A stretch of 64,000 bases of DNA, from assembly GCA_028693165.1 (NCBI GenBank), contig JAQUVX010000014.1, positions 34,420 through 98,419 on the forward strand. The letters run 5' to 3'. The position numbers and the translations under genes are program-made. Source of the stretch: Lachnospiraceae bacterium. Its GTDB lineage: Bacteria > Bacillota > Clostridia > Lachnospirales > Lachnospiraceae. A model generated the notes under the pieces. It was not told the DNA's origin and searched no databases. It saw only the letters and a list, made by a program, of their open reading frames with translations. Every line of letters starts with the position of its first letter. Within the stretch, counting starts at the first letter, position 1. Of the stretch, positions 1 to 64,000 are shown one piece after another.

Positions 1-1
1 C

Positions 2-175
2 GAACCGCCGGCATACGACGCCAGCCCCCGGCATCCGGATCATGAAACGCTCCGGATTGCACAGGACATTCTTGAGAATAAAGAACTTCACTCATTGTTC
101 GATCTCATCCGGGACGCTGATTCCGAATCGCTCCATGCACTGTACACGATGGCTCTCGCTCTGAAAAGGAAGTGA
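2..175 (+). CDS. C-terminal fragment of a probable XRE-type HTH regulator
   Basis: An open frame enters from the left edge and ends at TGA 173-175, giving 57 residues with no start in the window. The visible part is a helical, charged tail (ILENKELHSLFDLIRDADSE, then SLHALYTMALALKRK). I recall similar ends (LLFDxxRDAxPEDL) on Firmicutes XRE-family regulators, but the HTH itself is outside the window, so the family call is inference. The ribosome binding site of the next gene (AAGGAAG) lies inside its last codons, which suggests translational coupling. Confidence 0.45.
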   Translation, partial: EPPAYDASPRHPDHETLRIAQDILENKELHSLFDLIRDADSESLHALYTMALALKRK

Positions 176-180
176 TTATT

Positions 181-669
181 ATGTTTTCATCCATTACACA
201 CTATCTTCGAACTCATTTCACCATGACTGCTTTTGATCAGGCTTTTCGTCTGTCCTTTGCGATTATCCTGTCCGTATGCCTCGCGCAGTTTTTTCATGTC
301 CAGTTCGCACCATCAACCGGCGTAATTGCGCTGCTGACACTCCAATATTCCAAAGAAGAAACATGGCATACCGTCTACCAGCGTTTCATTTCCTATGCGT
401 ATACCATGCTCATCGCCTATTTTGTCAACCGGCAGTTTGGCGTCACTATGTTCGCCTTCTGCCTTGTCATCTTTTTCGTGATCCTGATTTCTGTGTTTTT
501 GCAGTGGAACAGCACCTTGTCTGTCAATGTTGTCATTTTGCTCCACCTGTTTCTACAGGCACACGTGCTGGATATGCCGATTATGATCAACGAGACCGAG
601 CGGCTGCTCATCGGAATCGGCTGCGCACTTTTGGCCCGCTATGCGGCACTGCCCAAAAAGCATAAATAG
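181..669 (+). CDS. ArAE_1/FUSC-like membrane protein (aromatic acid exporter family)
   Basis: 162-residue membrane protein with about four hydrophobic segments (near residues 15-35, 60-80, 85-105 and 110-130). It carries the ArAE_1-like pattern of an amphipathic start followed by LSFAIILSVCLAQFF and STGVIALLTLQ. Full-length family members usually add a soluble C-terminal domain; this one stops soon after the last helix, so it is a membrane-domain-only version. A GTG in the same frame at 172 is possible, but ATG 181 has AAGGAAG eight nucleotides upstream and is preferred. It follows the preceding gene by 5 nt and is probably cotranscribed with it. Substrate unknown. Confidence 0.6.
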   Translation: MFSSITHYLRTHFTMTAFDQAFRLSFAIILSVCLAQFFHVQFAPSTGVIALLTLQYSKEETWHTVYQRFISYAYTMLIAYFVNRQFGVTMFAFCLVIFFVILISVFLQWNSTLSVNVVILLHLFLQAHVLDMPIMINETERLLIGIGCALLARYAALPKKHK

Positions 670-717
670 CCGTTCATCCGACCATTCCTTCGACTTTTCG
701 TGGTCTTTCATCCGCAG

Positions 718-1011
718 TCAGTTTTCTTTTCCTGCCTGTTTGATGATCTGATGGACGTACGTGCTTAAACCTGCCACAAGGATTCCCTGTGTAATGGATA
801 CAAAAAACGCCATTGCAATTTCCTGGCGGTTCCCACAGTCGCAGGTCGCAAACACGTACAGTGCGCAAATACTGATCCCTGCCGCACCCAAAAGCAAAGG
901 GATGTATTTATCCGGCACCGATTCCATGCGTTTCAGTGCCGTTCCGATAAAATACAGCACTGCCGTCACCACCAGCAGTTCCGGCTTTACATAACTCATA
1001 ATTTCTGTCAA
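718..1011 (-). CDS. Phage holin family protein (Hol44-like), solitary
   Basis: About 97 residues with an N-terminal YVKPELLVVTAVLYFIGTAL segment, a second hydrophobic stretch (KYIPLLLGAAGISICALYVF) and a C-terminal amphipathic helix ending in VHQIIKQ. This is the layout of the Hol44-type holin family. I place the start at a TTG (TEIMSYVKPEL) because AGGGGAAG lies four nucleotides before it; ATG 999 is the alternative but has no well-spaced site. No lysin, terminase or tail gene is nearby, so this is either a prophage relic or a domesticated single holin, as often seen in Lachnospiraceae. Confidence 0.7.
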   Translation of the reverse strand: MTEIMSYVKPELLVVTAVLYFIGTALKRMESVPDKYIPLLLGAAGISICALYVFATCDCGNRQEIAMAFFVSITQGILVAGLSTYVHQIIKQAGKEN

Positions 1012-1145
1012 ACAGCTTCCCCTGTTTCCTTCTCTTTTTATCAATGTATGATTGACGGAGCTCTTTTATTTTCTCATACAGGCACTGCTTTCGCACCCCG
1101 CACATATCTAATCAGTAAGAGCAAATTGCGGGTGGAAGTGACCAA

Positions 1146-3107
1146 ATGAGTGAACAAAACCAATCGCCCGAACAGCTTCCGGCAGAACGCCTCATCACCG
1201 TGGCACTGGCCGGAAATCCAAATGTGGGAAAGAGCACCATTTTCAACGGATTGACGGGATTGAGACAGCATACCGGCAACTGGCCCGGAGTCACCGTTGC
1301 CTCGGCACGGGGGACCTTTTCGGTCGGCGGACAGGAATATCTGCTGATTGATTTACCCGGAACCTATTCCCTTGCGGCAAATTCTCAGGAAGAGATTATC
1401 GCCCGCGACTATATCTGTTCCGGTGAGGCGGATATGACGCTGATCATCTGTGACGGGACTTGTCTGGAACGCGGACTGCATCTGCTGAAGCAGATCGTGT
1501 CGCTGGATTATGTGAAGGATTCCAAAACACCGCTGATTCTCTGTGTGAATCTCTGCGATGAAGCAAAAAAGAAAGGAATCGAAATTGATTTTGAATTGCT
1601 GCGTGATGTTCTTCAGATTCCGGTCATCTGCTGCTGTGCGCGGGATGCTGCCTCACTTGAGCTCATCCGCCAGACCGTGCATGATACCGCAGGACAGCGT
1701 ATCTCCTATGATTGTCTGGACTTTTCGCCCAAGCAGCTTGCCGCAGAAATCGTCCGCTATACACGGCCGGATTACCGCAAGCGAGAAGAATTTATCGACC
1801 GCATCGTGACTGGCCCGATAACCGGCGGTCTGATCATGTTCCTGATGATTCTTGGTGTGTTCTGGCTCACGATGTCCGGTGCCAACATCCCTTCCTCTCT
1901 GCTCTGGAATGGCTTATTCTGGCTGGAAGGACAGCTCGCCGCATGGATGCTTTCTCTTGGTGCCCCAGGCTGGCTGATTCATATGCTGGTCTATGGCATC
2001 TATCGCGTCCTCGCCTGGGTCGTATCCGTGATGCTTCCGCCTATGGCGATCTTCTTCCCGCTCTTTACCCTGTTGGAAGATCTGGGCTATCTGCCGCGGG
2101 TTGCCTTCAATATGGACCGGTCTTTCCACCGCTGCAAGGCCTGTGGGAAACAATGTCTGACTACTGCCATGGGCTTTGGCTGCAATGCCGCCGGTGTCAT
2201 CGGCTGCCGCATCATCGATTCGCCCAGAGAGCGCCTCATTGCGATTCTGACCAATTCTCTGGTGCCCTGCAACGGCAGAATGCCGACTTTATTCCTGATG
2301 ATTACGCTGTTCTTTCTGGCACAAAACAGCTTTGGAAAGGGAACAGGACTGCTCTCGGCGCTGTTCATGACCAGCCTGATTCTGCTTGGCATCGCCGCCA
2401 CACTGGCGGCATCCTGGATTTTGTCTCACACGCTGCTGCGCGGAGTGCCGTCGGCTTTCACGCTGGAACTCCCGCCTTACCGCAGGCCGCAGATTCGAAA
2501 GGTCATTGTGCGTTCCGTCTTTGACCGGACACTGTTCGTACTTGGCCGTGCCGTCATGGTGGCGGCTCCCGCCGGACTCATCATCTGGCTGCTGGCAAAC
2601 ACCCTATACGTCGGCCCCACCCATGGCTGGTTCGCCTTCGCCCTGTCAGACACTGCCGTCTCCGCAACTGCTCCTACAACCGCCCTCGTGGCCCCCGCAA
2701 CCGCCCCCACCCTCCTCGCCTGCATCACTGGCTTTTTTGATCCGCTGGGCCGCCTGATCGGACTGGACGGCGTTATCCTGACTGCCTTTTTGCTTGGTTT
2801 TCCTGCCAACGAGATCGTGGTTCCGATCATCCTGATGACCTATTTGCAGTCCGGTATCCTGACCGAGATGAGCGACCCCTCTGCATTGTTCACGCTGCTG
2901 CAGGCACATGGCTGGACCACGACCACCCTGCTCTGCATGATGCTTTTCTGCCTGTTTCACTGGCCCTGTTCCACCACGGTTCTGACCATAAAAAAAGAGA
3001 CCGGGTCCCTCAAATGGACCGCAGTCTCTATCCTGCTCCCTACGCTGATCGGCATCGCGCTCTGCGCGGCCACCGCCGGTATCGGAAGACTGATCGCCTA
3101 TCTGTGA
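1146..3107 (+). CDS. feoB: Ferrous iron transport protein B (FeoB)
   Basis: 653 residues. The N-terminal G domain shows G1 GNPNVGKS (residues 23-30), the QHTGNWPGVTV switch I, G3 DLPGTYSL and G4 NLCD. The membrane part follows, with the conserved cysteine block CKACGKQ...GFGCNAAGVIGCRIIDSPRERLI and the gate motif LVPCNGRMPTLFL. It imports Fe(II) across the cytoplasmic membrane, driven or gated by GTP hydrolysis. No feoA or feoC is adjacent. An odd Ala/Thr/Pro-rich stretch of about 24 residues (499-522) sits between membrane segments where close relatives, as I recall them, have a short loop. ATG 1146 is 10-15 nt after GGGTGGAAG. Confidence 0.95.
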   Translation: MSEQNQSPEQLPAERLITVALAGNPNVGKSTIFNGLTGLRQHTGNWPGVTVASARGTFSVGGQEYLLIDLPGTYSLAANSQEEIIARDYICSGEADMTLIICDGTCLERGLHLLKQIVSLDYVKDSKTPLILCVNLCDEAKKKGIEIDFELLRDVLQIPVICCCARDAASLELIRQTVHDTAGQRISYDCLDFSPKQLAAEIVRYTRPDYRKREEFIDRIVTGPITGGLIMFLMILGVFWLTMSGANIPSSLLWNGLFWLEGQLAAWMLSLGAPGWLIHMLVYGIYRVLAWVVSVMLPPMAIFFPLFTLLEDLGYLPRVAFNMDRSFHRCKACGKQCLTTAMGFGCNAAGVIGCRIIDSPRERLIAILTNSLVPCNGRMPTLFLMITLFFLAQNSFGKGTGLLSALFMTSLILLGIAATLAASWILSHTLLRGVPSAFTLELPPYRRPQIRKVIVRSVFDRTLFVLGRAVMVAAPAGLIIWLLANTLYVGPTHGWFAFALSDTAVSATAPTTALVAPATAPTLLACITGFFDPLGRLIGLDGVILTAFLLGFPANEIVVPIILMTYLQSGILTEMSDPSALFTLLQAHGWTTTTLLCMMLFCLFHWPCSTTVLTIKKETGSLKWTAVSILLPTLIGIALCAATAGIGRLIAYL

Positions 3108-3150
3108 TGTTGCCTGCCGGCAATCCTGCAGCGCTTATCGCACGTTTCTC

Positions 3151-3570
3151 TTACAGTGCCTGACGAATCTTCTCCGCAATCTCCTCATACTCTGCATCGG
3201 TCAGCAAAACCTTGCCCGGATTCATGTCGAAGGTGCCGCCCCACTCCGGGCCGCCTTCGTATTTCGGCACCAGATGCATATGCAGATGACATCCCGTATC
3301 GCCGTATGCGCCATAATTTACCTTATTCGGCTGAAATACCTTGTGAATCGCTCTGGACGCTTTTGCAACATCGGCAAAAAATGCGTTGCGCTCCTCATCG
3401 GTCAGCTCGATCATCTCACTGATATGCTTATCAGAAGCCATGATCAGACGTCCCGGATGACTCTGCTCCTTAAACACATATAAGAATCCTGTATCCATCT
3501 TACAGATTGGATACGCAAACTTAGCCACCAGTTCCCCCTGCATACAATATGCGCAATTTGCATCTTTCAT
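3151..3570 (-). CDS. HIT family nucleotide hydrolase/transferase
   Basis: 139 residues from ATG 3570; an in-frame extension to 3615 lacks family similarity. It has the histidine triad HLHMHLVPKY near residue 95 and an N-terminal CAYC pair (residues 6-9) with a second GxLVAKF segment, as in zinc-containing HIT proteins. These are cytosolic phosphoramidase or dinucleotide hydrolases. It is convergent with feoB across a 43-nt gap. The exact substrate cannot be read from sequence. Confidence 0.88.
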   Translation of the reverse strand: MKDANCAYCMQGELVAKFAYPICKMDTGFLYVFKEQSHPGRLIMASDKHISEMIELTDEERNAFFADVAKASRAIHKVFQPNKVNYGAYGDTGCHLHMHLVPKYEGGPEWGGTFDMNPGKVLLTDAEYEEIAEKIRQAL

Positions 3571-3615
3571 GATCTGATACCCGCCTTCTCTTATAATTTT
3601 ACGACTGCAGAACAA

Positions 3616-3703
3616 AGAGTCCGGCTTGCCGGACTCTCGCGCCGGAGCGCGGTCGCTTCAGCGACCATCTTCCTTAGCGCGGAGTGCACATCCCCCGGAG
3701 GGG
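3616..3703. repeat. Cluster of short perfect hairpins (REP-like)
   Basis: Three abutting stem-loops with tetraloops: AGAGTCCGG-cttg-CCGGACTCT (3616-3637), CGCGC-cgga-GCGCG (3638-3651) and GGTCGC-ttca-GCGACC (3651-3666). A fourth, CCCC-gga-GGGG, lies at 3693-3703 and is followed by TTTT. No open frame covers them. The density of perfect stems looks like an intergenic palindromic repeat, not a simple terminator. Whether it recurs elsewhere in the genome cannot be tested from this window. Confidence 0.6.
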
Positions 3704-3706
3704 TTT

Positions 3707-3773
3707 TGTGTCATAGGACGTAATTTCCTATGACACAGGACAGAAGCATACACCTGTCCCAGTTGTATGCTTC
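3707..3773. repeat. Two long hairpins continuing the intergenic repeat
   Basis: The first stem is TGTGTCATAGGA (3707-3718) pairing perfectly with TCCTATGACACA (3726-3737) around a 7-nt loop. The second is AGAAGCATAC (3742-3751) pairing with GTATGCTTCT (3764-3773) around 12 nt, followed on the + strand by ATTTTAA. They adjoin the hairpin cluster at 3616-3703 and may be part of the same element. Confidence 0.55.
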
Positions 3774-3794
3774 TATTTTAACTCATCCCCTCGG

Positions 3795-3844
3795 GCACTG
3801 CAACCGTAATTATTTGCGGGACAAAATTTTACCCGCCGCAGTGC
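3795..3844 (-). terminator. Nested hairpin downstream of the ABC importer operon
   Basis: GCACTGC (3795-3801) pairs with GCAGTGC (3838-3844) and encloses GCGGG (3816-3820) pairing with CCCGC (3832-3836). It begins 3 nt after the stop of the importer ATPase. It lacks a good U-run on the minus strand, so termination strength is uncertain. Confidence 0.45.
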
Positions 3845-3846
3845 TT

Positions 3847-5499
3847 TTATTTCTCAATCGTCAGCGTCCCCGCGCTGATGCATTTACCGGACTTCCGGTC
3901 AAACAGCAGGATGTCGCTTCCCTGAATATCCATGCGGACTTTCTCGCTGATCTTGAACGTCACACCGCCGAAGATCACACCCGTCAGCAGGAAATCGCCC
4001 ACGCACAGCTTCACGGTCGATTCCATTCCGGTCGGCATCGCACCATAGACGGTCGCGTCAAGGCTTCCGTTCTCCAGAATCTTGATGCACTCCGGGCGAA
4101 TGCCCAGCACCAGATCCTCGTCGGTGATAACCGGCTCGTCCTCGATGCTGTAATCCTCTTCCTCCACCTTCTGCACATGATAGCGGAAGGTTTCATCCTT
4201 GTTGCTCTTTTCGACAAATTTCTTGTCCTTCATCTTCTCCTGGCGCACCGCATCGGCCTCCGCCTCCGCCTGATTGCGCGCATGGAACCACGCAGTCAGA
4301 TCCAGATCGGACTCCGGATGGAACACTGCCTTCACGCCGTCTAACACCGACAGCTTCACACTGCCGTCCGCCTCCTGCCTGCCCTTTCCCTCTACAAAAT
4401 TGATCGACGGGTTGCCGACAAAGTCCGCCACAAACAGATTGGACGGCCGGTTGTATACCTCAAGCGGCGCCTGATACTGCTGTAAGACTCCGTTGTTGAT
4501 CAGACAGATCTTGGTCGCCAGCGTCATGGCCTCCATCTGATCATGGGTTACATACACGAAGGTGCTTCCCGTCTCCACATGCAGACGCTGCAGCTCATAA
4601 CGCATCTCGAGACGAAGCTTCGCGTCCAGGTTGGACAGCGGTTCATCCATAAACAGCACATCCGGTTCCGGAGCCAGGGTACGGGCGATCGCAACTCGCT
4701 GCTGCTGACCACCGGACAGCTCGGCCGGATAGCGTTCCATAAACATCCCGATCTTTACGACGCGGGACACCCGGCGCACGGCCAGATCCACTTCCTCTTT
4801 CGTCAGCTTGCGGACCTCAGTCTGCACCTTGCCTCCGCTCACCACCGCAAACTCCGCATTCAGCTCCTGTCCATTATTCTTACAGGTCTCGCGGATCTCT
4901 GCCAGCTTCTTCTCCTGCTCTGCAGATTTCTCCCGCGCGGCAGCATCCGGATCCGATGCCTCCTGAATCTTCATGTCATACAGCGTTTTCGCCGTATACT
5001 GAGAAATCGTGAATGCGTCGATCATCTTTAAATAAACCTTATCGACATCCAGCTTGCCCTTCTTATCCCGGCAGTCCTCCACCAGCTCGGTGATCTTCCG
5101 CCCGCTTCTTAACGCGCGGATCAGATCGCTCGCCGTCTTTGCCTCAAAATTGATCTTCGGCAGCGATTCCCGGATGTTGCTCAAGCCAAAGGAAATGTTC
5201 TGATACACGGTCATATTCGGCCACAGCGCGTAGTTCTGGAATAAAAATCCCACTTTTCGCTTATTGGCCGGAATGTTGATCCCCTTCTCGCTGTCAAACA
5301 CCACCCGGTCGCCGATTCGGATCTGGCCGGTCGTCGGTGTCTCAAGCCCTGCAATCATGCGCAGGATCGTAGTCTTTCCACAGCCGGAAGGCCCCAGCAG
5401 TGTGATGAAGGAGTTGTCCGGAATATCCAGACTCAGATCATCCACTCCAAAGAATTTTCCCCATCGTTTTGTGATATGTGTTAATTTAATCTCAGGCAT
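3847..5499 (-). CDS. ABC importer ATPase, AfuC/FbpC-like, with a ~120-residue insertion
   Basis: 550 residues from ATG 5499 (GGAGG eight nucleotides upstream; the TTG extension to 5514 is rejected). Walker A GPSGCGKTT is at 36-44, the Q-loop LFQNYALWP near 87-95, signature LSGGQQQR at 261-268, Walker B VLFMDEP at 281-287 and the H-loop YVTHDQ near 316-321. A TOBE-like regulatory tail carries a second charged insert (QAEAEADAVRQEKMKDKK). Q-loop and signature are normally about 50 residues apart; here the distance is about 170, owing to a lysine/glutamate-rich helical insert (about 107-235). It energises the fused permease encoded 4 nt upstream. Confidence 0.9.
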   Translation of the reverse strand: MPEIKLTHITKRWGKFFGVDDLSLDIPDNSFITLLGPSGCGKTTILRMIAGLETPTTGQIRIGDRVVFDSEKGINIPANKRKVGFLFQNYALWPNMTVYQNISFGLSNIRESLPKINFEAKTASDLIRALRSGRKITELVEDCRDKKGKLDVDKVYLKMIDAFTISQYTAKTLYDMKIQEASDPDAAAREKSAEQEKKLAEIRETCKNNGQELNAEFAVVSGGKVQTEVRKLTKEEVDLAVRRVSRVVKIGMFMERYPAELSGGQQQRVAIARTLAPEPDVLFMDEPLSNLDAKLRLEMRYELQRLHVETGSTFVYVTHDQMEAMTLATKICLINNGVLQQYQAPLEVYNRPSNLFVADFVGNPSINFVEGKGRQEADGSVKLSVLDGVKAVFHPESDLDLTAWFHARNQAEAEADAVRQEKMKDKKFVEKSNKDETFRYHVQKVEEEDYSIEDEPVITDEDLVLGIRPECIKILENGSLDATVYGAMPTGMESTVKLCVGDFLLTGVIFGGVTFKISEKVRMDIQGSDILLFDRKSGKCISAGTLTIEK

Positions 5500-5503
5500 A
5501 TTG

Positions 5504-7333
5504 TCAACCTCCAATACCGTTATCCAGACTTGCTCCGGTTAATTTGTTTACCAATGTGTTGAATACCAGGATCGTGACGATCAGAATCAGGTTGATTGCA
5601 CTGGAAAATGCATACAAGCCCATCTCATCGAAATAATCCAGTGTCGTCGAGAGGATAAAGCCCTGTGTACAGAGCAGCAAAAACAGGGAAAGCTCCCGCA
5701 GACAGGTCATAAACGGAAGCATATATCCGCTGATGATCGCCGATTTTTGAATCGGAATAATGATATAAACCATCCGTTTCCACCAGGGCAGATCCTGGAT
5801 GATCGCAGCTTCCTCGATCTCGTTGCTGATCTGCAGCATGGAATTGAGTGCACTTCTGCTGGCAAAGGGGATGTACTTGATCGTGCCCGCGATGATCAGC
5901 AGTGTGTATGTATTGAACAGGTTGATCTTCTCATTGGAGAAGAGAATGAAGAATGCAGCTCCCACGGCGATGGACGGCATCAGGTATGGAAGGAACGCCA
6001 CGCCATTAACATAACTCGACCATCTGCTTCTCCGGTTCTTGGATACCGCATAGCCGATCAGGGTTCCGATGGTGCCTGCAATCAGTGCACAGCAGACCGA
6101 CACCAGAATCGTGCCGAGAAACGCGTGCCAGATCGTGGCATTATGCAGGATTCCCTGCTGGCCGTACATGCCGTTCTCCGTGATGTTTTCACTGGTAAGC
6201 CACCATTTCGTCGTCAGGTTGCTGAAATTTCTTGTATACAGGAAACTGTAATCACCCGGATTCGGCAGGAAGGTCTCCAGCGCGAAGGACAAAATCGGGA
6301 AAATGCTGGTGAAAAATGTCACGACCACGAGCACCAGACCAATGACATATTTTCCGATCTTACCCAGATTAATCTTGGAGAGCTGACCGGATTTTCCGGT
6401 GACCGTCGTATAATTTTTCCGGCTCTTTAAGCTCATCTGATTCATCGTCAGAATCGCCACACCAAATACCATCATGATGATCGCCAGGATGCTCGCCTCA
6501 CCCGTGTACTTGGAGTTCATGGAAATGTACTTGGTCGACAACGTCGTCAGCCCCAGATAATGCGGAACCGGATAGCTTCCCATCGAGCTTCCGAACACCA
6601 GCAGGATCGTGGAAAGGATCGCCGGTTTGACCATCGGAAGCGTGATCCGAAACATGGTTTTCCATTTCGGGGTATCCAGAATCGTCGCCGCTTCCTCCAG
6701 ATTTGCGTCCATGTTTCGGAAAATGCCTCCGATCAGGATATACGCAAACGCTGCGTAATGAAGCCCCAGCACAACCGAGCTTGGAAAAAGTCCCTGACAC
6801 CACCATTTTGGTGCCGTAATGCCGCACAGGGAAGTCAAAAGTCCATTGGAAGTTCCCACCACGGCGTTGCTGTCAAACACGTTCTGCCATACAACCGCCA
6901 GCGTCCACTGCGGCATGATGTATGGAAAAATAAAGATAGCGCTTAAATATTTTTTGAATTTTAAATTCGTTCTCGTAACCAGGAATGCGAACATTCCGCC
7001 ATACACAATCGCGATCAGGCAGGTAAACACGGCCAGAAGCACCGTATTCCAAAGCGGTTTCCACAGATTCGTCATCGCCAGGCGGCTGGTGAACAGGTCG
7101 ATATAGTTCACCGCCGTGTAGCCCACCGCCTTGCCGGTCAGATGTGCATCGATGGTGCCCGGATGAATCTGGAATGTATCTTTTACGATCGCCGCAATCG
7201 GTGCAACGGTCGAAAAGGTCAATGTGATTCCAAACAAGAGCAGGATGATATTCTGCGGTTTGGAACAAAAGGTTGTGATCTGATTGCGCAGGATGGCCTT
7301 CCGGTTGCTCCCTTTTGTGTTGATCTGCTCCAT
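5504..7333 (-). CDS. ABC importer permease, two permease domains fused (iron/phosphosugar type)
   Basis: 609 residues, about 12 membrane segments in two homologous halves. Each half has an EAA loop: EEAATILDTPKWKTMFRITL and EEAAIIQDLPWWKRMVYIII. Such fused permeases are typical of the FbpB/AfuB branch. ATG 7333 has GGAGG eight nucleotides upstream. It lies between the binding-protein gene, from which a terminator-like hairpin separates it, and the ATPase. The family is usually annotated as ferric iron transport, but AfuABC members carry hexose phosphates, and the neighbourhood here fits that better (inference). Confidence 0.9.
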   Translation of the reverse strand: MEQINTKGSNRKAILRNQITTFCSKPQNIILLLFGITLTFSTVAPIAAIVKDTFQIHPGTIDAHLTGKAVGYTAVNYIDLFTSRLAMTNLWKPLWNTVLLAVFTCLIAIVYGGMFAFLVTRTNLKFKKYLSAIFIFPYIMPQWTLAVVWQNVFDSNAVVGTSNGLLTSLCGITAPKWWCQGLFPSSVVLGLHYAAFAYILIGGIFRNMDANLEEAATILDTPKWKTMFRITLPMVKPAILSTILLVFGSSMGSYPVPHYLGLTTLSTKYISMNSKYTGEASILAIIMMVFGVAILTMNQMSLKSRKNYTTVTGKSGQLSKINLGKIGKYVIGLVLVVVTFFTSIFPILSFALETFLPNPGDYSFLYTRNFSNLTTKWWLTSENITENGMYGQQGILHNATIWHAFLGTILVSVCCALIAGTIGTLIGYAVSKNRRSRWSSYVNGVAFLPYLMPSIAVGAAFFILFSNEKINLFNTYTLLIIAGTIKYIPFASRSALNSMLQISNEIEEAAIIQDLPWWKRMVYIIIPIQKSAIISGYMLPFMTCLRELSLFLLLCTQGFILSTTLDYFDEMGLYAFSSAINLILIVTILVFNTLVNKLTGASLDNGIGG

Positions 7334-7374
7334 ATGAATGCCCTCCATTCAAATTCTGCCAATTTGAAACAAAA

Positions 7375-7419
7375 GGGTGCTGCAACACCGGTTTCTCGCC
7401 CCGGTCACTTGCAGCACCC
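7375..7419 (-). terminator. Partial terminator between binding-protein and permease genes
   Basis: GGGTGCTGCAA (7375-7385) pairs with TTGCAGCACCC (7409-7419), with an inner ACCGG/CCGGT stem. On the minus strand it is followed by TTTTGTTTC. Such attenuating hairpins commonly let the binding protein be made in excess over the membrane parts. Confidence 0.75.
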
Positions 7420-7434
7420 TGAAACTCACTGGTC

Positions 7435-8862
7435 TTACTGGGCTCCGCCCTCGCTGTATTTGGTCAGCAGTTCGATCCAGCTGCCAACGGTGAAGGATAC
7501 GGATGCGCAATATTCCGGATCTTCCAGAACCAGCTTGCCATCTGTGGTCCACCATTCATAACCGCGGTCATTCTTACAGTCAAATACATTTTCACCTGCT
7601 TCATTGTAGCCGCCCTTGCTGTGTACATAGGTCTCTTCCGTTGCCGCCAGAACTTCCGGATTGGAAGAATAGCCGCCCATATCTTTGCCCCATGCGCTGA
7701 ATCCGTCCTCGGTGCAGGTCATGTATGCGATAAATGCACATGCGGTCCACGGAAGTGGGCTGTTGTTGGTCAGGAACAGATAATGACAATATCCGAAGCC
7801 GCCGATACCCTGATAGCCGTCCTCGTAAGCTGCCACTTTAATATTGTTCAAAGAAACGCCGGAGGACTCTTCTACAGAACGCAGTTTGGAATATACCAGC
7901 AGTCCGCTCTGATCGGTTGCGGAATCGGTAACCAGCGTATTGCAGATCGGGCCGTCATCGGTCTGTGCATTGTAGCTCTCCACCCACAATTTGATCCATG
8001 CAAGAGCATACGCGCCGTCTGCGCCAAGTCCCAGATCTGCTGCATCAACCTCCATCTGCTCGATGACCGGTTTGAAATAAGCCTGCTTATCTGCGCTCAG
8101 TGCTTCAAAGGATTCTTTCATCCATGCTGCATACTTATCTTCGGTCAGCATGTACAGGAAGTTCTTTCCGACGATCTCAGAATCGATGTCCATGTACAGC
8201 GGATGAGAACCTTCTGCTACGAAATCCCAGCAGTTATTGTAAACTGCACTGCCGGTGGAATTGTACATAAATACTTTATTCAATGTCTGCAGCGGCAGGA
8301 AGCCTTCATAAGCATCTGCGGTAGTTCCATTGGCCTCTGCCCACTCCTTCGGAACGTAGGTTTTTAAGATGCCCGGCTGAACCATCTTGGACTCGATCTG
8401 GTTGCCGTCCTGAATCAGTGTCATTGCAAAGGTTCCGCTGGCTTTCAGGGAATCTGCCGACAACTGCTCGAAAATCTTGTTGTTCTTCGGCTGCTGCCAC
8501 TCGTATTCCATCTTGTAGGACGGATCCATGCTCTGGAGATACTCGATGAACAGCGGAAGTGCCGTCTTTCCTCGGCTGGAGTTGCCCACGCCGTAAAATG
8601 TCTTTCCGTTGGACTCCTCGATCGCCTTCTTGCCCAGCTCCTCCAGGCTCATGCCCTCTGCTTCCTTGATGATCTTCTCGATCTCAGAAAGATTTGCGGT
8701 GTCCTCGGCCTTGGTCTCTGCCGGTGCTGCTGCCGCCTGCGTCTCCGCCGGTGCTGCTCCTGCCGGTGCTGCCGTCTCTGCCGGTTTTGATCCTCCGCAG
8801 CCAGCCAGTGACATGGTCACCATCGCCCCTGCCAGTACCAGTGATAAAAATCGTTTCTTCAT
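7435..8862 (-). CDS. Extracellular solute-binding lipoprotein of the ABC importer
   Basis: 475 residues. The signal peptide MKKRFLSLVLAGAMVTMSLAG is followed by lipobox Cys22, then an Ala/Pro/Thr-rich linker and a periplasmic-binding fold with many aromatic residues. It has the features of the large binding proteins of iron/phosphosugar-type importers (family 1/6 group). ATG 8862 is chosen over an in-frame start at 8886 because the lipoprotein signal begins there. First gene of the importer operon; its promoter carries a box shared with pgmB. Ligand not determinable; a phosphorylated sugar is the best guess from context. Confidence 0.85.
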   Translation of the reverse strand: MKKRFLSLVLAGAMVTMSLAGCGGSKPAETAAPAGAAPAETQAAAAPAETKAEDTANLSEIEKIIKEAEGMSLEELGKKAIEESNGKTFYGVGNSSRGKTALPLFIEYLQSMDPSYKMEYEWQQPKNNKIFEQLSADSLKASGTFAMTLIQDGNQIESKMVQPGILKTYVPKEWAEANGTTADAYEGFLPLQTLNKVFMYNSTGSAVYNNCWDFVAEGSHPLYMDIDSEIVGKNFLYMLTEDKYAAWMKESFEALSADKQAYFKPVIEQMEVDAADLGLGADGAYALAWIKLWVESYNAQTDDGPICNTLVTDSATDQSGLLVYSKLRSVEESSGVSLNNIKVAAYEDGYQGIGGFGYCHYLFLTNNSPLPWTACAFIAYMTCTEDGFSAWGKDMGGYSSNPEVLAATEETYVHSKGGYNEAGENVFDCKNDRGYEWWTTDGKLVLEDPEYCASVSFTVGSWIELLTKYSEGGAQ

Positions 8863-8936
8863 GTTTCTTCCTCCCTTTCCAAACATTGTGATTGTTACGT
8901 TTCACGTTCGATGTCACGCTGACATCTGATAGCTCT

Positions 8937-8997
8937 ATTATAGGAAAAAGAAGCAGAAAAAGACACTGGACAAAGCTGTGATTCTTTTAGTTTTTCC
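8937..8997 (-). promoter_or_regulatory. Promoter of the ABC importer with activator box
   Basis: On the minus strand a perfect TATAAT (8937-8942) has no good -35 hexamer. Starting exactly 21 nt upstream is a box (8964-8988) that matches the pgmB promoter box at 22 of 25 positions. Its core on the + strand is GGACAAAGCTGTGATTC. A weak -35 with a proximal activator site is the classic layout of an activated promoter; the likely activator is the AraC-type response regulator at 9786-10541 (inference). Confidence 0.7.
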
Positions 8998-9033
8998 AAC
9001 ACGTTGCATATAAAATTCGATATTTTCCGCAGT

Positions 9034-9675
9034 TTATAGTGTATTTTGCACATTCAAAAGCGCTCTGAGCGTCGTAATTCGGATATCCGTCCGCTCATAT
9101 CGTGCCGCATCTCCGATTCCCACCGCCGTCATCCCGGCCGCCTTCGCCGCGTCGATTCCCGCCTCGGCATCCTCGACCACGATACAGTTGGCCGGCTGCT
9201 CGCCCAGATATTGGGCCGCTTTCAAAAAGACCTCCGGGTGCGGCTTGGAGTGCGTGATGTTCGTCCCGTCCGAGATGGCATCGAACTGCTGCGTCAAATC
9301 CGTCTGCTTTAAGATGTATTTTGTATTCCGACTGGAAGATCCCACCGCCAGTTTATGTCCCTGCCTGCGCAGCTCCTGCAGCGTCTCCCGCACCGACGCG
9401 TCCACAGAGTCCGGCGTCATCTCCGCCAGATAGCCCCGGTAAATTTCATTTTTCTCCTCCATCAGCGCCTGCTTTTCCGCCTCCGAGAGCGGCGCTCCGT
9501 GATACCCTTCCAAAATAATCTCAAGGCTGTCCGCCCGGCTCACCCCGCGCAGGCGGTTGTTGATCTGCTCATCAAACGCGATTCCGAGCCTGTCCGCAAT
9601 CTGCTTCCACGCCTGATAATGAAACTGATCCGTAAACACCAGTACCCCATCCAAATCAAAAATAAATGCTTTCAT
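9034..9675 (-). CDS. pgmB: Beta-phosphoglucomutase-like HAD phosphatase
   Basis: 213 residues from ATG 9675 with AGAAGG five nucleotides upstream. Catalytic HAD motif FDLDGV puts Asp7 and Asp9 as nucleophile and acid/base. The cap signature RLRGVSRADSLEIIL is characteristic of beta-phosphoglucomutase. Motif II is VGSSSRN and motif III/IV VVEDAEAGIDAAKAAGM. It interconverts beta-glucose-1-phosphate and glucose-6-phosphate in the cytosol. It has its own promoter sharing a box with the ABC importer, which points to phosphosugar use by this locus. No maltose or trehalose phosphorylase is present in the window. Confidence 0.88.
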   Translation of the reverse strand: MKAFIFDLDGVLVFTDQFHYQAWKQIADRLGIAFDEQINNRLRGVSRADSLEIILEGYHGAPLSEAEKQALMEEKNEIYRGYLAEMTPDSVDASVRETLQELRRQGHKLAVGSSSRNTKYILKQTDLTQQFDAISDGTNITHSKPHPEVFLKAAQYLGEQPANCIVVEDAEAGIDAAKAAGMTAVGIGDAARYERTDIRITTLRALLNVQNTL

Positions 9676-9711
9676 ATGTGCCTTCTCCCACCGTCCTGAA
9701 TTATTTCTTTC

Positions 9712-9772
9712 ATTATAAAAAATCCGGTGTCTTTTAAACACCGGACAAAACTGTGATTCCTTTCAGTTTTCA
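9712..9772 (-). promoter_or_regulatory. pgmB promoter with shared activator box
   Basis: TATAAT on the minus strand (9712-9717), then 21 nt, then the box 9739-9763 with core GGACAAAACTGTGATTC on the + strand. Spacing to the -10 is identical to that at the importer promoter (8937-8988). Similarity continues past the core with one gap (CTTTCAGTTTT versus TTTTAGTTTT). Confidence 0.7.
9718..9745 (-). terminator. Terminator of the sensor operon, overlapping the pgmB promoter
   Basis: TCCGGTGT (9723-9730) pairs with ACACCGGA (9738-9745) around a 7-nt loop. On the minus strand it is followed by TTTTTTATAATG, so the U-run also supplies the pgmB -10. Its 5' arm overlaps the activator box, so regulator binding and termination share sequence. 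Confidence 0.75.
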
Positions 9773-9785
9773 GCTAAATGATTCC

Positions 9786-10541
9786 TTACCGACACTGATA
9801 TTCCGACGGACTCACGCCCACGATCTTTTTAAATGTGCTGGAAAAATACGTGATATCCTTATATCCGACCATCTCCGCCACCTCATACACCTTATAGCGG
9901 CAGTTTTCCAGCAGCTTGATCGCCGCCCGCATACGATACCGGGTAATATACGACATCACGGTATAATCCGTCTCCTTCTTAAACAGGTGGCTCAAATGCC
10001 CCTCACTCAGTCCCAGCGATTCCGCAATCACGCCCACGCTCATATGAGAATCGCCATAATGCTCCGCAATGTAGGCGAGTGCCTCCTGAATATAGCCGCT
10101 CTTTGACGATTTGTCGGCGGAAATCTGAGGAAGAATCTGGTCTGCCGGGTCCGATGTGCCATTCTTTGACTCAATGCGCTTCTTGACCTTCAGCACCGCT
10201 TCTTCTAATTCCCCGTCCTCGAACGGTTTCAGCAGATAATCAAACGCCAGCAGCTTCAGTGCCTCCCGCGCATACGAAAATTCACTGTAAGCGGTCAGAA
10301 AGATCACCTCCACCGCGCTGCCCTCCTCCCGCAGTTGGTGCAGCATCGCGATTCCATCCATCTTGGGCATACGGATATCGCTGATGATCAGCTCCGGCAT
10401 ATATTTGTGCACCGCCTCAATTCCCTCCTGGCCGTTGGAAGCCTCGGCGACCACCACACACCCCAGCGCGTCCCAGTCCGTCTCCATCACAATTCCTTTT
10501 CGGACAAACATTTCATCGTCAATTACTAATACCTTGATCAT
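9786..10541 (-). CDS. AraC-type response regulator (YesN/HptR-like)
   Basis: 251 residues. A CheY-like receiver (1-120) has acidic pocket DD at 8-9, phosphoacceptor Asp55 in LIISDIRMPKMDG and Lys in LLKPF. A linker leads to two AraC helix-turn-helix motifs (about 150-250; SVGVIAESLGLSEGHLSHLFK and VYEVAEMVGYKDITYFSSTFK). It overlaps the kinase gene by 4 nt. The best functional match is HptR, which activates hexose-phosphate uptake in Staphylococcus aureus. Probable targets are the two box-bearing promoters at 8937-8988 and 9712-9763. Confidence 0.92.
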   Translation of the reverse strand: MIKVLVIDDEMFVRKGIVMETDWDALGCVVVAEASNGQEGIEAVHKYMPELIISDIRMPKMDGIAMLHQLREEGSAVEVIFLTAYSEFSYAREALKLLAFDYLLKPFEDGELEEAVLKVKKRIESKNGTSDPADQILPQISADKSSKSGYIQEALAYIAEHYGDSHMSVGVIAESLGLSEGHLSHLFKKETDYTVMSYITRYRMRAAIKLLENCRYKVYEVAEMVGYKDITYFSSTFKKIVGVSPSEYQCR

Positions 10542-12253
10542 ACTCTTTCTGACACTTCCTTTCCTGCCGGCAGTTCAATCACAACCCGGGTTCCGCCCTC
10601 CGCCGGCTGTTCCACACGGATTCCATAATCCTCCCCGTAATGCAGCCGTATGATCGTGTCCACATTATACATTCCAATATGTCCGCTGATCTTGTCCCAT
10701 TCGCGCCGGTTCAAAAGCTCCATGCGCTCCGGATCGATCCCGCAGCCATTGTCCTGCACCTCGATGCGCAGCCGCGCGCCATCCCCGGACACACGCACGC
10801 AAATGATCCCTTCCTCACATTCCGCCAGACCGTGAATCACTGCATTTTCCACAACCGGCTGCACGATGAGCTTCGGCACCATGCAGGCCGCATACTGCTG
10901 CGGCAGATCGTAAGAGAAGGTGAACCGGCCATTGAAGCGGATTCTCTGAATCTCCGTATAAGATTCCACCAGCTCCATTTCATCGCTCAGTGGAATAAAC
11001 GCCGCCTTGGAAATGCTGGTGCGCAGGATCTTTGCCAGCTTCGCCGCCAGTGTGGCCAGCTCCGAAATATGGTTCGCCTTGGCAATCCACTTGATCGTAT
11101 CCAATGTATTGTACAGGAAATGTGGATTCAACTGCGCCTGCATCATGGCAATCTGGACGTCGTTCAGCTTCTTCTGCTGGCTGACCTGCTGCTCCATATA
11201 CCCTTTTAGTTCCTGCGCCATCGTATTGAAATTGTCCGACAGTTGTCCGAATTCATCCGTGCGCTGAAACGTGAGGCGTGTATCCAGCTCCCCCTGCTGG
11301 AGCCGGTGCATCGCCAGATTCAGCCTGCGGATCGGCCAGGACAAATGATTGCTCATCCGTTCCGACACCGCGATGCACAACAGCAGACTCGCACCCGCCA
11401 TTACCAGCAAAACGCTGTACATGGAACGGATCGTGTCTGCGGTAAATAACTCCGGCCGCAGCAGCACGCTGACCAGCCCGGTTTCGCCAAGCCTGCTGAT
11501 GTAGACCCGGTTGCCCTGATAAGAGCCATCCAGCCTTTCTCCCGCCAGCAGACGCCCGCGCAGAACCGTACCGATATCCTCCCGTCCTGCCGCTCCCGCC
11601 GCGTAAACCGTCTCGAAAAAGTTGTTCAGAATGCAGACTCCGTCCTGTGTCCCATAGTCCCCTCTTAAGATCTCTTCAAAATTCTTTGCCGTCATGCTGA
11701 TGACCACAAAGCCAATCGGATTATCCGCCTCGTCCCAAATGGCGCGCGACGCCCGCAAAAGGACATCGGCCTCTCCCGTATATTTCTGCTCCCGCCGGAT
11801 AATCAGCTCGTCCGGATGTGCCGCGGAAACCTTCAAAATCCCCCAATAGGGCAGCAGCCTCGTATGAAACAGCTCCGTCCCGGTCGAATATTGACAGATA
11901 CCGTCCGGCGTGTAAAGCTCCACCTCGGCGCGTTCCCGAAGTCCCACCGTCTCCTGATACAGGCGGGCATAGACCTCACTGCGCGGCGCTCCGCCCTTCC
12001 CGGCGAGCGTCGTCCGAATCTGCTCATCCGCCGCCAGCTTCTCCGTAACGCTGCGAAAATTCTCAAACAATGTGGTGAGCTTCTCATCGATCTGCTGCAC
12101 CTGCGCCATATCCTGTTTCTGGTAATCCCGGTCCAGTTTCATTTTAAACATCTGAATCAGAAACAGGCTGCTGATGATAAGCGGCAGCAGTGCAACTCCC
12201 AGAAAGCTGACCAAAAGCTCACGCTTGAATGATTTTGTGATAAATTCCTTCAT
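10538..12253 (-). CDS. YesM/HptS-like sensor histidine kinase
   Basis: 571 residues: transmembrane helix near 14-34, a large extracytoplasmic sensor (about 40-280), a second helix near 285-305, HAMP, then the His_kinase domain with phospho-acceptor His in LNPHFLYNTLDTIKWIA and the ATPase N box VVENAVIHG and G box DNGCGID. This is the LytS/YesM class that pairs with AraC-type regulators. It sits between the binding-lipoprotein gene (12 nt upstream) and the response-regulator gene (4-nt overlap), consistent with sensing through the ligand-loaded lipoprotein. Confidence 0.92.
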   Translation of the reverse strand: MKEFITKSFKRELLVSFLGVALLPLIISSLFLIQMFKMKLDRDYQKQDMAQVQQIDEKLTTLFENFRSVTEKLAADEQIRTTLAGKGGAPRSEVYARLYQETVGLRERAEVELYTPDGICQYSTGTELFHTRLLPYWGILKVSAAHPDELIIRREQKYTGEADVLLRASRAIWDEADNPIGFVVISMTAKNFEEILRGDYGTQDGVCILNNFFETVYAAGAAGREDIGTVLRGRLLAGERLDGSYQGNRVYISRLGETGLVSVLLRPELFTADTIRSMYSVLLVMAGASLLLCIAVSERMSNHLSWPIRRLNLAMHRLQQGELDTRLTFQRTDEFGQLSDNFNTMAQELKGYMEQQVSQQKKLNDVQIAMMQAQLNPHFLYNTLDTIKWIAKANHISELATLAAKLAKILRTSISKAAFIPLSDEMELVESYTEIQRIRFNGRFTFSYDLPQQYAACMVPKLIVQPVVENAVIHGLAECEEGIICVRVSGDGARLRIEVQDNGCGIDPERMELLNRREWDKISGHIGMYNVDTIIRLHYGEDYGIRVEQPAEGGTRVVIELPAGKEVSERV

Positions 12254-12265
12254 GCCTTTTCCCCT

Positions 12266-13315
12266 TTAGTCAATCCGTTTCGTCCACTGTTCCAGAAGCT
12301 CTGTCTGATGCCTGCCCGCCCATTCCAGGTCAAAGGGAATAATCTCCAGCATCCCCAGCGCGTGAACATTCTCCGTGTCCCGCTGCAAATCGGTGCGGGC
12401 GGTTCTGCGGCAAAACTGATCCATTGCCAGATTCTGCACGTCATTGCTGACCGTAAAATCGATGAACAGCTTCGCATTGTCCGGATGCGGTGCCCCCTTT
12501 ACCAAAGCACACCCATCCGGCACAGCACTGGTTCCCTCCAGAGGATATACCATGCCGATGTCCAGTCCCGCCGCAATTTCCTTCCTGGCTGCTTCCTCCA
12601 GCGTAATGCCGACCAGCCGGAATCCATCGCCGATCTCCTTGATCAGTTCCCCGGAACCGGCAGAAATATTGCCGTCCAGAGCCTCCGTAAACTGATTTAA
12701 GGTGTCTTCGATGTCCATACTGCCCTCCCGGCCCGTGATCTGAATCATCGTCGAGAGCGCCGTATAGCTGGTCCCCGATTTGCGCGGATCGGCAAACGCG
12801 ATCTGCCCCTTCCATTTATCTCCCAGAAATTCTTCCCAGCTTCGCGGCGCATCCTCCTCGCTGACCAGCTTATTATTATAAATAAACACGATCGGCAGCT
12901 CCGTGAAGATCGTCCAGGTATGTTCCGGCGAAGCATACTGGGGGTCCAGCAAATCACTCTGACTACAGGCATAGGGTTCCAGATAATCCCTGTACGCCTC
13001 ATAGCTCTCCACGCCGCCGCCAAACATCACATCGCAGGCCTGCTTTCCCGACGATGCCTTCACCGCCTCCAGCATCTCCGTGGTTCCGCCCGCGTGCACG
13101 TCAACCCAGATCCCGGTACGCTCCTCAAACTCCTTCACGATCGGACCATACACCTCCGCTTTGTGTGATGTATATAAAATCAGTTTTTTATCTTCGCCAA
13201 TTTCCGGCGGCAAATCCGCCTGTCCCGTCATTTGACCGCAGCCTGACAGCAGCATCGATATCCCCACGATGCCAGCCAGCAATCCCGCAAGTCCAGATCC
13301 CATCTTTCGCCTCAT
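12266..13315 (-). CDS. Binding lipoprotein of the sensor operon (HptA/AfuA-like)
   Basis: 349 residues from ATG 13315, preceded by AGGAGGAGAAGG. Signal peptide with lipobox LSGC (Cys26), then an iron-type family 1 binding fold (KKLILYTSHKAEVYGPIVKEF...VHAGGTTEMLEAV...FADPRKSGTSYTAL). It is smaller than the transport binding protein at 7435-8862. It heads an operon with a kinase and a regulator, not a permease. S. aureus HptA, annotated the same way, senses glucose-6-phosphate, so I call this a sensory binding protein (inference). Confidence 0.88.
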   Translation of the reverse strand: MRRKMGSGLAGLLAGIVGISMLLSGCGQMTGQADLPPEIGEDKKLILYTSHKAEVYGPIVKEFEERTGIWVDVHAGGTTEMLEAVKASSGKQACDVMFGGGVESYEAYRDYLEPYACSQSDLLDPQYASPEHTWTIFTELPIVFIYNNKLVSEEDAPRSWEEFLGDKWKGQIAFADPRKSGTSYTALSTMIQITGREGSMDIEDTLNQFTEALDGNISAGSGELIKEIGDGFRLVGITLEEAARKEIAAGLDIGMVYPLEGTSAVPDGCALVKGAPHPDNAKLFIDFTVSNDVQNLAMDQFCRRTARTDLQRDTENVHALGMLEIIPFDLEWAGRHQTELLEQWTKRID

Positions 13316-13363
13316 CCTTCTCCTCCTCAGGAACCCCACTACGCCGGATCCCCCTCTGGTCCT

Positions 13364-13410
13364 ATCATACCACTTTTTTCCTGTTTTCTCGACTGGTGTT
13401 GTGATATAAT
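13364..13410. promoter_or_regulatory. Divergent promoters: sensor operon (-) and phosphatase gene (+)
   Basis: Minus strand: -10 TATGAT (13364-13369) with a poor -35. The + strand ACTGG at 13392-13396 lies where the ACTGG of the shared activator box lies in the importer promoter, again after a 21-nt gap, but the rest of the box is not conserved. Plus strand: extended -10 TGATATAAT ending at 13410 serves the gene at 13488. Confidence 0.4.
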
Positions 13411-13487
13411 GAGCGTTAGTAAGTCATGATCGCGGCTGTGCCCAGATGCGCGGTTTCGATCACAACATATACAAGGAGCAAACAATT

Positions 13488-14216
13488 ATGCAATTACTCA
13501 TCGTCCGGCACGCAGATCCGGATTATTCCATTGATTCCCTGACCCCAACCGGCTGGGAGGAAGCAGAGCTTTTATCCGGGTGGCTGGCAAAGCTCCCGAT
13601 CGATGCCTTTTACGTGTCCCCGCTGGGCCGCGCGAAAGACACCGCCTCCCTCACCCTGAAAAAATTTGGAAAAGAAGCCACCGTATGCGACTGGCTGCAG
13701 GAGTTTCCGCCCAAGATCATGCGTCCGGATGCCGGGCGGCTTATCATTCCCTGGGACTGGCTTCCCGCCGAGTGGACGAAAGAAGAACGCTATTTTGATC
13801 ATCAGAACTGGTATGATACCGAGATTATGAACGACGGTCATGTGGGAGATGCCTATCGCAAGGTCGTCAAGGGCCTGGATCAGCTTCTGGCCCATCATGG
13901 CTACCGCCGCAAAGACCTGTACTATCAGGCCGAACAGCCAAACCGTGACACGATCGTACTGTTCTGTCACTTCGGCGTGGAATGCGTGCTGCTCAGCCAT
14001 CTTTTGAACATTTCCCCCATGGCACTGTGGCACGGCTTCTGCGCCGCACCGTCCTCCGTCACCACGCTGGTTACCGAGGAACGCCGCGAAGGTGCCGCAT
14101 ACTTCCGCATGAACTGCTTCGGAAGCACCGCCCATCTGGATGCTACCGGACGAGAGCCCTCCGTCGCGGCTCGCTTCTGTGAAACCTTTACATGCAAAGA
14201 GGAACGCCACGACTGA
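13488..14216 (+). CDS. Histidine phosphatase family protein
   Basis: 242 residues from ATG 13488 (AAGGAG nine nucleotides upstream; the longer frame from 13446 is rejected). N-terminal IVRHADP carries phospho-acceptor His8 of the RH(G/A) motif. YVSPLGRAKDTA is the second arginine region, and FCHFGVECVLLSHLL supplies the C-terminal His. The family includes cofactor-dependent phosphoglycerate mutases and many phosphatases; substrate is not predictable. Stand-alone gene, transcribed away from the sensor operon and ending in a strong terminator. Confidence 0.85.
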   Translation: MQLLIVRHADPDYSIDSLTPTGWEEAELLSGWLAKLPIDAFYVSPLGRAKDTASLTLKKFGKEATVCDWLQEFPPKIMRPDAGRLIIPWDWLPAEWTKEERYFDHQNWYDTEIMNDGHVGDAYRKVVKGLDQLLAHHGYRRKDLYYQAEQPNRDTIVLFCHFGVECVLLSHLLNISPMALWHGFCAAPSSVTTLVTEERREGAAYFRMNCFGSTAHLDATGREPSVAARFCETFTCKEERHD

Positions 14217-14228
14217 CGTTCCTCTTTG
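14195..14228. terminator. Bidirectional terminator
   Basis: Perfect 12-bp stem CAAAGAGGAACG (14195-14206) with CGTTCCTCTTTG (14217-14228). It contains the stop codon of the phosphatase gene and lies 20 nt after the end of the convergent permease gene. It is followed by TCTTATTT on the + strand. Confidence 0.8.
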
Positions 14229-14248
14229 TCTTATTTATAAACAACAAC

Positions 14249-15748
14249 CTACGCCGCTTCCACCTTCTTGCCGTCATCCGGCTTTTCCGTTTCCACTTTC
14301 TCCTTTACAGGGCGCTTCCACGCATGCATTGCAAGTGCCATGGCGATAACGCCGTAGGACACGAACACACGGAAATACTCACCGATGACCGGATCGCCAA
14401 ACAGCTCTTTACCAGCCAGCGGAGATACGATGAACAGGGTGTGGAACAGCACGATACCAAGCAGGGCCTGCTTGTTGGTCGCCTTCTGTACCGAAGCGCC
14501 GCCGACTAACAGTGCCGCGATCGCGAACTGGCCGACCTGGGTATGCGCGCCGTAGGTAGAAAGCGTTCCCACGTTCTGCAGGAAGATCAGCTGTCCCCAG
14601 CTTGCCAGTACCGTGGAGAAAATCATCGCGATGATACGGGTTTTGTCTACGTTGATACCGGCTGCATTTGCCACGGTTCTGCTCTGTCCAACGGTTCTCA
14701 TGTTCTGGCCCAGACGGGTTTTCATCAGAATGTTGTTGAAGCAGCAGAGTGCTCCGATGCAGAGGTACGTCATAACCGGAAGCTGTACCACGATCAGTAC
14801 CTTGTAAAGCGCCGGAACATAGGTCAGGCCATAGATCACTGCCGCCAGCCCAAGATTGACCAGCGCACGCTTACCGTTAAACGGCTTTCTGACCGCGCCA
14901 ACAGCCGCATCCAAAGCACCCGCATTTCCTGCACTCAGCTTTGATCTCACAAACTTCAGAGCCTGCCAGATCACTGTCGCCAGACAGCCCAGCTCGATCG
15001 CGGAAAGCAGCATCAGCCGGTCTTTCGCCAGGAACTGCTCCACCGGTCCGATGTAGGTCAGGCCGTATACTACCAGTGCTGCAGCGGCGCTGAGGATCGT
15101 CTTTTTCCAGTCTACCGTCTGCTTTTTCGCAAGCTTAAAGATCGTGGAGCAGACCAGTCCGATCAGTACCAGATAGAATCCAATTTCGATGATAGTCAGC
15201 ATCGGCACCGTGTCCAGTGCGTACTTGACCGTGTCTTTTAAGTCAATGGTGTTTTTAACGCCGACACCGGTTGCAATCATCAGAGTCGGATTGTTCAGTG
15301 CAATCACACCGCCGAAGATGAACAGGAAGATCAGCTGGTAAATACCTTCTGCAAAATATCCCAGAACCAGACCGCCGATCATCTCATTGCCCTTCATCTG
15401 GTTGAACAATTTACCAACCAGGAAGCCAAAGAAGATGGAGATCGGAGTTGCCAGCGCTACCGTTGCCATAAAGCCGCCGATTCCGGTGAAGCCCCAGTAG
15501 GTCGTCAAAAAGATCGCGATCTGTGCGGCCATGGCACCGATGACAATACCAAAGTTCAGACCCATACCGGCGATAACCGGAATGATCAGGGCCAGCACGA
15601 TGAAGGAGTTTCTTGCAATACGTGTGAACAGCTCCGGAATGACGAAGGTCAGCGGCTGCTTTGATGCGATAGTCGCACCCACACACAGGAAAATGAACAG
15701 GATTACAACCTTGTTCTGGAATAATACGTCTCTTAGCTTCTTATTCAC
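14249..15748 (-). CDS. ABC permease 2 of the DUF3798-associated importer (BPD_transp_2 family)
   Basis: 499 residues with about 10-12 membrane segments. It belongs to the simple sugar/nucleoside branch (YufQ/RbsC-like), shown by GMGLNFGIVIGAMAAQIA, KGNEMIGGLVLGYF and NMRTVGQSRTVANAAGINVDKTR. The start is GTG 15748 with GGAGGTGA upstream; the extension to 15781 is less likely. The start overlaps the end of permease 1 by 8 nt. A long middle segment between membrane blocks makes it larger than permease 1. Last gene of the operon. Confidence 0.87.
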   Translation of the reverse strand: MNKKLRDVLFQNKVVILFIFLCVGATIASKQPLTFVIPELFTRIARNSFIVLALIIPVIAGMGLNFGIVIGAMAAQIAIFLTTYWGFTGIGGFMATVALATPISIFFGFLVGKLFNQMKGNEMIGGLVLGYFAEGIYQLIFLFIFGGVIALNNPTLMIATGVGVKNTIDLKDTVKYALDTVPMLTIIEIGFYLVLIGLVCSTIFKLAKKQTVDWKKTILSAAAALVVYGLTYIGPVEQFLAKDRLMLLSAIELGCLATVIWQALKFVRSKLSAGNAGALDAAVGAVRKPFNGKRALVNLGLAAVIYGLTYVPALYKVLIVVQLPVMTYLCIGALCCFNNILMKTRLGQNMRTVGQSRTVANAAGINVDKTRIIAMIFSTVLASWGQLIFLQNVGTLSTYGAHTQVGQFAIAALLVGGASVQKATNKQALLGIVLFHTLFIVSPLAGKELFGDPVIGEYFRVFVSYGVIAMALAMHAWKRPVKEKVETEKPDDGKKVEAA

Positions 15749-16832
15749 GGCTGTCACCTCCTTTTGCCTGCGTAAGTGCATAGATAATGATACCGTTGGA
15801 GATGATCAGTCGCATAACCTCGGATAAGTTGCTCTCCGGGATGAACTGATTTGCCACCGGAAGTCCCAGCGCCAGGATACCCTGGAACAGGAACGTACCA
15901 ATCAATACATGGGTAATGCTCGCGCGCTTCGGGCTTGCACCGCCGATCAGCACCGCTGCAACCGAAGTAAAGCCCATCATCATCGGTCCGTTGTAAAGCT
16001 GCATGAAACCGAAGCCCTGTGCATAGACCAGAATACCAACTGCTGCCAGCACGGTCGACAAGGTTGTGCCGATCAGGCGCATCTTGTTGACGTTGATTCC
16101 CGCCGCTTTCGCGAACATCGGGTTCGCACCGGCTGCGCTCATCGCGATACCGGTCTTGGACCGCATGAACAGCCAGATCAGGAAACAGATCAGGAAGAAG
16201 AACAGCAAAAGTCCCGTCGGAACCGTCAGTGCGCCGATCTTAAATGCCAGTGTGTTGTTCATGACACCGCTGAAGGAAGCCGCCAGGGAGATGGTATTAC
16301 GAAGACCTTTTCCCGCATTCGGCCAGATCAGCTCACCGTTGCTGAACGGAAGCAGCATCCACAGAATATTCATGAATGCGATGATCGAGAAGCCGACATA
16401 GGTCGTAACGGTCATCTCAGAACCTTTTACCCGGTTTAAGAGCTGTCCGTACAGATAGCCGATTCCAATCGCCAGCACCACACCGATCAGGATAGCCAGA
16501 AGCACTGCCACCCAAGCTGCAAGCAGCGGACTGATTGCCACCAGAGACGGATTCTGTGCAACATTTAACTGGATCACGATCAGGCCGCCCAGAAGACCGC
16601 CCACGATTCCCATGGAAATACCAAAGTTCAAACCAATACCGCACTGGACTGCCGGGACCATCGCCAGCGCCAGGATACCGAACATGCCCCAGCGGCGGAC
16701 ACAGTCACTTAAGAGCTGCATCAGATTCATCTGGAAGCCGCCTGCCGCGACCACCAGAAGCAGGAAGAAGGAAACAATGATCACGCGCGGCAGACCGAAT
16801 TTGTCTACCAGCGGTTTTAATGGATTACGCAT
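15741..16832 (-). CDS. ABC permease 1 of the DUF3798-associated importer (BPD_transp_2 family)
   Basis: 363 residues, about nine membrane segments. Family hallmarks are GIGLNFGISMGIVGGLLGGL, KGSEMTVTTYVGFS and the cytoplasmic loop AAGANPMFAKAAGINVNKMR. ATG 16832 has GGAGG eight nucleotides upstream. It overlaps the ATPase gene by 8 nt and is translationally coupled with both neighbours. It pairs with permease 2 to form the heterodimeric channel. Confidence 0.88.
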   Translation of the reverse strand: MRNPLKPLVDKFGLPRVIIVSFFLLLVVAAGGFQMNLMQLLSDCVRRWGMFGILALAMVPAVQCGIGLNFGISMGIVGGLLGGLIVIQLNVAQNPSLVAISPLLAAWVAVLLAILIGVVLAIGIGYLYGQLLNRVKGSEMTVTTYVGFSIIAFMNILWMLLPFSNGELIWPNAGKGLRNTISLAASFSGVMNNTLAFKIGALTVPTGLLLFFFLICFLIWLFMRSKTGIAMSAAGANPMFAKAAGINVNKMRLIGTTLSTVLAAVGILVYAQGFGFMQLYNGPMMMGFTSVAAVLIGGASPKRASITHVLIGTFLFQGILALGLPVANQFIPESNLSEVMRLIISNGIIIYALTQAKGGDSRE

Positions 16833-18438
16833 TGGCTTCTCCTCCCTTCCATGCGCCGGACATCGCCAGACCGAAGTTGGCATCGGAATCATCCGGTTTC
16901 AGAATGCATGCTAATTTGCCGTCCGATACGATCGCGATCCGGTCAGAGATCGAACGCAGTTCCACCAGCTCGGAGGATACGATAATGACGGTCATACCGG
17001 TCTCCCGGTTCAGCTTTGCAAGATACTCCAGAACCAGCTTCTTGGCACCGATGTCGATACCACGGGTCGGCTCGGAGACGAACAGCACTTCCGGCTCCAG
17101 TGTCAAAGCACGCGCCAGACAGACCTTCTGCTGGTTACCGCCGGAGAGACGTCCCGCCGCCTGCCGGATACCGGTACAGCGGATATCCAGGGTCTTGACC
17201 ATCTGCTCTGCGTGAACCTTCGCCGCTGCCGCATCGTACAGCTTCATCCAGGCAATTTTCTTTAAAAATTTATCGTTGGTCTGCATCGCGGAGAATACGA
17301 TATTCTGCTCAATGCTCTCATCCAGCAGAAGACCTACGCCACGACGGTCCTCCGACACAAATGCCACCTTGTGGTTCAGGGCATCACCCAGTTTGTCCAG
17401 GTTCAGCTCCTGCCCGTTGATCTTTACATGGCCGGTCGCCTTGTAAAGACCCATGATGCCGTTTGGAATACCCAGTTTTCCCTGACCTGCAAGTCCTCCG
17501 ATTCCGAAGATCTCGCCTCTGCGGATGTCCAGATCCACTCCCTTTACCCGCTCGCCAGGCATCTCTACTCTATAATCTCTTAAGCTTACGGCGATCTCAT
17601 CCTCGCTGATCACGCGGTTGTCCGGAAGGTCATCGTCAAGAAGCTTCTCGACCTTACGTCCGATCATAAGCTCTGCAATCTCTACCACATTTGTATCTTT
17701 GATTTCTTTTCGCGCGACAAACTCACCATCTCGCAGGATCGTCATGCCATCTGCAACAGCCATGACCTCATCCAGACGATGGGTGATAAAAATAATTGCG
17801 ATCCCGTGGGAAGAAATGACACGCATAGCTTCCAGCAGGCGATCCGCCTCCGATTCCGTCAAAACGGCAGTCGGCTCATCAAATACCAGAATCTTAATGC
17901 CGGTCTTGTCAAGCTCACGTGCAATCTCGATAAACTGCATGTAGCCTACCGGAAGTCCGGCTACTTTTACATACTCTTCAATCTGAAGACCAATGGTCTT
18001 CAGCGCTTTTTTCGCATCCTTTGCCATCTGCTCGAAGTCAAGAGACTCCATAGAACGGCCAAATATACGGCTTACCAGGTTCGGTGTACTGATCTCACGG
18101 CCTACTTTAATATTCTCTGTGACAGAGAATCCCGGAATCAGCATGAACTCCTGATGTACCATACCAATACCCAGCTCCATCGCCTTAAGCGGTGTATCAA
18201 TAACAACATCCTGACCATCTACCTGGATGGTTCCTTCGTAGCCACCGGTGCTGTGGATAACCGGCATACCAAATAAAATATTCATCAAGGTCGATTTTCC
18301 TGCACCGTTTTCCCCCATCAGCGCATGAATCTCACCTGGACGGATATGGAGATTAACTCCCTTTAAAACCCGGTTGCCGGAATATTCCTTGGCTATGTTG
18401 TCCATTTTCAGGACATAGGTTTCGTTCGTGTTTTCCAA
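16825..18438 (-). CDS. ABC ATPase with two nucleotide-binding domains (sugar/nucleoside type)
   Basis: 537 residues. The first domain has Walker A GENGAGKST and Walker B LVFDEPTAVLT. The second has a divergent Walker A (GIGGLAGQGKLGI), signature LSGGNQQKVCLARAL and LFVSEPTRGID. Tandem-domain ATPases of this kind serve RbsA/YufO-type importers. Translation starts at TTG 18438, eight nucleotides after AGAGG; the next Met (MDNIAKEY) would cut the first strand. A terminator-like hairpin lies between this gene and the binding-protein gene. Confidence 0.9.
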   Translation of the reverse strand: MENTNETYVLKMDNIAKEYSGNRVLKGVNLHIRPGEIHALMGENGAGKSTLMNILFGMPVIHSTGGYEGTIQVDGQDVVIDTPLKAMELGIGMVHQEFMLIPGFSVTENIKVGREISTPNLVSRIFGRSMESLDFEQMAKDAKKALKTIGLQIEEYVKVAGLPVGYMQFIEIARELDKTGIKILVFDEPTAVLTESEADRLLEAMRVISSHGIAIIFITHRLDEVMAVADGMTILRDGEFVARKEIKDTNVVEIAELMIGRKVEKLLDDDLPDNRVISEDEIAVSLRDYRVEMPGERVKGVDLDIRRGEIFGIGGLAGQGKLGIPNGIMGLYKATGHVKINGQELNLDKLGDALNHKVAFVSEDRRGVGLLLDESIEQNIVFSAMQTNDKFLKKIAWMKLYDAAAAKVHAEQMVKTLDIRCTGIRQAAGRLSGGNQQKVCLARALTLEPEVLFVSEPTRGIDIGAKKLVLEYLAKLNRETGMTVIIVSSELVELRSISDRIAIVSDGKLACILKPDDSDANFGLAMSGAWKGGEANA

Positions 18439-18496
18439 ATTAACAACCTCTTTCTATGTTTCATGTAAGCAGCCTCTGGAGGCTTAGACGGGAAAA

Positions 18497-18540
18497 GGTT
18501 TCGCCAACTGCGATCTTCGTCGACATCTGCTGGCGAAACC
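18497..18540 (-). terminator. Partial terminator between binding-protein and ATPase genes
   Basis: GGTTTCGCCA (18497-18506) pairs with TGGCGAAACC (18531-18540). On the minus strand TTTTCCC follows. It lies in the 136-nt gap after the DUF3798 gene, like the attenuator in the first ABC operon. Confidence 0.7.
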
Positions 18541-18574
18541 CGTGCCCCTAACTCAATTCAGTTTCCGTTTCAGA

Positions 18575-19792
18575 TTATTCAAAAGTGATGAAATCAGCCA
18601 TTACCAGGAAGTGGTTGTCTTTCTCGTTGCCACTGTCGTCGGTGTAGTGGTTGATGGTCATCTGTACATCGCCTGCACACTCCTGAATGGTATCTTTCAG
18701 AACTGTCTCGTCCAGAATTGCGCCATTGGTTGCGCCTTCCAGAACCTTCTTCGCGTACTCAACACCAGCCTCTACGAACAGCATGTTACATGGAACTGCC
18801 CATGTAGATACACGACCGCCCATACCAGCCTCGGTAACCTTAGCCTGTAACTGCTCCAGCATGTAATCAACGTCTGCCTCATGACCACCCATATCGATGT
18901 TCAGAGCTGCCGGGAATGCATGGAACGGAGACGGACAGCACTGTAAGCTGTAGATTGCGCCATTCTCGAATACGGAACGGATCAGCGGCTCCTGCATACC
19001 ACAGTTGGTGGTAAAGAATACGGTATCTTTGCCATATTTCTCGATCTGACGCGGAACATCCTCAAGGATGAACTGCTGAGCGCCGGTGATACCGGAATCG
19101 CCGGTCGGATCCGGAGCGGTAACGTCTACCAGCTCGATGCCGTTCTCTGCACAATATTTCTTCAGGTTCTCATGACGTGCCACGATCAGAGCATAGCTCA
19201 TATGACGCGGGAAAGAATAATGAATCATGGTCTTAGCGCCCTGCTGCTTTGCCTGAGGCGGAATCACAACGCCGCATCCTGGCTCATCAACCTGAAGTAC
19301 GATGTCTGCCTTCGGATTGATAACACCCGGGTCCTCACCAGGAGTACCGGCGATGAAGATCATGTCCGGACGGGTCTCACGTACTTTGTCGATTGCTGCT
19401 GCGGTTCCCGGAACTGCCTGACACCATACGATCGCCTTTACTTCCGGATCAGATGCCATAGCAACTGCGTTGGAAATAACGGTCTCGGTCTCGGTGGTAA
19501 AGTTATCCGGATAAGTAGAGGTCACGATCATGTCCCCGTATTTTTCCTTCATCTTGTTGGCCTGAGTGATCTCCTCATCGCCCTGAGATGCGGTACCGGT
19601 AATGATACCGATCTTGAAGTTCTCTGCTGCGGCTGCCTCTGTCTCTGCGCCGCCTGCCTGGGTCTCACCTGCTGCAGTGGTTGCTTCTGCTGCCGGTGCA
19701 GCGGTCGTTGCTGCCGGCTCTGCGCCGCGGCATCCGGTTAAGGATACTGCCATCAGTGCAGCCATAGTCAAACTGATAAAACGTTTTTTCAT
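18575..19792 (-). CDS. DUF3798 binding lipoprotein of an ABC importer
   Basis: 405 residues. Lipoprotein signal with lipobox LTGC (Cys21), an Ala/Thr/Glu-rich linker to about residue 60, then a type I periplasmic-binding fold starting FKIGIITGTASQGDEE and containing VWCQAVPGTAAAIDKV, MIFIAGTPGEDP and FFTTNCGMQEPLI. This matches the DUF3798 family as I recall it. First gene of a four-gene importer operon with a tandem ATPase and two YufPQ-like permeases. Ligand unknown; the ATPase and permease branch handles nucleosides and simple sugars. Confidence 0.85.
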   Translation of the reverse strand: MKKRFISLTMAALMAVSLTGCRGAEPAATTAAPAAEATTAAGETQAGGAETEAAAAENFKIGIITGTASQGDEEITQANKMKEKYGDMIVTSTYPDNFTTETETVISNAVAMASDPEVKAIVWCQAVPGTAAAIDKVRETRPDMIFIAGTPGEDPGVINPKADIVLQVDEPGCGVVIPPQAKQQGAKTMIHYSFPRHMSYALIVARHENLKKYCAENGIELVDVTAPDPTGDSGITGAQQFILEDVPRQIEKYGKDTVFFTTNCGMQEPLIRSVFENGAIYSLQCCPSPFHAFPAALNIDMGGHEADVDYMLEQLQAKVTEAGMGGRVSTWAVPCNMLFVEAGVEYAKKVLEGATNGAILDETVLKDTIQECAGDVQMTINHYTDDSGNEKDNHFLVMADFITFE

Positions 19793-20020
19793 GTCTTCTC
19801 CTCCTTGAACACTATAAAGTTTTTTTATTTCAATACACCCAAATGTGTATGGAAATCATGGAAATGAAACGAAAGCGGTTGGATTCTGTCAATGATCGGT
19901 AAGTAATAGTCTGGTATGTACAGGCTACCAAGGGCAGTCTGGCAATAAATAGGAACTTTGCTAAATAACTGCAAAATAAAGAATGAAATGATTATAGCAC
20001 AAAGAAGTGTCATTTGTCCA
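19793..20020 (-). promoter_or_regulatory. Promoter and ~195-nt leader of the DUF3798 operon
   Basis: Minus strand -35 TGGACA (20015-20020), 18-nt spacer, -10 TATAAT (19991-19996). Transcription would begin near 19985, leaving about 190 nt before the ATG. The leader has a small hairpin (19833-19850, ATACAC/GTGTAT) and an A-rich tract just before AAGGAGGAG. I do not recognise a known riboswitch in it. No protein frame on either strand is convincing. Confidence 0.6.
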
Positions 20021-20038
20021 GTTACTTTTGTTCGCGGT

Positions 20039-20063
20039 ACGCGGATTCTGTCAGAATCCGCGT
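20039..20063 (-). terminator. Hairpin at the end of the YdjH-like gene
   Basis: Perfect 11-bp stem ACGCGGATTCT (20039-20049) and AGAATCCGCGT (20053-20063) with a 3-nt loop. It includes the stop codon. There is no clear U-run on the minus strand, so it may act as an RNA-end stabiliser or a weak terminator. Confidence 0.5.
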
Positions 20064-20923
20064 CCGCCGCCGCCGTGTGTATGTCCTCCACCGGAGGTAT
20101 GGGTCGTACTTCTGGGACCTGAACTGTTCCCAAAACCGCCGCCAGCACCACGGTTTACTGCCTGTGCAATGAGGTTCTGAATAACAGAAGATCCTGCCAG
20201 AACATCATTTTGATTGTGATAATGAAACTGCGCTGCGGAACGGTAAGCCATCAGATAATTGGCTGCCTGACGCTGCTCCCGCTTCATCGCATACTCTTTG
20301 CGGACATTGAGGCAGGCTCCGGCTCCGCAGAATGCAGACACCGCAAACGCCAGCAGCACTTCATACCACCGTATGCTACGATACCGGCTGATCTTGCCGG
20401 TCTCCCTGTCATAGTTGTATTGTCCGTTTGGAATCCCTTTTTGATAAAACGCCTGAACTTCCCCGATCATGGAGCCGGCCGCACCGCTGTAATCCAACTG
20501 CTGCATATAAGGAATCGCCTGATCCATCATCGTATCAATGCGGTCATCCGTCAGAAAACGGATCATGGCCCCTTCGGTCGATACATAGAGCTGGCGGTTG
20601 TCCATATCGATAAGCAGCAGCGCGCCACTGTGATCCGAACCCGATCCAAAGCTGCCGTTTTCATAATATGCATCTGCATACTCCTCCGAAGAGTAACCGC
20701 CGGTATCCTCCGTGGTAACCAGCACGAGATCCATATTCATCTCTGTGCGCAGCTCCTGGATACGCGTCTCCAGCGACTGGGTCTGGTCGCTGCTCAAAAG
20801 CCCGGCCTCATCAAACACGCGCTGTTCTCCCGCCTCGCTCCTTACGGTCAGGGGCAGGATAAGCAGAGCCGTCAGAAGACACAAAACACAAAAAAAGAAT
20901 ACTCTGTCCTTTCGTCTCATCAT
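20051..20923 (-). CDS. TPM-domain membrane protein (YdjH/YgcG-like)
   Basis: 290 residues: signal peptide or anchor (about 8-28), a TPM domain (about 33-165; VFDEAGLLSSDQTQSLETRI, LVLVTTEDTGGYSSEEYADA), a membrane helix near 185-205, then a cytoplasmic tail ending in a Gly/His-rich stretch (SGGGHTHGGGGRGF). The Gly-rich terminus is typical of the family. Its start overlaps the zinc-ribbon gene by 4 nt. Bacillus subtilis YdjH works with YdjG and YdjI in PspA-linked envelope stress; the same trio is here. Confidence 0.82.
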   Translation of the reverse strand: MMRRKDRVFFFCVLCLLTALLILPLTVRSEAGEQRVFDEAGLLSSDQTQSLETRIQELRTEMNMDLVLVTTEDTGGYSSEEYADAYYENGSFGSGSDHSGALLLIDMDNRQLYVSTEGAMIRFLTDDRIDTMMDQAIPYMQQLDYSGAAGSMIGEVQAFYQKGIPNGQYNYDRETGKISRYRSIRWYEVLLAFAVSAFCGAGACLNVRKEYAMKREQRQAANYLMAYRSAAQFHYHNQNDVLAGSSVIQNLIAQAVNRGAGGGFGNSSGPRSTTHTSGGGHTHGGGGRGF

Positions 20924-22038
20924 AAGAAATACCCCACAATCATCAGAATCACGAATAAGGGTGCAAAAATCGAGGCAAACAGCAGCAGAAGTCTGGTCTG
21001 GTCAACCGGAAGCTCGCCGCAGATCTTTCCGGTCTGCCCGTTGCAGGCGAAATAATAGATCTTATCCTGCTTCGGGTCCTTGTAGGTCAGCGTCCACACC
21101 GGCATCAGGGCATAATCCCATTTCTCATCTTTCAAATCCATGGTCTGCTCGCGCACCGTGACTGCGTCATAGCCGGCCACCTCGCTTTTAAGCGCCTCTT
21201 CGGCAAAGCCCCTGACCTCCTGCTGTACCTCATCCTGAAATTTGGCTTCCTCCAGATCCCGCTTCTCCGCCACGAAGCCCGAAAGATAGCCCATATGAAA
21301 CGGCTGAAGCTTCTCCATCTCGAATGGGAGCACGCCCTCCACCAGCTTTCGATTCGCTTTCGACAGGGCGTTGCGCGTCACATGGTCAACCTTCATGGTT
21401 CCCTCGCGGCTCACGTCATACTTGTCCGTCTGGGTATAGCGGGTATTGCCCGTGACCCAGTCTTTATGCTTCACGCCCTCCGCATCCATCCTGCCGTCCA
21501 CCTGACAGCTGTACAACCAGTACGGGAAATATACGCCCGTCATCTTGTCGATCTGGTCTTTGCTGTAAAATGCTTTTGGAATATAACGTTTCTTCCCGAT
21601 CCACTGTTCAAAAATCTTCAGCGCCTTGTCCCTGTCGATCGCAAACGGGATGGCGTATTTCGGAAGGTATCCGCCCTCCATCTTGCCTTCCAGCACCACC
21701 GGATTGTGGCAGTAGTAACAGAACGTCGCCGTCGTGCTCTCATCGGTCACGATCTCGGCGCCGCAGTTCGGGCAGTTGTAAAGCACCGGATTTCCGTCCG
21801 TGCCCTTCGCCATATCCGCGGTCACGCCCGCCGGATTGCCGTCATTTGCCCCCAGATCCTTGGCCTGGGCCACACCCGGCGTCTCACCTTTGGGTCCGGT
21901 CTCCTCCTGCCTGGTCATCTCCTCCAGCTGCTCCTGTGTAAATTCGGAAAGGCAGTATTCACAGCGGTATTTCTGCGATTCCGGGTGGAACCGCAGATCG
22001 CCGCCGCAATTTGGACATTTGTATGTAATAACAGCCAT
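20920..22038 (-). CDS. Zinc-ribbon membrane protein (YdjG-like)
   Basis: 372 residues. Two zinc ribbons: CPNCGG...CEYC near 8-32 and CPNCGAEI...CYYCHNPV near 93-116. A conserved soluble body follows (YAIPFAIDRDKALKIFEQWI, YFPYWLYSCQVDG) and one C-terminal membrane helix (LLLLFASIFAPLFVILMIVG). This is the tail-anchored YdjG type. It sits between the SPFH gene (12 nt upstream) and the TPM gene (4-nt overlap). Confidence 0.82.
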   Translation of the reverse strand: MAVITYKCPNCGGDLRFHPESQKYRCEYCLSEFTQEQLEEMTRQEETGPKGETPGVAQAKDLGANDGNPAGVTADMAKGTDGNPVLYNCPNCGAEIVTDESTTATFCYYCHNPVVLEGKMEGGYLPKYAIPFAIDRDKALKIFEQWIGKKRYIPKAFYSKDQIDKMTGVYFPYWLYSCQVDGRMDAEGVKHKDWVTGNTRYTQTDKYDVSREGTMKVDHVTRNALSKANRKLVEGVLPFEMEKLQPFHMGYLSGFVAEKRDLEEAKFQDEVQQEVRGFAEEALKSEVAGYDAVTVREQTMDLKDEKWDYALMPVWTLTYKDPKQDKIYYFACNGQTGKICGELPVDQTRLLLLFASIFAPLFVILMIVGYFL

Positions 22039-22050
22039 AGTCCCTCCTGA

Positions 22051-23319
22051 TTAGCTCCTCGGCTTACCACACTCGCTGCAGAATTTGCCGGTGTTCGCAG
22101 TTCCGCAGGAACAGATCCACGGGCCGTCTGCCGGTCTCGGACTTCCACATTCGCTGCAGAATTTGCCCGTGTTGACTGCGCCGCACTTGCACGTCCAGCC
22201 GGCTGGAGCTGCCGCCTGTGCAGGGGCCGCTGGGGCCGCCGTCTGCGCTGCCGCCGGAGCTGCCTGCTGTGTCTGAGCCGCCGGGGCTGCCTGCTGTGCC
22301 GCTGCTGCTGTCTGTGCCGCCTGCTGATTCATCTGCATCTGCTGCATATTTGCCGCGGACGCTGCTCCCATGAAACCGCCGCCCGCATTCATACCGGCTG
22401 CCATACCCATGAAGCCTGCCATCGCGCCGCCCGCGTTGGAGCCTGCTGCCTCCATGCCGCGTGCCATCGCGCCCTGCACATAGCCCTCGCGGATACTCGG
22501 GTCGCCCAGCATCGCACCCTGGTTGCGCATATTGATCAGCTTCTGGGACTCCTCATCATAGGAAATGCTTGCAAGGCCTACGTTCATGACCTCAAATCCG
22601 CGATCCTTCTTCCAGGTGTCGTCCAGCACCTCTGCCATGTGTTTGCTGAGTACGGTTCCCTTCGATGCCACGAAGGAGATTCGCTCGCCCTCCGCCGACA
22701 TCTGGTTGACCGCCGCCTGAAGTCCTTCGAGGAATTCATCCATGTACTGCTCATTGATGGAATCAATGTCCACGTGCGTCGCATTCTTCGCAATTACCTG
22801 CTCATAGAACAGAAGCGGGTCCGTCACCTTGATGGAATAAGCGCCATGTGCCCGCAAAAACAGCTCTGCGTTGTAGAAGCTGTCAAAGTAATTGACCGGA
22901 TTGCGCGTACCGAACTTGATTCCTTTGATCTCCTGCAAGTTAACATAAAATACCTTCTGTGCCGTCGGTGTAGCTCCGCCATATTTCACACGACTGAAGG
23001 TCTCCTTCAGCGTATCCTTAAACTGCCCGTTAAACAGAGACGGCAGAGAAGAATTGTCCACGGTATAGTAGCCCTCTTCTGCGGTGTAGTCTACGACCTT
23101 GCCGCCATCCACAACCATCATAAACTGGTTCGGATACACATGAATCACAGAACCATTTGAAACCGTATTCTCTGTTCCCTTCGTGTTCGATCCCTTTCGG
23201 ATCTTCACGCCGCCGGCAAAGACGGTCTGGTCGCCCATATCATCTGCCTCAAATACTTCCAGCCACTGATCTGCCAGAGACCCGCCCACGGCGGTTGTCA
23301 CTGCTTTTATGATACCCAT
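22051..23319 (-). CDS. SPFH/Band-7 protein with C-terminal zinc ribbons (YdjI-like)
   Basis: 422 residues. The N-terminal SPFH domain (about 1-270) has the YdjI/'virion core protein' pattern (MGIIKAVTTAVGGSLADQWL, GTRNPVNYFDSFYNAELFLR). A Gln/Ala/Pro-rich linker (about 315-370) leads to two short zinc ribbons (CKCGAVNTGKFCSECG and CSCGTANTGKFCSECG). First gene of the three-gene set; no signal peptide, so it probably lies at the inner face of the membrane. ATG 23319 follows a GGAGG. Confidence 0.88.
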   Translation of the reverse strand: MGIIKAVTTAVGGSLADQWLEVFEADDMGDQTVFAGGVKIRKGSNTKGTENTVSNGSVIHVYPNQFMMVVDGGKVVDYTAEEGYYTVDNSSLPSLFNGQFKDTLKETFSRVKYGGATPTAQKVFYVNLQEIKGIKFGTRNPVNYFDSFYNAELFLRAHGAYSIKVTDPLLFYEQVIAKNATHVDIDSINEQYMDEFLEGLQAAVNQMSAEGERISFVASKGTVLSKHMAEVLDDTWKKDRGFEVMNVGLASISYDEESQKLINMRNQGAMLGDPSIREGYVQGAMARGMEAAGSNAGGAMAGFMGMAAGMNAGGGFMGAASAANMQQMQMNQQAAQTAAAAQQAAPAAQTQQAAPAAAQTAAPAAPAQAAAPAGWTCKCGAVNTGKFCSECGSPRPADGPWICSCGTANTGKFCSECGKPRS

Positions 23320-23407
23320 AGTATATCCTCCTTAATTTGCTGTGCTGCGTTGCATTGCATTGTGTCGTATCTTTCCGGCAAGTTTAGCCATAATGACTCA
23401 TGCCTCT

Positions 23408-23436
23408 AGTATAGCGCAATTTCAAGCTGATGCCAA
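23408..23436 (-). promoter_or_regulatory. Promoter of the YdjIGH-like operon
   Basis: Minus strand -35 TTGGCA (23431-23436), 17-nt spacer, -10 TATACT (23408-23413). It is a sigma-A type sequence about 80 nt before the start codon. It begins just inside the 34-bp gap after the ABC permease gene. Confidence 0.6.
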
Positions 23437-23441
23437 TGGAT

Positions 23442-24350
23442 TTACCTGCGCTTTTTCCCTGTATTTTTACTCATGGAGACCGCCTGAATGGCTGCCCAGA
23501 GGAAAACCGCAGCAAGCGCAAGCTGAAGCAGGATGCTGATCAGCACCCACTGTGACGCGATCAGGGTCTGCTCGTGATGGCCGAACCAGGTCGTCACACT
23601 GGCAATAGCCTGTTCCCGCCCCGTCAAACGCGTGATTGTCATCAGAAAATTGACCGTCGGATTCAGCAAAAGCAGATACAGACAGTTGCCGGATGTGGCA
23701 TAGCTGGCAATCTGCCCGATGGAAGCCAGATTACCGTCCGTGTGAACGCCGCTCATATAATAGGCGAACTGGTTGACGCCAAAGGTTCCCAGCACCACAA
23801 GTCCCAGAATCCCGTAAGCCACAACCGTCGACATCGTCGTCTTTCCAAAGAATGCCGAACAGCAGATTCCGATGCTGCCCGCAAACAGCGCCGCGGCCAT
23901 ATAGCAGAGCAGCATCAGCGCAATGTCCCGCAGCGTGACTCCGCCATATACAAACACCATGGCGATGATCGGAAAACTGGAAATAATCATCAGAGCCATG
24001 GTACTCAGGGAAGCCGCCATCTTGCCCAGCACGATCTCCGCCGGCTTCATCTTTGTCGTCAGCATAAGATCCAGGGTCTGACGCTCCCGTTCCCCGCTGA
24101 TACTCCCCGCCGTGATCGCCGGCATGAAGAAGATCAGCATAACGAATTCCAGCGCCGCCACAAACAGATACAGATCCAGAAAACTGGTGTACTGGATCTC
24201 TGCCGTCAGGCGCACCTGTGCCAGCGTGGAATACATATTCAGCAGCGCCACCAGCGCCAGAATGCCATTGAATACCAGGAGCATCAGCGCCAGCCGAAAG
24301 CTTCGGGCGCTGACCATGACCTCCCGCTTATAGACCGGATTCATCCTCAT
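23442..24350 (-). CDS. ABC-2 type exporter permease
   Basis: 302 residues from ATG 24350 (GGGTGGTG upstream), or 300 from ATG 24344 (MNPVYKRE, a typical family start); the frame upstream of that is unrelated. Six hydrophobic segments; the ABC2_membrane hallmark SISGERERQTLDLMLTTKMKPAEIVLGK lies between helices 2 and 3. Overlaps the ATPase gene by 23 nt. Last gene of an operon with a two-component system, a large secreted/membrane protein and the ATPase; export substrate unknown. Confidence 0.85.
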   Translation of the reverse strand: MRMNPVYKREVMVSARSFRLALMLLVFNGILALVALLNMYSTLAQVRLTAEIQYTSFLDLYLFVAALEFVMLIFFMPAITAGSISGERERQTLDLMLTTKMKPAEIVLGKMAASLSTMALMIISSFPIIAMVFVYGGVTLRDIALMLLCYMAAALFAGSIGICCSAFFGKTTMSTVVAYGILGLVVLGTFGVNQFAYYMSGVHTDGNLASIGQIASYATSGNCLYLLLLNPTVNFLMTITRLTGREQAIASVTTWFGHHEQTLIASQWVLISILLQLALAAVFLWAAIQAVSMSKNTGKKRR

Positions 24351-25290
24351 AGGACAACACCACCCTTTCTTCTTTGTGATTGGTGATCTGCATGAAAATC
24401 GCTTCCAGATTGCCCGGCTCCCGGACGAATCCGCGCACCGGTACCCCCGCGCCAACCAACTGTGCCAAAAGCTCACTCTCCTGCTTTGCATTTCCGGTAA
24501 AGCCCACCATGATACTGTCGTCCTTGACCGTGATGGTCTGCACCAGCCTATGTTCCTTTAAAAGCTTCATTGCCGCCGTCTTATCCCCGAAAATCGTGAT
24601 AATGACCGGCTTTGAGGTGTGAATCCGGTCTGTGATCTCCGCGATGCTGCCGCTTACAATCAGCCTGCCTGCATCGATGATTCCAATGTCTGTACAGAGC
24701 TCGGAAAGCTCGGATAAAATATGGGAGCTGATCAGGATCGTCTTGCCCTGCTCATGCAGCTCCTGCACGGTATCCCGAAATTCCAGCCGTGTCCGCGGAT
24801 CGAGTCCCGATGTCGGTTCGTCCATGATCAGCAGCGAGGGGTCGTGGATCAGCGCCCGCGCCAGGCAAAGCCGCTGCTTCATGCCGCGTGACAGCCCGTC
24901 CACAAAGAAATCCTCCTTATCGCCCAATCCCACCTGATCCAGCAGAATCTGAAAACGCTTGCGCGCCTTCAACCCCTCCAGGCCGTAGCAGGAGGCAAAG
25001 AATTCCATATATTCCCAAACCTTCAGATTGTCATAGACGCCAAAGTAATCCGGCACATAGCCGATCTTCTCTTTCAGCCGATACGGCTCCGTCAGCGCAT
25101 CAATCCCGTCGATCTCCACACGGCCCACATCCGGCAGCAAAAGTCCCGTCATAATCTTGATCGTGGTCGTCTTCCCTGCGCCGTTTGGCCCGACAAAGCC
25201 GTACAGACTTCCATCGGCAATCTCCATATCCAGACCGTCCAGGGCATGATAATTTCCATATGTTTTTCGCAGATTCTGAATCTTAAGCAT
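24328..25290 (-). CDS. ABC-2 type exporter ATPase
   Basis: 320 residues. Walker A GPNGAGKTT near 35-43, Q-loop YVPDYFGVYDNL, signature LSRGMKQRLCLARAL, Walker B LLIMDEPTSGLDPR, H-loop ISSHIL, then a C-terminal regulatory tail. CcmA/NatA-like. Its ATG overlaps the stop of the upstream gene as TAATG and its 3' end overlaps the permease gene, so the three are translationally coupled. Confidence 0.92.
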   Translation of the reverse strand: MLKIQNLRKTYGNYHALDGLDMEIADGSLYGFVGPNGAGKTTTIKIMTGLLLPDVGRVEIDGIDALTEPYRLKEKIGYVPDYFGVYDNLKVWEYMEFFASCYGLEGLKARKRFQILLDQVGLGDKEDFFVDGLSRGMKQRLCLARALIHDPSLLIMDEPTSGLDPRTRLEFRDTVQELHEQGKTILISSHILSELSELCTDIGIIDAGRLIVSGSIAEITDRIHTSKPVIITIFGDKTAAMKLLKEHRLVQTITVKDDSIMVGFTGNAKQESELLAQLVGAGVPVRGFVREPGNLEAIFMQITNHKEERVVLSYEDESGL

Positions 25291-27755
25291 TAGCGTTCCC
25301 TCCCTGCGACCATCGGCATCGGAAGCTGGATGGAATTATAGCTTCCCGCGCCGTCATAAGCATAGCGGACCGTCATCGTGTTGCCCGGAGACAGATAGGC
25401 CCCAAGCTGACTCACATCCATGGTTTCGCCGTCCAGCTCCATCCGGTCAAAATTGCCGCTGGTGTAATTATAAAAATAGATGCTGCCGGTAAACGCTTCG
25501 ATGAAGCTGTTGCTTCCCTCTTCTAAAAACGCCTCTGATATCGGTTCAAACCGCAGACTTTCCACCGATATATCCGTTCCAAGCTGGTATTCCAGCGTCA
25601 GCGGCTCCGAGCCGTTCATGGAATTGCTTGCGGCATCATATGTTCCGCTGATCACCTTCGGCGCCTTCATAAGTACCGAACGGTAGAGCGAGAAATCATT
25701 GTAGGCATTAATCTCCACAGACGCAGTCAGCATGGTCAGCCCATAGGTCTCTGCCGATGGCGTGTTGAGGAACTGACTCTCCTCCTTGTCCGTGCTGAAC
25801 GCGATGACCCGCCCGTCCGCCGTATACCCGGTCAGATAGTTATCCAGATAGAATTTCAGCAGATTGGACCGCTCCAGTGCCAGCAGATAATGCTTGTCTG
25901 CAATATCCGTCTGCTGGAATGCACTCTGCCCCGAAATCCGCTCCGCCACCACATAGGAATCTCCCAGCGGGAACCGGATCAGCTCCAAATCTTCCAGATT
26001 CTTCGTCTCCCCCGGCTCCATCCGATCCAGAAATACCATGTTGCCATAGAGCATCAGCGTTGCATTCTCAAGGGGGAAGGGGAATTGGTTCGTCAGTGTT
26101 CCGCTTAATTTTCCTTCAAAATAGTTCACATTGCCGACAATACCTATCTTTTCGGTGTTGTCGTTCTTCCGCTCCAACTGGAAATAGCGCGATGCGAAGG
26201 AAGCGATGTTCTGTCCCTGTACCGTTAAGTTTCCGCCTGTTCTGGAAATGGCGATCTGATAAGGCTCTTCCTCCGTGAAATTCAGTCCGTCCGCCGACTC
26301 CTGCGAGTAGCTTCTCGTGATCGGCAGCACTGTGTACTCCGGATTCAGTTCCGCCGTGTAAGGACGGTTGTAGGGATTCCGGACGTTAAGGTACGTCGTC
26401 TCAAGCACATAATCATCCGTCACATCCTGAATCGTCGCATAGGTATAGAAGGTCGATTTGAACCGGGTCGTCATACCCAGCAGATAAATCACCCCCGCAA
26501 ACACCAGCGACAACACCAGGACGCCTCTGCGGTAATAGATCTGCAGCTCCCGGTTCTTCAAAAAGAGATACATGCCCGGTCCCAAAAGAAGCAGGTACAC
26601 CACAATAATCCCCAGATAAAGCATCAGGTTCGGCAGTTTGTCCACATTGCCTGTGTTGATCAGGCTCTGAACCGACCAGAATTTGCCGGAATTTCCGCTG
26701 TACACGATCTCCGCAAGCTGATTGATGCGCTCTTCCCCCATCAGACTGGTAAACAGATGATCGACATAGCCCGGATGCTTTTCGCAGAATTCACTGATAT
26801 CACCCATGTCAAAGCCGGCCACCGCAATCATGCCCTGCTGCTTGGATGCCGCTGTCAGAAGCGGAAACCCGCTGCTCGATAAGATGACATTGCCCCCGTG
26901 CAGCGGAATATCCACGCACGGGATCGCCAGCATTCCGGCCCCCGGCTCCTCCAAATAAAAGTTCTCTCCCAGATCAATATGCCGCAGAGTCGGCACTCCA
27001 TAGGAATCGTCCAACAGCTCCGGTGTAAAACGTCCCAGCGTATCATCCACACGCTCGCCCGTACCCAGAATCAGCAGACCGCCGCTGTGAACCCAGTCCA
27101 TGATCGCCGCCGTCTGTTTCTCGGACAGATCCCGCAGTGTATAATTATTTACCACCAGCACATCCAGCAGATTCAGCCCGATCTCATCCTCCGGAAAATC
27201 CGCCGAACTCAGTTCGAACGCCCTGGTACGCAGCGTACTGTAATTGATGCCGACATCATTTAAATACTGCAGCGCCCAACCTTCATCAGAAAGCAGACCG
27301 ATGAACAGCTCCGGCACATCCCGGCTGACACTCAGCTTGACCTTCTTGTTCAGAAGGGTATTCCCTGCCTCGTCCTGCAAAGTCAGAAGCAGCTGGCTTG
27401 CGCTTGTCCCCAGCGGAACATTGTACTGATTCGTCACTTTGGAAAGAGCTTCTGCCCCCACGCTGTAAGCATATTGATATATCGTTCCGTCCGACTCCAT
27501 CGATCTCACCTGAAGCGTGCCGGAAAGTGCCTGCTCCCGGTTGTTTCCGATGGTAACCTCCATCGGGAGGTAGCGTCCCCCCTTGGCGGTATTGTCATAG
27601 CCGTACTGCACCTCCATCGTGACCGGTTCCTCCGCCTGGGCTGCGTCCGCATAACTCTTCATCGGAGCACAGAACATCATACAGCACAGAAAAAGAACCG
27701 CCGCCAGCACAGCGGCTGTCCTTCTTTCCTGAGGTCTGATTTTCAAACCATTCAC
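25290..27755 (-). CDS. Large membrane-anchored protein of an ABC operon, function unknown
   Basis: About 821 residues. Start GTG 27755 is chosen because AGAGGGG lies eight nucleotides upstream and a signal peptide follows (VLAAVLFLCCMMFCAPMKSYA). The N-terminal part looks like a secreted beta domain. The middle resembles a glutamine-amidotransferase-like fold (LLDVLVVNNYTLRDLSE, MDWVHSGGLLILGTG). Two or three membrane helices lie near 375-435 (LYLGIIVVYLLLLGPGMYLF), followed by a further extracytoplasmic part. Similar proteins accompany ABC-2 exporters; I know no function. Coupled to the ATPase gene. Confidence 0.75.
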   Translation of the reverse strand: MNGLKIRPQERRTAAVLAAVLFLCCMMFCAPMKSYADAAQAEEPVTMEVQYGYDNTAKGGRYLPMEVTIGNNREQALSGTLQVRSMESDGTIYQYAYSVGAEALSKVTNQYNVPLGTSASQLLLTLQDEAGNTLLNKKVKLSVSRDVPELFIGLLSDEGWALQYLNDVGINYSTLRTRAFELSSADFPEDEIGLNLLDVLVVNNYTLRDLSEKQTAAIMDWVHSGGLLILGTGERVDDTLGRFTPELLDDSYGVPTLRHIDLGENFYLEEPGAGMLAIPCVDIPLHGGNVILSSSGFPLLTAASKQQGMIAVAGFDMGDISEFCEKHPGYVDHLFTSLMGEERINQLAEIVYSGNSGKFWSVQSLINTGNVDKLPNLMLYLGIIVVYLLLLGPGMYLFLKNRELQIYYRRGVLVLSLVFAGVIYLLGMTTRFKSTFYTYATIQDVTDDYVLETTYLNVRNPYNRPYTAELNPEYTVLPITRSYSQESADGLNFTEEEPYQIAISRTGGNLTVQGQNIASFASRYFQLERKNDNTEKIGIVGNVNYFEGKLSGTLTNQFPFPLENATLMLYGNMVFLDRMEPGETKNLEDLELIRFPLGDSYVVAERISGQSAFQQTDIADKHYLLALERSNLLKFYLDNYLTGYTADGRVIAFSTDKEESQFLNTPSAETYGLTMLTASVEINAYNDFSLYRSVLMKAPKVISGTYDAASNSMNGSEPLTLEYQLGTDISVESLRFEPISEAFLEEGSNSFIEAFTGSIYFYNYTSGNFDRMELDGETMDVSQLGAYLSPGNTMTVRYAYDGAGSYNSIQLPMPMVAGRER

Positions 27756-27804
27756 TCTGTTCACCCCTCTTTTCCAAAATGGTAACTGCCCCTCACCGTG
27801 ACAG

Positions 27805-28950
27805 TTACCCGAAATGTTCTTTATTGACATCAAAATTCACCTGAAGGGTCACGGTAAATACCGTTCCATCCAGATCACTCTTCACGGTGATGGTGCCGCC
27901 GTGCATATCCACGATATTCTTCACGATCGCCAGACCGAGCCCGGTACCTCCGGTATGTGTCGAGCGGGACTGCTCCACCCGGTAGAACTTGTCGAAAACC
28001 ATAGGAAGCTCCTCCGGCGGAATCACATAGCCAAAGTTGGTCACAGACACCTGTACCGTGCTGCTCCCCGCCTGTACCTTGACGATGACACGCTTGCCAT
28101 CCGCACCGTACTTGATCGCATTGTTGATCAGATTGTCAAACAGGCGCGCCAAAAGATTGCCATCCGCTGTGATGACCTTGGCCGGAACATTGCTCTGCAG
28201 CTCATAGGACAGATTCTTGTCCACGAAATTCGGATAGGACTCCTCCAGAAGCTGACTCAGCAGCTTGATGATATCGACCTTGCCCACGTGCATGGAAATC
28301 TTTCCGTAATTCATCTTGGTGAAGCCAAACAGATCCTCGATCAGCTTCTCCAAACGCTTCGCCTTGCTGTATGCGATATCTATGTATTTTTTCTGCATCT
28401 CCGGCGGCAGTGCCACCTTGCCGGAGAGAAGCTCCAGATAACCGATGATGGAGGTCAGCGGCGTGCGCAGATCGTGTGCCACATTGGTAATCAGCTCATT
28501 CTTGGTCCGCTCGGCCTCACGTTCCTTGTCCATCAGCTTGCGGATGTCCTCTACCATCTTGTTGAGGTCCTCCGCCATGGACGAAAATTCATCGTCGCCG
28601 ATGACCTCCACATTGGTGTTTAAATCTCCCCCGGAAATACTGCTCACCGCATCGGAAATCCGGCTGATATAGGCGATCGACTTCTCCTGCAGCAGCAGAA
28701 AGGTCACGGAAAACACCACGATCCCGAACAGCACATAGCCCAGCACGATCACGGTGTCGGAGCTTGCAACCATGGCAAGCAGCGCATTCTGCCACTCCGA
28801 CCGCTCCGCATAGCCGGCCAGCATGGAGAGATTCGTCACAAGAAAAATCTCCACCAGACAGGTCACCAGAGCACTGTATATGATATTGGCTATCACACGG
28901 GTATGATAACGATGATTCAGATCATACCTGCCCTTTTTCTTACTTTTCAA
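27805..28950 (-). CDS. Sensor histidine kinase (VanS/SasA-like)
   Basis: 381 residues. Two membrane helices (about 20-45 and 68-90) enclose a very short extracytoplasmic loop of about 20 residues, so it probably senses within the membrane or through a partner. HAMP (about 90-140) is followed by HisKA with NVAHDLRTPLTSIIGYLELL and HATPase with NLINNAIKYGADG and GTGLGLAIVKNIVDMHGG. Its start overlaps the response-regulator stop by 11 nt. The loop-poor topology resembles VanS-like and intramembrane-sensing kinases that control ABC exporters. Confidence 0.92.
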   Translation of the reverse strand: MKSKKKGRYDLNHRYHTRVIANIIYSALVTCLVEIFLVTNLSMLAGYAERSEWQNALLAMVASSDTVIVLGYVLFGIVVFSVTFLLLQEKSIAYISRISDAVSSISGGDLNTNVEVIGDDEFSSMAEDLNKMVEDIRKLMDKEREAERTKNELITNVAHDLRTPLTSIIGYLELLSGKVALPPEMQKKYIDIAYSKAKRLEKLIEDLFGFTKMNYGKISMHVGKVDIIKLLSQLLEESYPNFVDKNLSYELQSNVPAKVITADGNLLARLFDNLINNAIKYGADGKRVIVKVQAGSSTVQVSVTNFGYVIPPEELPMVFDKFYRVEQSRSTHTGGTGLGLAIVKNIVDMHGGTITVKSDLDGTVFTVTLQVNFDVNKEHFG

Positions 28951-29644
28951 TTTTGTATCCTACTCCCCAGACCGTTGTAATGATTTTGTCCTGACGCTCG
29001 TCCTCCTTCATCTTTCCGCGAAGACGGCGAATATGTACCATGACGGTGTTGTTTGCTTCATACACCTTTTCGTTCCACACCTTCTCAAAAATCTCGTCAG
29101 TGCTGAACACCTTACCCGGGTTGGAAGCCAGCAGGTAAAGAATATCGAACTCGATCGGTGTCAGCTTCACTTCTTCCTCATACACCAGAACCTTGTGATT
29201 GTCCTTATTGATCGTGAGGCCGCGAATGCTGATCTCATTCTTCGCATTCTCGTGTACGCTGCTGTTCGGGTTCAACTGGGTGTAGCGGCGAAGCTGAGAC
29301 TTGACGCGGGCCGTCAGCTCCAGCGGATTGAACGGCTTCACCACGTAATCATCGGCGCCGGTTCCCAGTCCGAGAATCTTGTCAAGATCTGTGGACTTGG
29401 CGCTCAGCATAATGATCGGAATGTTGTTCGTTTCACGGACCTTCTTGCACATCTCCAGGCCGTTCATGCCCGGCATCATGATGTCCAGCAGCACAAGATG
29501 GATCTCTTCCTTCCCCAGAATGTCCAGGCCGTCCTGTGCATTGGACGCCTTAAATACTTTATAACCATCACTGACCAGATAGATCTCTACCAGATCGGCA
29601 ATCTCCTGTTCATCATCAACAACCAGAATATTGGTCTCTGCCAT
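28940..29644 (-). CDS. OmpR-type response regulator (VanR-like)
   Basis: 234 residues. Receiver 1-120 with acidic pocket at 10-11, phosphoacceptor Asp54 in LVLLDIMMPGMNG and Lys in VVKPFNP. The winged-helix domain at about 135-232 has KLTPIEFDILYLLASNPGKVFS and VMVHIRRLRGKM. First gene of the operon; GGAGG stands nine nucleotides before the ATG. It probably controls the downstream exporter genes. Confidence 0.94.
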   Translation of the reverse strand: MAETNILVVDDEQEIADLVEIYLVSDGYKVFKASNAQDGLDILGKEEIHLVLLDIMMPGMNGLEMCKKVRETNNIPIIMLSAKSTDLDKILGLGTGADDYVVKPFNPLELTARVKSQLRRYTQLNPNSSVHENAKNEISIRGLTINKDNHKVLVYEEEVKLTPIEFDILYLLASNPGKVFSTDEIFEKVWNEKVYEANNTVMVHIRRLRGKMKEDERQDKIITTVWGVGYKIEK

Positions 29645-29763
29645 ATCGGTTTCCTCCTGTTGTTTGTTTCTTTTATCTTATTTATTAATAGTAGCATAAA
29701 ATACCTTGTTATGCCTTACTTTTTTATTACAAAATTGGAATGAATTTACAGGGACTTTCCACG

Positions 29764-29796
29764 CAAAAAGGCATCTCCGCTCCGGAAATGCCTTTT
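29764..29796 (-). terminator. Terminator of ppk1
   Basis: AAAAGGCAT (29765-29773) pairs with ATGCCTTTT (29787-29795). On the minus strand the stem ends in TTTTTGCG. It lies about 20 nt after the ppk1 stop and insulates the two-component operon. Confidence 0.8.
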
Positions 29797-29815
29797 CACT
29801 CTTTATGGAAACCGG

Positions 29816-31951
29816 CTATGCCTCTGCCGGAACAAACACCCGTGTATTGTGTATATCCTGATCCTCTGTGTGGGATGCCGCCAACGCGATGGCTTCCTCA
29901 CAGAAGGTCTCCTGTGCCGTCACCAGAACCTTGCCGCGCTTATCGATCTTCTCGTAGGTTCCGTCCGGCTGCAGAATGTGCGCCTTTACGTTGTCCGCAA
30001 GCTGCACCTCCAGAATGTGGACGACCTGCTCTCTCAGCTGCGCATCCTCCACCGGGAACATGATCTCCACGCGCTTGTCCAGATTTCTCGGCATCCAGTC
30101 GGCGCTTCCCATGTAGACCTCCGGACTGCCGTCGTTCCCAAAGTAAAAGATGCGGGCATGCTCCAGAAAATTACCGACGATGGAATGCACCGTAATATTT
30201 TCACTGAGACCCGGTACTCCCGCCTTCAGACAGCAGATACCCCGGATGATCAGCTCGATCTTCACGCCCGCGCAGGAAGCCTCATACAGCGTTGCAATGA
30301 TCTCCTTGTCACACAGCGAGTTCATCTTGGCAATGATGTGCCCCTGCTTGCCGGCACGTGCCAGATCGGCCTCCCGCCGGATCATCTTCACACAACGGCT
30401 GCGCAGCCAGAGCGGTGCCAGAGCCAGCTTGTTCCAGGTCGGCGGCTCCGAATAGCCGGACAGCATATTGAATACTGCCGTGGCATCCTCACCGATCTGC
30501 GGATGGCAGGTCATCAATCCGCAGTCCGTGTACAGCTTCGCGGTGGAATCATTGTAGTTGCCGGTGCCAAGATGCACGTAGCGCCGGATGCCGTCTTCCT
30601 CGCGGCGAACGACCAGCGTGATCTTGCAGTGCGTCTTAAGGCCAACCAGGCCGTAGATCACATGACAGCCCGCTTTCTCAAGCTTCTTCGCCCAGTTGAT
30701 ATTGTTCTCCTCATCAAAACGGGCTTTCAGCTCGACCAGAACGGACACCTGTTTGCCGTTCTCCGCCGCCTCAGCCAGTGCCGCTATAATCGGGGAATGT
30801 CCGCTGACACGATACAGCGTCTGCTTGATCGCCAGCACGTCCGGGTCCTTCGCCGCCGTCCGCACGAGATTTACCACCGGATCGAAGGTCTGGTATGGGT
30901 GGTGCAGCAGGATGTCGCCCCGTCGGATGTTGGTGAAAATATCATCCTCATTCATCAGCGCCGGAATTTGCTGCGGAATATAAAATGGTGTCTTCAATGC
31001 ATCAAAACCAGTCATTCCATACATCTTCATCAGGAACGTCAGATCCAGCGGGCCGTTGATCTCATAGATATCTTCTGCGCCAACCGCCAGCTCTTTTTTG
31101 AGAATCTTCAGCAGACGCTTGTCCACCTTCTCCTCCACCTCCAGGCGGATCACCTCGCCCCACTGACGTTTTTTGAGCTGCTTCTGAATCTCCTCAAGCA
31201 GGTCAACCGCCTCCTCCTCATCCAGAGAAAAGTCCGCGTTTCGCATAATGCGGAACGGATGCGCCGTGACGATATTGTAGTTTAAGAACAGCTCCTTTAT
31301 GTTGCGCTCGATGATCTCCTCAAGCAGGATCACGCGGCGCTCACCCTCCGGGCCGTTTGGAAGCTCCACGATACGCGGCAGGCCGGACGGAACCTGAACC
31401 ATTGCAAATTCCAGATCCTCCTCGCCGTCTTTCTTCTGTACCAGAGCCGCTATATTCAGCGTCTTGTTGCGAATGAGCGGGAACGGGCGGGACGAGTCCA
31501 CCGCCATCGGAGTCAGCACCGGATACACGTTCTCATGGAAAAAGCGATCCACGTAATCTGCTTCCGGGCCGCTCAGTTCCTCGTGCTCGCAGATCACCCA
31601 CAGTCCCTGCTGCTTCAGCGTCGGCAGAAGAGAACGATTGTATGTGGAATACTGAAGCGAAACCAGATCATGGGTCTTCTCCCCGATCAGCGCAAGCTGT
31701 TCTTCCGGCTTAAGCCCCGCGATGTCCGGTTTGCGGTATTTCGCATGAACCATATCCTTCAGGGATGCCACACGAACCATAAAAAATTCATCCAGATTTG
31801 AGGCCGTAATGCTCAGGAATTTTAAGCGTTCAAACAGCGGAATACTCTTGTCCCGCGCCTCATTCAGAATCCGATAATCGAATTCCAGCCAGCTCATCTC
31901 TCGGTTTACATAATTCTTCGGATCTGTATAAATATTCTCTGTCTCTGCCAT
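29816..31951 (-). CDS. ppk1: Polyphosphate kinase 1
   Basis: 711 residues, usual length. The N-terminal domain begins NREMSWLEFDYRILNEA. The catalytic PLD-like domains carry FDEENNINWAKKLEKAGCHV, the phospho-acceptor region GLKTHCKITLVVR and YVHLGTGNYND, and the second block MGSADWMPRNLDKRVEIMFPV. It polymerises the ATP gamma-phosphate into polyphosphate, reversibly. It lies 2 nt downstream of the ppx-type gene, so synthesis and breakdown are encoded in one operon. Confidence 0.96.
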   Translation of the reverse strand: MAETENIYTDPKNYVNREMSWLEFDYRILNEARDKSIPLFERLKFLSITASNLDEFFMVRVASLKDMVHAKYRKPDIAGLKPEEQLALIGEKTHDLVSLQYSTYNRSLLPTLKQQGLWVICEHEELSGPEADYVDRFFHENVYPVLTPMAVDSSRPFPLIRNKTLNIAALVQKKDGEEDLEFAMVQVPSGLPRIVELPNGPEGERRVILLEEIIERNIKELFLNYNIVTAHPFRIMRNADFSLDEEEAVDLLEEIQKQLKKRQWGEVIRLEVEEKVDKRLLKILKKELAVGAEDIYEINGPLDLTFLMKMYGMTGFDALKTPFYIPQQIPALMNEDDIFTNIRRGDILLHHPYQTFDPVVNLVRTAAKDPDVLAIKQTLYRVSGHSPIIAALAEAAENGKQVSVLVELKARFDEENNINWAKKLEKAGCHVIYGLVGLKTHCKITLVVRREEDGIRRYVHLGTGNYNDSTAKLYTDCGLMTCHPQIGEDATAVFNMLSGYSEPPTWNKLALAPLWLRSRCVKMIRREADLARAGKQGHIIAKMNSLCDKEIIATLYEASCAGVKIELIIRGICCLKAGVPGLSENITVHSIVGNFLEHARIFYFGNDGSPEVYMGSADWMPRNLDKRVEIMFPVEDAQLREQVVHILEVQLADNVKAHILQPDGTYEKIDKRGKVLVTAQETFCEEAIALAASHTEDQDIHNTRVFVPAEA

Positions 31952-31953
31952 GT

Positions 31954-33510
31954 CTACACCCTCTTTTTCTGTTTCAGAATCGGACGGATTCCAAAGTTTT
32001 CTTCAAAGAAATCGCTTTTTTCTGCGATGGACAAGGATTCCAACGTCACATCGCCGTCGTAGTCGGTCGTGATGATCATCTGATTGTCGCGCAGCGTAAT
32101 CTTACAGCCTGCCAGCTTATTCTGATGTCCGCGGTCCATGGAATTGGCCAGCCGCAGAATCGCCGTAAGCTTGGCGATCAGCAGCGTCAAGTTCTCCGGA
32201 TTCGCCAGACGGCTGTCACAGTAAGGCTGGGCCTCCACCTTCAATTCATTGTAGCGGAAATTCCGCGCATGGTACTTGACCACATTCGCCACGATCTCCC
32301 GCTCCAGGTGGGAGAGACCGATGATCTCCGTGGCCATAATCATATTGTAGGCACAGTCGGTCGCATCCCGCAGGGTAACAAATTTACCGCAGGAATGCAG
32401 ATCCGCCGCGATCTGAAGAATCAGCCGCTCCCGCTCCTTCATGCCGTGATATTTTTTCAGACTGTCAAAGATCAGCAATGCCGCATTTTCCACTGCCTGG
32501 ATATGCGGCATATGACATTTGTACCGCTTTGCCATATTGCGGGATGCCGCCGTGATATCATTGGAAAAATTATGATTGAATTTCAGAAGCTTCTTATCCT
32601 CTGCATAGTCCGCTGCGATTCCGTCCACCATGCGGATTCCCGGCACCCACAAAATCTCCGCGCCCGTAATCTCCATCATCCGTTTGTAGATCGTTGCCGT
32701 CGGGAAAAGCATCGCTGCATATTCACCGTTGACGCTGAATTCGTCTTTCTTCTGATCCAACGTCATACTGCTCAGTTTCTGATAAAATTTGCGGAACTCT
32801 TCCTGCGTGATCTGATCCTTTTTCCCATCTCCCATCCGGTAAAACAGGGTCAGGACCGGCTCGCCGATCGCGATCAGACTTCGCACCTCACGTTCCTTTA
32901 AATACATCTTGCGGTAGGTGACCAGTTCATTGTCTATCAGCTCTGCCACCAGCGTCTTTTCCTGTTCCGAAGAAATCCGCGCCTTCGCCACCATCTCCCG
33001 CAGCCGAAGAACACCCAGCGGCAGATTCTGCGTGGAAGTCAGTGCGTCCTTGTCAAACAGAGAAGCCTGCATGCTGCCAAAACCCACGTCCACGATCGCG
33101 GTTCCGCGCTGAAGGATGCGCTGATACTCCTCATCCTTTGCGGCAATCGCCTTATAGCTGATAAAGCGTTGTTCCGAGTTGCTGATTATTTTTACTTCGA
33201 TGCCTGTGCGGACCCGAATCTGTTCCAGCACAAGCTGACTGTTGCTTGCCTCACGCATGGCACTCGTAGCATAGGCCCGATACTCCGTGATCTGATAGCC
33301 CTTCATGATCCGTACAAAGTCGTTCAGTACCTCGCACATCTCCTCCACCAGACCGTAGCTGATCCGACCTTCATTATATGTGTCTTTTCCAAGTGCAATC
33401 GTATGCTTTACATGATCCACCGAGTGGATGGCATTGCGGTTGGAAATCTCAAAGATTCCCAGCTCCAGCTCGAATGAGCCTACATCGATTGCCGCGAACG
33501 TGCGTATCAT
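31954..33510 (-). CDS. ppx: Ppx/GppA-type exopolyphosphatase
   Basis: 518 residues from ATG 33510 with AGGAGGGG upstream. ASKHA-type domain: phosphate-1 loop AAIDVGSFELELGIFEI, AYATSAMREASNS and the second loop AIVDVGFGSMQASLFD. The C-terminal part is HD-like (LILQIAADLHSCGKFV, IVANVVKYHAR). It removes terminal phosphates from polyphosphate or converts pppGpp to ppGpp. The pairing with ppk1 favours the former. Confidence 0.9.
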   Translation of the reverse strand: MIRTFAAIDVGSFELELGIFEISNRNAIHSVDHVKHTIALGKDTYNEGRISYGLVEEMCEVLNDFVRIMKGYQITEYRAYATSAMREASNSQLVLEQIRVRTGIEVKIISNSEQRFISYKAIAAKDEEYQRILQRGTAIVDVGFGSMQASLFDKDALTSTQNLPLGVLRLREMVAKARISSEQEKTLVAELIDNELVTYRKMYLKEREVRSLIAIGEPVLTLFYRMGDGKKDQITQEEFRKFYQKLSSMTLDQKKDEFSVNGEYAAMLFPTATIYKRMMEITGAEILWVPGIRMVDGIAADYAEDKKLLKFNHNFSNDITAASRNMAKRYKCHMPHIQAVENAALLIFDSLKKYHGMKERERLILQIAADLHSCGKFVTLRDATDCAYNMIMATEIIGLSHLEREIVANVVKYHARNFRYNELKVEAQPYCDSRLANPENLTLLIAKLTAILRLANSMDRGHQNKLAGCKITLRDNQMIITTDYDGDVTLESLSIAEKSDFFEENFGIRPILKQKKRV

Positions 33511-33556
33511 ATCGCTTCCCCTCCTTTTGCCTACGGTATGAACAATGAGTTTCAAC

Positions 33557-33605
33557 AAAAGCCGAACTCCACTTCACTCCGTAATGAGTATAACTGAAAT
33601 TCGGC
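33557..33605 (-). terminator. Terminator between pheA and ppx
   Basis: GCCGAA (33561-33566) pairs with TTCGGC (33600-33605), with partial pairing inside. On the minus strand it is followed by TTTTGTTG. It lies 26 nt after the pheA stop. Confidence 0.65.
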
Positions 33606-33631
33606 CGGTCGTACGTTAAATATTTGTAAAA

Positions 33632-34759
33632 TCAATAATTACCCAAAATTCGTGTATTCAGCGCCTCTTCGGTAATTCCATTCAATGCATTTTGAACCCC
33701 CGCGTCATCCAGACTTCCCTCGATATCCACGAAGAATCGATACTCCCAGTTTCTTCCCGGGATCGGCCGGGATTCAATCATCCTCATATTCACATGATTA
33801 AAAATGAAATGTCCCAGCATGTTATACAGTGTGCCGCTCTGGTGCGGAAGCTCAAAGCAGATGCTCACCTTCGACGCATCCGCCCGATACATCGGCCGGT
33901 TTGCCAGAATGATAAAGCGCGTGGTGTTCCCCTGATTGTTCTGGATCTGCGGCTTTAACACCTTCAGTCCATACAGCCTTCCGGCAATCTCACTGGCTAC
34001 AGCCGCCTGCGTCCGGTCGCCGTTCTCCTGAACCTTGCGAGCCGCCAGCGCCGTGTTTGCCATGCTGATCTGCTGCCACTGTCTCTGCTCATTCAGATAG
34101 CGGGAGCACTGCATCAGTGCCTGCGGATGGGAATAAACCGTGCGGATATCGGAAAGCTCCGCCCCTTCCACACCCAGAAGATAATGATCCACCGGCAGGA
34201 AAATCTCCGCCACGATATAATTCTGGTAACGGACCAGCAGGTCATAATTGTCGACCACCGCTCCCGCAGAAGAATTTTCGATGGGAAGAACCGCGTAATC
34301 GGCGCGTCCCTCCTGCACCTCACGCATCGCATCCTCAAAGGTCGCCACATGATAAGCGTCCGCCTGTTCTCCGAAATATTTCAGCGTCGCCGCGTGCTGG
34401 TAAGCGCCTTCCGCCCCCTGATAAACCACCCGGGCCTGCCCGGTGGGAAGCGCCTCAAGCCGCTCAAACCCCAGATCCCTGCTTTTTCCATGCTCTGCCA
34501 GCAGACGGTACTGGTAGCGGCGGCTGATCGTCATCATCTGCGCAAACAGCTCCCGCACCGCATTCTGATTGAACATGCCATGTGCCATCGCGCCCACAGC
34601 CTCCAACTTCTGCGCTTCCCGCGCCCCGTCATACACTGCTTTGCCAGACTCAATCTTGGACTCTGCCACGTCCCCACAGATCGCCATTCTTCGCTCAAAT
34701 AGTTCCACAATCTGGCCGTCAATCTCATCCAGCTGTCTTCTGCATTCCTGTAAATCCAC
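33632..34759 (-). CDS. pheA: Chorismate mutase-prephenate dehydratase (P-protein)
   Basis: 375 residues. An AroQ chorismate mutase domain (about 1-90; LDEIDGQIVELFERRMAICGDVAESK) is followed by a prephenate dehydratase domain (about 108-285) with GAEGAYQHAA, VLPIENSSAGAV and NTTRFIIL. An ACT domain follows (about 295-375; KVSICFELPHQSGTLYNML and the ESRPIPGRNWEYRFFVDIEG Phe-binding motif). It makes phenylpyruvate from chorismate; the ACT domain implies feedback by phenylalanine. It follows plsC after 5 nt. Confidence 0.95.
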   Translation of the reverse strand: MDLQECRRQLDEIDGQIVELFERRMAICGDVAESKIESGKAVYDGAREAQKLEAVGAMAHGMFNQNAVRELFAQMMTISRRYQYRLLAEHGKSRDLGFERLEALPTGQARVVYQGAEGAYQHAATLKYFGEQADAYHVATFEDAMREVQEGRADYAVLPIENSSAGAVVDNYDLLVRYQNYIVAEIFLPVDHYLLGVEGAELSDIRTVYSHPQALMQCSRYLNEQRQWQQISMANTALAARKVQENGDRTQAAVASEIAGRLYGLKVLKPQIQNNQGNTTRFIILANRPMYRADASKVSICFELPHQSGTLYNMLGHFIFNHVNMRMIESRPIPGRNWEYRFFVDIEGSLDDAGVQNALNGITEEALNTRILGNY

Positions 34760-34764
34760 TGTTC

Positions 34765-35508
34765 TTATGCCCTCCGCGCCTGCTGTTCATTTGTCAGCAT
34801 TTCTGCAATTCTTTTCTGGGTATATGCCCCCACATGCTTCCGATCTTCCAACGGAAGTTCTTTGACGTAAAACGGTTCTCCAAACTCAATCGTGACCGTC
34901 GACGGTCTCATAAACGGAATATGCTGTTCAAAAATCTCCGATGAGCCGGTGATGGCGACCGGAACAACCGGGCAGCCGGATTTCTCTGCGATCTTTAAGC
35001 TCCCCTCCTTAAAGGGCAGCATCTCAAGCGGATCCGTACTGCGGTTGCGGGTTCCCTCCGGAAAAATCCAGATCGAGATTCCGTTCCTGACCTTTTCAAT
35101 TCCATCCAGAATCGTCTTAAGTCCCGCCTTGATGTCCTTACGGTCCAAAAACAGACAGTTCACATCCCGCATCCAGTTTGACAGAATCGGGTAACGCAGC
35201 ATCTCCTTCTTCGCCACAAATCCGGTCAGGCCCGGAACCGTGATGTAGCCTACCAGAATATCAAAGTAGCTTCTGTGGTTGCCTACATACAGCACGGCCC
35301 CCTCCGGAATACGTTCCTTTCCCTTCACGATCACAGTCGAACCTGTAATGCGAACAAGCATCCGAAACACCGCTTTCACCACAGCCAGGCTGTGCTCCTG
35401 CTGACGCCTCCGGCTTCCCTTCCTCACCAGCCATTCCCCGATCAGCAGCGGAATACTGAAAACCAGAAATCCTAAAAGCAGCAGTACAACCAATATGAAT
35501 CGTATCAT
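34765..35508 (-). CDS. plsC: 1-acylglycerol-3-phosphate O-acyltransferase (PlsC-like)
   Basis: 247 residues with an N-terminal membrane helix (about 4-26). Acyltransferase motifs: NHRSYFD (HX4D catalytic block), FLDRKD, IFPEGTRNRS and VPVAITGS. It acylates lysophosphatidate at the membrane in phospholipid synthesis. Immediately precedes pheA on the same transcript. Confidence 0.92.
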   Translation of the reverse strand: MIRFILVVLLLLGFLVFSIPLLIGEWLVRKGSRRRQQEHSLAVVKAVFRMLVRITGSTVIVKGKERIPEGAVLYVGNHRSYFDILVGYITVPGLTGFVAKKEMLRYPILSNWMRDVNCLFLDRKDIKAGLKTILDGIEKVRNGISIWIFPEGTRNRSTDPLEMLPFKEGSLKIAEKSGCPVVPVAITGSSEIFEQHIPFMRPSTVTIEFGEPFYVKELPLEDRKHVGAYTQKRIAEMLTNEQQARRA

Positions 35509-35597
35509 GATGTCACCTCATCTATATCTTTGGGTATCTGTTTCGCCATGCTCTCGCCAGCAAAATCCAGGCGGCCAAACAGTACTATCAGTATATA

Positions 35598-35638
35598 AAA
35601 AAAGAAGGGCAAAAACAAGTCATATGCCCTTCTTTTTT
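35598..35638. terminator. Bidirectional-looking terminator
   Basis: AAGAAGGGCA and TGCCCTTCTT form a stem within 35598-35638 with flanking A and T runs on both sides. It overlaps the last codons of the gene at 35620-36075 and terminates that minus-strand transcript. Confidence 0.8.
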
Positions 35639-36075
35639 GTAATTTGTTCAAACAATAATCCCGTGGCGAACCATAACGGTGCAAAATCCAGGCGAATCAG
35701 ACCATTTACGCTGGTCTGACTTCCAGAATAATCCCAGGGACACATGCCGCGCGCCCGCAGCCAGGCCCCGGAACCATACTCTGCCACAAAGATCAGCACC
35801 ATATAGAGCATACCATGTCGGATGATCCGGTCTCTTGCTCCAACCGCGCGCTCCCCGATCCACCAGTCCACTCCTTTCGCGATCGGCGCCAGCATGGCTC
35901 CGCAGCCATAGATCGGAAACATCAAAAGAGACGTCTGTCCCATCAGCCGCCAGTCATGCGCCAGAATCGATTCCACCGAAGTAAAGATCACCTCCAGGCA
36001 CCAGCCCGCCACACCACATTTTAAAAAATTCACAGGTAACTGCATCCGTCTTTTCATGACATTAATATGCCGCAT
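35620..36075 (-). CDS. Small membrane protein, ABC_trans_CmpB-like family (PF06541-type)
   Basis: 151 residues with four hydrophobic segments. The pattern GVAGWCLEVIFTSVES near the start, LLMFPIYGCGAMLAPI and a C-terminal RLDFAPLWFATGLLFEQ fits the PF06541 family, often mislabelled 'ABC transporter type IV'. Despite the name there is no ATPase nearby and no known transport role. ATG 36075 is used; ATG 36057 is an alternative. It lies 34 nt after the cls start, same strand. Confidence 0.6.
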   Translation of the reverse strand: MRHINVMKRRMQLPVNFLKCGVAGWCLEVIFTSVESILAHDWRLMGQTSLLMFPIYGCGAMLAPIAKGVDWWIGERAVGARDRIIRHGMLYMVLIFVAEYGSGAWLRARGMCPWDYSGSQTSVNGLIRLDFAPLWFATGLLFEQITKKKGI

Positions 36076-36109
36076 ACCGTCCTGTTTTATACCATTTTCT
36101 TCTATATAA

Positions 36110-37588
36110 CTATAAAAGCGGTGACAAAAGCCGGCTTCCCTGTTCGCGAATCCGCACCCACAGGCTTCTCGCCTCGTACACTTCCCGGGTCACCTCCCGG
36201 CATCGGGTCAGATCATCCAGAAACGCCGCCTCCATCCGCTCCGTCGTCTCTTCGTCATAAATCATTGCATTGACCTCGAAGTTCAGCTCAAAGCTGCGGA
36301 TATCCATATTCGCCGTGCCGCAGCAGCACACCCGGCTGTCCGCCATCACGCATTTTGCATGGAGAAAACCATTCTCATAGGTGTAGCAGCGGGCCCCCGC
36401 CTCCACCATCTCTCCAACGTAGGAGTACGTCGCCCAATATACAAACGGATGATCCGGCTTACAGGGAATCATCAGACGCACATCAATGCCGGATTTCGCC
36501 GCAATCTTCAGTGCACTCAGCACCGCATCATCCGGCACAAAATACGGCGTTTGAATGTAGATGTGATGACGGGCCTTATGCATCAGCTGCAGGTAATTGT
36601 CCCGGATCTGCCGCTCATGAGAATCCGGCCCGCTGGCGATAATCTGAATGCCAAGCGTGCTGCCCGGAGACACCGCCTGCATCCCGCGTTCTGATATCGT
36701 CTTAAAATAGCGTTCCTCTTTAAACAGATTTTCCTTCGTCGCGTAATTCCAGTCCAGGGCAAAACGGATTTGCAGGCTGATCACCGCATCGCCGGTGATG
36801 CGCAGATGCGTGTCCCGCCAATAGCCAAACCGAGGATTGCGGCCCAGGTATTCTCTTCCGATATTGAAACCGCCCACATATCCCACACGTCCGTCGATCA
36901 CAACCGTCTTCCGGTGATTTCGGTAATTGACGCGCAGATTCAGACGGCCAAGAACCGGCGGGAAGAAACAGCCGACCAGAATTCCGGCTTTCCGAAGCTC
37001 CTCCCACCGGACTTTTGGCATAAAACGCCCGCCCATGCCGTCATAGAGAATGCGAACCGCCACACCATGTGCCGCCCGCTCTTTTAAGATCGGCGCAATC
37101 GAATCAAACAGTTCGTCATTTTTGATGATATAATACTGAATATGGATGTAATCCTGTGCCTGGCGAAGCTGGCTGCGCAGATCCTCAAACTTTTTCTGAC
37201 CGTCCGTGAAAATCTCCACATCGTTGTTCAGGGTCAGCACCGCCCCCGCCTGCTCCAGATTGTAGTAGACAAGGTCTGCATAATCTGCCGACAGCGGATC
37301 CTCCAGATCTCCCCGCTCCCTCCGCAGAATCCGCTCCTGATTTTCCACCGAATAGCGCAGACGGTCTTCCATCTCCTTGATCCGAAACATCCGGCTCTTG
37401 TGAAAATCCTGTGCAAAAATCAGATAAAAGAAGAAACCAAACACCGGCACAAAGTACAGAATCAAAAGCCAGGTCCAAACCGCCTTCGGGTCCCGTCTCT
37501 GAAAAAACACAATCAGAATGGACAAAACAAGATTGATATAAAGCAGATGCTCCATAATCCAGGTCCATACTGCCACAATCCCCTCCAT
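36110..37588 (-). CDS. cls: Cardiolipin synthase (phospholipase D family)
   Basis: 492 residues. Two N-terminal membrane helices (about 13-30 and 40-58) are followed by two PLD/HKD catalytic motifs: NHRKTVVIDGRVGYVGGFNIG in the middle and HAKCVMADSRVCCCGTANMD near the end. It condenses two phosphatidylglycerols to cardiolipin. It starts 4 nt after the orphan prepilin gene ends. Confidence 0.94.
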   Translation of the reverse strand: MEGIVAVWTWIMEHLLYINLVLSILIVFFQRRDPKAVWTWLLILYFVPVFGFFFYLIFAQDFHKSRMFRIKEMEDRLRYSVENQERILRRERGDLEDPLSADYADLVYYNLEQAGAVLTLNNDVEIFTDGQKKFEDLRSQLRQAQDYIHIQYYIIKNDELFDSIAPILKERAAHGVAVRILYDGMGGRFMPKVRWEELRKAGILVGCFFPPVLGRLNLRVNYRNHRKTVVIDGRVGYVGGFNIGREYLGRNPRFGYWRDTHLRITGDAVISLQIRFALDWNYATKENLFKEERYFKTISERGMQAVSPGSTLGIQIIASGPDSHERQIRDNYLQLMHKARHHIYIQTPYFVPDDAVLSALKIAAKSGIDVRLMIPCKPDHPFVYWATYSYVGEMVEAGARCYTYENGFLHAKCVMADSRVCCCGTANMDIRSFELNFEVNAMIYDEETTERMEAAFLDDLTRCREVTREVYEARSLWVRIREQGSRLLSPLL

Positions 37589-37592
37589 GGTC

Positions 37593-38048
37593 TCACCTCT
37601 TCCCCGGCCCGCTCTCCGGCCGCTGTTCCACTGTGACCTTATTGTCTTCTATGGTAACCCAGCAGGTTCCCACCCGATAGATCAGCTCGTCAACAGCGGT
37701 ATCATTTTCCGCAAACGTCAGCTGTTCAATCGCTGCATCGTCCGAGCATTTCACCAACAGATATTCTTCCAGCACATGTGGTTTGTCCGGCCCGTTTTCT
37801 CCATGTGGCATCTCGCCCAGAAAATCCATTGCCTCAATCTGCAGCTGATCGTGTTCCACCAGATACAGATTGATCGAACGCCTCACCTGCTGTGCCTCCA
37901 GCACACACCGCTGCTCTTTGCCCATTTCGATAAAGCCCGCCAGACTCGGAACTGTTATCGACACCAGAATCATCAGGACAGCCAGCACCACAATCAGTTC
38001 GATCAGCGTAAAGCCTCGTTTTTGCTTGTCTCCACTCTTTTGCCGCAT
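37593..38048 (-). CDS. Orphan type IV prepilin-like protein
   Basis: 151 residues. A prepilin leader of charged residues ends at Gly12, cleavage motif G/FTLIELIVVLAVLMILVS with Glu at +5, followed by the amphipathic helix and a variable acidic C-terminal domain. No pilus ATPase, prepilin peptidase or platform protein is in the window. It lies 4 nt upstream of cls, an unusual operon partner. It could be a minor pseudopilin of a system elsewhere in the genome. Confidence 0.82.
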   Translation of the reverse strand: MRQKSGDKQKRGFTLIELIVVLAVLMILVSITVPSLAGFIEMGKEQRCVLEAQQVRRSINLYLVEHDQLQIEAMDFLGEMPHGENGPDKPHVLEEYLLVKCSDDAAIEQLTFAENDTAVDELIYRVGTCWVTIEDNKVTVEQRPESGPGKR

Positions 38049-38099
38049 CCTGCCAACTTTCTACGGTCCCATTATCTCCAGGCAGCCACGACATCGCTT

Positions 38100-38279
38100 T
38101 TATACAAACTTATTCAAAGAATGATCATAACGATAATCCACGGAACGCATCTGCTTCTCCAGGTCTTCTGCTTTCAGATCGAAGGACCTGCACAGTTCCT
38201 CCAGGGAAGCGTAATGATCTCGCAGCTGCGTATTTAAAAAGCTGAGTAATATCATAGGATCTTTTGGAATCGTCTTCAT
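38100..38279 (-). CDS. DUF4250 domain protein (short gene)
   Basis: 59 residues, ATG 38279 to TAA 38100, with AAAGGA eight nucleotides before the start. It reads MKTIPKDPMILLSFLNTQLR, then DHYASLEELCRSFDL...QMRSVDYRYDHSLNKFV. The IPKDPxxLLSFxNxxLRDxYxSLxEL pattern is the DUF4250 family common in Clostridia. Function unknown; probably a small cytosolic protein. It lies 51 nt upstream of the prepilin gene. A longer frame on the same strand (38125-38328) is a shadow. Confidence 0.8.
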   Translation of the reverse strand: MKTIPKDPMILLSFLNTQLRDHYASLEELCRSFDLKAEDLEKQMRSVDYRYDHSLNKFV

Positions 38280-38471
38280 AGTATTTTTCCTTTCTGCATT
38301 TTATCATATCCGTCCATCGGACACCCAACCGGAATTACGCATTTACATTGTCAGTATTTGGATAATGTTTTTCTTTTGAAGGCCTGTTCCGGGGAATTTT
38401 CTTGTGTTATAATCATACAATAATTTGAATTTCATGACAAGTTTTTGTTTCTTAACAGGAGGATCAAATCG

Positions 38472-39497
38472 ATGATAAACGAACAAAAGAAACACATTCT
38501 CATGATTGCAACCGGCGGAACCATCGCCTCCAAACGCGGTGATTCCGGCCTAAAACCGTTGATCACGTCCGAAGAGCTTTTGGGATACGTGCCGGATGCC
38601 GCAAAGCTTTGTCAGGCAGATGCCCTGCAGCTTTTAAATATTGACAGCACCAATATGCAGCCAAAGCACTGGCTGCTGATTGCCGCCGCGATTGAGGAGC
38701 ATTACGACCGCTATGACGGCTTTGTCGTCTGCCACGGGACGGACACGATGGCCTACACGGCCTCCGCCCTCTCCTATCTGATACAGAATTCGCCAAAGCC
38801 CATCATCATCACCGGCTCCCAGAAGCCCATTGATTTGGAGATCACAGATGCCAAGACCAATCTTTCCGACAGTCTGCGCTACGCAAGCTGTGGCCGGGCA
38901 CACGGGGTAGCCATCGTCTTTGACGGCAAGGTCATCGCCGGAACCCGCGGCAAAAAGGAGCGGACCAAGAGCTACAATGCCTTTTCCAGTATCAACTTCC
39001 CCTATCTTGCCACGATTCAGGACGGACACATCATCTTCTATCTGGACGACAAGGATCAGCTGCAGGCACCGGTTCAATTCTATCACGCACTGGACTCCAG
39101 AGTCGCTCTGCTCAAGCTGATCCCGTCCATGGAGGCTGGGGTGCTGGATTACATGGCAGAGCATTACGATGCCGTCATCATCGAATCCTTCGGCGTGGGC
39201 GGCATTCCGACTCATGACACCGGAGATTTCCACAAGGCCATCGAGCGCTGGGTATCGGCCGGCAAATTCGTCATCATGACCACGCAGGTCACCAACGAAG
39301 GCAGCAATATGTCGGTCTACGAGATCGGGAAAAGCATCAAGCAGGAATTCGGACTTCTGGAGGCCTATGATATGACGCTGGAAGCCACGGTGACCAAGCT
39401 GATGTGGATTCTCGCCCAGACCAAGGATCCGGCCCGGGTTCGGGAACTGCTCTACCGCACGGTCAACCGCGATATCCTGTTTACCAGCAAATGGTAA
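38472..39497 (+). CDS. L-asparaginase (cytosolic type)
   Basis: 341 residues from ATG 38472 with AGGAGG nine nucleotides upstream. First catalytic Thr14 lies in ATGGTIAS, the second in VCHGTDTMAYTASALSYL; the lysine/aspartate pair is in this region too. No signal peptide, so cytoplasmic. It hydrolyses asparagine to aspartate and ammonia. A -10-like TATAAT lies at 38408-38413. Convergent with spoVAF, with no terminator visible in the 12-nt gap. Confidence 0.92.
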   Translation: MINEQKKHILMIATGGTIASKRGDSGLKPLITSEELLGYVPDAAKLCQADALQLLNIDSTNMQPKHWLLIAAAIEEHYDRYDGFVVCHGTDTMAYTASALSYLIQNSPKPIIITGSQKPIDLEITDAKTNLSDSLRYASCGRAHGVAIVFDGKVIAGTRGKKERTKSYNAFSSINFPYLATIQDGHIIFYLDDKDQLQAPVQFYHALDSRVALLKLIPSMEAGVLDYMAEHYDAVIIESFGVGGIPTHDTGDFHKAIERWVSAGKFVIMTTQVTNEGSNMSVYEIGKSIKQEFGLLEAYDMTLEATVTKLMWILAQTKDPARVRELLYRTVNRDILFTSKW

Positions 39498-39509
39498 TTT
39501 CTCTCTTCT

Positions 39510-40928
39510 CTAGTGCTGCGCCTTCTCCTTGCTGGGAAGGCGTCCGCGCAGGAACCGCTTCTTCAGTTCCTTCCAGCGAAACGGAACCAGCGGGTAGATA
39601 TAGCTCTTCCCCGCAATGGTTTTATTGAAAACGACGGCACACACGGCGAGCAAAAGTCCTGCCGCATATCCCCACACATCGAACAGACTGATCAAAACCA
39701 GCAGAATAATACGCATAAATTTCAGCGCATAGCCCAGTTCAAAGCTGGACTGGCTGTAATTTGCGATCGTCACAAACGCCATATACAACATGGTTTCACT
39801 GTTAAACCATCCTGATTTTACAGAATATTCGCCCAGGACGATACCGGCAATGACGGACAGCGGGGTCGTCAGCATACTGGGTGTGTTGATTGCCGCCAGG
39901 CGCAGACCGTCGATGGCAAATTCCAGGATCAGTAGCTGCGCGATCAGCGGAACCTGCATCTCGTCCGCCACCTTGAGAAACTGTAGTCCCGCAGGCAGAA
40001 TATCGGGATGCATCATGAGCAGCAGCCAGGTCGGGGTCAGCAGCAGGCAGAGCACCGCCGTCGCCATGCGGGATAGCCGCAGATAGCTTCCGGTAATCGG
40101 AGGAAAATAATAATCATCCGCCTCCTCGATGATATCAAAGACCGAGGACGGCAGCACCATCGCCGCCGGGGAATTGTCTACCAGAATCACGATATTCCCC
40201 TCCAGCACGCAGGCCGCAGCCGTGTCGGGGCGTTCTGTAAACTTGAACTTCGGAAACGGATTGTACCATTTATGCGGATAGAGACATTCCGCCAGACTTT
40301 CCTGGTTCATGGTCAGCGCATCGACCTGCAGCTTTTCAATGCGGCTGCGGATGTCTGCAAGGAGCTCCTGATCCACCCGCCTGCCCATGTAACACAGCGC
40401 GATGTCCGTGTGGGAGCTCTCCCCTGCCGTCATGATCTCCATGGTCAGGTCACGATCACGGATTCGCCGCCGGATCAATGCCGTGTTGAAGATCAGCGTC
40501 TCCACAAATCCATCCCGGGAGCCGCGCAGCACCTTGTCCTTCTCCGGCTCGTCCACGCTTCGCGCCGGGTAGGTCCGGCAATCGATGGTCATGCACTGGT
40601 CATAGCCGTCGATAAACAGACAGGATACACCCATCAAAAGCTGCACGATCATGTCTTCCGCCTTGTCAACCAGCCCCACCTCACCGTAGGGAAGATATTT
40701 TCTGGAAAAACCTGCCGCATTTTGCGGCATATCCTCCGCTTTAATGATCCACCACGACTGCAAAATCTTTAATACCACTTCGTCCTTCGTAAATCCATCT
40801 ACAAAGAAGAGGCATCCCGTCCTGCCGCCCACCTCAATCTCCCGATATACCACGTCGAAATTCTCGTCCGCGCGCAGCATCTGTTTCAGCTCCGCCTCAT
40901 TGTCTGACAACTTTTTTGAAAATGCCAT
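39510..40928 (-). CDS. spoVAF: Spore germination/SpoVAF-type GerA-family protein
   Basis: 472 residues from ATG 40928 (AGAGGAG nine nucleotides upstream). GerA-family architecture: a soluble N-terminal half with MGVSCLFIDGYDQCMTID, then about five membrane segments. The stretch LLLMMHPDILPAGLQFL, LAAINTPSMLTTPLSVIAG, GEYSVKSGWFNSETMLYMAF and AGKSYIYPLVPF matches SpoVAF more than GerAA as I recall them. SpoVAF sits in the spore inner membrane and aids germination. The spoVA operon is not adjacent; this is the clearest mark of a spore former. Confidence 0.85.
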   Translation of the reverse strand: MAFSKKLSDNEAELKQMLRADENFDVVYREIEVGGRTGCLFFVDGFTKDEVVLKILQSWWIIKAEDMPQNAAGFSRKYLPYGEVGLVDKAEDMIVQLLMGVSCLFIDGYDQCMTIDCRTYPARSVDEPEKDKVLRGSRDGFVETLIFNTALIRRRIRDRDLTMEIMTAGESSHTDIALCYMGRRVDQELLADIRSRIEKLQVDALTMNQESLAECLYPHKWYNPFPKFKFTERPDTAAACVLEGNIVILVDNSPAAMVLPSSVFDIIEEADDYYFPPITGSYLRLSRMATAVLCLLLTPTWLLLMMHPDILPAGLQFLKVADEMQVPLIAQLLILEFAIDGLRLAAINTPSMLTTPLSVIAGIVLGEYSVKSGWFNSETMLYMAFVTIANYSQSSFELGYALKFMRIILLVLISLFDVWGYAAGLLLAVCAVVFNKTIAGKSYIYPLVPFRWKELKKRFLRGRLPSKEKAQH

Positions 40929-40962
40929 GGTTTCACACTCCTCTCTCATCCTTTGACAAAAT

Positions 40963-40992
40963 CAGTATGAGCGATTCCCTAAAATTTTATCC
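40963..40992 (-). promoter_or_regulatory. Possible sigma-G promoter of spoVAF
   Basis: Minus strand GGATA (40988-40992), 18-nt spacer, CATACTG (40963-40969). This resembles the forespore sigma-G pattern (GHATR, 17-18 nt, CATNNTA) with two mismatches. The position, about 35 nt before the start, is suitable. Confidence 0.3.
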
Positions 40993-41016
40993 ACAGTCTT
41001 CCACGGCTAATTGTCC

Positions 41017-41045
41017 TTGACGGAATACGAAATTAATGTTATATT
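41017..41045 (+). promoter_or_regulatory. Strong sigma-A promoter with no downstream protein gene
   Basis: TTGACG (41017-41022), 17-nt spacer, TATATT (41040-41045) on the + strand. The only + strand feature it can serve before the terminator at 41159-41202 is the candidate RNA. Confidence 0.7.
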
Positions 41046-41052
41046 GTACTTT

Positions 41053-41202
41053 GTGAGATACAATAGAAGAGCGCCGAAGTCCGGCGCATTTGTTATCTTG
41101 ATTGGTATGGGGATACCAGACAAAAACTTTTATAGTGTAACGGTTTTCGGATCGTGACAAGAGCTGCTTTCTGTGGGGGAAAAGCAGCTCTTACTCTTTT
41201 TT
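41053..41202 (+). ncRNA. Candidate small RNA, ~150 nt, unassigned
   Basis: Transcript predicted from the promoter at 41017-41045 to a strong intrinsic terminator: stem AAGAGCTGCTTT (41159-41170) with AAAGCAGCTCTT (41181-41192), then ACTCTTTTTT. Internal structure: GCGCC/GGCGC hairpin at about 41071-41087 flanked by AGATACAA and TTGTTATCT arms, and TGGTAT-gggg-ATACCA at about 41103-41118. No reading frame with a ribosome binding site is present. It does not match 6S, SRP, tmRNA or any riboswitch I can recall. It lies between spoVAF and malic enzyme, both on the other strand. Confidence 0.6.
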
Positions 41203-41206
41203 ATGA

Positions 41207-41226
41207 AGCAGGGGGATGCCCCCGCT
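41207..41226 (-). terminator. GC-rich hairpin after malic enzyme
   Basis: GGGGG (41211-41215) pairs with CCCCC (41219-41223), flanked by AGC/GCT, directly after the malic enzyme stop. There is no U-run on the minus strand. Minus-strand transcripts that pass it would run antisense into the candidate small RNA. Confidence 0.45.
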
Positions 41227-42414
41227 TTATTTTATTTCTACATACGGTGCGCGGTTGATGCCCTCTTTTACCGCTTCCTGCGCCACCGCATTGGCTACCG
41301 CAAGCGCTACGCGATTGTCAAAAGAGGACGGGATGACATACTCGGTGGTCAGCTCGGCTTCCGGAATCACATTGGCAATCGCATGTGCGGCCGCAATCTT
41401 CATCGGCTCGGTGATATCTCTGGCACGCACGGCCAGCACGCCCTTGAAAAGTCCCGGGAATACCAGCACATTGTTGATCTGGTTCGGATAATCGCTTCGT
41501 CCGGTACCTACCACCACGGCTCCGCCTGCTTTTGCCTCGTCCGGCATAATCTCCGGAACCGGGTTTGCCATCGCAAATACGATACCCTGATTCATCGTCT
41601 CCACCATCTCTTTGGTCACCAGCTTCGGTCTGGATACGCCCACGAAAATATCGGCACCCTTCAGCGCATCTGCCAGCTTGCCATGTTCCTTCTTCTGGTT
41701 GCTGATATGGGAAATCTCTTCCTGTCCGGAATTCAGATTCGCGTCACCCTCACAGATGATGCCGTTCACATCACACATGATGATATTGCCAAAGCCCATG
41801 GCGATGAGCTGCTTGCCGATCGCGACTCCGGCCGCGCCTGCACCGTTGATCACGACACGCAGCTCGCCCATCGTTTTGCCGGTTACCTTGACTGCGTTCA
41901 GCAGCGCTGCGCCGACCACGATGGCCGTGCCGTGCTGGTCATCATGGAATACCGGGATATCGCACACCTCTTTCAGCTTCTTCTCGATCTCAAAACACCG
42001 CGGAGCCGCAATATCCTCCAGATTGATGCCGCCGAAGCTCTTGGAAATCAGTGCAATGGTGTTGACGATCGTGTCTACATCCTTGGAGTTCACGCACAGC
42101 GGAAATGCATCTACGTCAGCAAACGCTTTGAACAGTGCACATTTCCCTTCCATAACTGGCATGCCGGCCGACGGGCCGATATCGCCCAGACCAAGCACTG
42201 CCGTACCGTCGGTAATCACGGCTACCAGGTTGCCCTTGCGGGTGTAATCGTATGCCAGTTCTTCATTCTCTGCGATCAGCAGACATGGTTCTGCAACGCC
42301 CGGTGTGTAGGCGATTGCCAGCTCCTCCCGGTTGGTAATCGGTGCACGGGAAATGACCTCGATCTTTCCCTTCCATTCTTTGTGTTTCTCAATCGCTAAC
42401 TGTTTGTTGTCCAC
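41227..42414 (-). CDS. NAD(P)-dependent malic enzyme
   Basis: 395 residues. The N-terminal malic domain has [42 protein letters not shown] and [20 protein letters not shown]. The NAD-binding domain has [17 protein letters not shown] and [16 protein letters not shown]. It decarboxylates malate to pyruvate, yielding NAD(P)H. Short bacterial form without the phosphotransacetylase extension of MaeB. Cofactor preference cannot be read. Its promoter lies inside the preceding terminator hairpin. Confidence 0.93.
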
Positions 42415-42471
42415 TGCGCTTATCCTCCTCTTTCTTTGCCTGGAACGTGTCTCTTTCGAATCGATACTGGT

Positions 42472-42500
42472 AGTTTAATGCAAAACGCAGGGCTTGTCAA
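42472..42500 (-). promoter_or_regulatory. Malic enzyme promoter embedded in the clpB terminator
   Basis: Minus strand -35 TTGACA (42495-42500), 17-nt spacer, -10 TAAACT (42472-42477). The -35 lies in the loop and the spacer is the descending arm of the hairpin at 42478-42517. Confidence 0.65.
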
Positions 42501-42517
42501 CGCCCTGCGTTTTGCAT
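42478..42517. terminator. Terminator of clpB, 16-bp perfect stem
   Basis: ATGCAAAACGCAGGGC (42478-42493) pairs with GCCCTGCGTTTTGCAT (42502-42517) around an 8-nt loop. It begins 6 nt after the clpB stop. A T-rich run also follows on the + strand. Confidence 0.8.
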
Positions 42518-42522
42518 TTTTA

Positions 42523-45114
42523 TCACTCTACATATGCGATCAGCCTGCTTCCTTCCTCCGACGTATCGATCACGATCGTCTGGCCCTCACTGATGTTTCC
42601 TTCCAGGATAATCCGCGCAGCCAGCGTCTCCACGTGCTTTTGCAGATACCGTCTCAGCGGACGCGCGCCATACGCCGGATCGTAACCGTGATCCGTGATG
42701 AAGCGCTTGGCGGCGTCGGTCAGCTCAACCGTCAGCTCCTTATCCACCAGACGTTTATTCACATCCGCCACCATCAGATCCACAATATGGGAGATATTGT
42801 CCTTCGTCAGCGGTTTGAAGAGAATCGTTTCGTCCAGACGGTTCAAAAATTCCGGACGGAAATGTGCCCGCAGCTCACCCATTACCATATCCTCTGTCTC
42901 CGGTCGGATCGCGCCGTTCTCGTCAATGCCCTCAAGCAGATACTGGGAACCGATGTTGGAGGTCATGATCAGGATCGTGTTCTTGAAATCCACGGTCTTG
43001 CCGGTGGAATCCGTGATTCGTCCATCATCCAGAACCTGCAAAAGTACATTAAATACATCCGGATGCGCTTTCTCCACCTCATCAAACAGCACTACCGAAT
43101 ACGGTTTGCGCCGAACGGCTTCGGTTAACTGACCGCCCTCATCGTAGCCCACATATCCTGGAGGCGCACCGATCAGACGTGCGACCGAATGCTTCTCCAT
43201 GTACTCACTCATATCAATTCGAACCATGTTGTTCTCATCGTCAAACAAGGCCTGCGCAAGCGCCTTGGCAAGCTCGGTCTTGCCGACACCGGTCGGCCCC
43301 AGAAACAGGAAGGAACCAATCGGTTTGGTGGGATCCTTGATGCCTGCTTTGGAACGCAGGATCGCTTCCGTCACCTTCTCCACGCCCTCATCCTGACCTA
43401 CGACACGCGTATGCAGCACATCGTCCAGATGCAGGATCTTGCTCCGCTCGCTCTCATTTAACTTGCTGACCGGAATGCCCGTCCAGCGGGAAATGATTCT
43501 GGCAATCTCCTCCTCCGATACGCTCTCGCGCACCAGACTCAGATCCTGATTCTTCACCTTCTCTTCCTCCGCCGCCAGTTCCTTCTGAAGCTGCGGCAGC
43601 TTGCCGTACTGCAATTCCGCGGCCTTATTCAGATCATACTGTTGCTGTGCGGAAGCAATATCGCGGTTCACCTGCTCGATCTCCTCACGCAGGGCCGACA
43701 GGCGGTCCACGGAAGATTTCTCATTCTCCCACTGCGCCTTTTTGCCCGCAAACTCCTCGTGCAGCTCCGCCAGATTCTTTTGCAGATCCTCCAGACGTTC
43801 CTTGCTTAAATGATCGGTTTCCTTCTTCAGTGCAGTGACCTCAATCTCCATCTGCATGATCTTTCTCGAAAGCTCATCCAGCTCCGCCGGCATCGAATCC
43901 AGCTCGGTCTTGATCAGAGCACAGGCTTCATCCACCAGGTCAATCGCCTTATCCGGCAGGAACCGGTCGGTGATATAGCGGTCAGAAAGCACCGCTGCCG
44001 CCACCAGCGCCGAGTCCGTGATCTTCACGCCGTGGAATACTTCGTAACGCTCCTTGATGCCGCGCAGGATGGAAATGGTATCCTCCACCGACGGCTGGTC
44101 AACCAGCACCGGCTGGAATCGACGCTCCAGCGCTGCATCCTTTTCAATATATTTCCGGTACTCATCCAGGGTCGTCGCACCGATACAGTGCAGCTCGCCG
44201 CGGGCCAGCATTGGCTTTAACAGGTTGCCTGCATCCATGGAGCCCTCGGTCTTACCCGCGCCCATGATGGTGTGCAGCTCATCGATGAACAGAATGATCT
44301 GTCCCTCACTCTTCTTCACTTCCTCCAATACCGCTTTCAGACGTTCCTCAAACTCGCCGCGGTACTTGGCTCCAGCCACCAGCGCCCCCATGTCCAGCGC
44401 AAACAGCTTCCGGTCTTTCAGCCCCTCCGGAACATCGCCGCGCACGATACGCTGTGCCAGACCTTCTACCACTGCCGTCTTGCCGACGCCAGGCTCACCG
44501 ATCAGCACCGGATTGTTCTTCGTCTTACGGGACAGGATCTGAACCACGTTCCGGATCTCGCCGTCGCGCCCGATGACCGGATCCAGCTTCTGATCGCGCG
44601 CCCGCTCTACCAGATCGTAGCCATATTTTTGCAGTGTGTCGTAAGTCGCCTCCGGATTGTCACTGACCACCCGCTGATTGCCGCGGACGGTGGAAAGCGC
44701 CTGCAAAAAAGTATCCCGCGTAATATTGTATTGGCGGAACAGTTCCTTCATGATGCGGTCCGCATGCTTCAACATCGACAGGAAGATATGCTCCACCGAG
44801 ACATATTCGTCCCCCATGGACTTCGACTCATCCTCCGCATGGATCAGCACCTTGTTCAAATCATTGCCGATGTATACCTGACCGCCGCCGCTTACCTTCG
44901 GCAGACCCGCCAGCTTCTGCTCTGCTTCGTTGATGATCTGTTCCTTCGTGATCCCCATCTTCGTCAGCAGCTTCAAAATCAGACTGTCGTCCAGCGTCAG
45001 CAGACTGTAGAACAGATGCTCCTGCTCGATCTGCTGATTGCCATACTCATACGCCAGCTTCTCACAGTTCTGAACCGCTTCCATCGACTTCTGCGTAAAT
45101 TTATTAATATTCAT
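42523..45114 (-). CDS. clpB: ATP-dependent disaggregase ClpB
   Basis: 863 residues from ATG 45114. Clp N-domain ([21 protein letters not shown]), AAA1 with Walker A GEPGVGKT and [10 protein letters not shown], the ClpB coiled-coil M domain (about 410-530), AAA2 with GPTGVGKT and [13 protein letters not shown], and the C-terminal ClpB_D2-small domain. It rescues aggregated proteins with DnaK. Controlled by HrcA through a CIRCE element over its promoter. In-frame codons upstream to 45138 carry no domain. Confidence 0.97.
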
Positions 45115-45190
45115 AATTTGCCTCCTCTCCATGGGCACATCTTATGCCCGCCGAATAACAAATTGTCTCTTTTATATTTGTTATAGTCGT

Positions 45191-45233
45191 AGTATAACAT
45201 CCGCAATTAGCACTGTCAAGAGGGGAGTGCTAA
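45191..45233 (-). promoter_or_regulatory. clpB promoter with CIRCE (HrcA operator)
   Basis: CIRCE half-sites TTAGCACTG (45207-45215) and GAGTGCTAA (45225-45233) are separated by 9 nt; only one position differs from the consensus TTAGCACTC-N9-GAGTGCTAA. On the minus strand -35 TTGACA (45214-45219) lies in the operator spacer, with a 17-nt gap to -10 TATACT (45191-45196). HrcA binding would block RNA polymerase. Confidence 0.92.
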
Positions 45234-45246
45234 TTTTTTTAATGTA

Positions 45247-45275
45247 TTGCATTTTTAGTTTTTATGTGCTACAAT
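45247..45275 (+). promoter_or_regulatory. Promoter of the rpn gene
   Basis: TTGCAT (45247-45252), 17-nt spacer, TACAAT (45270-45275) on the + strand, divergent from clpB. Leaves a leader of about 145 nt before the rpn start. Confidence 0.65.
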
Positions 45276-45390
45276 AAATGCAAAGCATACATCTAAGTCC
45301 AAACCCGGCGATCCGCCATCTGTTTATCTTTTATTTTGGAAAAATCCTATGCTTACAATCACTTACACAAAAAGCAGGACATTTCCAAAA

Positions 45391-45419
45391 GGCAGATGCT
45401 CCTGCCATCATGACAGGAG
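45391..45419 (+). promoter_or_regulatory. Alternative hairpins over the rpn ribosome binding site
   Basis: CTCCTG (45399-45404) can pair with CAGGAG (45414-45419), burying part of the GGAGG that serves ATG 45428. The same left arm can pair upstream: GGCAG (45391-45395) with CTGCC (45402-45406). The two stems exclude each other. Stems are short, so this is suggestive only. Confidence 0.35.
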
Positions 45420-45427
45420 GGGGTAAT

Positions 45428-46294
45428 ATGAGGCTCGTCTCTTTAAAGTACGATTTTGCACTGAAAGAGCTGCTGCGCAACGAGGTTGTCTGCCGGCAAA
45501 TGGTCAGCGACATCCTGGGAATCCCGATTGACGAAATCAAGAGTATCCGCCTGGCAAATCCGTTTTTATGGAAGCGGTTTCGACGTCAGAAGCAGGGGAT
45601 ACTGGACATCTTGATTGAATTAAACGGCGATACAAAGATTAATATTGAACTGCAGGTAAGGTACTTTGCCTATTGGGATCGAAGGATTCTGTTTTATCTG
45701 GCAAAGGCATTTACCGAGGATCTCAAGTCCGGTGACGACTACGATAAGCTGAAGAAGATTGTCTCCGTCAGCATACTGAATTTCAATCTCAGAGACGGGG
45801 ACAAATACCATTCGGTTCTTAAGCTTTGCGATGAGCACGGCTGGGTTTTCACGGATCTGTTTGAAGTACATATCATTGAGCTGCAAAAGAAACTGGGCGG
45901 TCAGCGCATTGATGACTGGATTCGGTTATTTAACGCAGAAAACGAGGAGGATCTGAAGATGATACAAAGTAAGAGCTTAGGCATACAGGAAGCGATTCGC
46001 GAATTGAAACATATGAGTCTGAGTAAGTCCCTTCGCATGGCTTTCGAGGCCCGTCAGAAAGCACGCCGGGACAGGGCTGCGGAAGATGAATATATACGAG
46101 AGCAGGGTGTAAAGCAGGGCATCGAGCAGGGCATTGAACAGGGCATTGAACAGGGCATCGAGCAAATCATCAAACATATGATACAATGCGATCAAAAGAA
46201 TGGAGTCCTGCCTTCCCAAACCCTGAAAAATCTAATGCAGTATTGTCAGTTGACGGACGATCAGGCCAGGGGATATCTGAAGAAATTCAAATGA
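45428..46294 (+). CDS. Rpn-family PD-(D/E)XK nuclease/transposase-like protein
   Basis: 288 residues from ATG 45428, six nucleotides after GGAGGGGG; the frame from 45278 is rejected. The N-terminal YDFALKELLRNEVVCRQMVSDIL is followed by the nuclease core GILDILIELNGDTKINIELQ (catalytic Asp and ExQ) and YWDRRILFYLAKAF. This is the PDDEXK_2/Rpn family, linked to RecA-independent recombination and phage defence. The C-terminal region has five 4-residue repeats (GVKQ then GIEQ x4). Stand-alone gene with its own promoter and terminator. Confidence 0.88.
   Translation: MRLVSLKYDFALKELLRNEVVCRQMVSDILGIPIDEIKSIRLANPFLWKRFRRQKQGILDILIELNGDTKINIELQVRYFAYWDRRILFYLAKAFTEDLKSGDDYDKLKKIVSVSILNFNLRDGDKYHSVLKLCDEHGWVFTDLFEVHIIELQKKLGGQRIDDWIRLFNAENEEDLKMIQSKSLGIQEAIRELKHMSLSKSLRMAFEARQKARRDRAAEDEYIREQGVKQGIEQGIEQGIEQGIEQIIKHMIQCDQKNGVLPSQTLKNLMQYCQLTDDQARGYLKKFK
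46106..46165 (+). repeat. Five 12-bp tandem repeats inside rpn
   Basis: Units GGTGTAAAGCAG, GGCATCGAGCAG, GGCATTGAACAG (twice) and GGCATCGAGCAA encode GVKQ and four GIEQ. The unit length is a multiple of three, so copy-number change would keep the frame. Confidence 0.9.
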
Positions 46295-46320
46295 TACCAA
46301 GTGCTCTCATAAAGTTTTTT

Positions 46321-46356
46321 AAAATGACCGGAAAGCTTCTCGCTCCCGGTCATTTT
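46321..46356. terminator. Terminator shared by rpn and thiD
   Basis: AAAATGACCGG (46321-46331) pairs with CCGGTCATTTT (46346-46356); T runs follow on both strands. It lies between the two convergent genes. Confidence 0.85.
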
Positions 46357-46394
46357 TGTATATCTCATATTCTCATGTTACAGATACCGCACTG

Positions 46395-47189
46395 TCAAGA
46401 GTATTCCCCGTTCACCGCAAAGGCGTGATTCATCGGACCGCTTCCTTTTCCTAGATCCAGTCCTGCCGCAAGTGCCATCGATATGTAACTCTTTGCATGC
46501 TTCACCGCGTCACACAGGCTGTCGCCTTTGGCCAGATTGGATGCAATTGCACTGGAAAGGGTACAGCCGGTTCCGTGCGTGTTGGGATTATCGATCCGCC
46601 TTCCCGGAAACCATATGGCCCGCCCCTGATCATACAACAGGTCGTTGGCGTCATTGATCTGATGCCCGCCCTTGCACAGCACCGCACAGTGATACGCCCG
46701 GCTGATCACTTCTGCCGCGGCTTCCATGTCCTCCGCAGTCGAAATTGTTTGTCCGCTGAGCACCTCTGCCTCCGGGATATTCGGTGTCAGAAGCGTTGCC
46801 ATCGGAATCAATCGTTCCCTCAGAACCGCGATGGCTTCCTCACTGATCAGTCTGGCTCCGCTGGTCGCCACCAGAACCGGATCCACCACGATATTTTTTG
46901 CCTGATACTGACTTAATTTGTCCGCGATCACCTCGATCAGCCCGCCGGATGCCACCATTCCGATCTTCACGGCATCTGGTTCAATATCCGTAAAGATGCA
47001 GTCCAGCTGTTTTCCGAGAAACTCCGGCGTCACTTCCATAATGCCGGTCACTCCCGTCGTGTTCTGGGCCGTCAGCGCCGTGATTGCACTCATGGCATAC
47101 ACACCGTGAACGGTCATCGTCTTAATGTCCGCCTGAATGCCGGCGCCCCCGCTGCAGTCACTTCCGGCAATTGTCAATGCTGTTTTCAT
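46395..47189 (-). CDS. thiD: Hydroxymethylpyrimidine/phosphomethylpyrimidine kinase
   Basis: 264 residues from ATG 47189 with GGAGG upstream. Ribokinase-like fold: ALTIAGSDCSGGAGIQADIK at the start, VVDPVLVATSGARLI, and the active-site NTHGTGCTLSSAIASNLA near the end. It phosphorylates HMP and HMP-P for thiamine synthesis or salvage. Its ATG overlaps the thiE stop (ATGA). Last gene of the thi set. Confidence 0.95.
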   Translation of the reverse strand: MKTALTIAGSDCSGGAGIQADIKTMTVHGVYAMSAITALTAQNTTGVTGIMEVTPEFLGKQLDCIFTDIEPDAVKIGMVASGGLIEVIADKLSQYQAKNIVVDPVLVATSGARLISEEAIAVLRERLIPMATLLTPNIPEAEVLSGQTISTAEDMEAAAEVISRAYHCAVLCKGGHQINDANDLLYDQGRAIWFPGRRIDNPNTHGTGCTLSSAIASNLAKGDSLCDAVKHAKSYISMALAAGLDLGKGSGPMNHAFAVNGEYS

Positions 47190-47833
47190 TGCCCCACCTC
47201 CAACATGGCCTCCACGCATTCGCGCAGCGCGTTCGTGGCAGACGTGATCTCCTTCTGCGCAAAGATGCCACTGACAACCGCCACCCCTGCAATACCGCTT
47301 TTGGCAAGCCTTGGAATCTTCTCCAGATCGATTCCGCCGATCGCCACCACCGGGATGGAGACAGCACGGCAGATCGCTGACAGCGTCTCATAAGTGACTC
47401 CGCTGGCATCTAACTTGGTTCCCGTCGGAAACACAGCCCCGACTCCAAGATAATCTGCTCCCTGCTTCTCGGCAAGCAGCGCCTGCTCAACGGTGCGCGC
47501 TGAAACGCCGATGATCTTATCCGGTCCCAGCTTCGTCCGCACATCCAGTGCCGCCATGTCCTTCTGCCCCACGTGAACCCCGTCCGCATCAATCGCCTGC
47601 GTCAGCTCCACATCGTCATTGATGATAAACGGAACCTGTCTTGCTCTGCAAAGCGCCTGAATCTCCCTCGCCTCCGCAAGAAACAGCGCTTCGTCCAACT
47701 CCTTTTCCCGAAGCTGCACACAGGTGACACCGCCTGCAATAGCCTGCTCCACCTGTCTGTACAGCGTCTCACCATCCAGCCATCTGCGGTCCGTCACCGC
47801 GTACAACAGCAAATCCTCCTTACCGAATTTCAT
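47186..47833 (-). CDS. thiE: Thiamine phosphate synthase
   Basis: 215 residues from ATG 47833. TIM-barrel ThiE with LLYAVTDRRWL, GGVTCVQLREKELDE, PFIINDDVELTQAIDADGVHVGQKD, GVSARTVEQA and DYLGVGAVFPTGTK. It joins HMP-PP and thiazole phosphate. Overlaps thiM by 14 nt and thiD by 4 nt. Confidence 0.96.
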   Translation of the reverse strand: MKFGKEDLLLYAVTDRRWLDGETLYRQVEQAIAGGVTCVQLREKELDEALFLAEAREIQALCRARQVPFIINDDVELTQAIDADGVHVGQKDMAALDVRTKLGPDKIIGVSARTVEQALLAEKQGADYLGVGAVFPTGTKLDASGVTYETLSAICRAVSIPVVAIGGIDLEKIPRLAKSGIAGVAVVSGIFAQKEITSATNALRECVEAMLEVGQ

Positions 47834-48674
47834 ACTTTGCTCCCTTCTCAAGCTGTTCTCCGGTCATGCAATAAACCGCATCGATGATACGATTGCGGTA
47901 GGTCACATTGCCGTCCTGCGGCTGCATATTCGCCCAGCCGATCTCTCCCGCCAGGCCCATGGCACAAACTGCCGCAGCCATCGCCTTACACGGATTCCCG
48001 CGGTTTGCTGCCAGAAAAGCCGTCGCCATACCGGACAGCTGACACCCTGTCCCCGTGATCCGCCCCATCTCCGGTCTGCCGTTGCGGATGACGTAGCACT
48101 GCGCTACATCCGCCACCAGATCGAGGGTTCCAGTGATCGCGATGACACCTCCTGTCACTCCGGCGAACGCTTTCGCAAACGTGACTGCCGCATCCAGCGT
48201 CTCCTCCGTGATCACATCCGCCGCATCCGCATCCACACCCTTCGTGCTTCCGCCGCCAACCATCCGTCCGTCTTCCTGCATCACGCCGATCCCCTTTGCC
48301 AGAGCCCGGATCTCCGAGCTGTTGCCCCGGATCGCGTCAAAGTGAATCTCCTTCACAAGACTCAGTGCCGTCTCCGTGCGGTGCCTGCTCGCCCCCGTAC
48401 CCACCGGGTCCAAAAGCACCGCATGGCCCAGCTCATTGGCCTTCTTCCCCGCACGGAACATGGAGGGGATCGTGTTGCGGTTCAGCGTCCCGATGTTGAT
48501 ATTCAGACCGGCGCAGATGGAAGTAATGTCCTCCACCTCCTCAAAATCATCCGCCATAATCGGACTTCCGCCGCAGGCCAGCACTATATTCGCCACATCA
48601 TTGACGGTCACATAATTTGTAATATTGTGAATCAGCGGTCTCGCCGCTCTCACGCGCTCCAGTATTTCACGCAT
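47820..48674 (-). CDS. thiM: Hydroxyethylthiazole kinase
   Basis: 284 residues from ATG 48674. ThiM hallmarks: RPLIHNITNYVTVNDVANIVLA, GGSPIMADDFEEVEDI, ALLDPVGTGASRHRTE, IRGNSSEIRALA and the GRITGTGCQLSGMA active site. It salvages thiazole. It overlaps the end of mscS by 8 nt. The thi genes here are all salvage/joining steps; no thiC or thiG is present. Confidence 0.95.
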   Translation of the reverse strand: MREILERVRAARPLIHNITNYVTVNDVANIVLACGGSPIMADDFEEVEDITSICAGLNINIGTLNRNTIPSMFRAGKKANELGHAVLLDPVGTGASRHRTETALSLVKEIHFDAIRGNSSEIRALAKGIGVMQEDGRMVGGGSTKGVDADAADVITEETLDAAVTFAKAFAGVTGGVIAITGTLDLVADVAQCYVIRNGRPEMGRITGTGCQLSGMATAFLAANRGNPCKAMAAAVCAMGLAGEIGWANMQPQDGNVTYRNRIIDAVYCMTGEQLEKGAKYEIR

Positions 48675-49539
48675 CGTTCTCCCCCTCTGCTGCCACATTC
48701 CGTATATTCACATCCATCTGTTTGAACGGAATCTCGATGCCTGCCGCATCAAACCGTTCTTTCACCGTCTCCAGGATCGCCCAGCGCACCGTCCAGTAAT
48801 CCTCCGTCTTCGTCCAGCCGCGGCCTCCGATGAGGACTGCGCTGTCGGCCAGCTCCCCTACATACACGGTGATGTCATCCGTCTCAAGAACCTGCGGATG
48901 CTCCGCATAGACCTGATGCAGAATCTCCTTCGCCTTCTTCATATCAGAAGAATAACTGATTCCGATTTCCACATCCACCCGGCGCTTCTCCTGCGCGGTC
49001 ACATTGGTAATGATCGCATTGGACAGGCTGCCGTTTGGCACTGTGATCGTCCGGTTGTCCACCGTAACCAGTGTCGTGTAGACCAGGCCGATATTCTGTA
49101 CCGTCCCCTCGGCTCCCGCGCTCACGATATAATCCTGAACGCGAAACGGACGCATCATCAGGATCAGAATGCCACCGGCAAAATTGGCCAGACTTCCCTG
49201 CAGGGACAATGCCACCGCCACACCGGCCGAGCCGATCACAGCCACAATAGACGCAGACGGAATTCCGATCCGCTCCAATGCCATGAACAGCACCAGTGCA
49301 TAAATTCCCACATTGATCAGCGAAAGCAGAAAACGGCTCAGGCTGACATCCATCTCCATCCTGGTAAACGTCTTTTTGAGCATCGCCCGCACAATATGGG
49401 CTACCCGTATTCCGATCATCACGATCACAGCCGCGATCAAAATCCGATATCCCAGCGTCAGCATTCCCGGCACCCAGCCCCGGACCGTCTCCGGGATCAT
49501 ATTCGGCTTAAGCTGTATGGCACCAAACATCAAATTCAT
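48667..49539 (-). CDS. Small-conductance mechanosensitive channel (MscS family)
   Basis: 290 residues with three to four membrane helices. The pore helix and beta domain carry GSAGVAVALSLQGSLANFAGGILILMMRP, followed by DYIVSAGAEGTVQNIGLVYTTL and TVPNGSLSNAIITN. It relieves osmotic downshock. ATG 49539 has GAGAGGA eight nucleotides upstream. It starts 3 nt after the kinase-like gene and overlaps thiM, so it sits in the middle of the long operon. Confidence 0.93.
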   Translation of the reverse strand: MNLMFGAIQLKPNMIPETVRGWVPGMLTLGYRILIAAVIVMIGIRVAHIVRAMLKKTFTRMEMDVSLSRFLLSLINVGIYALVLFMALERIGIPSASIVAVIGSAGVAVALSLQGSLANFAGGILILMMRPFRVQDYIVSAGAEGTVQNIGLVYTTLVTVDNRTITVPNGSLSNAIITNVTAQEKRRVDVEIGISYSSDMKKAKEILHQVYAEHPQVLETDDITVYVGELADSAVLIGGRGWTKTEDYWTVRWAILETVKERFDAAGIEIPFKQMDVNIRNVAAEGENDA

Positions 49540-49542
49540 GGT

Positions 49543-50391
49543 CTAAATCCTCTCTTCCTCGATCGGTTCCTCTGCCAGAGCCAAGGCCTGAGCCGCCCCC
49601 TCATAATCCCCCTCCGACATCATACCGCCGATCATCCGCACGAAATGCCGCCCATCATGATTGTAAACCGCAATCTTCTGCTCCGCCTTTCTGATCTCAT
49701 CGACATCATGGCGCAATGCCTCCATGCTGGCGTGCAGAACTTCCCGCTCCTGCAGCTCCGTCTCGTCCCGATCCAGACGGTCAAACATACGAAACGCCAG
49801 TGTCATCATCAGGTAGGTGGTCAGCAGGCGGCCCATGCGAAGCATCCCCTGGGTAAACACTCCCCTTGGGTCAGGAAATCCAATATACAGCAGACACTCA
49901 CAGATGAAGTACAGTGCCAGGATCACGTTGAACCATCTCCACTCTTCGCGGTACACCTTCTGTATCCTCCGATAAGCCGGAAGCAGAAAAATCACCAGAA
50001 GCACAAGCAGAACCGTATGGACCGTCACTTCAATCACCACTGCTGTCACCAGATTCGTATTCCGGGCATAGAGCAGCTTTGCGATTCCATCCCCGAACAT
50101 GCTGTAGCAGCCCGCCATCATCATGGTCGCAATCGCCCGGCTGTCCCGATATTCCGCCAGAATAAACTCCGCCAGAAAGCTGACCAGCACACCAAACAGC
50201 ATCAGTCCGTATTTTACAGAACCGTACGGGTACACCTCCGTCACACAATTTCTCATTATATTTGCAAAAAAAGCACCTGCCGCCAGCAGTGCCGTCCCGC
50301 AGCTTCCCATGCGCCGCTTTATAAAAATGACCGCACAAAGCATCATGAAAAAACAGGTAATGCTATACGTAACCAACCGATACTGTTCCAT
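49543..50391 (-). CDS. AgrC-like sensor protein lacking an ATPase domain
   Basis: 282 residues: six or so N-terminal membrane segments, then a dimerisation/phospho-acceptor-like helix (YNHDGRHFVRMIGGMMSEGDYEGAAQALALAEE) that aligns with that of the neighbouring kinase (RRHLILIMQAMMKEHNYEG). The protein ends there; no N, G or F box follows and mscS begins 3 nt later. It is either a truncated paralogue or a dedicated sensory partner that heterodimerises with the full kinase. Starts five nucleotides after AGAGGAG. Confidence 0.65.
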   Translation of the reverse strand: MEQYRLVTYSITCFFMMLCAVIFIKRRMGSCGTALLAAGAFFANIMRNCVTEVYPYGSVKYGLMLFGVLVSFLAEFILAEYRDSRAIATMMMAGCYSMFGDGIAKLLYARNTNLVTAVVIEVTVHTVLLVLLVIFLLPAYRRIQKVYREEWRWFNVILALYFICECLLYIGFPDPRGVFTQGMLRMGRLLTTYLMMTLAFRMFDRLDRDETELQEREVLHASMEALRHDVDEIRKAEQKIAVYNHDGRHFVRMIGGMMSEGDYEGAAQALALAEEPIEEERI

Positions 50392-50404
50392 CGCAGCTCC
50401 TCTT

Positions 50405-51685
50405 CTAGATCAAAATCCGCGCAACAAATTCGCCCTCTTCCAGACCGCAGTCAAACGTGATCTGATTCTTCTCCGCAAAATGCGCCACACTGAGCAGACC
50501 GATTCCATGCCCTGCACCGCGGCTCGATACCGGCAATCCACTTTCTTCGTCGAAAGTCAAAACACCGTCATAGCTGTTGTACACCTCAATCAGAACCTGA
50601 TTCCGAATCCATCTGGCAAAAATCCGGACACTCTGCTCCGAAGATCCTGCCAGCTTTTCACATGCAATCAGCGCATTGTCCAGAAGATTTCCAAGTACCA
50701 CCGCCAGCTCCCAGTCATTGACACGAAGCGACTCCGGCAGATCCAGCTGTGCAGAAAACGAAATTCCTTTTTCCTCTGCTTCCCCTGCATAGTAAACAAC
50801 CACACCGTTGATCGGCGCATTGTCGCAATACCGCTTCATCTGGTGTACCTCAGTCATGCCCTCCATCTGTCCCAACACCTGTTTGACACCCTCGTAATTG
50901 TGTTCTTTCATCATTGCCTGCATGATCAGAATCAGATGTCTTCTCTTTTGCAAATGCGACAGGATCTGAGTTTCTGCTTCCCGGACTTCTTTCTCCTCCA
51001 GCCGCAGTGTTCGGATTCCAGCTTTCAAAATCTCATGCTCCCGCAGCTCCTGCTGGTCATGATACAGCTTCGACAACGTCCGAAACACCAGATAATAACA
51101 CGTATACACGATGAGCAGAAAACAGGTAATCGCCAGCACTTCATACACCATGCACACTTCCGTGCTTTCCTGAAACGTTATACTCTGTGCAAACAGATAG
51201 AGAAGCGACGGCATCAGACACATCAGCATCCAGTTATTTCTTCCGATCGTCTGAATCTCCAGATATTCCCTGCGCAGGCCCCGCACCAGGAGCGCCAGCA
51301 CGCCAAGGTGCACCAGGCATTCTACCGCGAGAGCTGCCAAAGCGACACCGCTCAGGCAATACAGATATGAGCCGACCAATACCCCGGGCAGCACCACATT
51401 GCTGGAAGCCAGACCGGTAAACAACGCTTTCCAGTCACGAAATTCCGAGATCAGAATCGCCGTCACCTGCAAAATCACGATCTGCAGTACAACGATCACA
51501 GCGTAAACCAGAAGCTGTCCGCGCCTTCCGGCTGCCACACCTTCCAGTCCGATCAGAAGCGCAGCAGCAATCCCCAACATCAGCACGGTCCGCCTCACAG
51601 AATACTTCCGTTTCGAAAACAACAGCAAAAATCCCATCATCGAAACATGGGAAATGCTATAACAAACCAACTGGAAGTCCCCCAT
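50405..51685 (-). CDS. AgrC/GHKL-type sensor histidine kinase
   Basis: 427 residues from ATG 51685 (GGAAGGA upstream). Six to seven membrane segments (1-200), a coiled stretch, a phospho-acceptor region with RRHLILIMQ, then a GHKL ATPase: ELAVVLGNLLDNALIACEKL (N box) and SRGAGHGIGLLSVAHFAEK (G box). It is the quorum/peptide-sensing class that pairs with LytTR regulators. It overlaps none but abuts its neighbours closely. No agrB/agrD-like peptide gene is visible. Confidence 0.88.
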   Translation of the reverse strand: MGDFQLVCYSISHVSMMGFLLLFSKRKYSVRRTVLMLGIAAALLIGLEGVAAGRRGQLLVYAVIVVLQIVILQVTAILISEFRDWKALFTGLASSNVVLPGVLVGSYLYCLSGVALAALAVECLVHLGVLALLVRGLRREYLEIQTIGRNNWMLMCLMPSLLYLFAQSITFQESTEVCMVYEVLAITCFLLIVYTCYYLVFRTLSKLYHDQQELREHEILKAGIRTLRLEEKEVREAETQILSHLQKRRHLILIMQAMMKEHNYEGVKQVLGQMEGMTEVHQMKRYCDNAPINGVVVYYAGEAEEKGISFSAQLDLPESLRVNDWELAVVLGNLLDNALIACEKLAGSSEQSVRIFARWIRNQVLIEVYNSYDGVLTFDEESGLPVSSRGAGHGIGLLSVAHFAEKNQITFDCGLEEGEFVARILI

Positions 51686-51704
51686 AACTATTCCTTCCTT
51701 TATC

Positions 51705-52445
51705 TCAGTTCCAATCCGCTTTTGACAAATAATCCAGATACTGCTTCTTTGCCAAAACCAGATTGTTTCGGCTGATCGGAACAACGGTGCCGTCCATCAT
51801 CATAAAATCATGTGCCATAATCCGCTCAACCTGTTCCATATTGATAATAAAGGACTTATGCGGCTGAATGAAACGCCCGTCCTTCATCAGCAGCTCCAGC
51901 TGCTCTTCAAAGGGTTTCCGGATATACACACTCTCATACTCACTGCCATTATCCATATAAAAATGCATGACACGGGAAATATTCTCCACGCGAACCAGCC
52001 GGCTCAGTTCAATATTGACGATACCATCGCGGCTTTTGAACGTGTAGATCCGCTCCTTCCGCGGCTGCAGCCGGCTCAGCATCCGGTCCATGCACGCAAA
52101 GAAATCGGCTTCCTTCGTCGGCTTCAGCAAGTAGCCGTTTGCGTAGACGCCGAATGCTCCAAGCGCAAATTCCGGTGATGAGGTCAGGTAAAGGATCTCG
52201 CACCGCGGATTGCACTCACGGATGGTCCGCCCCAGCGTAATACCATCCTGTTCCTCCATCATAACATCCAGAATGTAGATATCATATCGCTCGCCGTGCT
52301 GCAGCCCCTCCAACACTTCTCTGGCTGAGGTGGTCTGTTTCACTGCGAAAGCCTGCGCACCATGATGGCTGCGGTAATGCTCCATCAAATCGACCGCCTG
52401 CTTCAGGTCCTGCTTATCATCATCACAAATGAATATCTTTAGCAT
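51705..52445 (-). CDS. LytTR response regulator (AgrA-like)
   Basis: 246 residues. Receiver with CDDD at 8-10, phosphoacceptor in DIYILDVMMEEQDG and Lys in LLKPTKE; LytTR DNA-binding domain (about 140-240) with SFIINMEQVERIMAHDFMMMDG and ISRNNLVLAKKQYLDYL. First gene of the long operon, directly behind a good promoter. Confidence 0.93.
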   Translation of the reverse strand: MLKIFICDDDKQDLKQAVDLMEHYRSHHGAQAFAVKQTTSAREVLEGLQHGERYDIYILDVMMEEQDGITLGRTIRECNPRCEILYLTSSPEFALGAFGVYANGYLLKPTKEADFFACMDRMLSRLQPRKERIYTFKSRDGIVNIELSRLVRVENISRVMHFYMDNGSEYESVYIRKPFEEQLELLMKDGRFIQPHKSFIINMEQVERIMAHDFMMMDGTVVPISRNNLVLAKKQYLDYLSKADWN

Positions 52446-52486
52446 CTTCCCATTCCTCTGCTGTCTTTTGTACAGTTCTAAAGGTT

Positions 52487-52515
52487 ATTGTACCATGAGA
52501 ATTCAACATTTGCAA
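52487..52515 (-). promoter_or_regulatory. Promoter of the lytTR-kinase-mscS-thi operon
   Basis: Minus strand -35 TTGCAA (52510-52515), 17-nt spacer, -10 TACAAT (52487-52492), about 40 nt before the first ATG. Genes from 52445 to 46395 have gaps of at most 20 nt, so this may drive all seven. Confidence 0.7.
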
Positions 52516-52523
52516 TCTGCACG

Positions 52524-52554
52524 AAAAGGCGGAGAGCTGATCGCCCTCCGCCTT
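52524..52554 (-). terminator. Terminator of the aquaporin gene
   Basis: AAGGCGGAG (52526-52534) pairs with CTCCGCCTT (52546-52554) around 11 nt; TTTTCGTG follows on the minus strand. Confidence 0.85.
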
Positions 52555-52586
52555 ACATCGCGCTAAAAAAGAATATAATCCCAGGT

Positions 52587-53282
52587 TTAATCCTCTGCTG
52601 TCAGGAACTTATACACAACTGCTGCCAGTGCTGCGCCGACCAGCGGTGCCAGGATAAACAGCCACACCTGTGCCAGCGGCTGTCCGCCAGCCAGCAGTGC
52701 CGGGCCAAAGCTTCTCGCCGGGTTTACACTGGTTCCGGTAAACGGAATTCCAAGAATATGGATCAGGGTCAGCGTCAGACCGATCACCAGACCAGCCACA
52801 GAGCCGTTCTCCACCTTGGAGGTCACGCCCAGGATTGCCAGCAGGAATGTGAAGGTCAGTACCACTTCCACCAAAAATGCCACGCCGGCACTTACGCCCA
52901 GAGCACTTGCCGCACCATAGCCATTGGTTCCAAGTGACGCATTGCTTCCGAAGAATACACACAGAATCGCTGCTCCCACGATACCGCCTGCGAACTGTGC
53001 CACCAGATATCCGATGAAATCCTTCGCATCCAACTTACCGCTCAGAAACATCGCCAGCGAAACAGCCGGGTTGATATGGCAACCGGATACATTTCCGATG
53101 GAATATGCCATTGCAACGATGGAAAGACCAAATGCAAACGAGATCAGCAAGGTGGAAAATGCCAGCGGAACTCCCTGTCCCGCACCGCCCAGCAGCGTAT
53201 TCGCCGCAACCGCACTTCCACATCCGAAAATCACCAGTACCATGGTGCCGATAAATTCTGCTACATACTTTTTCATATTCAT
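52587..53282 (-). CDS. Aquaporin (MIP family, AqpZ-like)
   Basis: 231 residues, six membrane helices and two half-helices with NPA motifs: SGCHINPAVSLAMFL and GTSVNPARSFGPALLAG. Residues around the second NPA (NPARS) and the usual length favour a water channel over a glycerol facilitator; specificity is not certain. ATG 53282 and ATG 53276 are both usable. Single-gene unit with its own promoter and terminator. Confidence 0.93.
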   Translation of the reverse strand: MNMKKYVAEFIGTMVLVIFGCGSAVAANTLLGGAGQGVPLAFSTLLISFAFGLSIVAMAYSIGNVSGCHINPAVSLAMFLSGKLDAKDFIGYLVAQFAGGIVGAAILCVFFGSNASLGTNGYGAASALGVSAGVAFLVEVVLTFTFLLAILGVTSKVENGSVAGLVIGLTLTLIHILGIPFTGTSVNPARSFGPALLAGGQPLAQVWLFILAPLVGAALAAVVYKFLTAED

Positions 53283-53321
53283 ACTAACGCCTCCATTAAA
53301 ATAAATTTTGTAATTTTTGAG

Positions 53322-53361
53322 AACTCAAAGTAAGTATATTCCTACTTTTTGAGTTTGACAA
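53322..53361 (-). promoter_or_regulatory. Aquaporin promoter with inverted repeat
   Basis: Minus strand -35 TTGTCA (53356-53361), 17-nt spacer, -10 TATACT (53333-53338). An imperfect inverted repeat AACTCAAAGTA (53322-53332) and TACTTTTTGAGTT (53343-53355) spans the -10 and could be an operator. Confidence 0.6.
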
Positions 53362-53419
53362 GCAGTGTTTGTGCGCAATTCCAGCAATTTATGCGCAGTT
53401 GTGCGCGTTTTGTGTCTGT

Positions 53420-54385
53420 TCATCCTCCACTGCAGCAGTTCCAGCAGCCACTCTCGATAAACGCTCTGGTAAGCTCGATATCCAGCTTGCCTTCCTTCTC
53501 TGCCATATCCCGCAGAATAGACAATGCCTCCGGCACAGGAATCCCAGGCTTGTAGGGTCTGTCATCCGCCGTCAGTGCATCGTAAATGTCCAGAATCGTG
53601 ATGATCCTCACCTCATACGCAATCTGATCACCGCGCAATTGCCGCGGATATCCGCTCCCGTCCAGGAATTCATGATGATCGGCAGCCCAGCGCGGCACCT
53701 CCTCAAACTCCCGGCCAAAGTGGATTTCCGACAGAAGTTTTTTCGTCATCACTACATGCTGCTCCATGATTTTACGTTCCTCGTCGGTCAGTGTCCCTCT
53801 CCGGATCGTCAGCATATCAAATTCCTTCGAGGTAATCCACGGTTTCTCCACCCCATCCTCATCCAAATAGGTTTGCCGGGCCAGCTCCTTCACCTTCTCG
53901 TACAGTTCGTCATCCAGATACCGAACCCCGTTGACCATCTCGATCAGCTGCCCTGCCTCCTCAATCTGTGTCAGCTTCTCCGCCAGCTGTGCCTCGTCCA
54001 GACGCCCCTCCAGATGATCAATCTTAAGCAGAAGCTTCATGAGACGAAAACGATACCAGATTCGGATCGTCTCCTGTCCGGTAAGCCTGACCGCCTTGTT
54101 CATGATGCCAAGAGGTGTCACCAGCTTACCGATATCGTGAAGCCACACGCTCATCAGAAACTGTTCCTTCTTCTTCGCACTGAACCGCCGTTCCCGTCCA
54201 GCCTCATCATCTTTCTGATTCAGATAATCCAGAAAACAGGCTCCGTACTGCACCATATTTCGCGTATGGGTTGCATTGTACGGCGTCCGTTCATCAATCG
54301 CCGCCGACATCGCCTGCATAAAGGACTGAAACATATCCTTAAAGACTGCCGCTTCACTGCTGTGCCTGTCAGCTGCATCACGCAT
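53420..54385 (-). CDS. HD-GYP cyclic-di-GMP phosphodiesterase
   Basis: 321 residues. The HD motif lies in SVWLHDIGKLVTP (near 80) and the extended motif in ADHHEFLDGSGYPRQLRGDQI (near 235-255), giving HHExxDGSGYP, followed by ILDIYDALTADDRPYK. It breaks down c-di-GMP to pGpG or GMP. No receiver domain, unlike many relatives. The C terminus is cysteine-rich (ESGCWNCCSGG). It overlaps the hybrid regulator by 8 nt. Confidence 0.9.
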   Translation of the reverse strand: MRDAADRHSSEAAVFKDMFQSFMQAMSAAIDERTPYNATHTRNMVQYGACFLDYLNQKDDEAGRERRFSAKKKEQFLMSVWLHDIGKLVTPLGIMNKAVRLTGQETIRIWYRFRLMKLLLKIDHLEGRLDEAQLAEKLTQIEEAGQLIEMVNGVRYLDDELYEKVKELARQTYLDEDGVEKPWITSKEFDMLTIRRGTLTDEERKIMEQHVVMTKKLLSEIHFGREFEEVPRWAADHHEFLDGSGYPRQLRGDQIAYEVRIITILDIYDALTADDRPYKPGIPVPEALSILRDMAEKEGKLDIELTRAFIESGCWNCCSGG

Positions 54386-56951
54386 GAAATGCTCCTCCTT
54401 CCCCGCTTAAGTCACGCTGATATTCGGAAAGCAGCGCCCGGAACCTGCTCTGATAGGACATGACATTCTCAACTCGCTGCTTGGTGATTGCCAGATCAAA
54501 CGGCTTTACGATGTAGTCATTCACACCGTTCTTAAGCATCCCCAGCTGCACAGCCGAATCATCCTCGGCCGAAATCACAACGACCGGAATATCCGCCGCC
54601 GATTCCATCGCATTTTTTTCCTTCAGGAACAATTCGCCGTTCATGTTCGGCATCATCAGATCCAGAAGAATAATCACGATATCTTTTTCATGCTTTCTGA
54701 GAACCTCCAGTCCCTCTGCGCCGTCAGCTGCCTCCAGAATATCGTATTTCTCTGAAAACATTATACTTAAAATGGCACGGCTGGACTCAGAATCATCGAT
54801 CACAAGGATCTTCTTTTTTTCAACGCCTTTGTTGAACAGATCAATCACGTGAACCAGCCGGTTCTCGTAGATCTTTTCTCTGGTAATATCCTCAAACACA
54901 CAGCAGAGAATCGCCGACTGCGGATTCGAGGTGATCCGTCGCACCTTCAGCCGAATCCAGCGGCAGCGCTGCCCCGCTTCAATATAGGAGAAATCGCAGG
55001 TCGACACGTCCATGCCACCGACCGCATCCTCAAAAGTCTGCTTGACACGCAGCTCATCAAACAGTTCCAGATTTTTACTCAGATCAAAATATTTCTGCCC
55101 GGAATAGCTCGTCTGATAGGCATGGTTCGTCCGTATGATTTCCGTGACAACCGGAGAATACTCGATGACCACCACCGGCACATCGATTCCGGAAAGGATC
55201 TCTTCAATTCTCGGATCCGATGACCAGAATGCCCCCACGCTGTCAATCCTTGCTTTGTCAAAGGGTATCGTCCGCAGATCCGCCTTCTCCTGCATCAGCT
55301 TCTCATAATCCTCCACCGGCATCAGCCGCGCATAGTAATAGCCCTGTACATAACCGCAGCCCACGCTCGCCAGAAAATGCTTCTGTTCTATGGTCTCAAC
55401 CCCTTCTGCAATCACATCCATCCCAAGCCATCCGGCCATGCGGATAATCGCCGATATGATCTTCTCGCTCTTGCCGTCATCATCCCCGGTCGGAAGGAAT
55501 TTCATGTCCAGCTTCAGCACGTCGATGTGAATCTGCTTCAATGTATTCAGCGAAGAATATCCGCTTCCGAAATCATCCATCAGGATCAGGAACCCTTCTC
55601 CGTGCAGCTTCGCAATGATCTCCTGCATCAGATCCGGGTTGGACATATAGGCGCTCTCCGTCACTTCCAGGTTTAACAGCCTTGGCGGAACGGAATACTT
55701 CTTCACCAGCTCAACCAGATCCTCCGCCACATGTGGATTGTACAGCGATACGCGGGACATGTTGACCGAGATCGGCGCCACCGGCTTTCCTTCCTCGATC
55801 CACCTGTGCAGCAGCATACAGACATGCTCCCACATATAGTGATCCAGCGAAGAGATGAAACCATTCTTTTCAAATACCGGAATAAAGCTGTTCGGCATAA
55901 TCTTCCCCTTCTGAGGGTGATACCACCGGACAAGTGCTTCGCCGCCAGCCGGCAAATCTGTAGTCAGATCATACTTGGGCTGTATATACACCTGAAACTG
56001 CTCCTCTGCCAGCGCATCTTCCATATCACTGGTGATCTGTCCCTCTTCCTGCAACTGTTCCGTCATGCCCTCATCATAATATGCATAATGCATATCATAG
56101 CGGTTCTTGCATTTGTTGGCGGCCAGCGCGGCTCTGGTGATAATCGTCTCTACACTGATGGACGGATCCTGAATGATATAAATGCCAAAGGAAACTTCGA
56201 TTGCATAGTCCGTCCTGTACTTGGCCAGCATCTGCCGCATAAAATCAATCTGCTCCTGAATCAGCTCCGCATCATAGGGCTCACAGATGCAGAATCGGTC
56301 CGCATCAATCCGGCCGTAGGCACAGTATTGGAAATTCTCTGCCAGCCGGCGGAATATATTGGCTACGAAGCACAAAAGACGGTTCCCCTCCTGCTCACCC
56401 ATCACGGAATTGTACAGGCTGAATTTGTCGATATCAAAACGCACGAAAGCAAACTGGGTCTCCGGATGAAGATCCAGAAGCATGCGGGTAACCTCGACTA
56501 ATTTGGTGCGATTATGCACTCCGGTCAGAGTATCATGCGTCGCCAGATACTCCATCTTCTGAAACAGAACCATCTGGTTGCGGTTTAGCGCATTCTCAAT
56601 TCTGCGCTCGATAATCTGTGGATTGATTGGCTTGCTGACAAAATCCAGCGCACCTGCGTTCAGCGCTCTCACTTCCATTTCGGCATCGTTGCTGGCTGTC
56701 ATCACAATAATCGGCAGCGAGCTTTTACCGATTTTCCCAAGCTGCACCATAAACGCAAAGCCGTCCATAACCGGCATAACCAGATCCAGCAAAATCACAC
56801 CGATCTCCTCGTGATCCTTCACAAGTTCAAGTGCCTCCTGCCCATTCTCTGCCTCCAGCATATGATACTTCTTTTCCAGAATCCTGCATACGATCTGCCG
56901 ATTGATCTTCTGATCATCCACAATCAATATCGTGTTCCTCTTTGTGTTCAT
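54378..56951 (-). CDS. REC-GGDEF(degenerate)-EAL-PAS-REC hybrid regulator
   Basis: 857 residues. Receiver 1 (about 5-120, Asp56 in VILLDLVMPVMDG). A GGDEF domain (about 140-290) has its signature replaced by RIDADRF near 214-220, so it is probably not a cyclase. The EAL domain (about 305-550) has an intact GGEALVRW and DDFGSGYSSLNTLKQ. A PAS-like segment (about 570-690) and receiver 2 (about 710-830, Asp in VIILLDLMMPNMNG) follow. It most likely degrades c-di-GMP in response to phosphorylation at two receivers. No partner kinase is adjacent. Confidence 0.9.
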   Translation of the reverse strand: MNTKRNTILIVDDQKINRQIVCRILEKKYHMLEAENGQEALELVKDHEEIGVILLDLVMPVMDGFAFMVQLGKIGKSSLPIIVMTASNDAEMEVRALNAGALDFVSKPINPQIIERRIENALNRNQMVLFQKMEYLATHDTLTGVHNRTKLVEVTRMLLDLHPETQFAFVRFDIDKFSLYNSVMGEQEGNRLLCFVANIFRRLAENFQYCAYGRIDADRFCICEPYDAELIQEQIDFMRQMLAKYRTDYAIEVSFGIYIIQDPSISVETIITRAALAANKCKNRYDMHYAYYDEGMTEQLQEEGQITSDMEDALAEEQFQVYIQPKYDLTTDLPAGGEALVRWYHPQKGKIMPNSFIPVFEKNGFISSLDHYMWEHVCMLLHRWIEEGKPVAPISVNMSRVSLYNPHVAEDLVELVKKYSVPPRLLNLEVTESAYMSNPDLMQEIIAKLHGEGFLILMDDFGSGYSSLNTLKQIHIDVLKLDMKFLPTGDDDGKSEKIISAIIRMAGWLGMDVIAEGVETIEQKHFLASVGCGYVQGYYYARLMPVEDYEKLMQEKADLRTIPFDKARIDSVGAFWSSDPRIEEILSGIDVPVVVIEYSPVVTEIIRTNHAYQTSYSGQKYFDLSKNLELFDELRVKQTFEDAVGGMDVSTCDFSYIEAGQRCRWIRLKVRRITSNPQSAILCCVFEDITREKIYENRLVHVIDLFNKGVEKKKILVIDDSESSRAILSIMFSEKYDILEAADGAEGLEVLRKHEKDIVIILLDLMMPNMNGELFLKEKNAMESAADIPVVVISAEDDSAVQLGMLKNGVNDYIVKPFDLAITKQRVENVMSYQSRFRALLSEYQRDLSGEGGAFHA

Positions 56952-56999
56952 CCGTCTACCCTTTCTGTCTTATCTGTCGCTCAATCGCAGCCTTATGCC

Positions 57000-58310
57000 T
57001 TATACGTCTTCCGGTACACCAACAATGCGGCGGAAACGACGTCTTGCAGATGCGGGATCGATCGGTGTCGTCATGACATCGGCCACCCCCGCAAGCAGCG
57101 CTGCCTGATACTGCTTTGTATTGCCTTCCTGACAGATCGCCAGCACATGAGAAAAATCAATCCACGGATATTGCTTCAGATGCTCCCAGAGCTCCGCCCC
57201 ATCATCACTGTAATCCGACACATCCGCATGAATCACGCAGATATTCGGAATATCCTTCTCCGGCACCTTGTCCAAATCCTCCAGCGCAATCACCTCTTCC
57301 ACCCGCAGCTTCTGCGTCGTAGCTGCCTGAATTGCCGTACAGACACTGCGGCTGCGGCTGATCAGAAGCAGGATTGGGCGATCATCGTCCCCCTGATCCA
57401 CTGGCTCCACCCCAAATTCCCGATATTGCGCCTTTCCGCTTTCTTTCGCATCCAGCAGCGCATGATCCGCCTTTTCAAACAGCTCCTGATAGGTCGTCTC
57501 CATGCGGTCCGTGACGGCGATGCCGATGCTTAGGCTCACATTGTCCGGAATCGTCAGGTTCGGCTTATAGCGCATGATCTGGACAATCTCGTTCGCCTTT
57601 TTATGGACAATGTTCATGGACGGCACATTTACCATCAGCACCACAAACTCGTCACCGCCGATTCGCCCCACGATATCGGCCTTCCGGAACTGACTGGACA
57701 GCAGATCCGAGACAATCTTAATCACATAATCTCCCGCCTGATGCCCTGCTGAATCGTTCACATTTTTAAAATTGTCGATATCGATTACCATGAGCGCATT
57801 CAGCTTGCCTCTGCCGTTCTTTAAAATCTCGTTGATCGTCGCCTCCGATGTCGTCTTGTTGTAAAGACCGGTCATCATATCCAGCTCCGATTTAATCTTC
57901 AGTTTTTTCGCCTCACTCTCAACGGACATCAGCCGTCTGTGAGAACTCATCACATTGTTGACTCGCGAAATCACAATCTCCGGGACAAAGGGCTTGGTAA
58001 TAAAATCGGCGGCCCCCAGATCAAATGCCCGGATCTGAGATTTTGAATCCATCGCCCCGCTGATCACAACAACCGGTACATCCCGGCAGTAATCGAGCTC
58101 AGACCGCTGTTTCAGAATATCAAATCCACTCATCCCTTCCATGAGCAGATCCAGAAGAACCACGTCGATGCTTCCCTGACAGATCCGCAGCATCTCCAGC
58201 GCCTTCTCCCCGTTCTCCGCCTCCATGATCTCGTATTCTTTTTCAAAAAGCACTTTCAGTATCGCGCGGTTGGTCTCATTATCATCCACAACCAGCATTA
58301 TATCCTTCAC
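57000..58310 (-). CDS. REC-GGDEF diguanylate cyclase with C-terminal receiver-like domain
   Basis: 436 residues. Receiver (1-120, Asp54 in VVLLDLLMEGMSG). The GGDEF domain (about 140-300) has an intact GRIGGDEF at 216-222 and an RxxD product-inhibition site (RKAD, 209-212) exactly five residues before GGDEF. A C-terminal domain (about 310-430) resembles a receiver but lacks the acidic pocket. It makes c-di-GMP. First gene of the c-di-GMP operon. Confidence 0.92.
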   Translation of the reverse strand: MKDIMLVVDDNETNRAILKVLFEKEYEIMEAENGEKALEMLRICQGSIDVVLLDLLMEGMSGFDILKQRSELDYCRDVPVVVISGAMDSKSQIRAFDLGAADFITKPFVPEIVISRVNNVMSSHRRLMSVESEAKKLKIKSELDMMTGLYNKTTSEATINEILKNGRGKLNALMVIDIDNFKNVNDSAGHQAGDYVIKIVSDLLSSQFRKADIVGRIGGDEFVVLMVNVPSMNIVHKKANEIVQIMRYKPNLTIPDNVSLSIGIAVTDRMETTYQELFEKADHALLDAKESGKAQYREFGVEPVDQGDDDRPILLLISRSRSVCTAIQAATTQKLRVEEVIALEDLDKVPEKDIPNICVIHADVSDYSDDGAELWEHLKQYPWIDFSHVLAICQEGNTKQYQAALLAGVADVMTTPIDPASARRRFRRIVGVPEDV

Positions 58311-58385
58311 GGCCCAATCCTCTTTTCTCTATCCAATCACCTGTTTTGGTACTTCTCACCAAAAGCTATAATCCTCTAATTTAAT

Positions 58386-58414
58386 ATTTTACACTTTCTT
58401 CTAATTAATAGCAA
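58386..58414 (-). promoter_or_regulatory. Promoter of the c-di-GMP operon
   Basis: Minus strand -35 TTGCTA (58409-58414), 17-nt spacer, -10 TAAAAT (58386-58391), in an AT-rich stretch about 75 nt before the cyclase start. Confidence 0.5.
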
Positions 58415-58481
58415 TTACTTTGTCTGAAAAGCGGTGACGATTTTCTTAATGGAATATCTGGTTATGCCGGAACAGAAAATA

Positions 58482-58502
58482 GGGGCGGAAAGAACCGCCC
58501 CC
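58482..58502. terminator. Terminator after the AraC/GyrI gene
   Basis: GGGGCGG (58482-58488) pairs with CCGCCCC (58495-58501). T runs follow on both strands (TATTTTC on minus, GTTTTTGA on plus). Confidence 0.8.
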
Positions 58503-58529
58503 GTTTTTGATTCATGTTTGCCTGCCGTT

Positions 58530-59408
58530 TTATTTTCGCTTCACGGCCCGCAGTTCAATATACCCGCGCTCACCGCGCGGCTCAAGCTGAATCCGTGGAT
58601 TTTCATCATCCCACTGATAGCCGATCACCTCCGGGTGATACTGATCCATGGCATGCTTCACTGCCATAATCGCCTCGCAGTAATGTTGTTCCTGAAACGG
58701 CTCCCCCTGAAAAGCAAGATACTCTGCTTCCGGGAGCGTAATGACATCGAATCCCTCAGGAACCGTGCCATCATACCCGGCCTCCGCCTCCACGCCCTGT
58801 ACATACGTGGACGTATTCGGTTTCTTATATTTCTTTGGCAGCCACAGGCAGACCGGCTCTCCGCAGAGCGAATCCATGCTGGTGAGCACGCCCCATATAT
58901 CGCAGCCCACTTCCTCACAGTACGGGAAATAATCTTCCGCCTTGACACCCCGCTTGATGATCACGCTTCGTTCCGGCTTTTTTAGCACCTGAATAAAAAC
59001 ACTTTGTAACTGTTCCATGTCGATTCCATCCTTTCTCAACGCTCTGAATTTTACGCCATAAGGAATGAAAAGAGGAATCGGAACCGGCTCCTTTGCGTAG
59101 CTTTTCGGGTTGCAGCCAAACGCTTTTCGGAAGGCCCTCTGATAGCCATCCACGCTGCCAAACCCCAGCTCAAATGCCACGTCTGCAATCCTACATTCCT
59201 GATTTTTAAGCTGCTTCGCAGACCAGGAAAGCCGGAGTCGCCGAATATATTCCGCGGGCGTCAGTCCCGTATAATCCCGGAACAGCCGATATGAGTGCCA
59301 CGGCGAAAACATCGCCTGCTGCGCCAGCTCAGCCAGCGTAATTTCCGTCTCCAAGTTCGCCTCAATATAGTCCTGCATCCGCTGAACCGCCAAGATCTGT
59401 TCCTTCAT
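58530..59408 (-). CDS. AraC-family regulator with GyrI-like effector-binding domain
   Basis: 292 residues from ATG 59408 (AGGAGG upstream). N-terminal AraC DNA-binding domain: ITLAELAQQAMFSPWHSYRLFRD, IADVAFELGFGSVDGYQRAFRKAFGCNPKSY. The C-terminal SOUL/GyrI-like domain (about 130-290) includes WGVLTSMDSLCGEPVCLWLP and DVITLPEAEYLAFQGEP. Rob/SoxS-like regulators of this shape bind small hydrophobic or cationic compounds and activate drug tolerance genes. It ends the accessory block. Confidence 0.9.
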   Translation of the reverse strand: MKEQILAVQRMQDYIEANLETEITLAELAQQAMFSPWHSYRLFRDYTGLTPAEYIRRLRLSWSAKQLKNQECRIADVAFELGFGSVDGYQRAFRKAFGCNPKSYAKEPVPIPLFIPYGVKFRALRKDGIDMEQLQSVFIQVLKKPERSVIIKRGVKAEDYFPYCEEVGCDIWGVLTSMDSLCGEPVCLWLPKKYKKPNTSTYVQGVEAEAGYDGTVPEGFDVITLPEAEYLAFQGEPFQEQHYCEAIMAVKHAMDQYHPEVIGYQWDDENPRIQLEPRGERGYIELRAVKRK

Positions 59409-59442
59409 CTTCTCACCTCCTGACGATCCTATGGTACGACTT

Positions 59443-59934
59443 TCAGAAAGAAGTTTCTCGACTTTCTTTGCTGTTTCTGCATGATGTCTTCCAGCACAGT
59501 TCCATGGGCGTGAACCGGATTCCATTGACATTCTGCTCCACATCTGTATCATAAAATCCCAGTTTATGATATACGGGAACCGCATAGGGGGAAGCATTTA
59601 CCGTCATGTTGCCTGACGTATTCTGCCTGATCACCGCCCGAAAAAGCTCCATCCCAATGCCCTGTCTGTGCCACCTGCCCTTCACGAAAAATAACGCAAT
59701 ATGGGTTCCCTCATTTCTGACTGCGATCATCCCAACCAAATCATCCTCCAAAAAAGCGCCATACACACGAAGCCTCGACAAATAGTCCTGGTCATGGATG
59801 CTTTTATAGAATTCATCGACACCCTCTTTAGGATAATCCGGTGCCTCATATTCAAGAAACACCTCCCAGACCAGAGATAATGCTTCTGGAAGTTCTTTCC
59901 TGCTCAGCTCTTTGATCAAAATATTGTTTGTCAT
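59443..59934 (-). CDS. GNAT family N-acetyltransferase
   Basis: 163 residues from ATG 59934. GNAT fold with the acetyl-CoA site in FVKGRWHRQGIGMELFRAV and the C-terminal strand AVPVYHKLGFYDTDVEQ. Substrate unknown. It lies 34 nt upstream of the AraC/GyrI gene and 24 nt downstream of the acetyltransferase-hydrolase fusion. Confidence 0.88.
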   Translation of the reverse strand: MTNNILIKELSRKELPEALSLVWEVFLEYEAPDYPKEGVDEFYKSIHDQDYLSRLRVYGAFLEDDLVGMIAVRNEGTHIALFFVKGRWHRQGIGMELFRAVIRQNTSGNMTVNASPYAVPVYHKLGFYDTDVEQNVNGIRFTPMELCWKTSCRNSKESRETSF

Positions 59935-59958
59935 AATCACTCCCCGCTAGCGTTTTGC

Positions 59959-61299
59959 CTACTGCACCTGCTCCGTCCACGCATCCAGCACCGCAAGCTG
60001 TTCCCTGGTATGAAACCAATGCTCGCCATGCTCCATTACCGTCAGATGACAGCCGAATTTTTCCACAAATTCATCAACGGTTTCCCGCTTCGTCAAATTG
60101 TCGTCACTTCCATACAGAATTTCCGTTGGAATATCCCAATCCCGAATTGGATTTTCCACCACATAACGATCATATTCCCAGGACAGGGTCTGACCAAAAT
60201 CCGTCGAAATCTCCTTCTCCTGCTCCAGCCGTTCCATGGAAATATTGGCCCACTGCATCATGTCCCGAATCAGCTGTTCCATATCCAGAATCGGAGAGAC
60301 AAACAGCGCTGCCTCCAGCTTCTCCTTCTGAAAACTCATCATACTAAACCAGGCGCCGATACTGTTGGCCCTGATGGCAATATGCTGCCAGCGCTGTTTC
60401 ACCTCGTTCAGCACCTCAGTCAGTTCCGGAATCACGACCCAAGGAACCATTGGAGCGGCTTCCCCTTTTCGTTCTCCATGCTCCGGCAGATCAATTCCAA
60501 GCACCTGCCACCCGCGCTTTCCGACAATCCGGGCAAACGCTTCTGCTTCTTCTTTATTCCCGCCCTGTCCGTGGATAAACAGATAGACCTTGTCTGATTT
60601 CTCACCAATCAGGATCGCGGGAATAGTTCCGATGTGAAGGTACTTTATACCACGCTCTCTCATATCATGATCTCTCAATTTCTCCAGATTTCCAGATTGA
60701 ATATTCCCGATATTTTGCCGGATTTTCTCCTCTGGCCAATTCCACCATTTCAGTTCCAGGAGCTCGAAAATCACCTCCTCCGAGAAACGTTTTCGGATCA
60801 TTTTCGCCGGGATACCGCCGACGATGGTATAGGGCGGAACATCCTTTGTAACCACTGCCCGCGTACCGATGATCGCCCCGTCTCCGATGGTCACGCCCTG
60901 CATGATCACAGCTTCATAACCGATCCAGACATCGTTTCCAATCACAATATCGCCCTTGTTGTCCCATGCTTCTGTCACCTGTTTTTTGTCCAGATCCCAG
61001 GCTTCAAAGAAGACCGGAAACGTATAATTTGAGAGCGATTTCAACGTATGATTCGCACTCGTAAAGATAAATTTTGCTCCGCATGCGATGGAGCAGAACC
61101 TTCCAATTACCAGTCTGTCGTGATTGATTGGATAATGGTACAGCACATTATTCTTCTCAAACTCTCTTGGATCGTTTACAAAATCATTATAAATCGTATA
61201 ATCACCCACCGTAATATTGGGGTCATGAATCGCATGTTTTAAATATATTGTTTGTGTATCCCCAGTTCTTGGGTAACTGTTTTTATCCGAAATAGACAT
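59959..61299 (-). CDS. Fusion of Vat/CatB-type O-acetyltransferase with alpha/beta hydrolase
   Basis: 446 residues in one frame. Residues 1-210 are a left-handed beta-helix xenobiotic acetyltransferase: NHDRLVIGRFCSIACGAKFIF, catalytic His84 in SANHTL, GDIVIGNDVWIGYEAVIMQG and IVGGIPAKMIRKRF. Residues about 215-446 are an alpha/beta hydrolase: LFIHGQGGNKEEAE, LGIDLPEHGERKG, nucleophile Ser313 in ANSIGAW, Asp in GSDDNLT and His in EHGEHWFH. Vat and CatB enzymes acetylate streptogramins and chloramphenicol. An internal Met213 could give a separate hydrolase, but its ribosome binding site is poor. Confidence 0.88.
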   Translation of the reverse strand: MSISDKNSYPRTGDTQTIYLKHAIHDPNITVGDYTIYNDFVNDPREFEKNNVLYHYPINHDRLVIGRFCSIACGAKFIFTSANHTLKSLSNYTFPVFFEAWDLDKKQVTEAWDNKGDIVIGNDVWIGYEAVIMQGVTIGDGAIIGTRAVVTKDVPPYTIVGGIPAKMIRKRFSEEVIFELLELKWWNWPEEKIRQNIGNIQSGNLEKLRDHDMRERGIKYLHIGTIPAILIGEKSDKVYLFIHGQGGNKEEAEAFARIVGKRGWQVLGIDLPEHGERKGEAAPMVPWVVIPELTEVLNEVKQRWQHIAIRANSIGAWFSMMSFQKEKLEAALFVSPILDMEQLIRDMMQWANISMERLEQEKEISTDFGQTLSWEYDRYVVENPIRDWDIPTEILYGSDDNLTKRETVDEFVEKFGCHLTVMEHGEHWFHTREQLAVLDAWTEQVQ

Positions 61300-61399
61300 A
61301 ATATCCTCCTTATAATTGCTTTCTTCTTTATGCTATTTCGGTTAATGCAATGCAGAGTTTCACCGTGAACTCCCCCTCTCGTTCTTCTTTTCTACGCTC

Positions 61400-61603
61400 T
61401 TAAAGAGCAGAAATCTGTTGTATCGCCTCCCGAATATCATTCTCCACAAGTGGTCTCATACTGTCTTTATAGAATGAGACATCAGCAGTTTGAAGTTCAT
61501 GCAGGATTTTCTTTTTCAGCGACGGTTTTGCCTCCGCCAGCACCGAAAGATTTTGGATCAGCTGCCTCGCTGTAATTGGTTTTTCATCTGAAATGGGAGT
61601 CAT
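61400..61603 (-). CDS. Small hypothetical protein
   Basis: 67 residues from ATG 61603, seven nucleotides after GGGAGGG, with its start overlapping the stop of the GNAT gene. Mostly helical and charged (RQLIQNLSVLAEAKPSLKKK, LVENDIREAIQQISAL). I do not recognise the family. The good ribosome binding site and coupling support it as real. Confidence 0.5.
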   Translation of the reverse strand: MTPISDEKPITARQLIQNLSVLAEAKPSLKKKILHELQTADVSFYKDSMRPLVENDIREAIQQISAL

Positions 61604-62184
61604 GCTGATCCCTCCCTTCCCGTTTCCTGTCTCCATTCATCCGCCAGAATCGCATAATAAACGGCATCGCAGATGCCCTGGTTATTCCAGTCCGACTGTC
61701 TCAGGATTCCCTCCTGTTTCATTCCACATTTCTTCATAACCGCTCCCGAATTCGGATTCTTCGGGTCATGCCGCGACTCAATCCGGTTGACTCCAATTTC
61801 ATCAAACAGGTATTTGATGATCCGTTCTAATGCCTCCGATACAATCCCTTTATGCCACCAGTTTTGTCCGATGCAGTATCCGATATGTGCTATTTTAAGC
61901 CTATCGCTGATGCGATTATTCACACCAATACAGCCAATCGGCTCATTCAAATATTCTTTGAAAACGATCGCCCACTGGTAGTAATTCGCTTCCGAATAAT
62001 GGGATATCCAGTCGCCCAGCACCTGCTCTGTTACCGACAAATCTTTGTGTGACGGCCATGTGAGAAACCGTGTGACGGCATCATCGGATGCCCAGTTTCG
62101 ATACATAGCCGGCGCATCTTTCAGGGTGAACGGACGCAGGATCAGCCTTTCTGTTTCGATGTAATTTGTCCCCTTATGCTCCAT
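61600..62184 (-). CDS. GNAT acetyltransferase (RimJ/RimL type)
   Basis: 194 residues. RimJ/L pattern: ETERLILRPFTLKDAPAMYRNWASD, HIGYCIGQNWWHKGIVSEALERII, NRIESRHDPKNPNSGAVMKKCGMKQEG. These modify protein N termini or antibiotics and toxins. It belongs to the accessory block; 36 nt after the GyrI-like gene. Confidence 0.9.
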   Translation of the reverse strand: MEHKGTNYIETERLILRPFTLKDAPAMYRNWASDDAVTRFLTWPSHKDLSVTEQVLGDWISHYSEANYYQWAIVFKEYLNEPIGCIGVNNRISDRLKIAHIGYCIGQNWWHKGIVSEALERIIKYLFDEIGVNRIESRHDPKNPNSGAVMKKCGMKQEGILRQSDWNNQGICDAVYYAILADEWRQETGREGSA

Positions 62185-62220
62185 ATCGCAGATTTCTCCT
62201 TTTCAGATTACAGCAGCTTT

Positions 62221-62682
62221 TTATGGTTCCACCGCAATGTACAGATAGCAGTGTGCCTTTCCATCCTTTGTATATTCTGCCGGAACACTGCTTTCATAAT
62301 CACAGGTAAAACTGCGCTTGATGACACCGTTTTTCTGATCCGCCCAGACCTTCTCCCATGCTGCTTTCGTGCATGTTCCGATGTCGCCCTGCGGATCGGC
62401 CTCATCATATTTTTTATAAAGTCCCTGACTTACTTTCTCTTCCATCTTCCCGAAGAAATCAGCTTTCACACCCAAAATACCAAGGTCGTATTCTCCCGTT
62501 TCATCCGAATCATAGTTGCTGTATCTGGATATCGGGGAAATATCTTCCTGAAAATAATGTTCGCTGTCAAACAGAATCGGCAGTTTTCCACTTACGATAT
62601 CGTTCCAGATTTCATCAATTTTCTTCATTCCATCCATGCTGTTATCTGTCCGCACGGTGACTTCACTTAATAAATATGCCAT
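62221..62682 (-). CDS. Stand-alone GyrI-like/AraC effector-binding-type protein
   Basis: 153 residues with no DNA-binding domain. LLSEVTVRTDNSMDGMKKID at the start and CDYESSVPAEYTKDGKAHCY near the end recall Clostridial proteins annotated as AraC effector-binding (GyrI-like); this is from memory and not certain. Such domains bind or hydrolyse small compounds. It starts 15 nt after the TetR-GNAT gene. Confidence 0.5.
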   Translation of the reverse strand: MAYLLSEVTVRTDNSMDGMKKIDEIWNDIVSGKLPILFDSEHYFQEDISPISRYSNYDSDETGEYDLGILGVKADFFGKMEEKVSQGLYKKYDEADPQGDIGTCTKAAWEKVWADQKNGVIKRSFTCDYESSVPAEYTKDGKAHCYLYIAVEP

Positions 62683-62697
62683 TTTACGATTCTCCTT

Positions 62698-63759
62698 CTA
62701 TACATTTTTCATAATTCCCGGCACTCCATCCGGTACATTCAATATAAGCTTCTGACACGGATATCCACATACCTCCAGCAGTTCGCCCGGCTCAAAACCA
62801 ACTTTCTGATAGAGCGTTCTTGCAGCTGTTCCATGCTCATCCTCTTCCCTGTATGTAACCACAGAAAGCAGCGTCCCCACTTCAAATTCTGAAATCGCAG
62901 TCACTAACAGCCGATCTCCGATGCCCTGCCGCTTCCACTGTGGGGATACCGCAAGAAATTCGATCTCCCGCTGCTCTCTGGAAAATGCGATGCATCCCAC
63001 GGCCTGTCCTTTGTGACGGATTACCAGAATCTCCGGTTGTACTTGCAGCTCTATCCGCCTCTCTATCTGATCTGCAAATTCCTTCTCATCAAATCCTGGA
63101 AAATACTGCTTCTGACAGGCCGCCAGTGCCGTAATAGCCGCGGCATCCTGCTGCGTCGCCCAGTCCGGTAACATGATATTTCCCCGCTCCGGGTCAAGCC
63201 CCATGATCAGGTTGCTCGCCTTGCGGATATCTGCTCCGTTCGTCTTCGCCCAGTCGCTGTCCTCGTGAAGCAGGGTACTTCCAATCCCATGCGCAAGCAG
63301 AATGGATGCCACCTCCAGATTCATCGGCGGCTTTGCTCCCAATGTAACCAAAAAGTCAAGAGTTTCCCGAATGTAGGGCGCTATGATCGTCAGTGTCCGT
63401 TCCCGAATTGCCATGCGCACCGTCCAATGCATCTGGTTCCCATACCGCCGCCTGAATGCTTCTGTCTCCTTCCGCATATAGTCAAAAAAGGAGGTCATTC
63501 CCCGATAAGGATCACGATATGTCCGCCTCACAATCTTCGCAAACTGTATCTGATAACCAGCAAAAAAGGAATCCAGAACCTGATCAAAGATCGCATCCTT
63601 GCTGTCAAAATAGTAATAAAATAACCCAACCTCCGCCCCTGCCCTTTTCATGATCGAACGAATCGTCGTGCCGTCATACCCCTTTTCAAAAAAGCACGCG
63701 CGTGCAGCCGCTATGATCTCTTCCTGCTTCCCCTGATTCCCGACCGCTTTTCTTGCCAT
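62698..63759 (-). CDS. TetR regulator fused to a GNAT acetyltransferase
   Basis: 353 residues from ATG 63759 (GAGGGAA upstream). The TTG extension to 63798 is the operator repeat itself. TetR HTH (about 10-60): IIAAARACFFEKGYDGTTIRSIMKRAGAEVGLFYYYF. A ligand domain runs to about 200. The GNAT part (about 210-350) has EIEFLAVSPQWKRQGIGDRLL and ARTLYQKVGFEPGE. One protein therefore combines sensing/repression with acetyl transfer. It heads the accessory block. Confidence 0.9.
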   Translation of the reverse strand: MARKAVGNQGKQEEIIAAARACFFEKGYDGTTIRSIMKRAGAEVGLFYYYFDSKDAIFDQVLDSFFAGYQIQFAKIVRRTYRDPYRGMTSFFDYMRKETEAFRRRYGNQMHWTVRMAIRERTLTIIAPYIRETLDFLVTLGAKPPMNLEVASILLAHGIGSTLLHEDSDWAKTNGADIRKASNLIMGLDPERGNIMLPDWATQQDAAAITALAACQKQYFPGFDEKEFADQIERRIELQVQPEILVIRHKGQAVGCIAFSREQREIEFLAVSPQWKRQGIGDRLLVTAISEFEVGTLLSVVTYREEDEHGTAARTLYQKVGFEPGELLEVCGYPCQKLILNVPDGVPGIMKNV

Positions 63760-63779
63760 AGGCAGTTCCCTCGTTTCCC

Positions 63780-63854
63780 TTTGCTGAATATTGTTCAACT
63801 TCTATTATATACCCTTTGCTTTCGATTTCAAGTCTTTTGCTGAATATTGTTCAA
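63780..63854 (-). promoter_or_regulatory. Autoregulated TetR promoter with two identical operators
   Basis: The 19-bp sequence TTTGCTGAATATTGTTCAA occurs at 63780-63798 and 63836-63854, 56 bp apart, with no mismatch. Each contains the palindrome TTGNNNAATATTNNNCAA. Between them lies a minus-strand promoter: -35 TTGAAA (63826-63831), 16-nt spacer, -10 TATAAT (63804-63809). The sites thus flank the -35 and cover the start site. Confidence 0.85.
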
Positions 63855-63881
63855 TTTCATTTTGGAAACACGGAAGAACAA

Positions 63882-63931
63882 AGTGCCTTCGGCACTCTCA
63901 GCTCCCCCTGCCCCCTCAATCTTTGAGGGGG
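63882..63931. repeat. Intergenic hairpin pair (terminator-like)
   Basis: AGTGCC-ttc-GGCACT (63882-63896) and CCCCCTCAA (63911-63919) pairing with TTGAGGGGG (63923-63931), followed by TTTTGGG on the + strand. The arrangement (GC hairpin, C-run/G-run hairpin, TTTT) recalls the cluster at 3616-3703. A third stem ATGTTCTT/AAGAACAT lies at 63968-63992. No gene is seen from 63855 to the window end. Confidence 0.55.
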
Positions 63932-64000
63932 TTTTGGGTATTCCTCTTTGTCGATTTTTATTGTAAAATGTTCTTATGTATAAAAAGAACATCCTCCAAA

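Follow-up and report, generated by a model that had tools for sequence, protein, structure and literature searches.

A putative HptA-like sugar-phosphate sensor and its associated ABC importer in a Lachnospiraceae bacterium

A gene cluster of a Lachnospiraceae bacterium probably encodes a three-component sensor of extracellular sugar phosphate, of the HptA-like type, which would control an ABC importer dedicated to a phosphorylated sugar. Based on sequence comparison, the probability of this reading is roughly 0.6. The cluster lies in the window, which is the whole 64,000-nucleotide stretch of DNA analysed here, in a genome of 3.6 Mb in 42 contigs. All genes are on the minus strand at 3847–13315, placed as in the original prediction, with starts chosen from conserved residues and ribosome-binding sites. 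The features are as follows (residue numbers of the ATPase start at the Pro after Met):

12266–13315, minus strand: SBP1, HptA-like sensor lipoprotein of the SBP_bac_6 type (PF13343; HptA is the best PDB match of its profile)
10538–12253, minus strand: YesM-type sensor histidine kinase (His_kinase PF06580, HAMP, and HATPase)
9786–10541, minus strand: AraC-type response regulator (Response_reg PF00072 and HTH_18 PF12833)
9739–9770, minus strand: putative operator upstream of pgmB (position matrix score 29.9 bits; -10 box TATAAT at 9711–9716)
9034–9675, minus strand: pgmB, beta-phosphoglucomutase (over the TIGR01990 cut-off; PDB matches)
8964–8995, minus strand: putative operator upstream of SBP2-permease-ATPase (33.0 bits, kept in relatives; -10 box TATAAT at 8937–8942)
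7435–8862, minus strand: SBP2, importer binding lipoprotein of an orphan sequence family, 475 aa (AlphaFold model)
5504–7348, start uncertain, minus strand: fused permease with two BPD_transp_1 halves (Pfam)
3847–5499, minus strand: ABC ATPase (ABC_tran) with two family-specific inserts (Pfam; alignment)
4801–5163, minus strand: ATPase insert 1, residues 112–232, between the Q-loop and LSGGQ (alignment)
4126–4293, minus strand: ATPase insert 2, residues 402–457, in the C-terminal domain (alignment)

The cluster is adjoined by a FeoB-like gene (named by eye) at 1146–3107, which has matches in four of the 80 related stretches described below (L065, L066, L071, and L103). On the other side, a histidine-phosphatase gene (PF00300) at 13446–14216 is divergent from SBP1 and has relatives in three of the 80 (L054, L092, and L109). 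It is followed on the same strand, at 14249–18438, by two permease genes and an ATPase gene which, in the list of open reading frames, resemble those of a BMP-type nucleoside ABC importer.

HptASR (HptRSA) of Staphylococcus aureus consists of a lipoprotein sensor, a kinase and a regulator, according to the accessible part of PMC8774646, and the sensor genes of the window are in the same order. The Pfam domains, this gene order and the SBP1 profile search bear out the likeness to HptASR proposed in the original prediction. A profile of 40 SBP1 sequences has HptA as its best match in the PDB (177.7 bits, E 2.6e-51), followed by P5PA (134.6 bits), AfuA (133.1 bits) and the glucose 6-phosphate (G6P) binder VcA0625 (129.5 bits). 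All of these four proteins bind phosphorylated ligands, and the iron binders score 100.5 bits or less. As a single sequence, SBP1 of the window scores higher with AfuA (88.4 bits) than with HptA (83.0 bits). The extracellular part of the kinase shows a dCache hint under the cut-off and otherwise no match. Among the best 60 of the 64 matches of the kinase profile, none is named HptS, and the stretches that match best belong to the catalytic, HAMP or membrane-proximal part.

The phosphate contacts of AfuA and P5PA, taken from the available text of PMC8427247, can be placed in SBP1 by reading the printed profile alignments by eye. The corresponding positions are T or S at 86 (40/40), S188 (40/40), G189 (39/40), S or T at 190 (40/40) and S229 (40/40); the window has T86, S188, G189, T190, and S229. 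Two further AfuA contacts, G38 and T60, are unmatched in SBP1. Nor is the triad H205/D206/E229, essential for the sugar in AfuA according to the part of PMC4546632 consulted, kept: these positions are E in 35 of the 40 sequences, T in 26 or A in 6, and V in 32, respectively. Because the main phosphate contacts are kept, and given the order of the profile matches, the ligand of SBP1 is likely phosphorylated. The comparison with the AfuA ligand site, suggested originally, comes out positive in SBP1 for most of the phosphate subsite and negative for the AfuA triad, G38, and T60. An adjacent tyrosine pair of the FbpA type, named in the original prediction as a sign of iron binding, was also looked for, and SBP1 and SBP2 of the window contain none.

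SBP2 has no NCBIfam match and a single Pfam match far under the cut-off; neither sequence nor profile searches gave it a credible relative in the PDB. Its AlphaFold model (pLDDT 86.6) has the type II binding-protein fold, and the fold search retrieves HitA and MctA (22.6 each) and AfuA (21.4), a shared fold that does not discriminate iron from sugar phosphate. Profile comparison of SBP2 with SBP1 gives 90.7% probability over 169 columns, which is too loose for placing residues. Four cysteines of the mature exported protein, C219, C315, C383, and C460, are conserved in 36–38 of 40 rows. A related family of about 400 aa is seen at L052 and L146; at L052 its neighbours are an ATPase lacking the inserts and, on inspection by eye, what seem to be PTS and aldolase genes.

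The ATPase of the window carries 121 residues between the Q-loop and the signature, and 56 residues near the C-terminus, as seen in an alignment of 64 of the 70 relatives, chosen by length, with the insert-free paralogue at L052. Insert 1 is well predicted, the pTM of the model being modest (0.61), and a PDB search with it gave no credible relative. No Pfam family is over the cut-off for either insert; GatB_Yqey was considered and rejected as the identity, its match being under the cut-off. An AfuABC-like importer, as originally predicted, is not supported by the residues that could be read in SBP1. In contrast to AfuABC of Actinobacillus and enterobacteria, the binding protein SBP2 belongs to an orphan sequence family and is about half as long again, the ATPase has two inserts, the AfuA sugar triad is missing from SBP1, and a three-component sensor of its own would regulate the importer.

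Related gene sets occur beyond the window. Strong SBP2 relatives are present in 13 genomes besides the window's own among 200 genomes of the family, and in 13 of 391 genomes of the class sample at E 1e-30, with the own genome counted and one relative remote. A viral_contigs scan with SBP2 gave no relative. In genome_contigs, 464 of the 506 candidate stretches encode SBP2 relatives, of which the best 80 served for the locus counts. Several of these end at contig ends; permease is seen in 77, ATPase in 70, SBP1 in 61, and kinase and regulator in 60 each. SBP1 is placed upstream of SBP2 in 43 loci (the window counted), divergently in 14 and downstream in 5. The survival of the linkage through these rearrangements speaks for one function of the gene set, which is not a chance association. 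The genomes compared here and below include relatives and hence are not independent.

A 32-base element is conserved upstream of SBP2. A -10-like box starts 21 bases after the element in 55 of the 65 rows that have it and 20 bases after it in 2, and a second CAG is located 20 bases upstream of the element, in direct-repeat fashion, in 49 of the 65. A kinase or regulator is encoded close by in 61 rows, the window and 60 loci. Of these, 59 exceed 13.3 bits, the two below being L107 and L117. This value is the 99% level of random stretches, some of which may include genuine sites (the top score among them is 39.8). The position matrix scores the very sites used to train it, except when split by orientation: the matrix from the 43 upstream-type rows recovers 19 of the 19 divergent and downstream loci above 99% of shuffles, and the reverse split, from the 14 divergent loci, recovers 29 of 43. 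The table of operators leaves out L127, whose upstream stretch is too short, as well as G088, G109, and G010, which were included in the genome-wide check for SBP1 described below, and the element is absent at L082 and L115, both near a contig end.

The element also tracks the sensor across genomes. Sixteen loci without a local SBP1 were checked for SBP1 genome-wide. Where the genome has a close SBP1 (409–480 bits), the operator is seen at five of the six such loci, with a weak site under the level at L104. Where the genome has no SBP1 or a distant one only (276 bits or less), it is seen at none of the 10 (Fisher p 0.0014, kinship uncorrected). With the operator added, the wiring of sensor and importer in the original prediction is borne out.

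In the window's genome, two sites have one mismatch or fewer: one before SBP2 and the other before pgmB. The other four sites, at three mismatches, compare with three matches of the reversed control pattern. When 25 genome handles (two of which, G149 and G597, look like a single genome) were searched with the pattern, 21 of them yielded 26 matches in total; the reversed control yielded 5. To judge by their positions, 18 of the 26 matches are before SBP2 and one is before pgmB. The surroundings of the remaining seven, read by eye, show no sugar-phosphate or transport gene behind the match. No operator above 17 bits is found before SBP1 in the 80 loci and the window, and therefore autoregulation is unsupported. 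At L070, an extra operator-like site of 23.3 bits at 9074 on the plus strand is located between the regulator and SBP2; no second extra site in the 80 loci exceeds 17 bits. An operator above 17 bits directly before pgmB is seen in the window only, and in none of the seven relatives with pgmB in the cluster, where pgmB is located after the ATPase, between the ATPase and SBP1, or after the regulator. Judging from these sites, the importer and, in the window, pgmB are very probably under the control of the regulator, from two promoters. This agrees with the original inclusion of pgmB in the regulon, and the operator before the SBP2 operon agrees with the claim that the target is an ABC importer and not UhpT. 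No UhpT-type transporter is over the cut-off of TIGR00881, which we take to be the family holding UhpT, in any of the 16 genomes searched. The targets thus differ from that of HptASR, UhpT, being an ABC importer and pgmB. In the spacer of the pgmB promoter, at 9724–9744, there is a hairpin, CCGGTGT...ACACCGG, followed by a T-run, which is probably the terminator of the sensor operon.

The pgmB product scores 235.5 bits with TIGR01990, whose curated cut-off is 189.4, 17 of its 18 PDB matches are named beta-phosphoglucomutase (beta-PGM), and it is the sole beta-PGM over the cut-off in the window's genome. HAD-family genes lie within or beside the cluster in 20 of the best 80 loci (beta-PGM in 7, Cof-type in 13, HAD-IA in 10); the other 60 have none of the three types, with some stretches ending early. 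The HAD-IA gene is always after SBP2 in its 10 loci, and at L110 two SBP2 copies flank it, with the operator present and SBP1 elsewhere in that genome. The Cof-type and HAD-IA enzymes are phosphatase-like with general PDB matches, and only beta-PGM, which is known to act on glucose 1-phosphate, has a clear family substrate.

The usual bacterial source of beta-glucose 1-phosphate is a GH65 phosphorylase. GH65 and beta-PGM form known pairs. The beta-PGM of the window is of the same enzyme family, but here it goes with an importer and GH65 is absent. GH65 is missing from each of the eight genomes whose cluster includes pgmB, and in these eight the in-cluster gene is the sole beta-PGM over the cut-off. 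Among 120 sampled genomes of the family, 19 have a beta-PGM over the cut-off. GH65 is present in 13 of the 17 sampled beta-PGM genomes without in-cluster pgmB, four lacking GH65 as well. The difference (0/8 vs. 13/17) gives Fisher p 0.0005, with several of the eight genomes related and completeness figures at hand for two of them. The absence of GH65 from all eight suggests that beta-PGM is fed by import. The substrate that best fits these genomes would be a beta-hexose 1-phosphate, for example beta-glucose 1-phosphate. GH65 is present in 7 of the 12 other importer-bearing genomes examined, and five with the importer (G128, which is 69% complete, G166, G153, G109, and G010) have neither GH65 nor beta-PGM over the cut-off. 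For this reason, beta-glucose 1-phosphate cannot be the sole substrate family-wide.

The following mechanism can be proposed. SBP1 would bind the extracellular ligand via the conserved phosphate subsite and, by analogy with HptASR, ligand-bound SBP1 would activate the YesM-type kinase. The AraC-type regulator may then bind the direct-repeat operator, recognised by its conservation, just upstream of the -10 region, and its targets would be the importer operon and, in the window, pgmB. SBP2, the fused permease and the insert-bearing ATPase would import the compound with the phosphate left on. Inside the cell, pgmB here, and other HAD-type enzymes in some relatives, might convert it. It can be speculated, tentatively, that the importer carries hexose 1-phosphate, and beta-glucose 1-phosphate itself in the pgmB genomes, so that beta-PGM is fed externally and not by a phosphorylase.

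A strict AfuABC-type importer of G6P (hexose 6-phosphate), with pgmB incidental, is unlikely. The SBP1 family is nearest to HptA, which is a G6P sensor according to the accessible parts of PMC8774646 and PMC13419708, and SBP1 of the window alone is nearest to AfuA; yet the AfuA triad is not kept, and G6P needs no beta-PGM, while pgmB has its own operator copy in the window and is found in the clusters of 7 of the 80 relatives. The original claim of hexose-phosphate uptake rather than iron uptake is thus retained for the class of phosphorylated sugars, with iron being unlikely as a substrate, but the residues that can be tested do not support G6P. Another phosphorylated or phosphonate compound, such as aminoethylphosphonate, phosphoglycerate or pyridoxal phosphate, is distinctly improbable. 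P5PA scores like AfuA against the SBP1 profile, and the top NCBIfam matches are phosphonate families (phnS2 for SBP1 and PhnU2 for the permease). However, all matches to these 2-aminoethylphosphonate transport families are under the curated cut-offs, PhnS2 (102 of 393 bits) and PhnU2 (107 of 593) by far and PhnT2 with 282 of 458, and the presence of beta-PGM in the regulon speaks for hexose phosphate.

It is quite improbable that unphosphorylated alpha-glucosides are imported and that beta-PGM takes the product of an intracellular phosphorylase. GH31 is encoded upstream of SBP1 in 3 of the 80 loci, two of which are from sister Hungatella species; a weaker GH31 is seen after the ATPase in one, GH13 in one, and GH31 also in L047. 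A sensor-plus-importer pair for cellobiose is known, CuaDSR-CuaABC of Ruminiclostridium cellulolyticum, which combines separate sensor and transport binding proteins, a two-component system and an ABC importer, as described in the available portion of PMC10384115. In the window, too, sensing and transport have separate binding proteins, alongside a two-component system and an ABC importer. As far as that portion goes, however, the ligand there is cellobiose, followed by a phosphorylase, whereas the phosphate contacts and beta-PGM here point to sugar phosphates; the eight genomes with in-cluster pgmB all lack GH65, and the main phosphate contacts are retained in SBP1. Automatic annotation would call the system a ferric-iron importer, which is hardly to be expected: the SBP1 family is nearer to HptA than to any iron binder, the tyrosine pair is missing, and the FeoB-like gene is on the opposite strand with no operator site above 17 bits near it. 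Iron import was rejected as the main reading on the first two of these grounds, the fold search alone being indecisive.

By means of this probable sensor and its dedicated importer, many gut bacteria would live on sugars already carrying phosphate, a feeding strategy that does not appear to have been described. In the portion of the literature reached by our search, no report on the pairing of an HptA-like sensor with this importer was recognised. SBP1, SBP2 and the ATPase with its inserts offer new subjects for characterisation, and SBP2, the binding protein of the transporter, belongs to no curated family searched. The presence of the operator and the lack of GH65 render the question of the substrate directly testable. 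If the hexose 1-phosphate reading is true, the importer would represent an ABC family for the uptake of glycosyl phosphates with its own HptA-like sensor protein. If the broader reading is right, many Lachnospiraceae and Oscillospiraceae would feed on sugars that arrive already phosphorylated.
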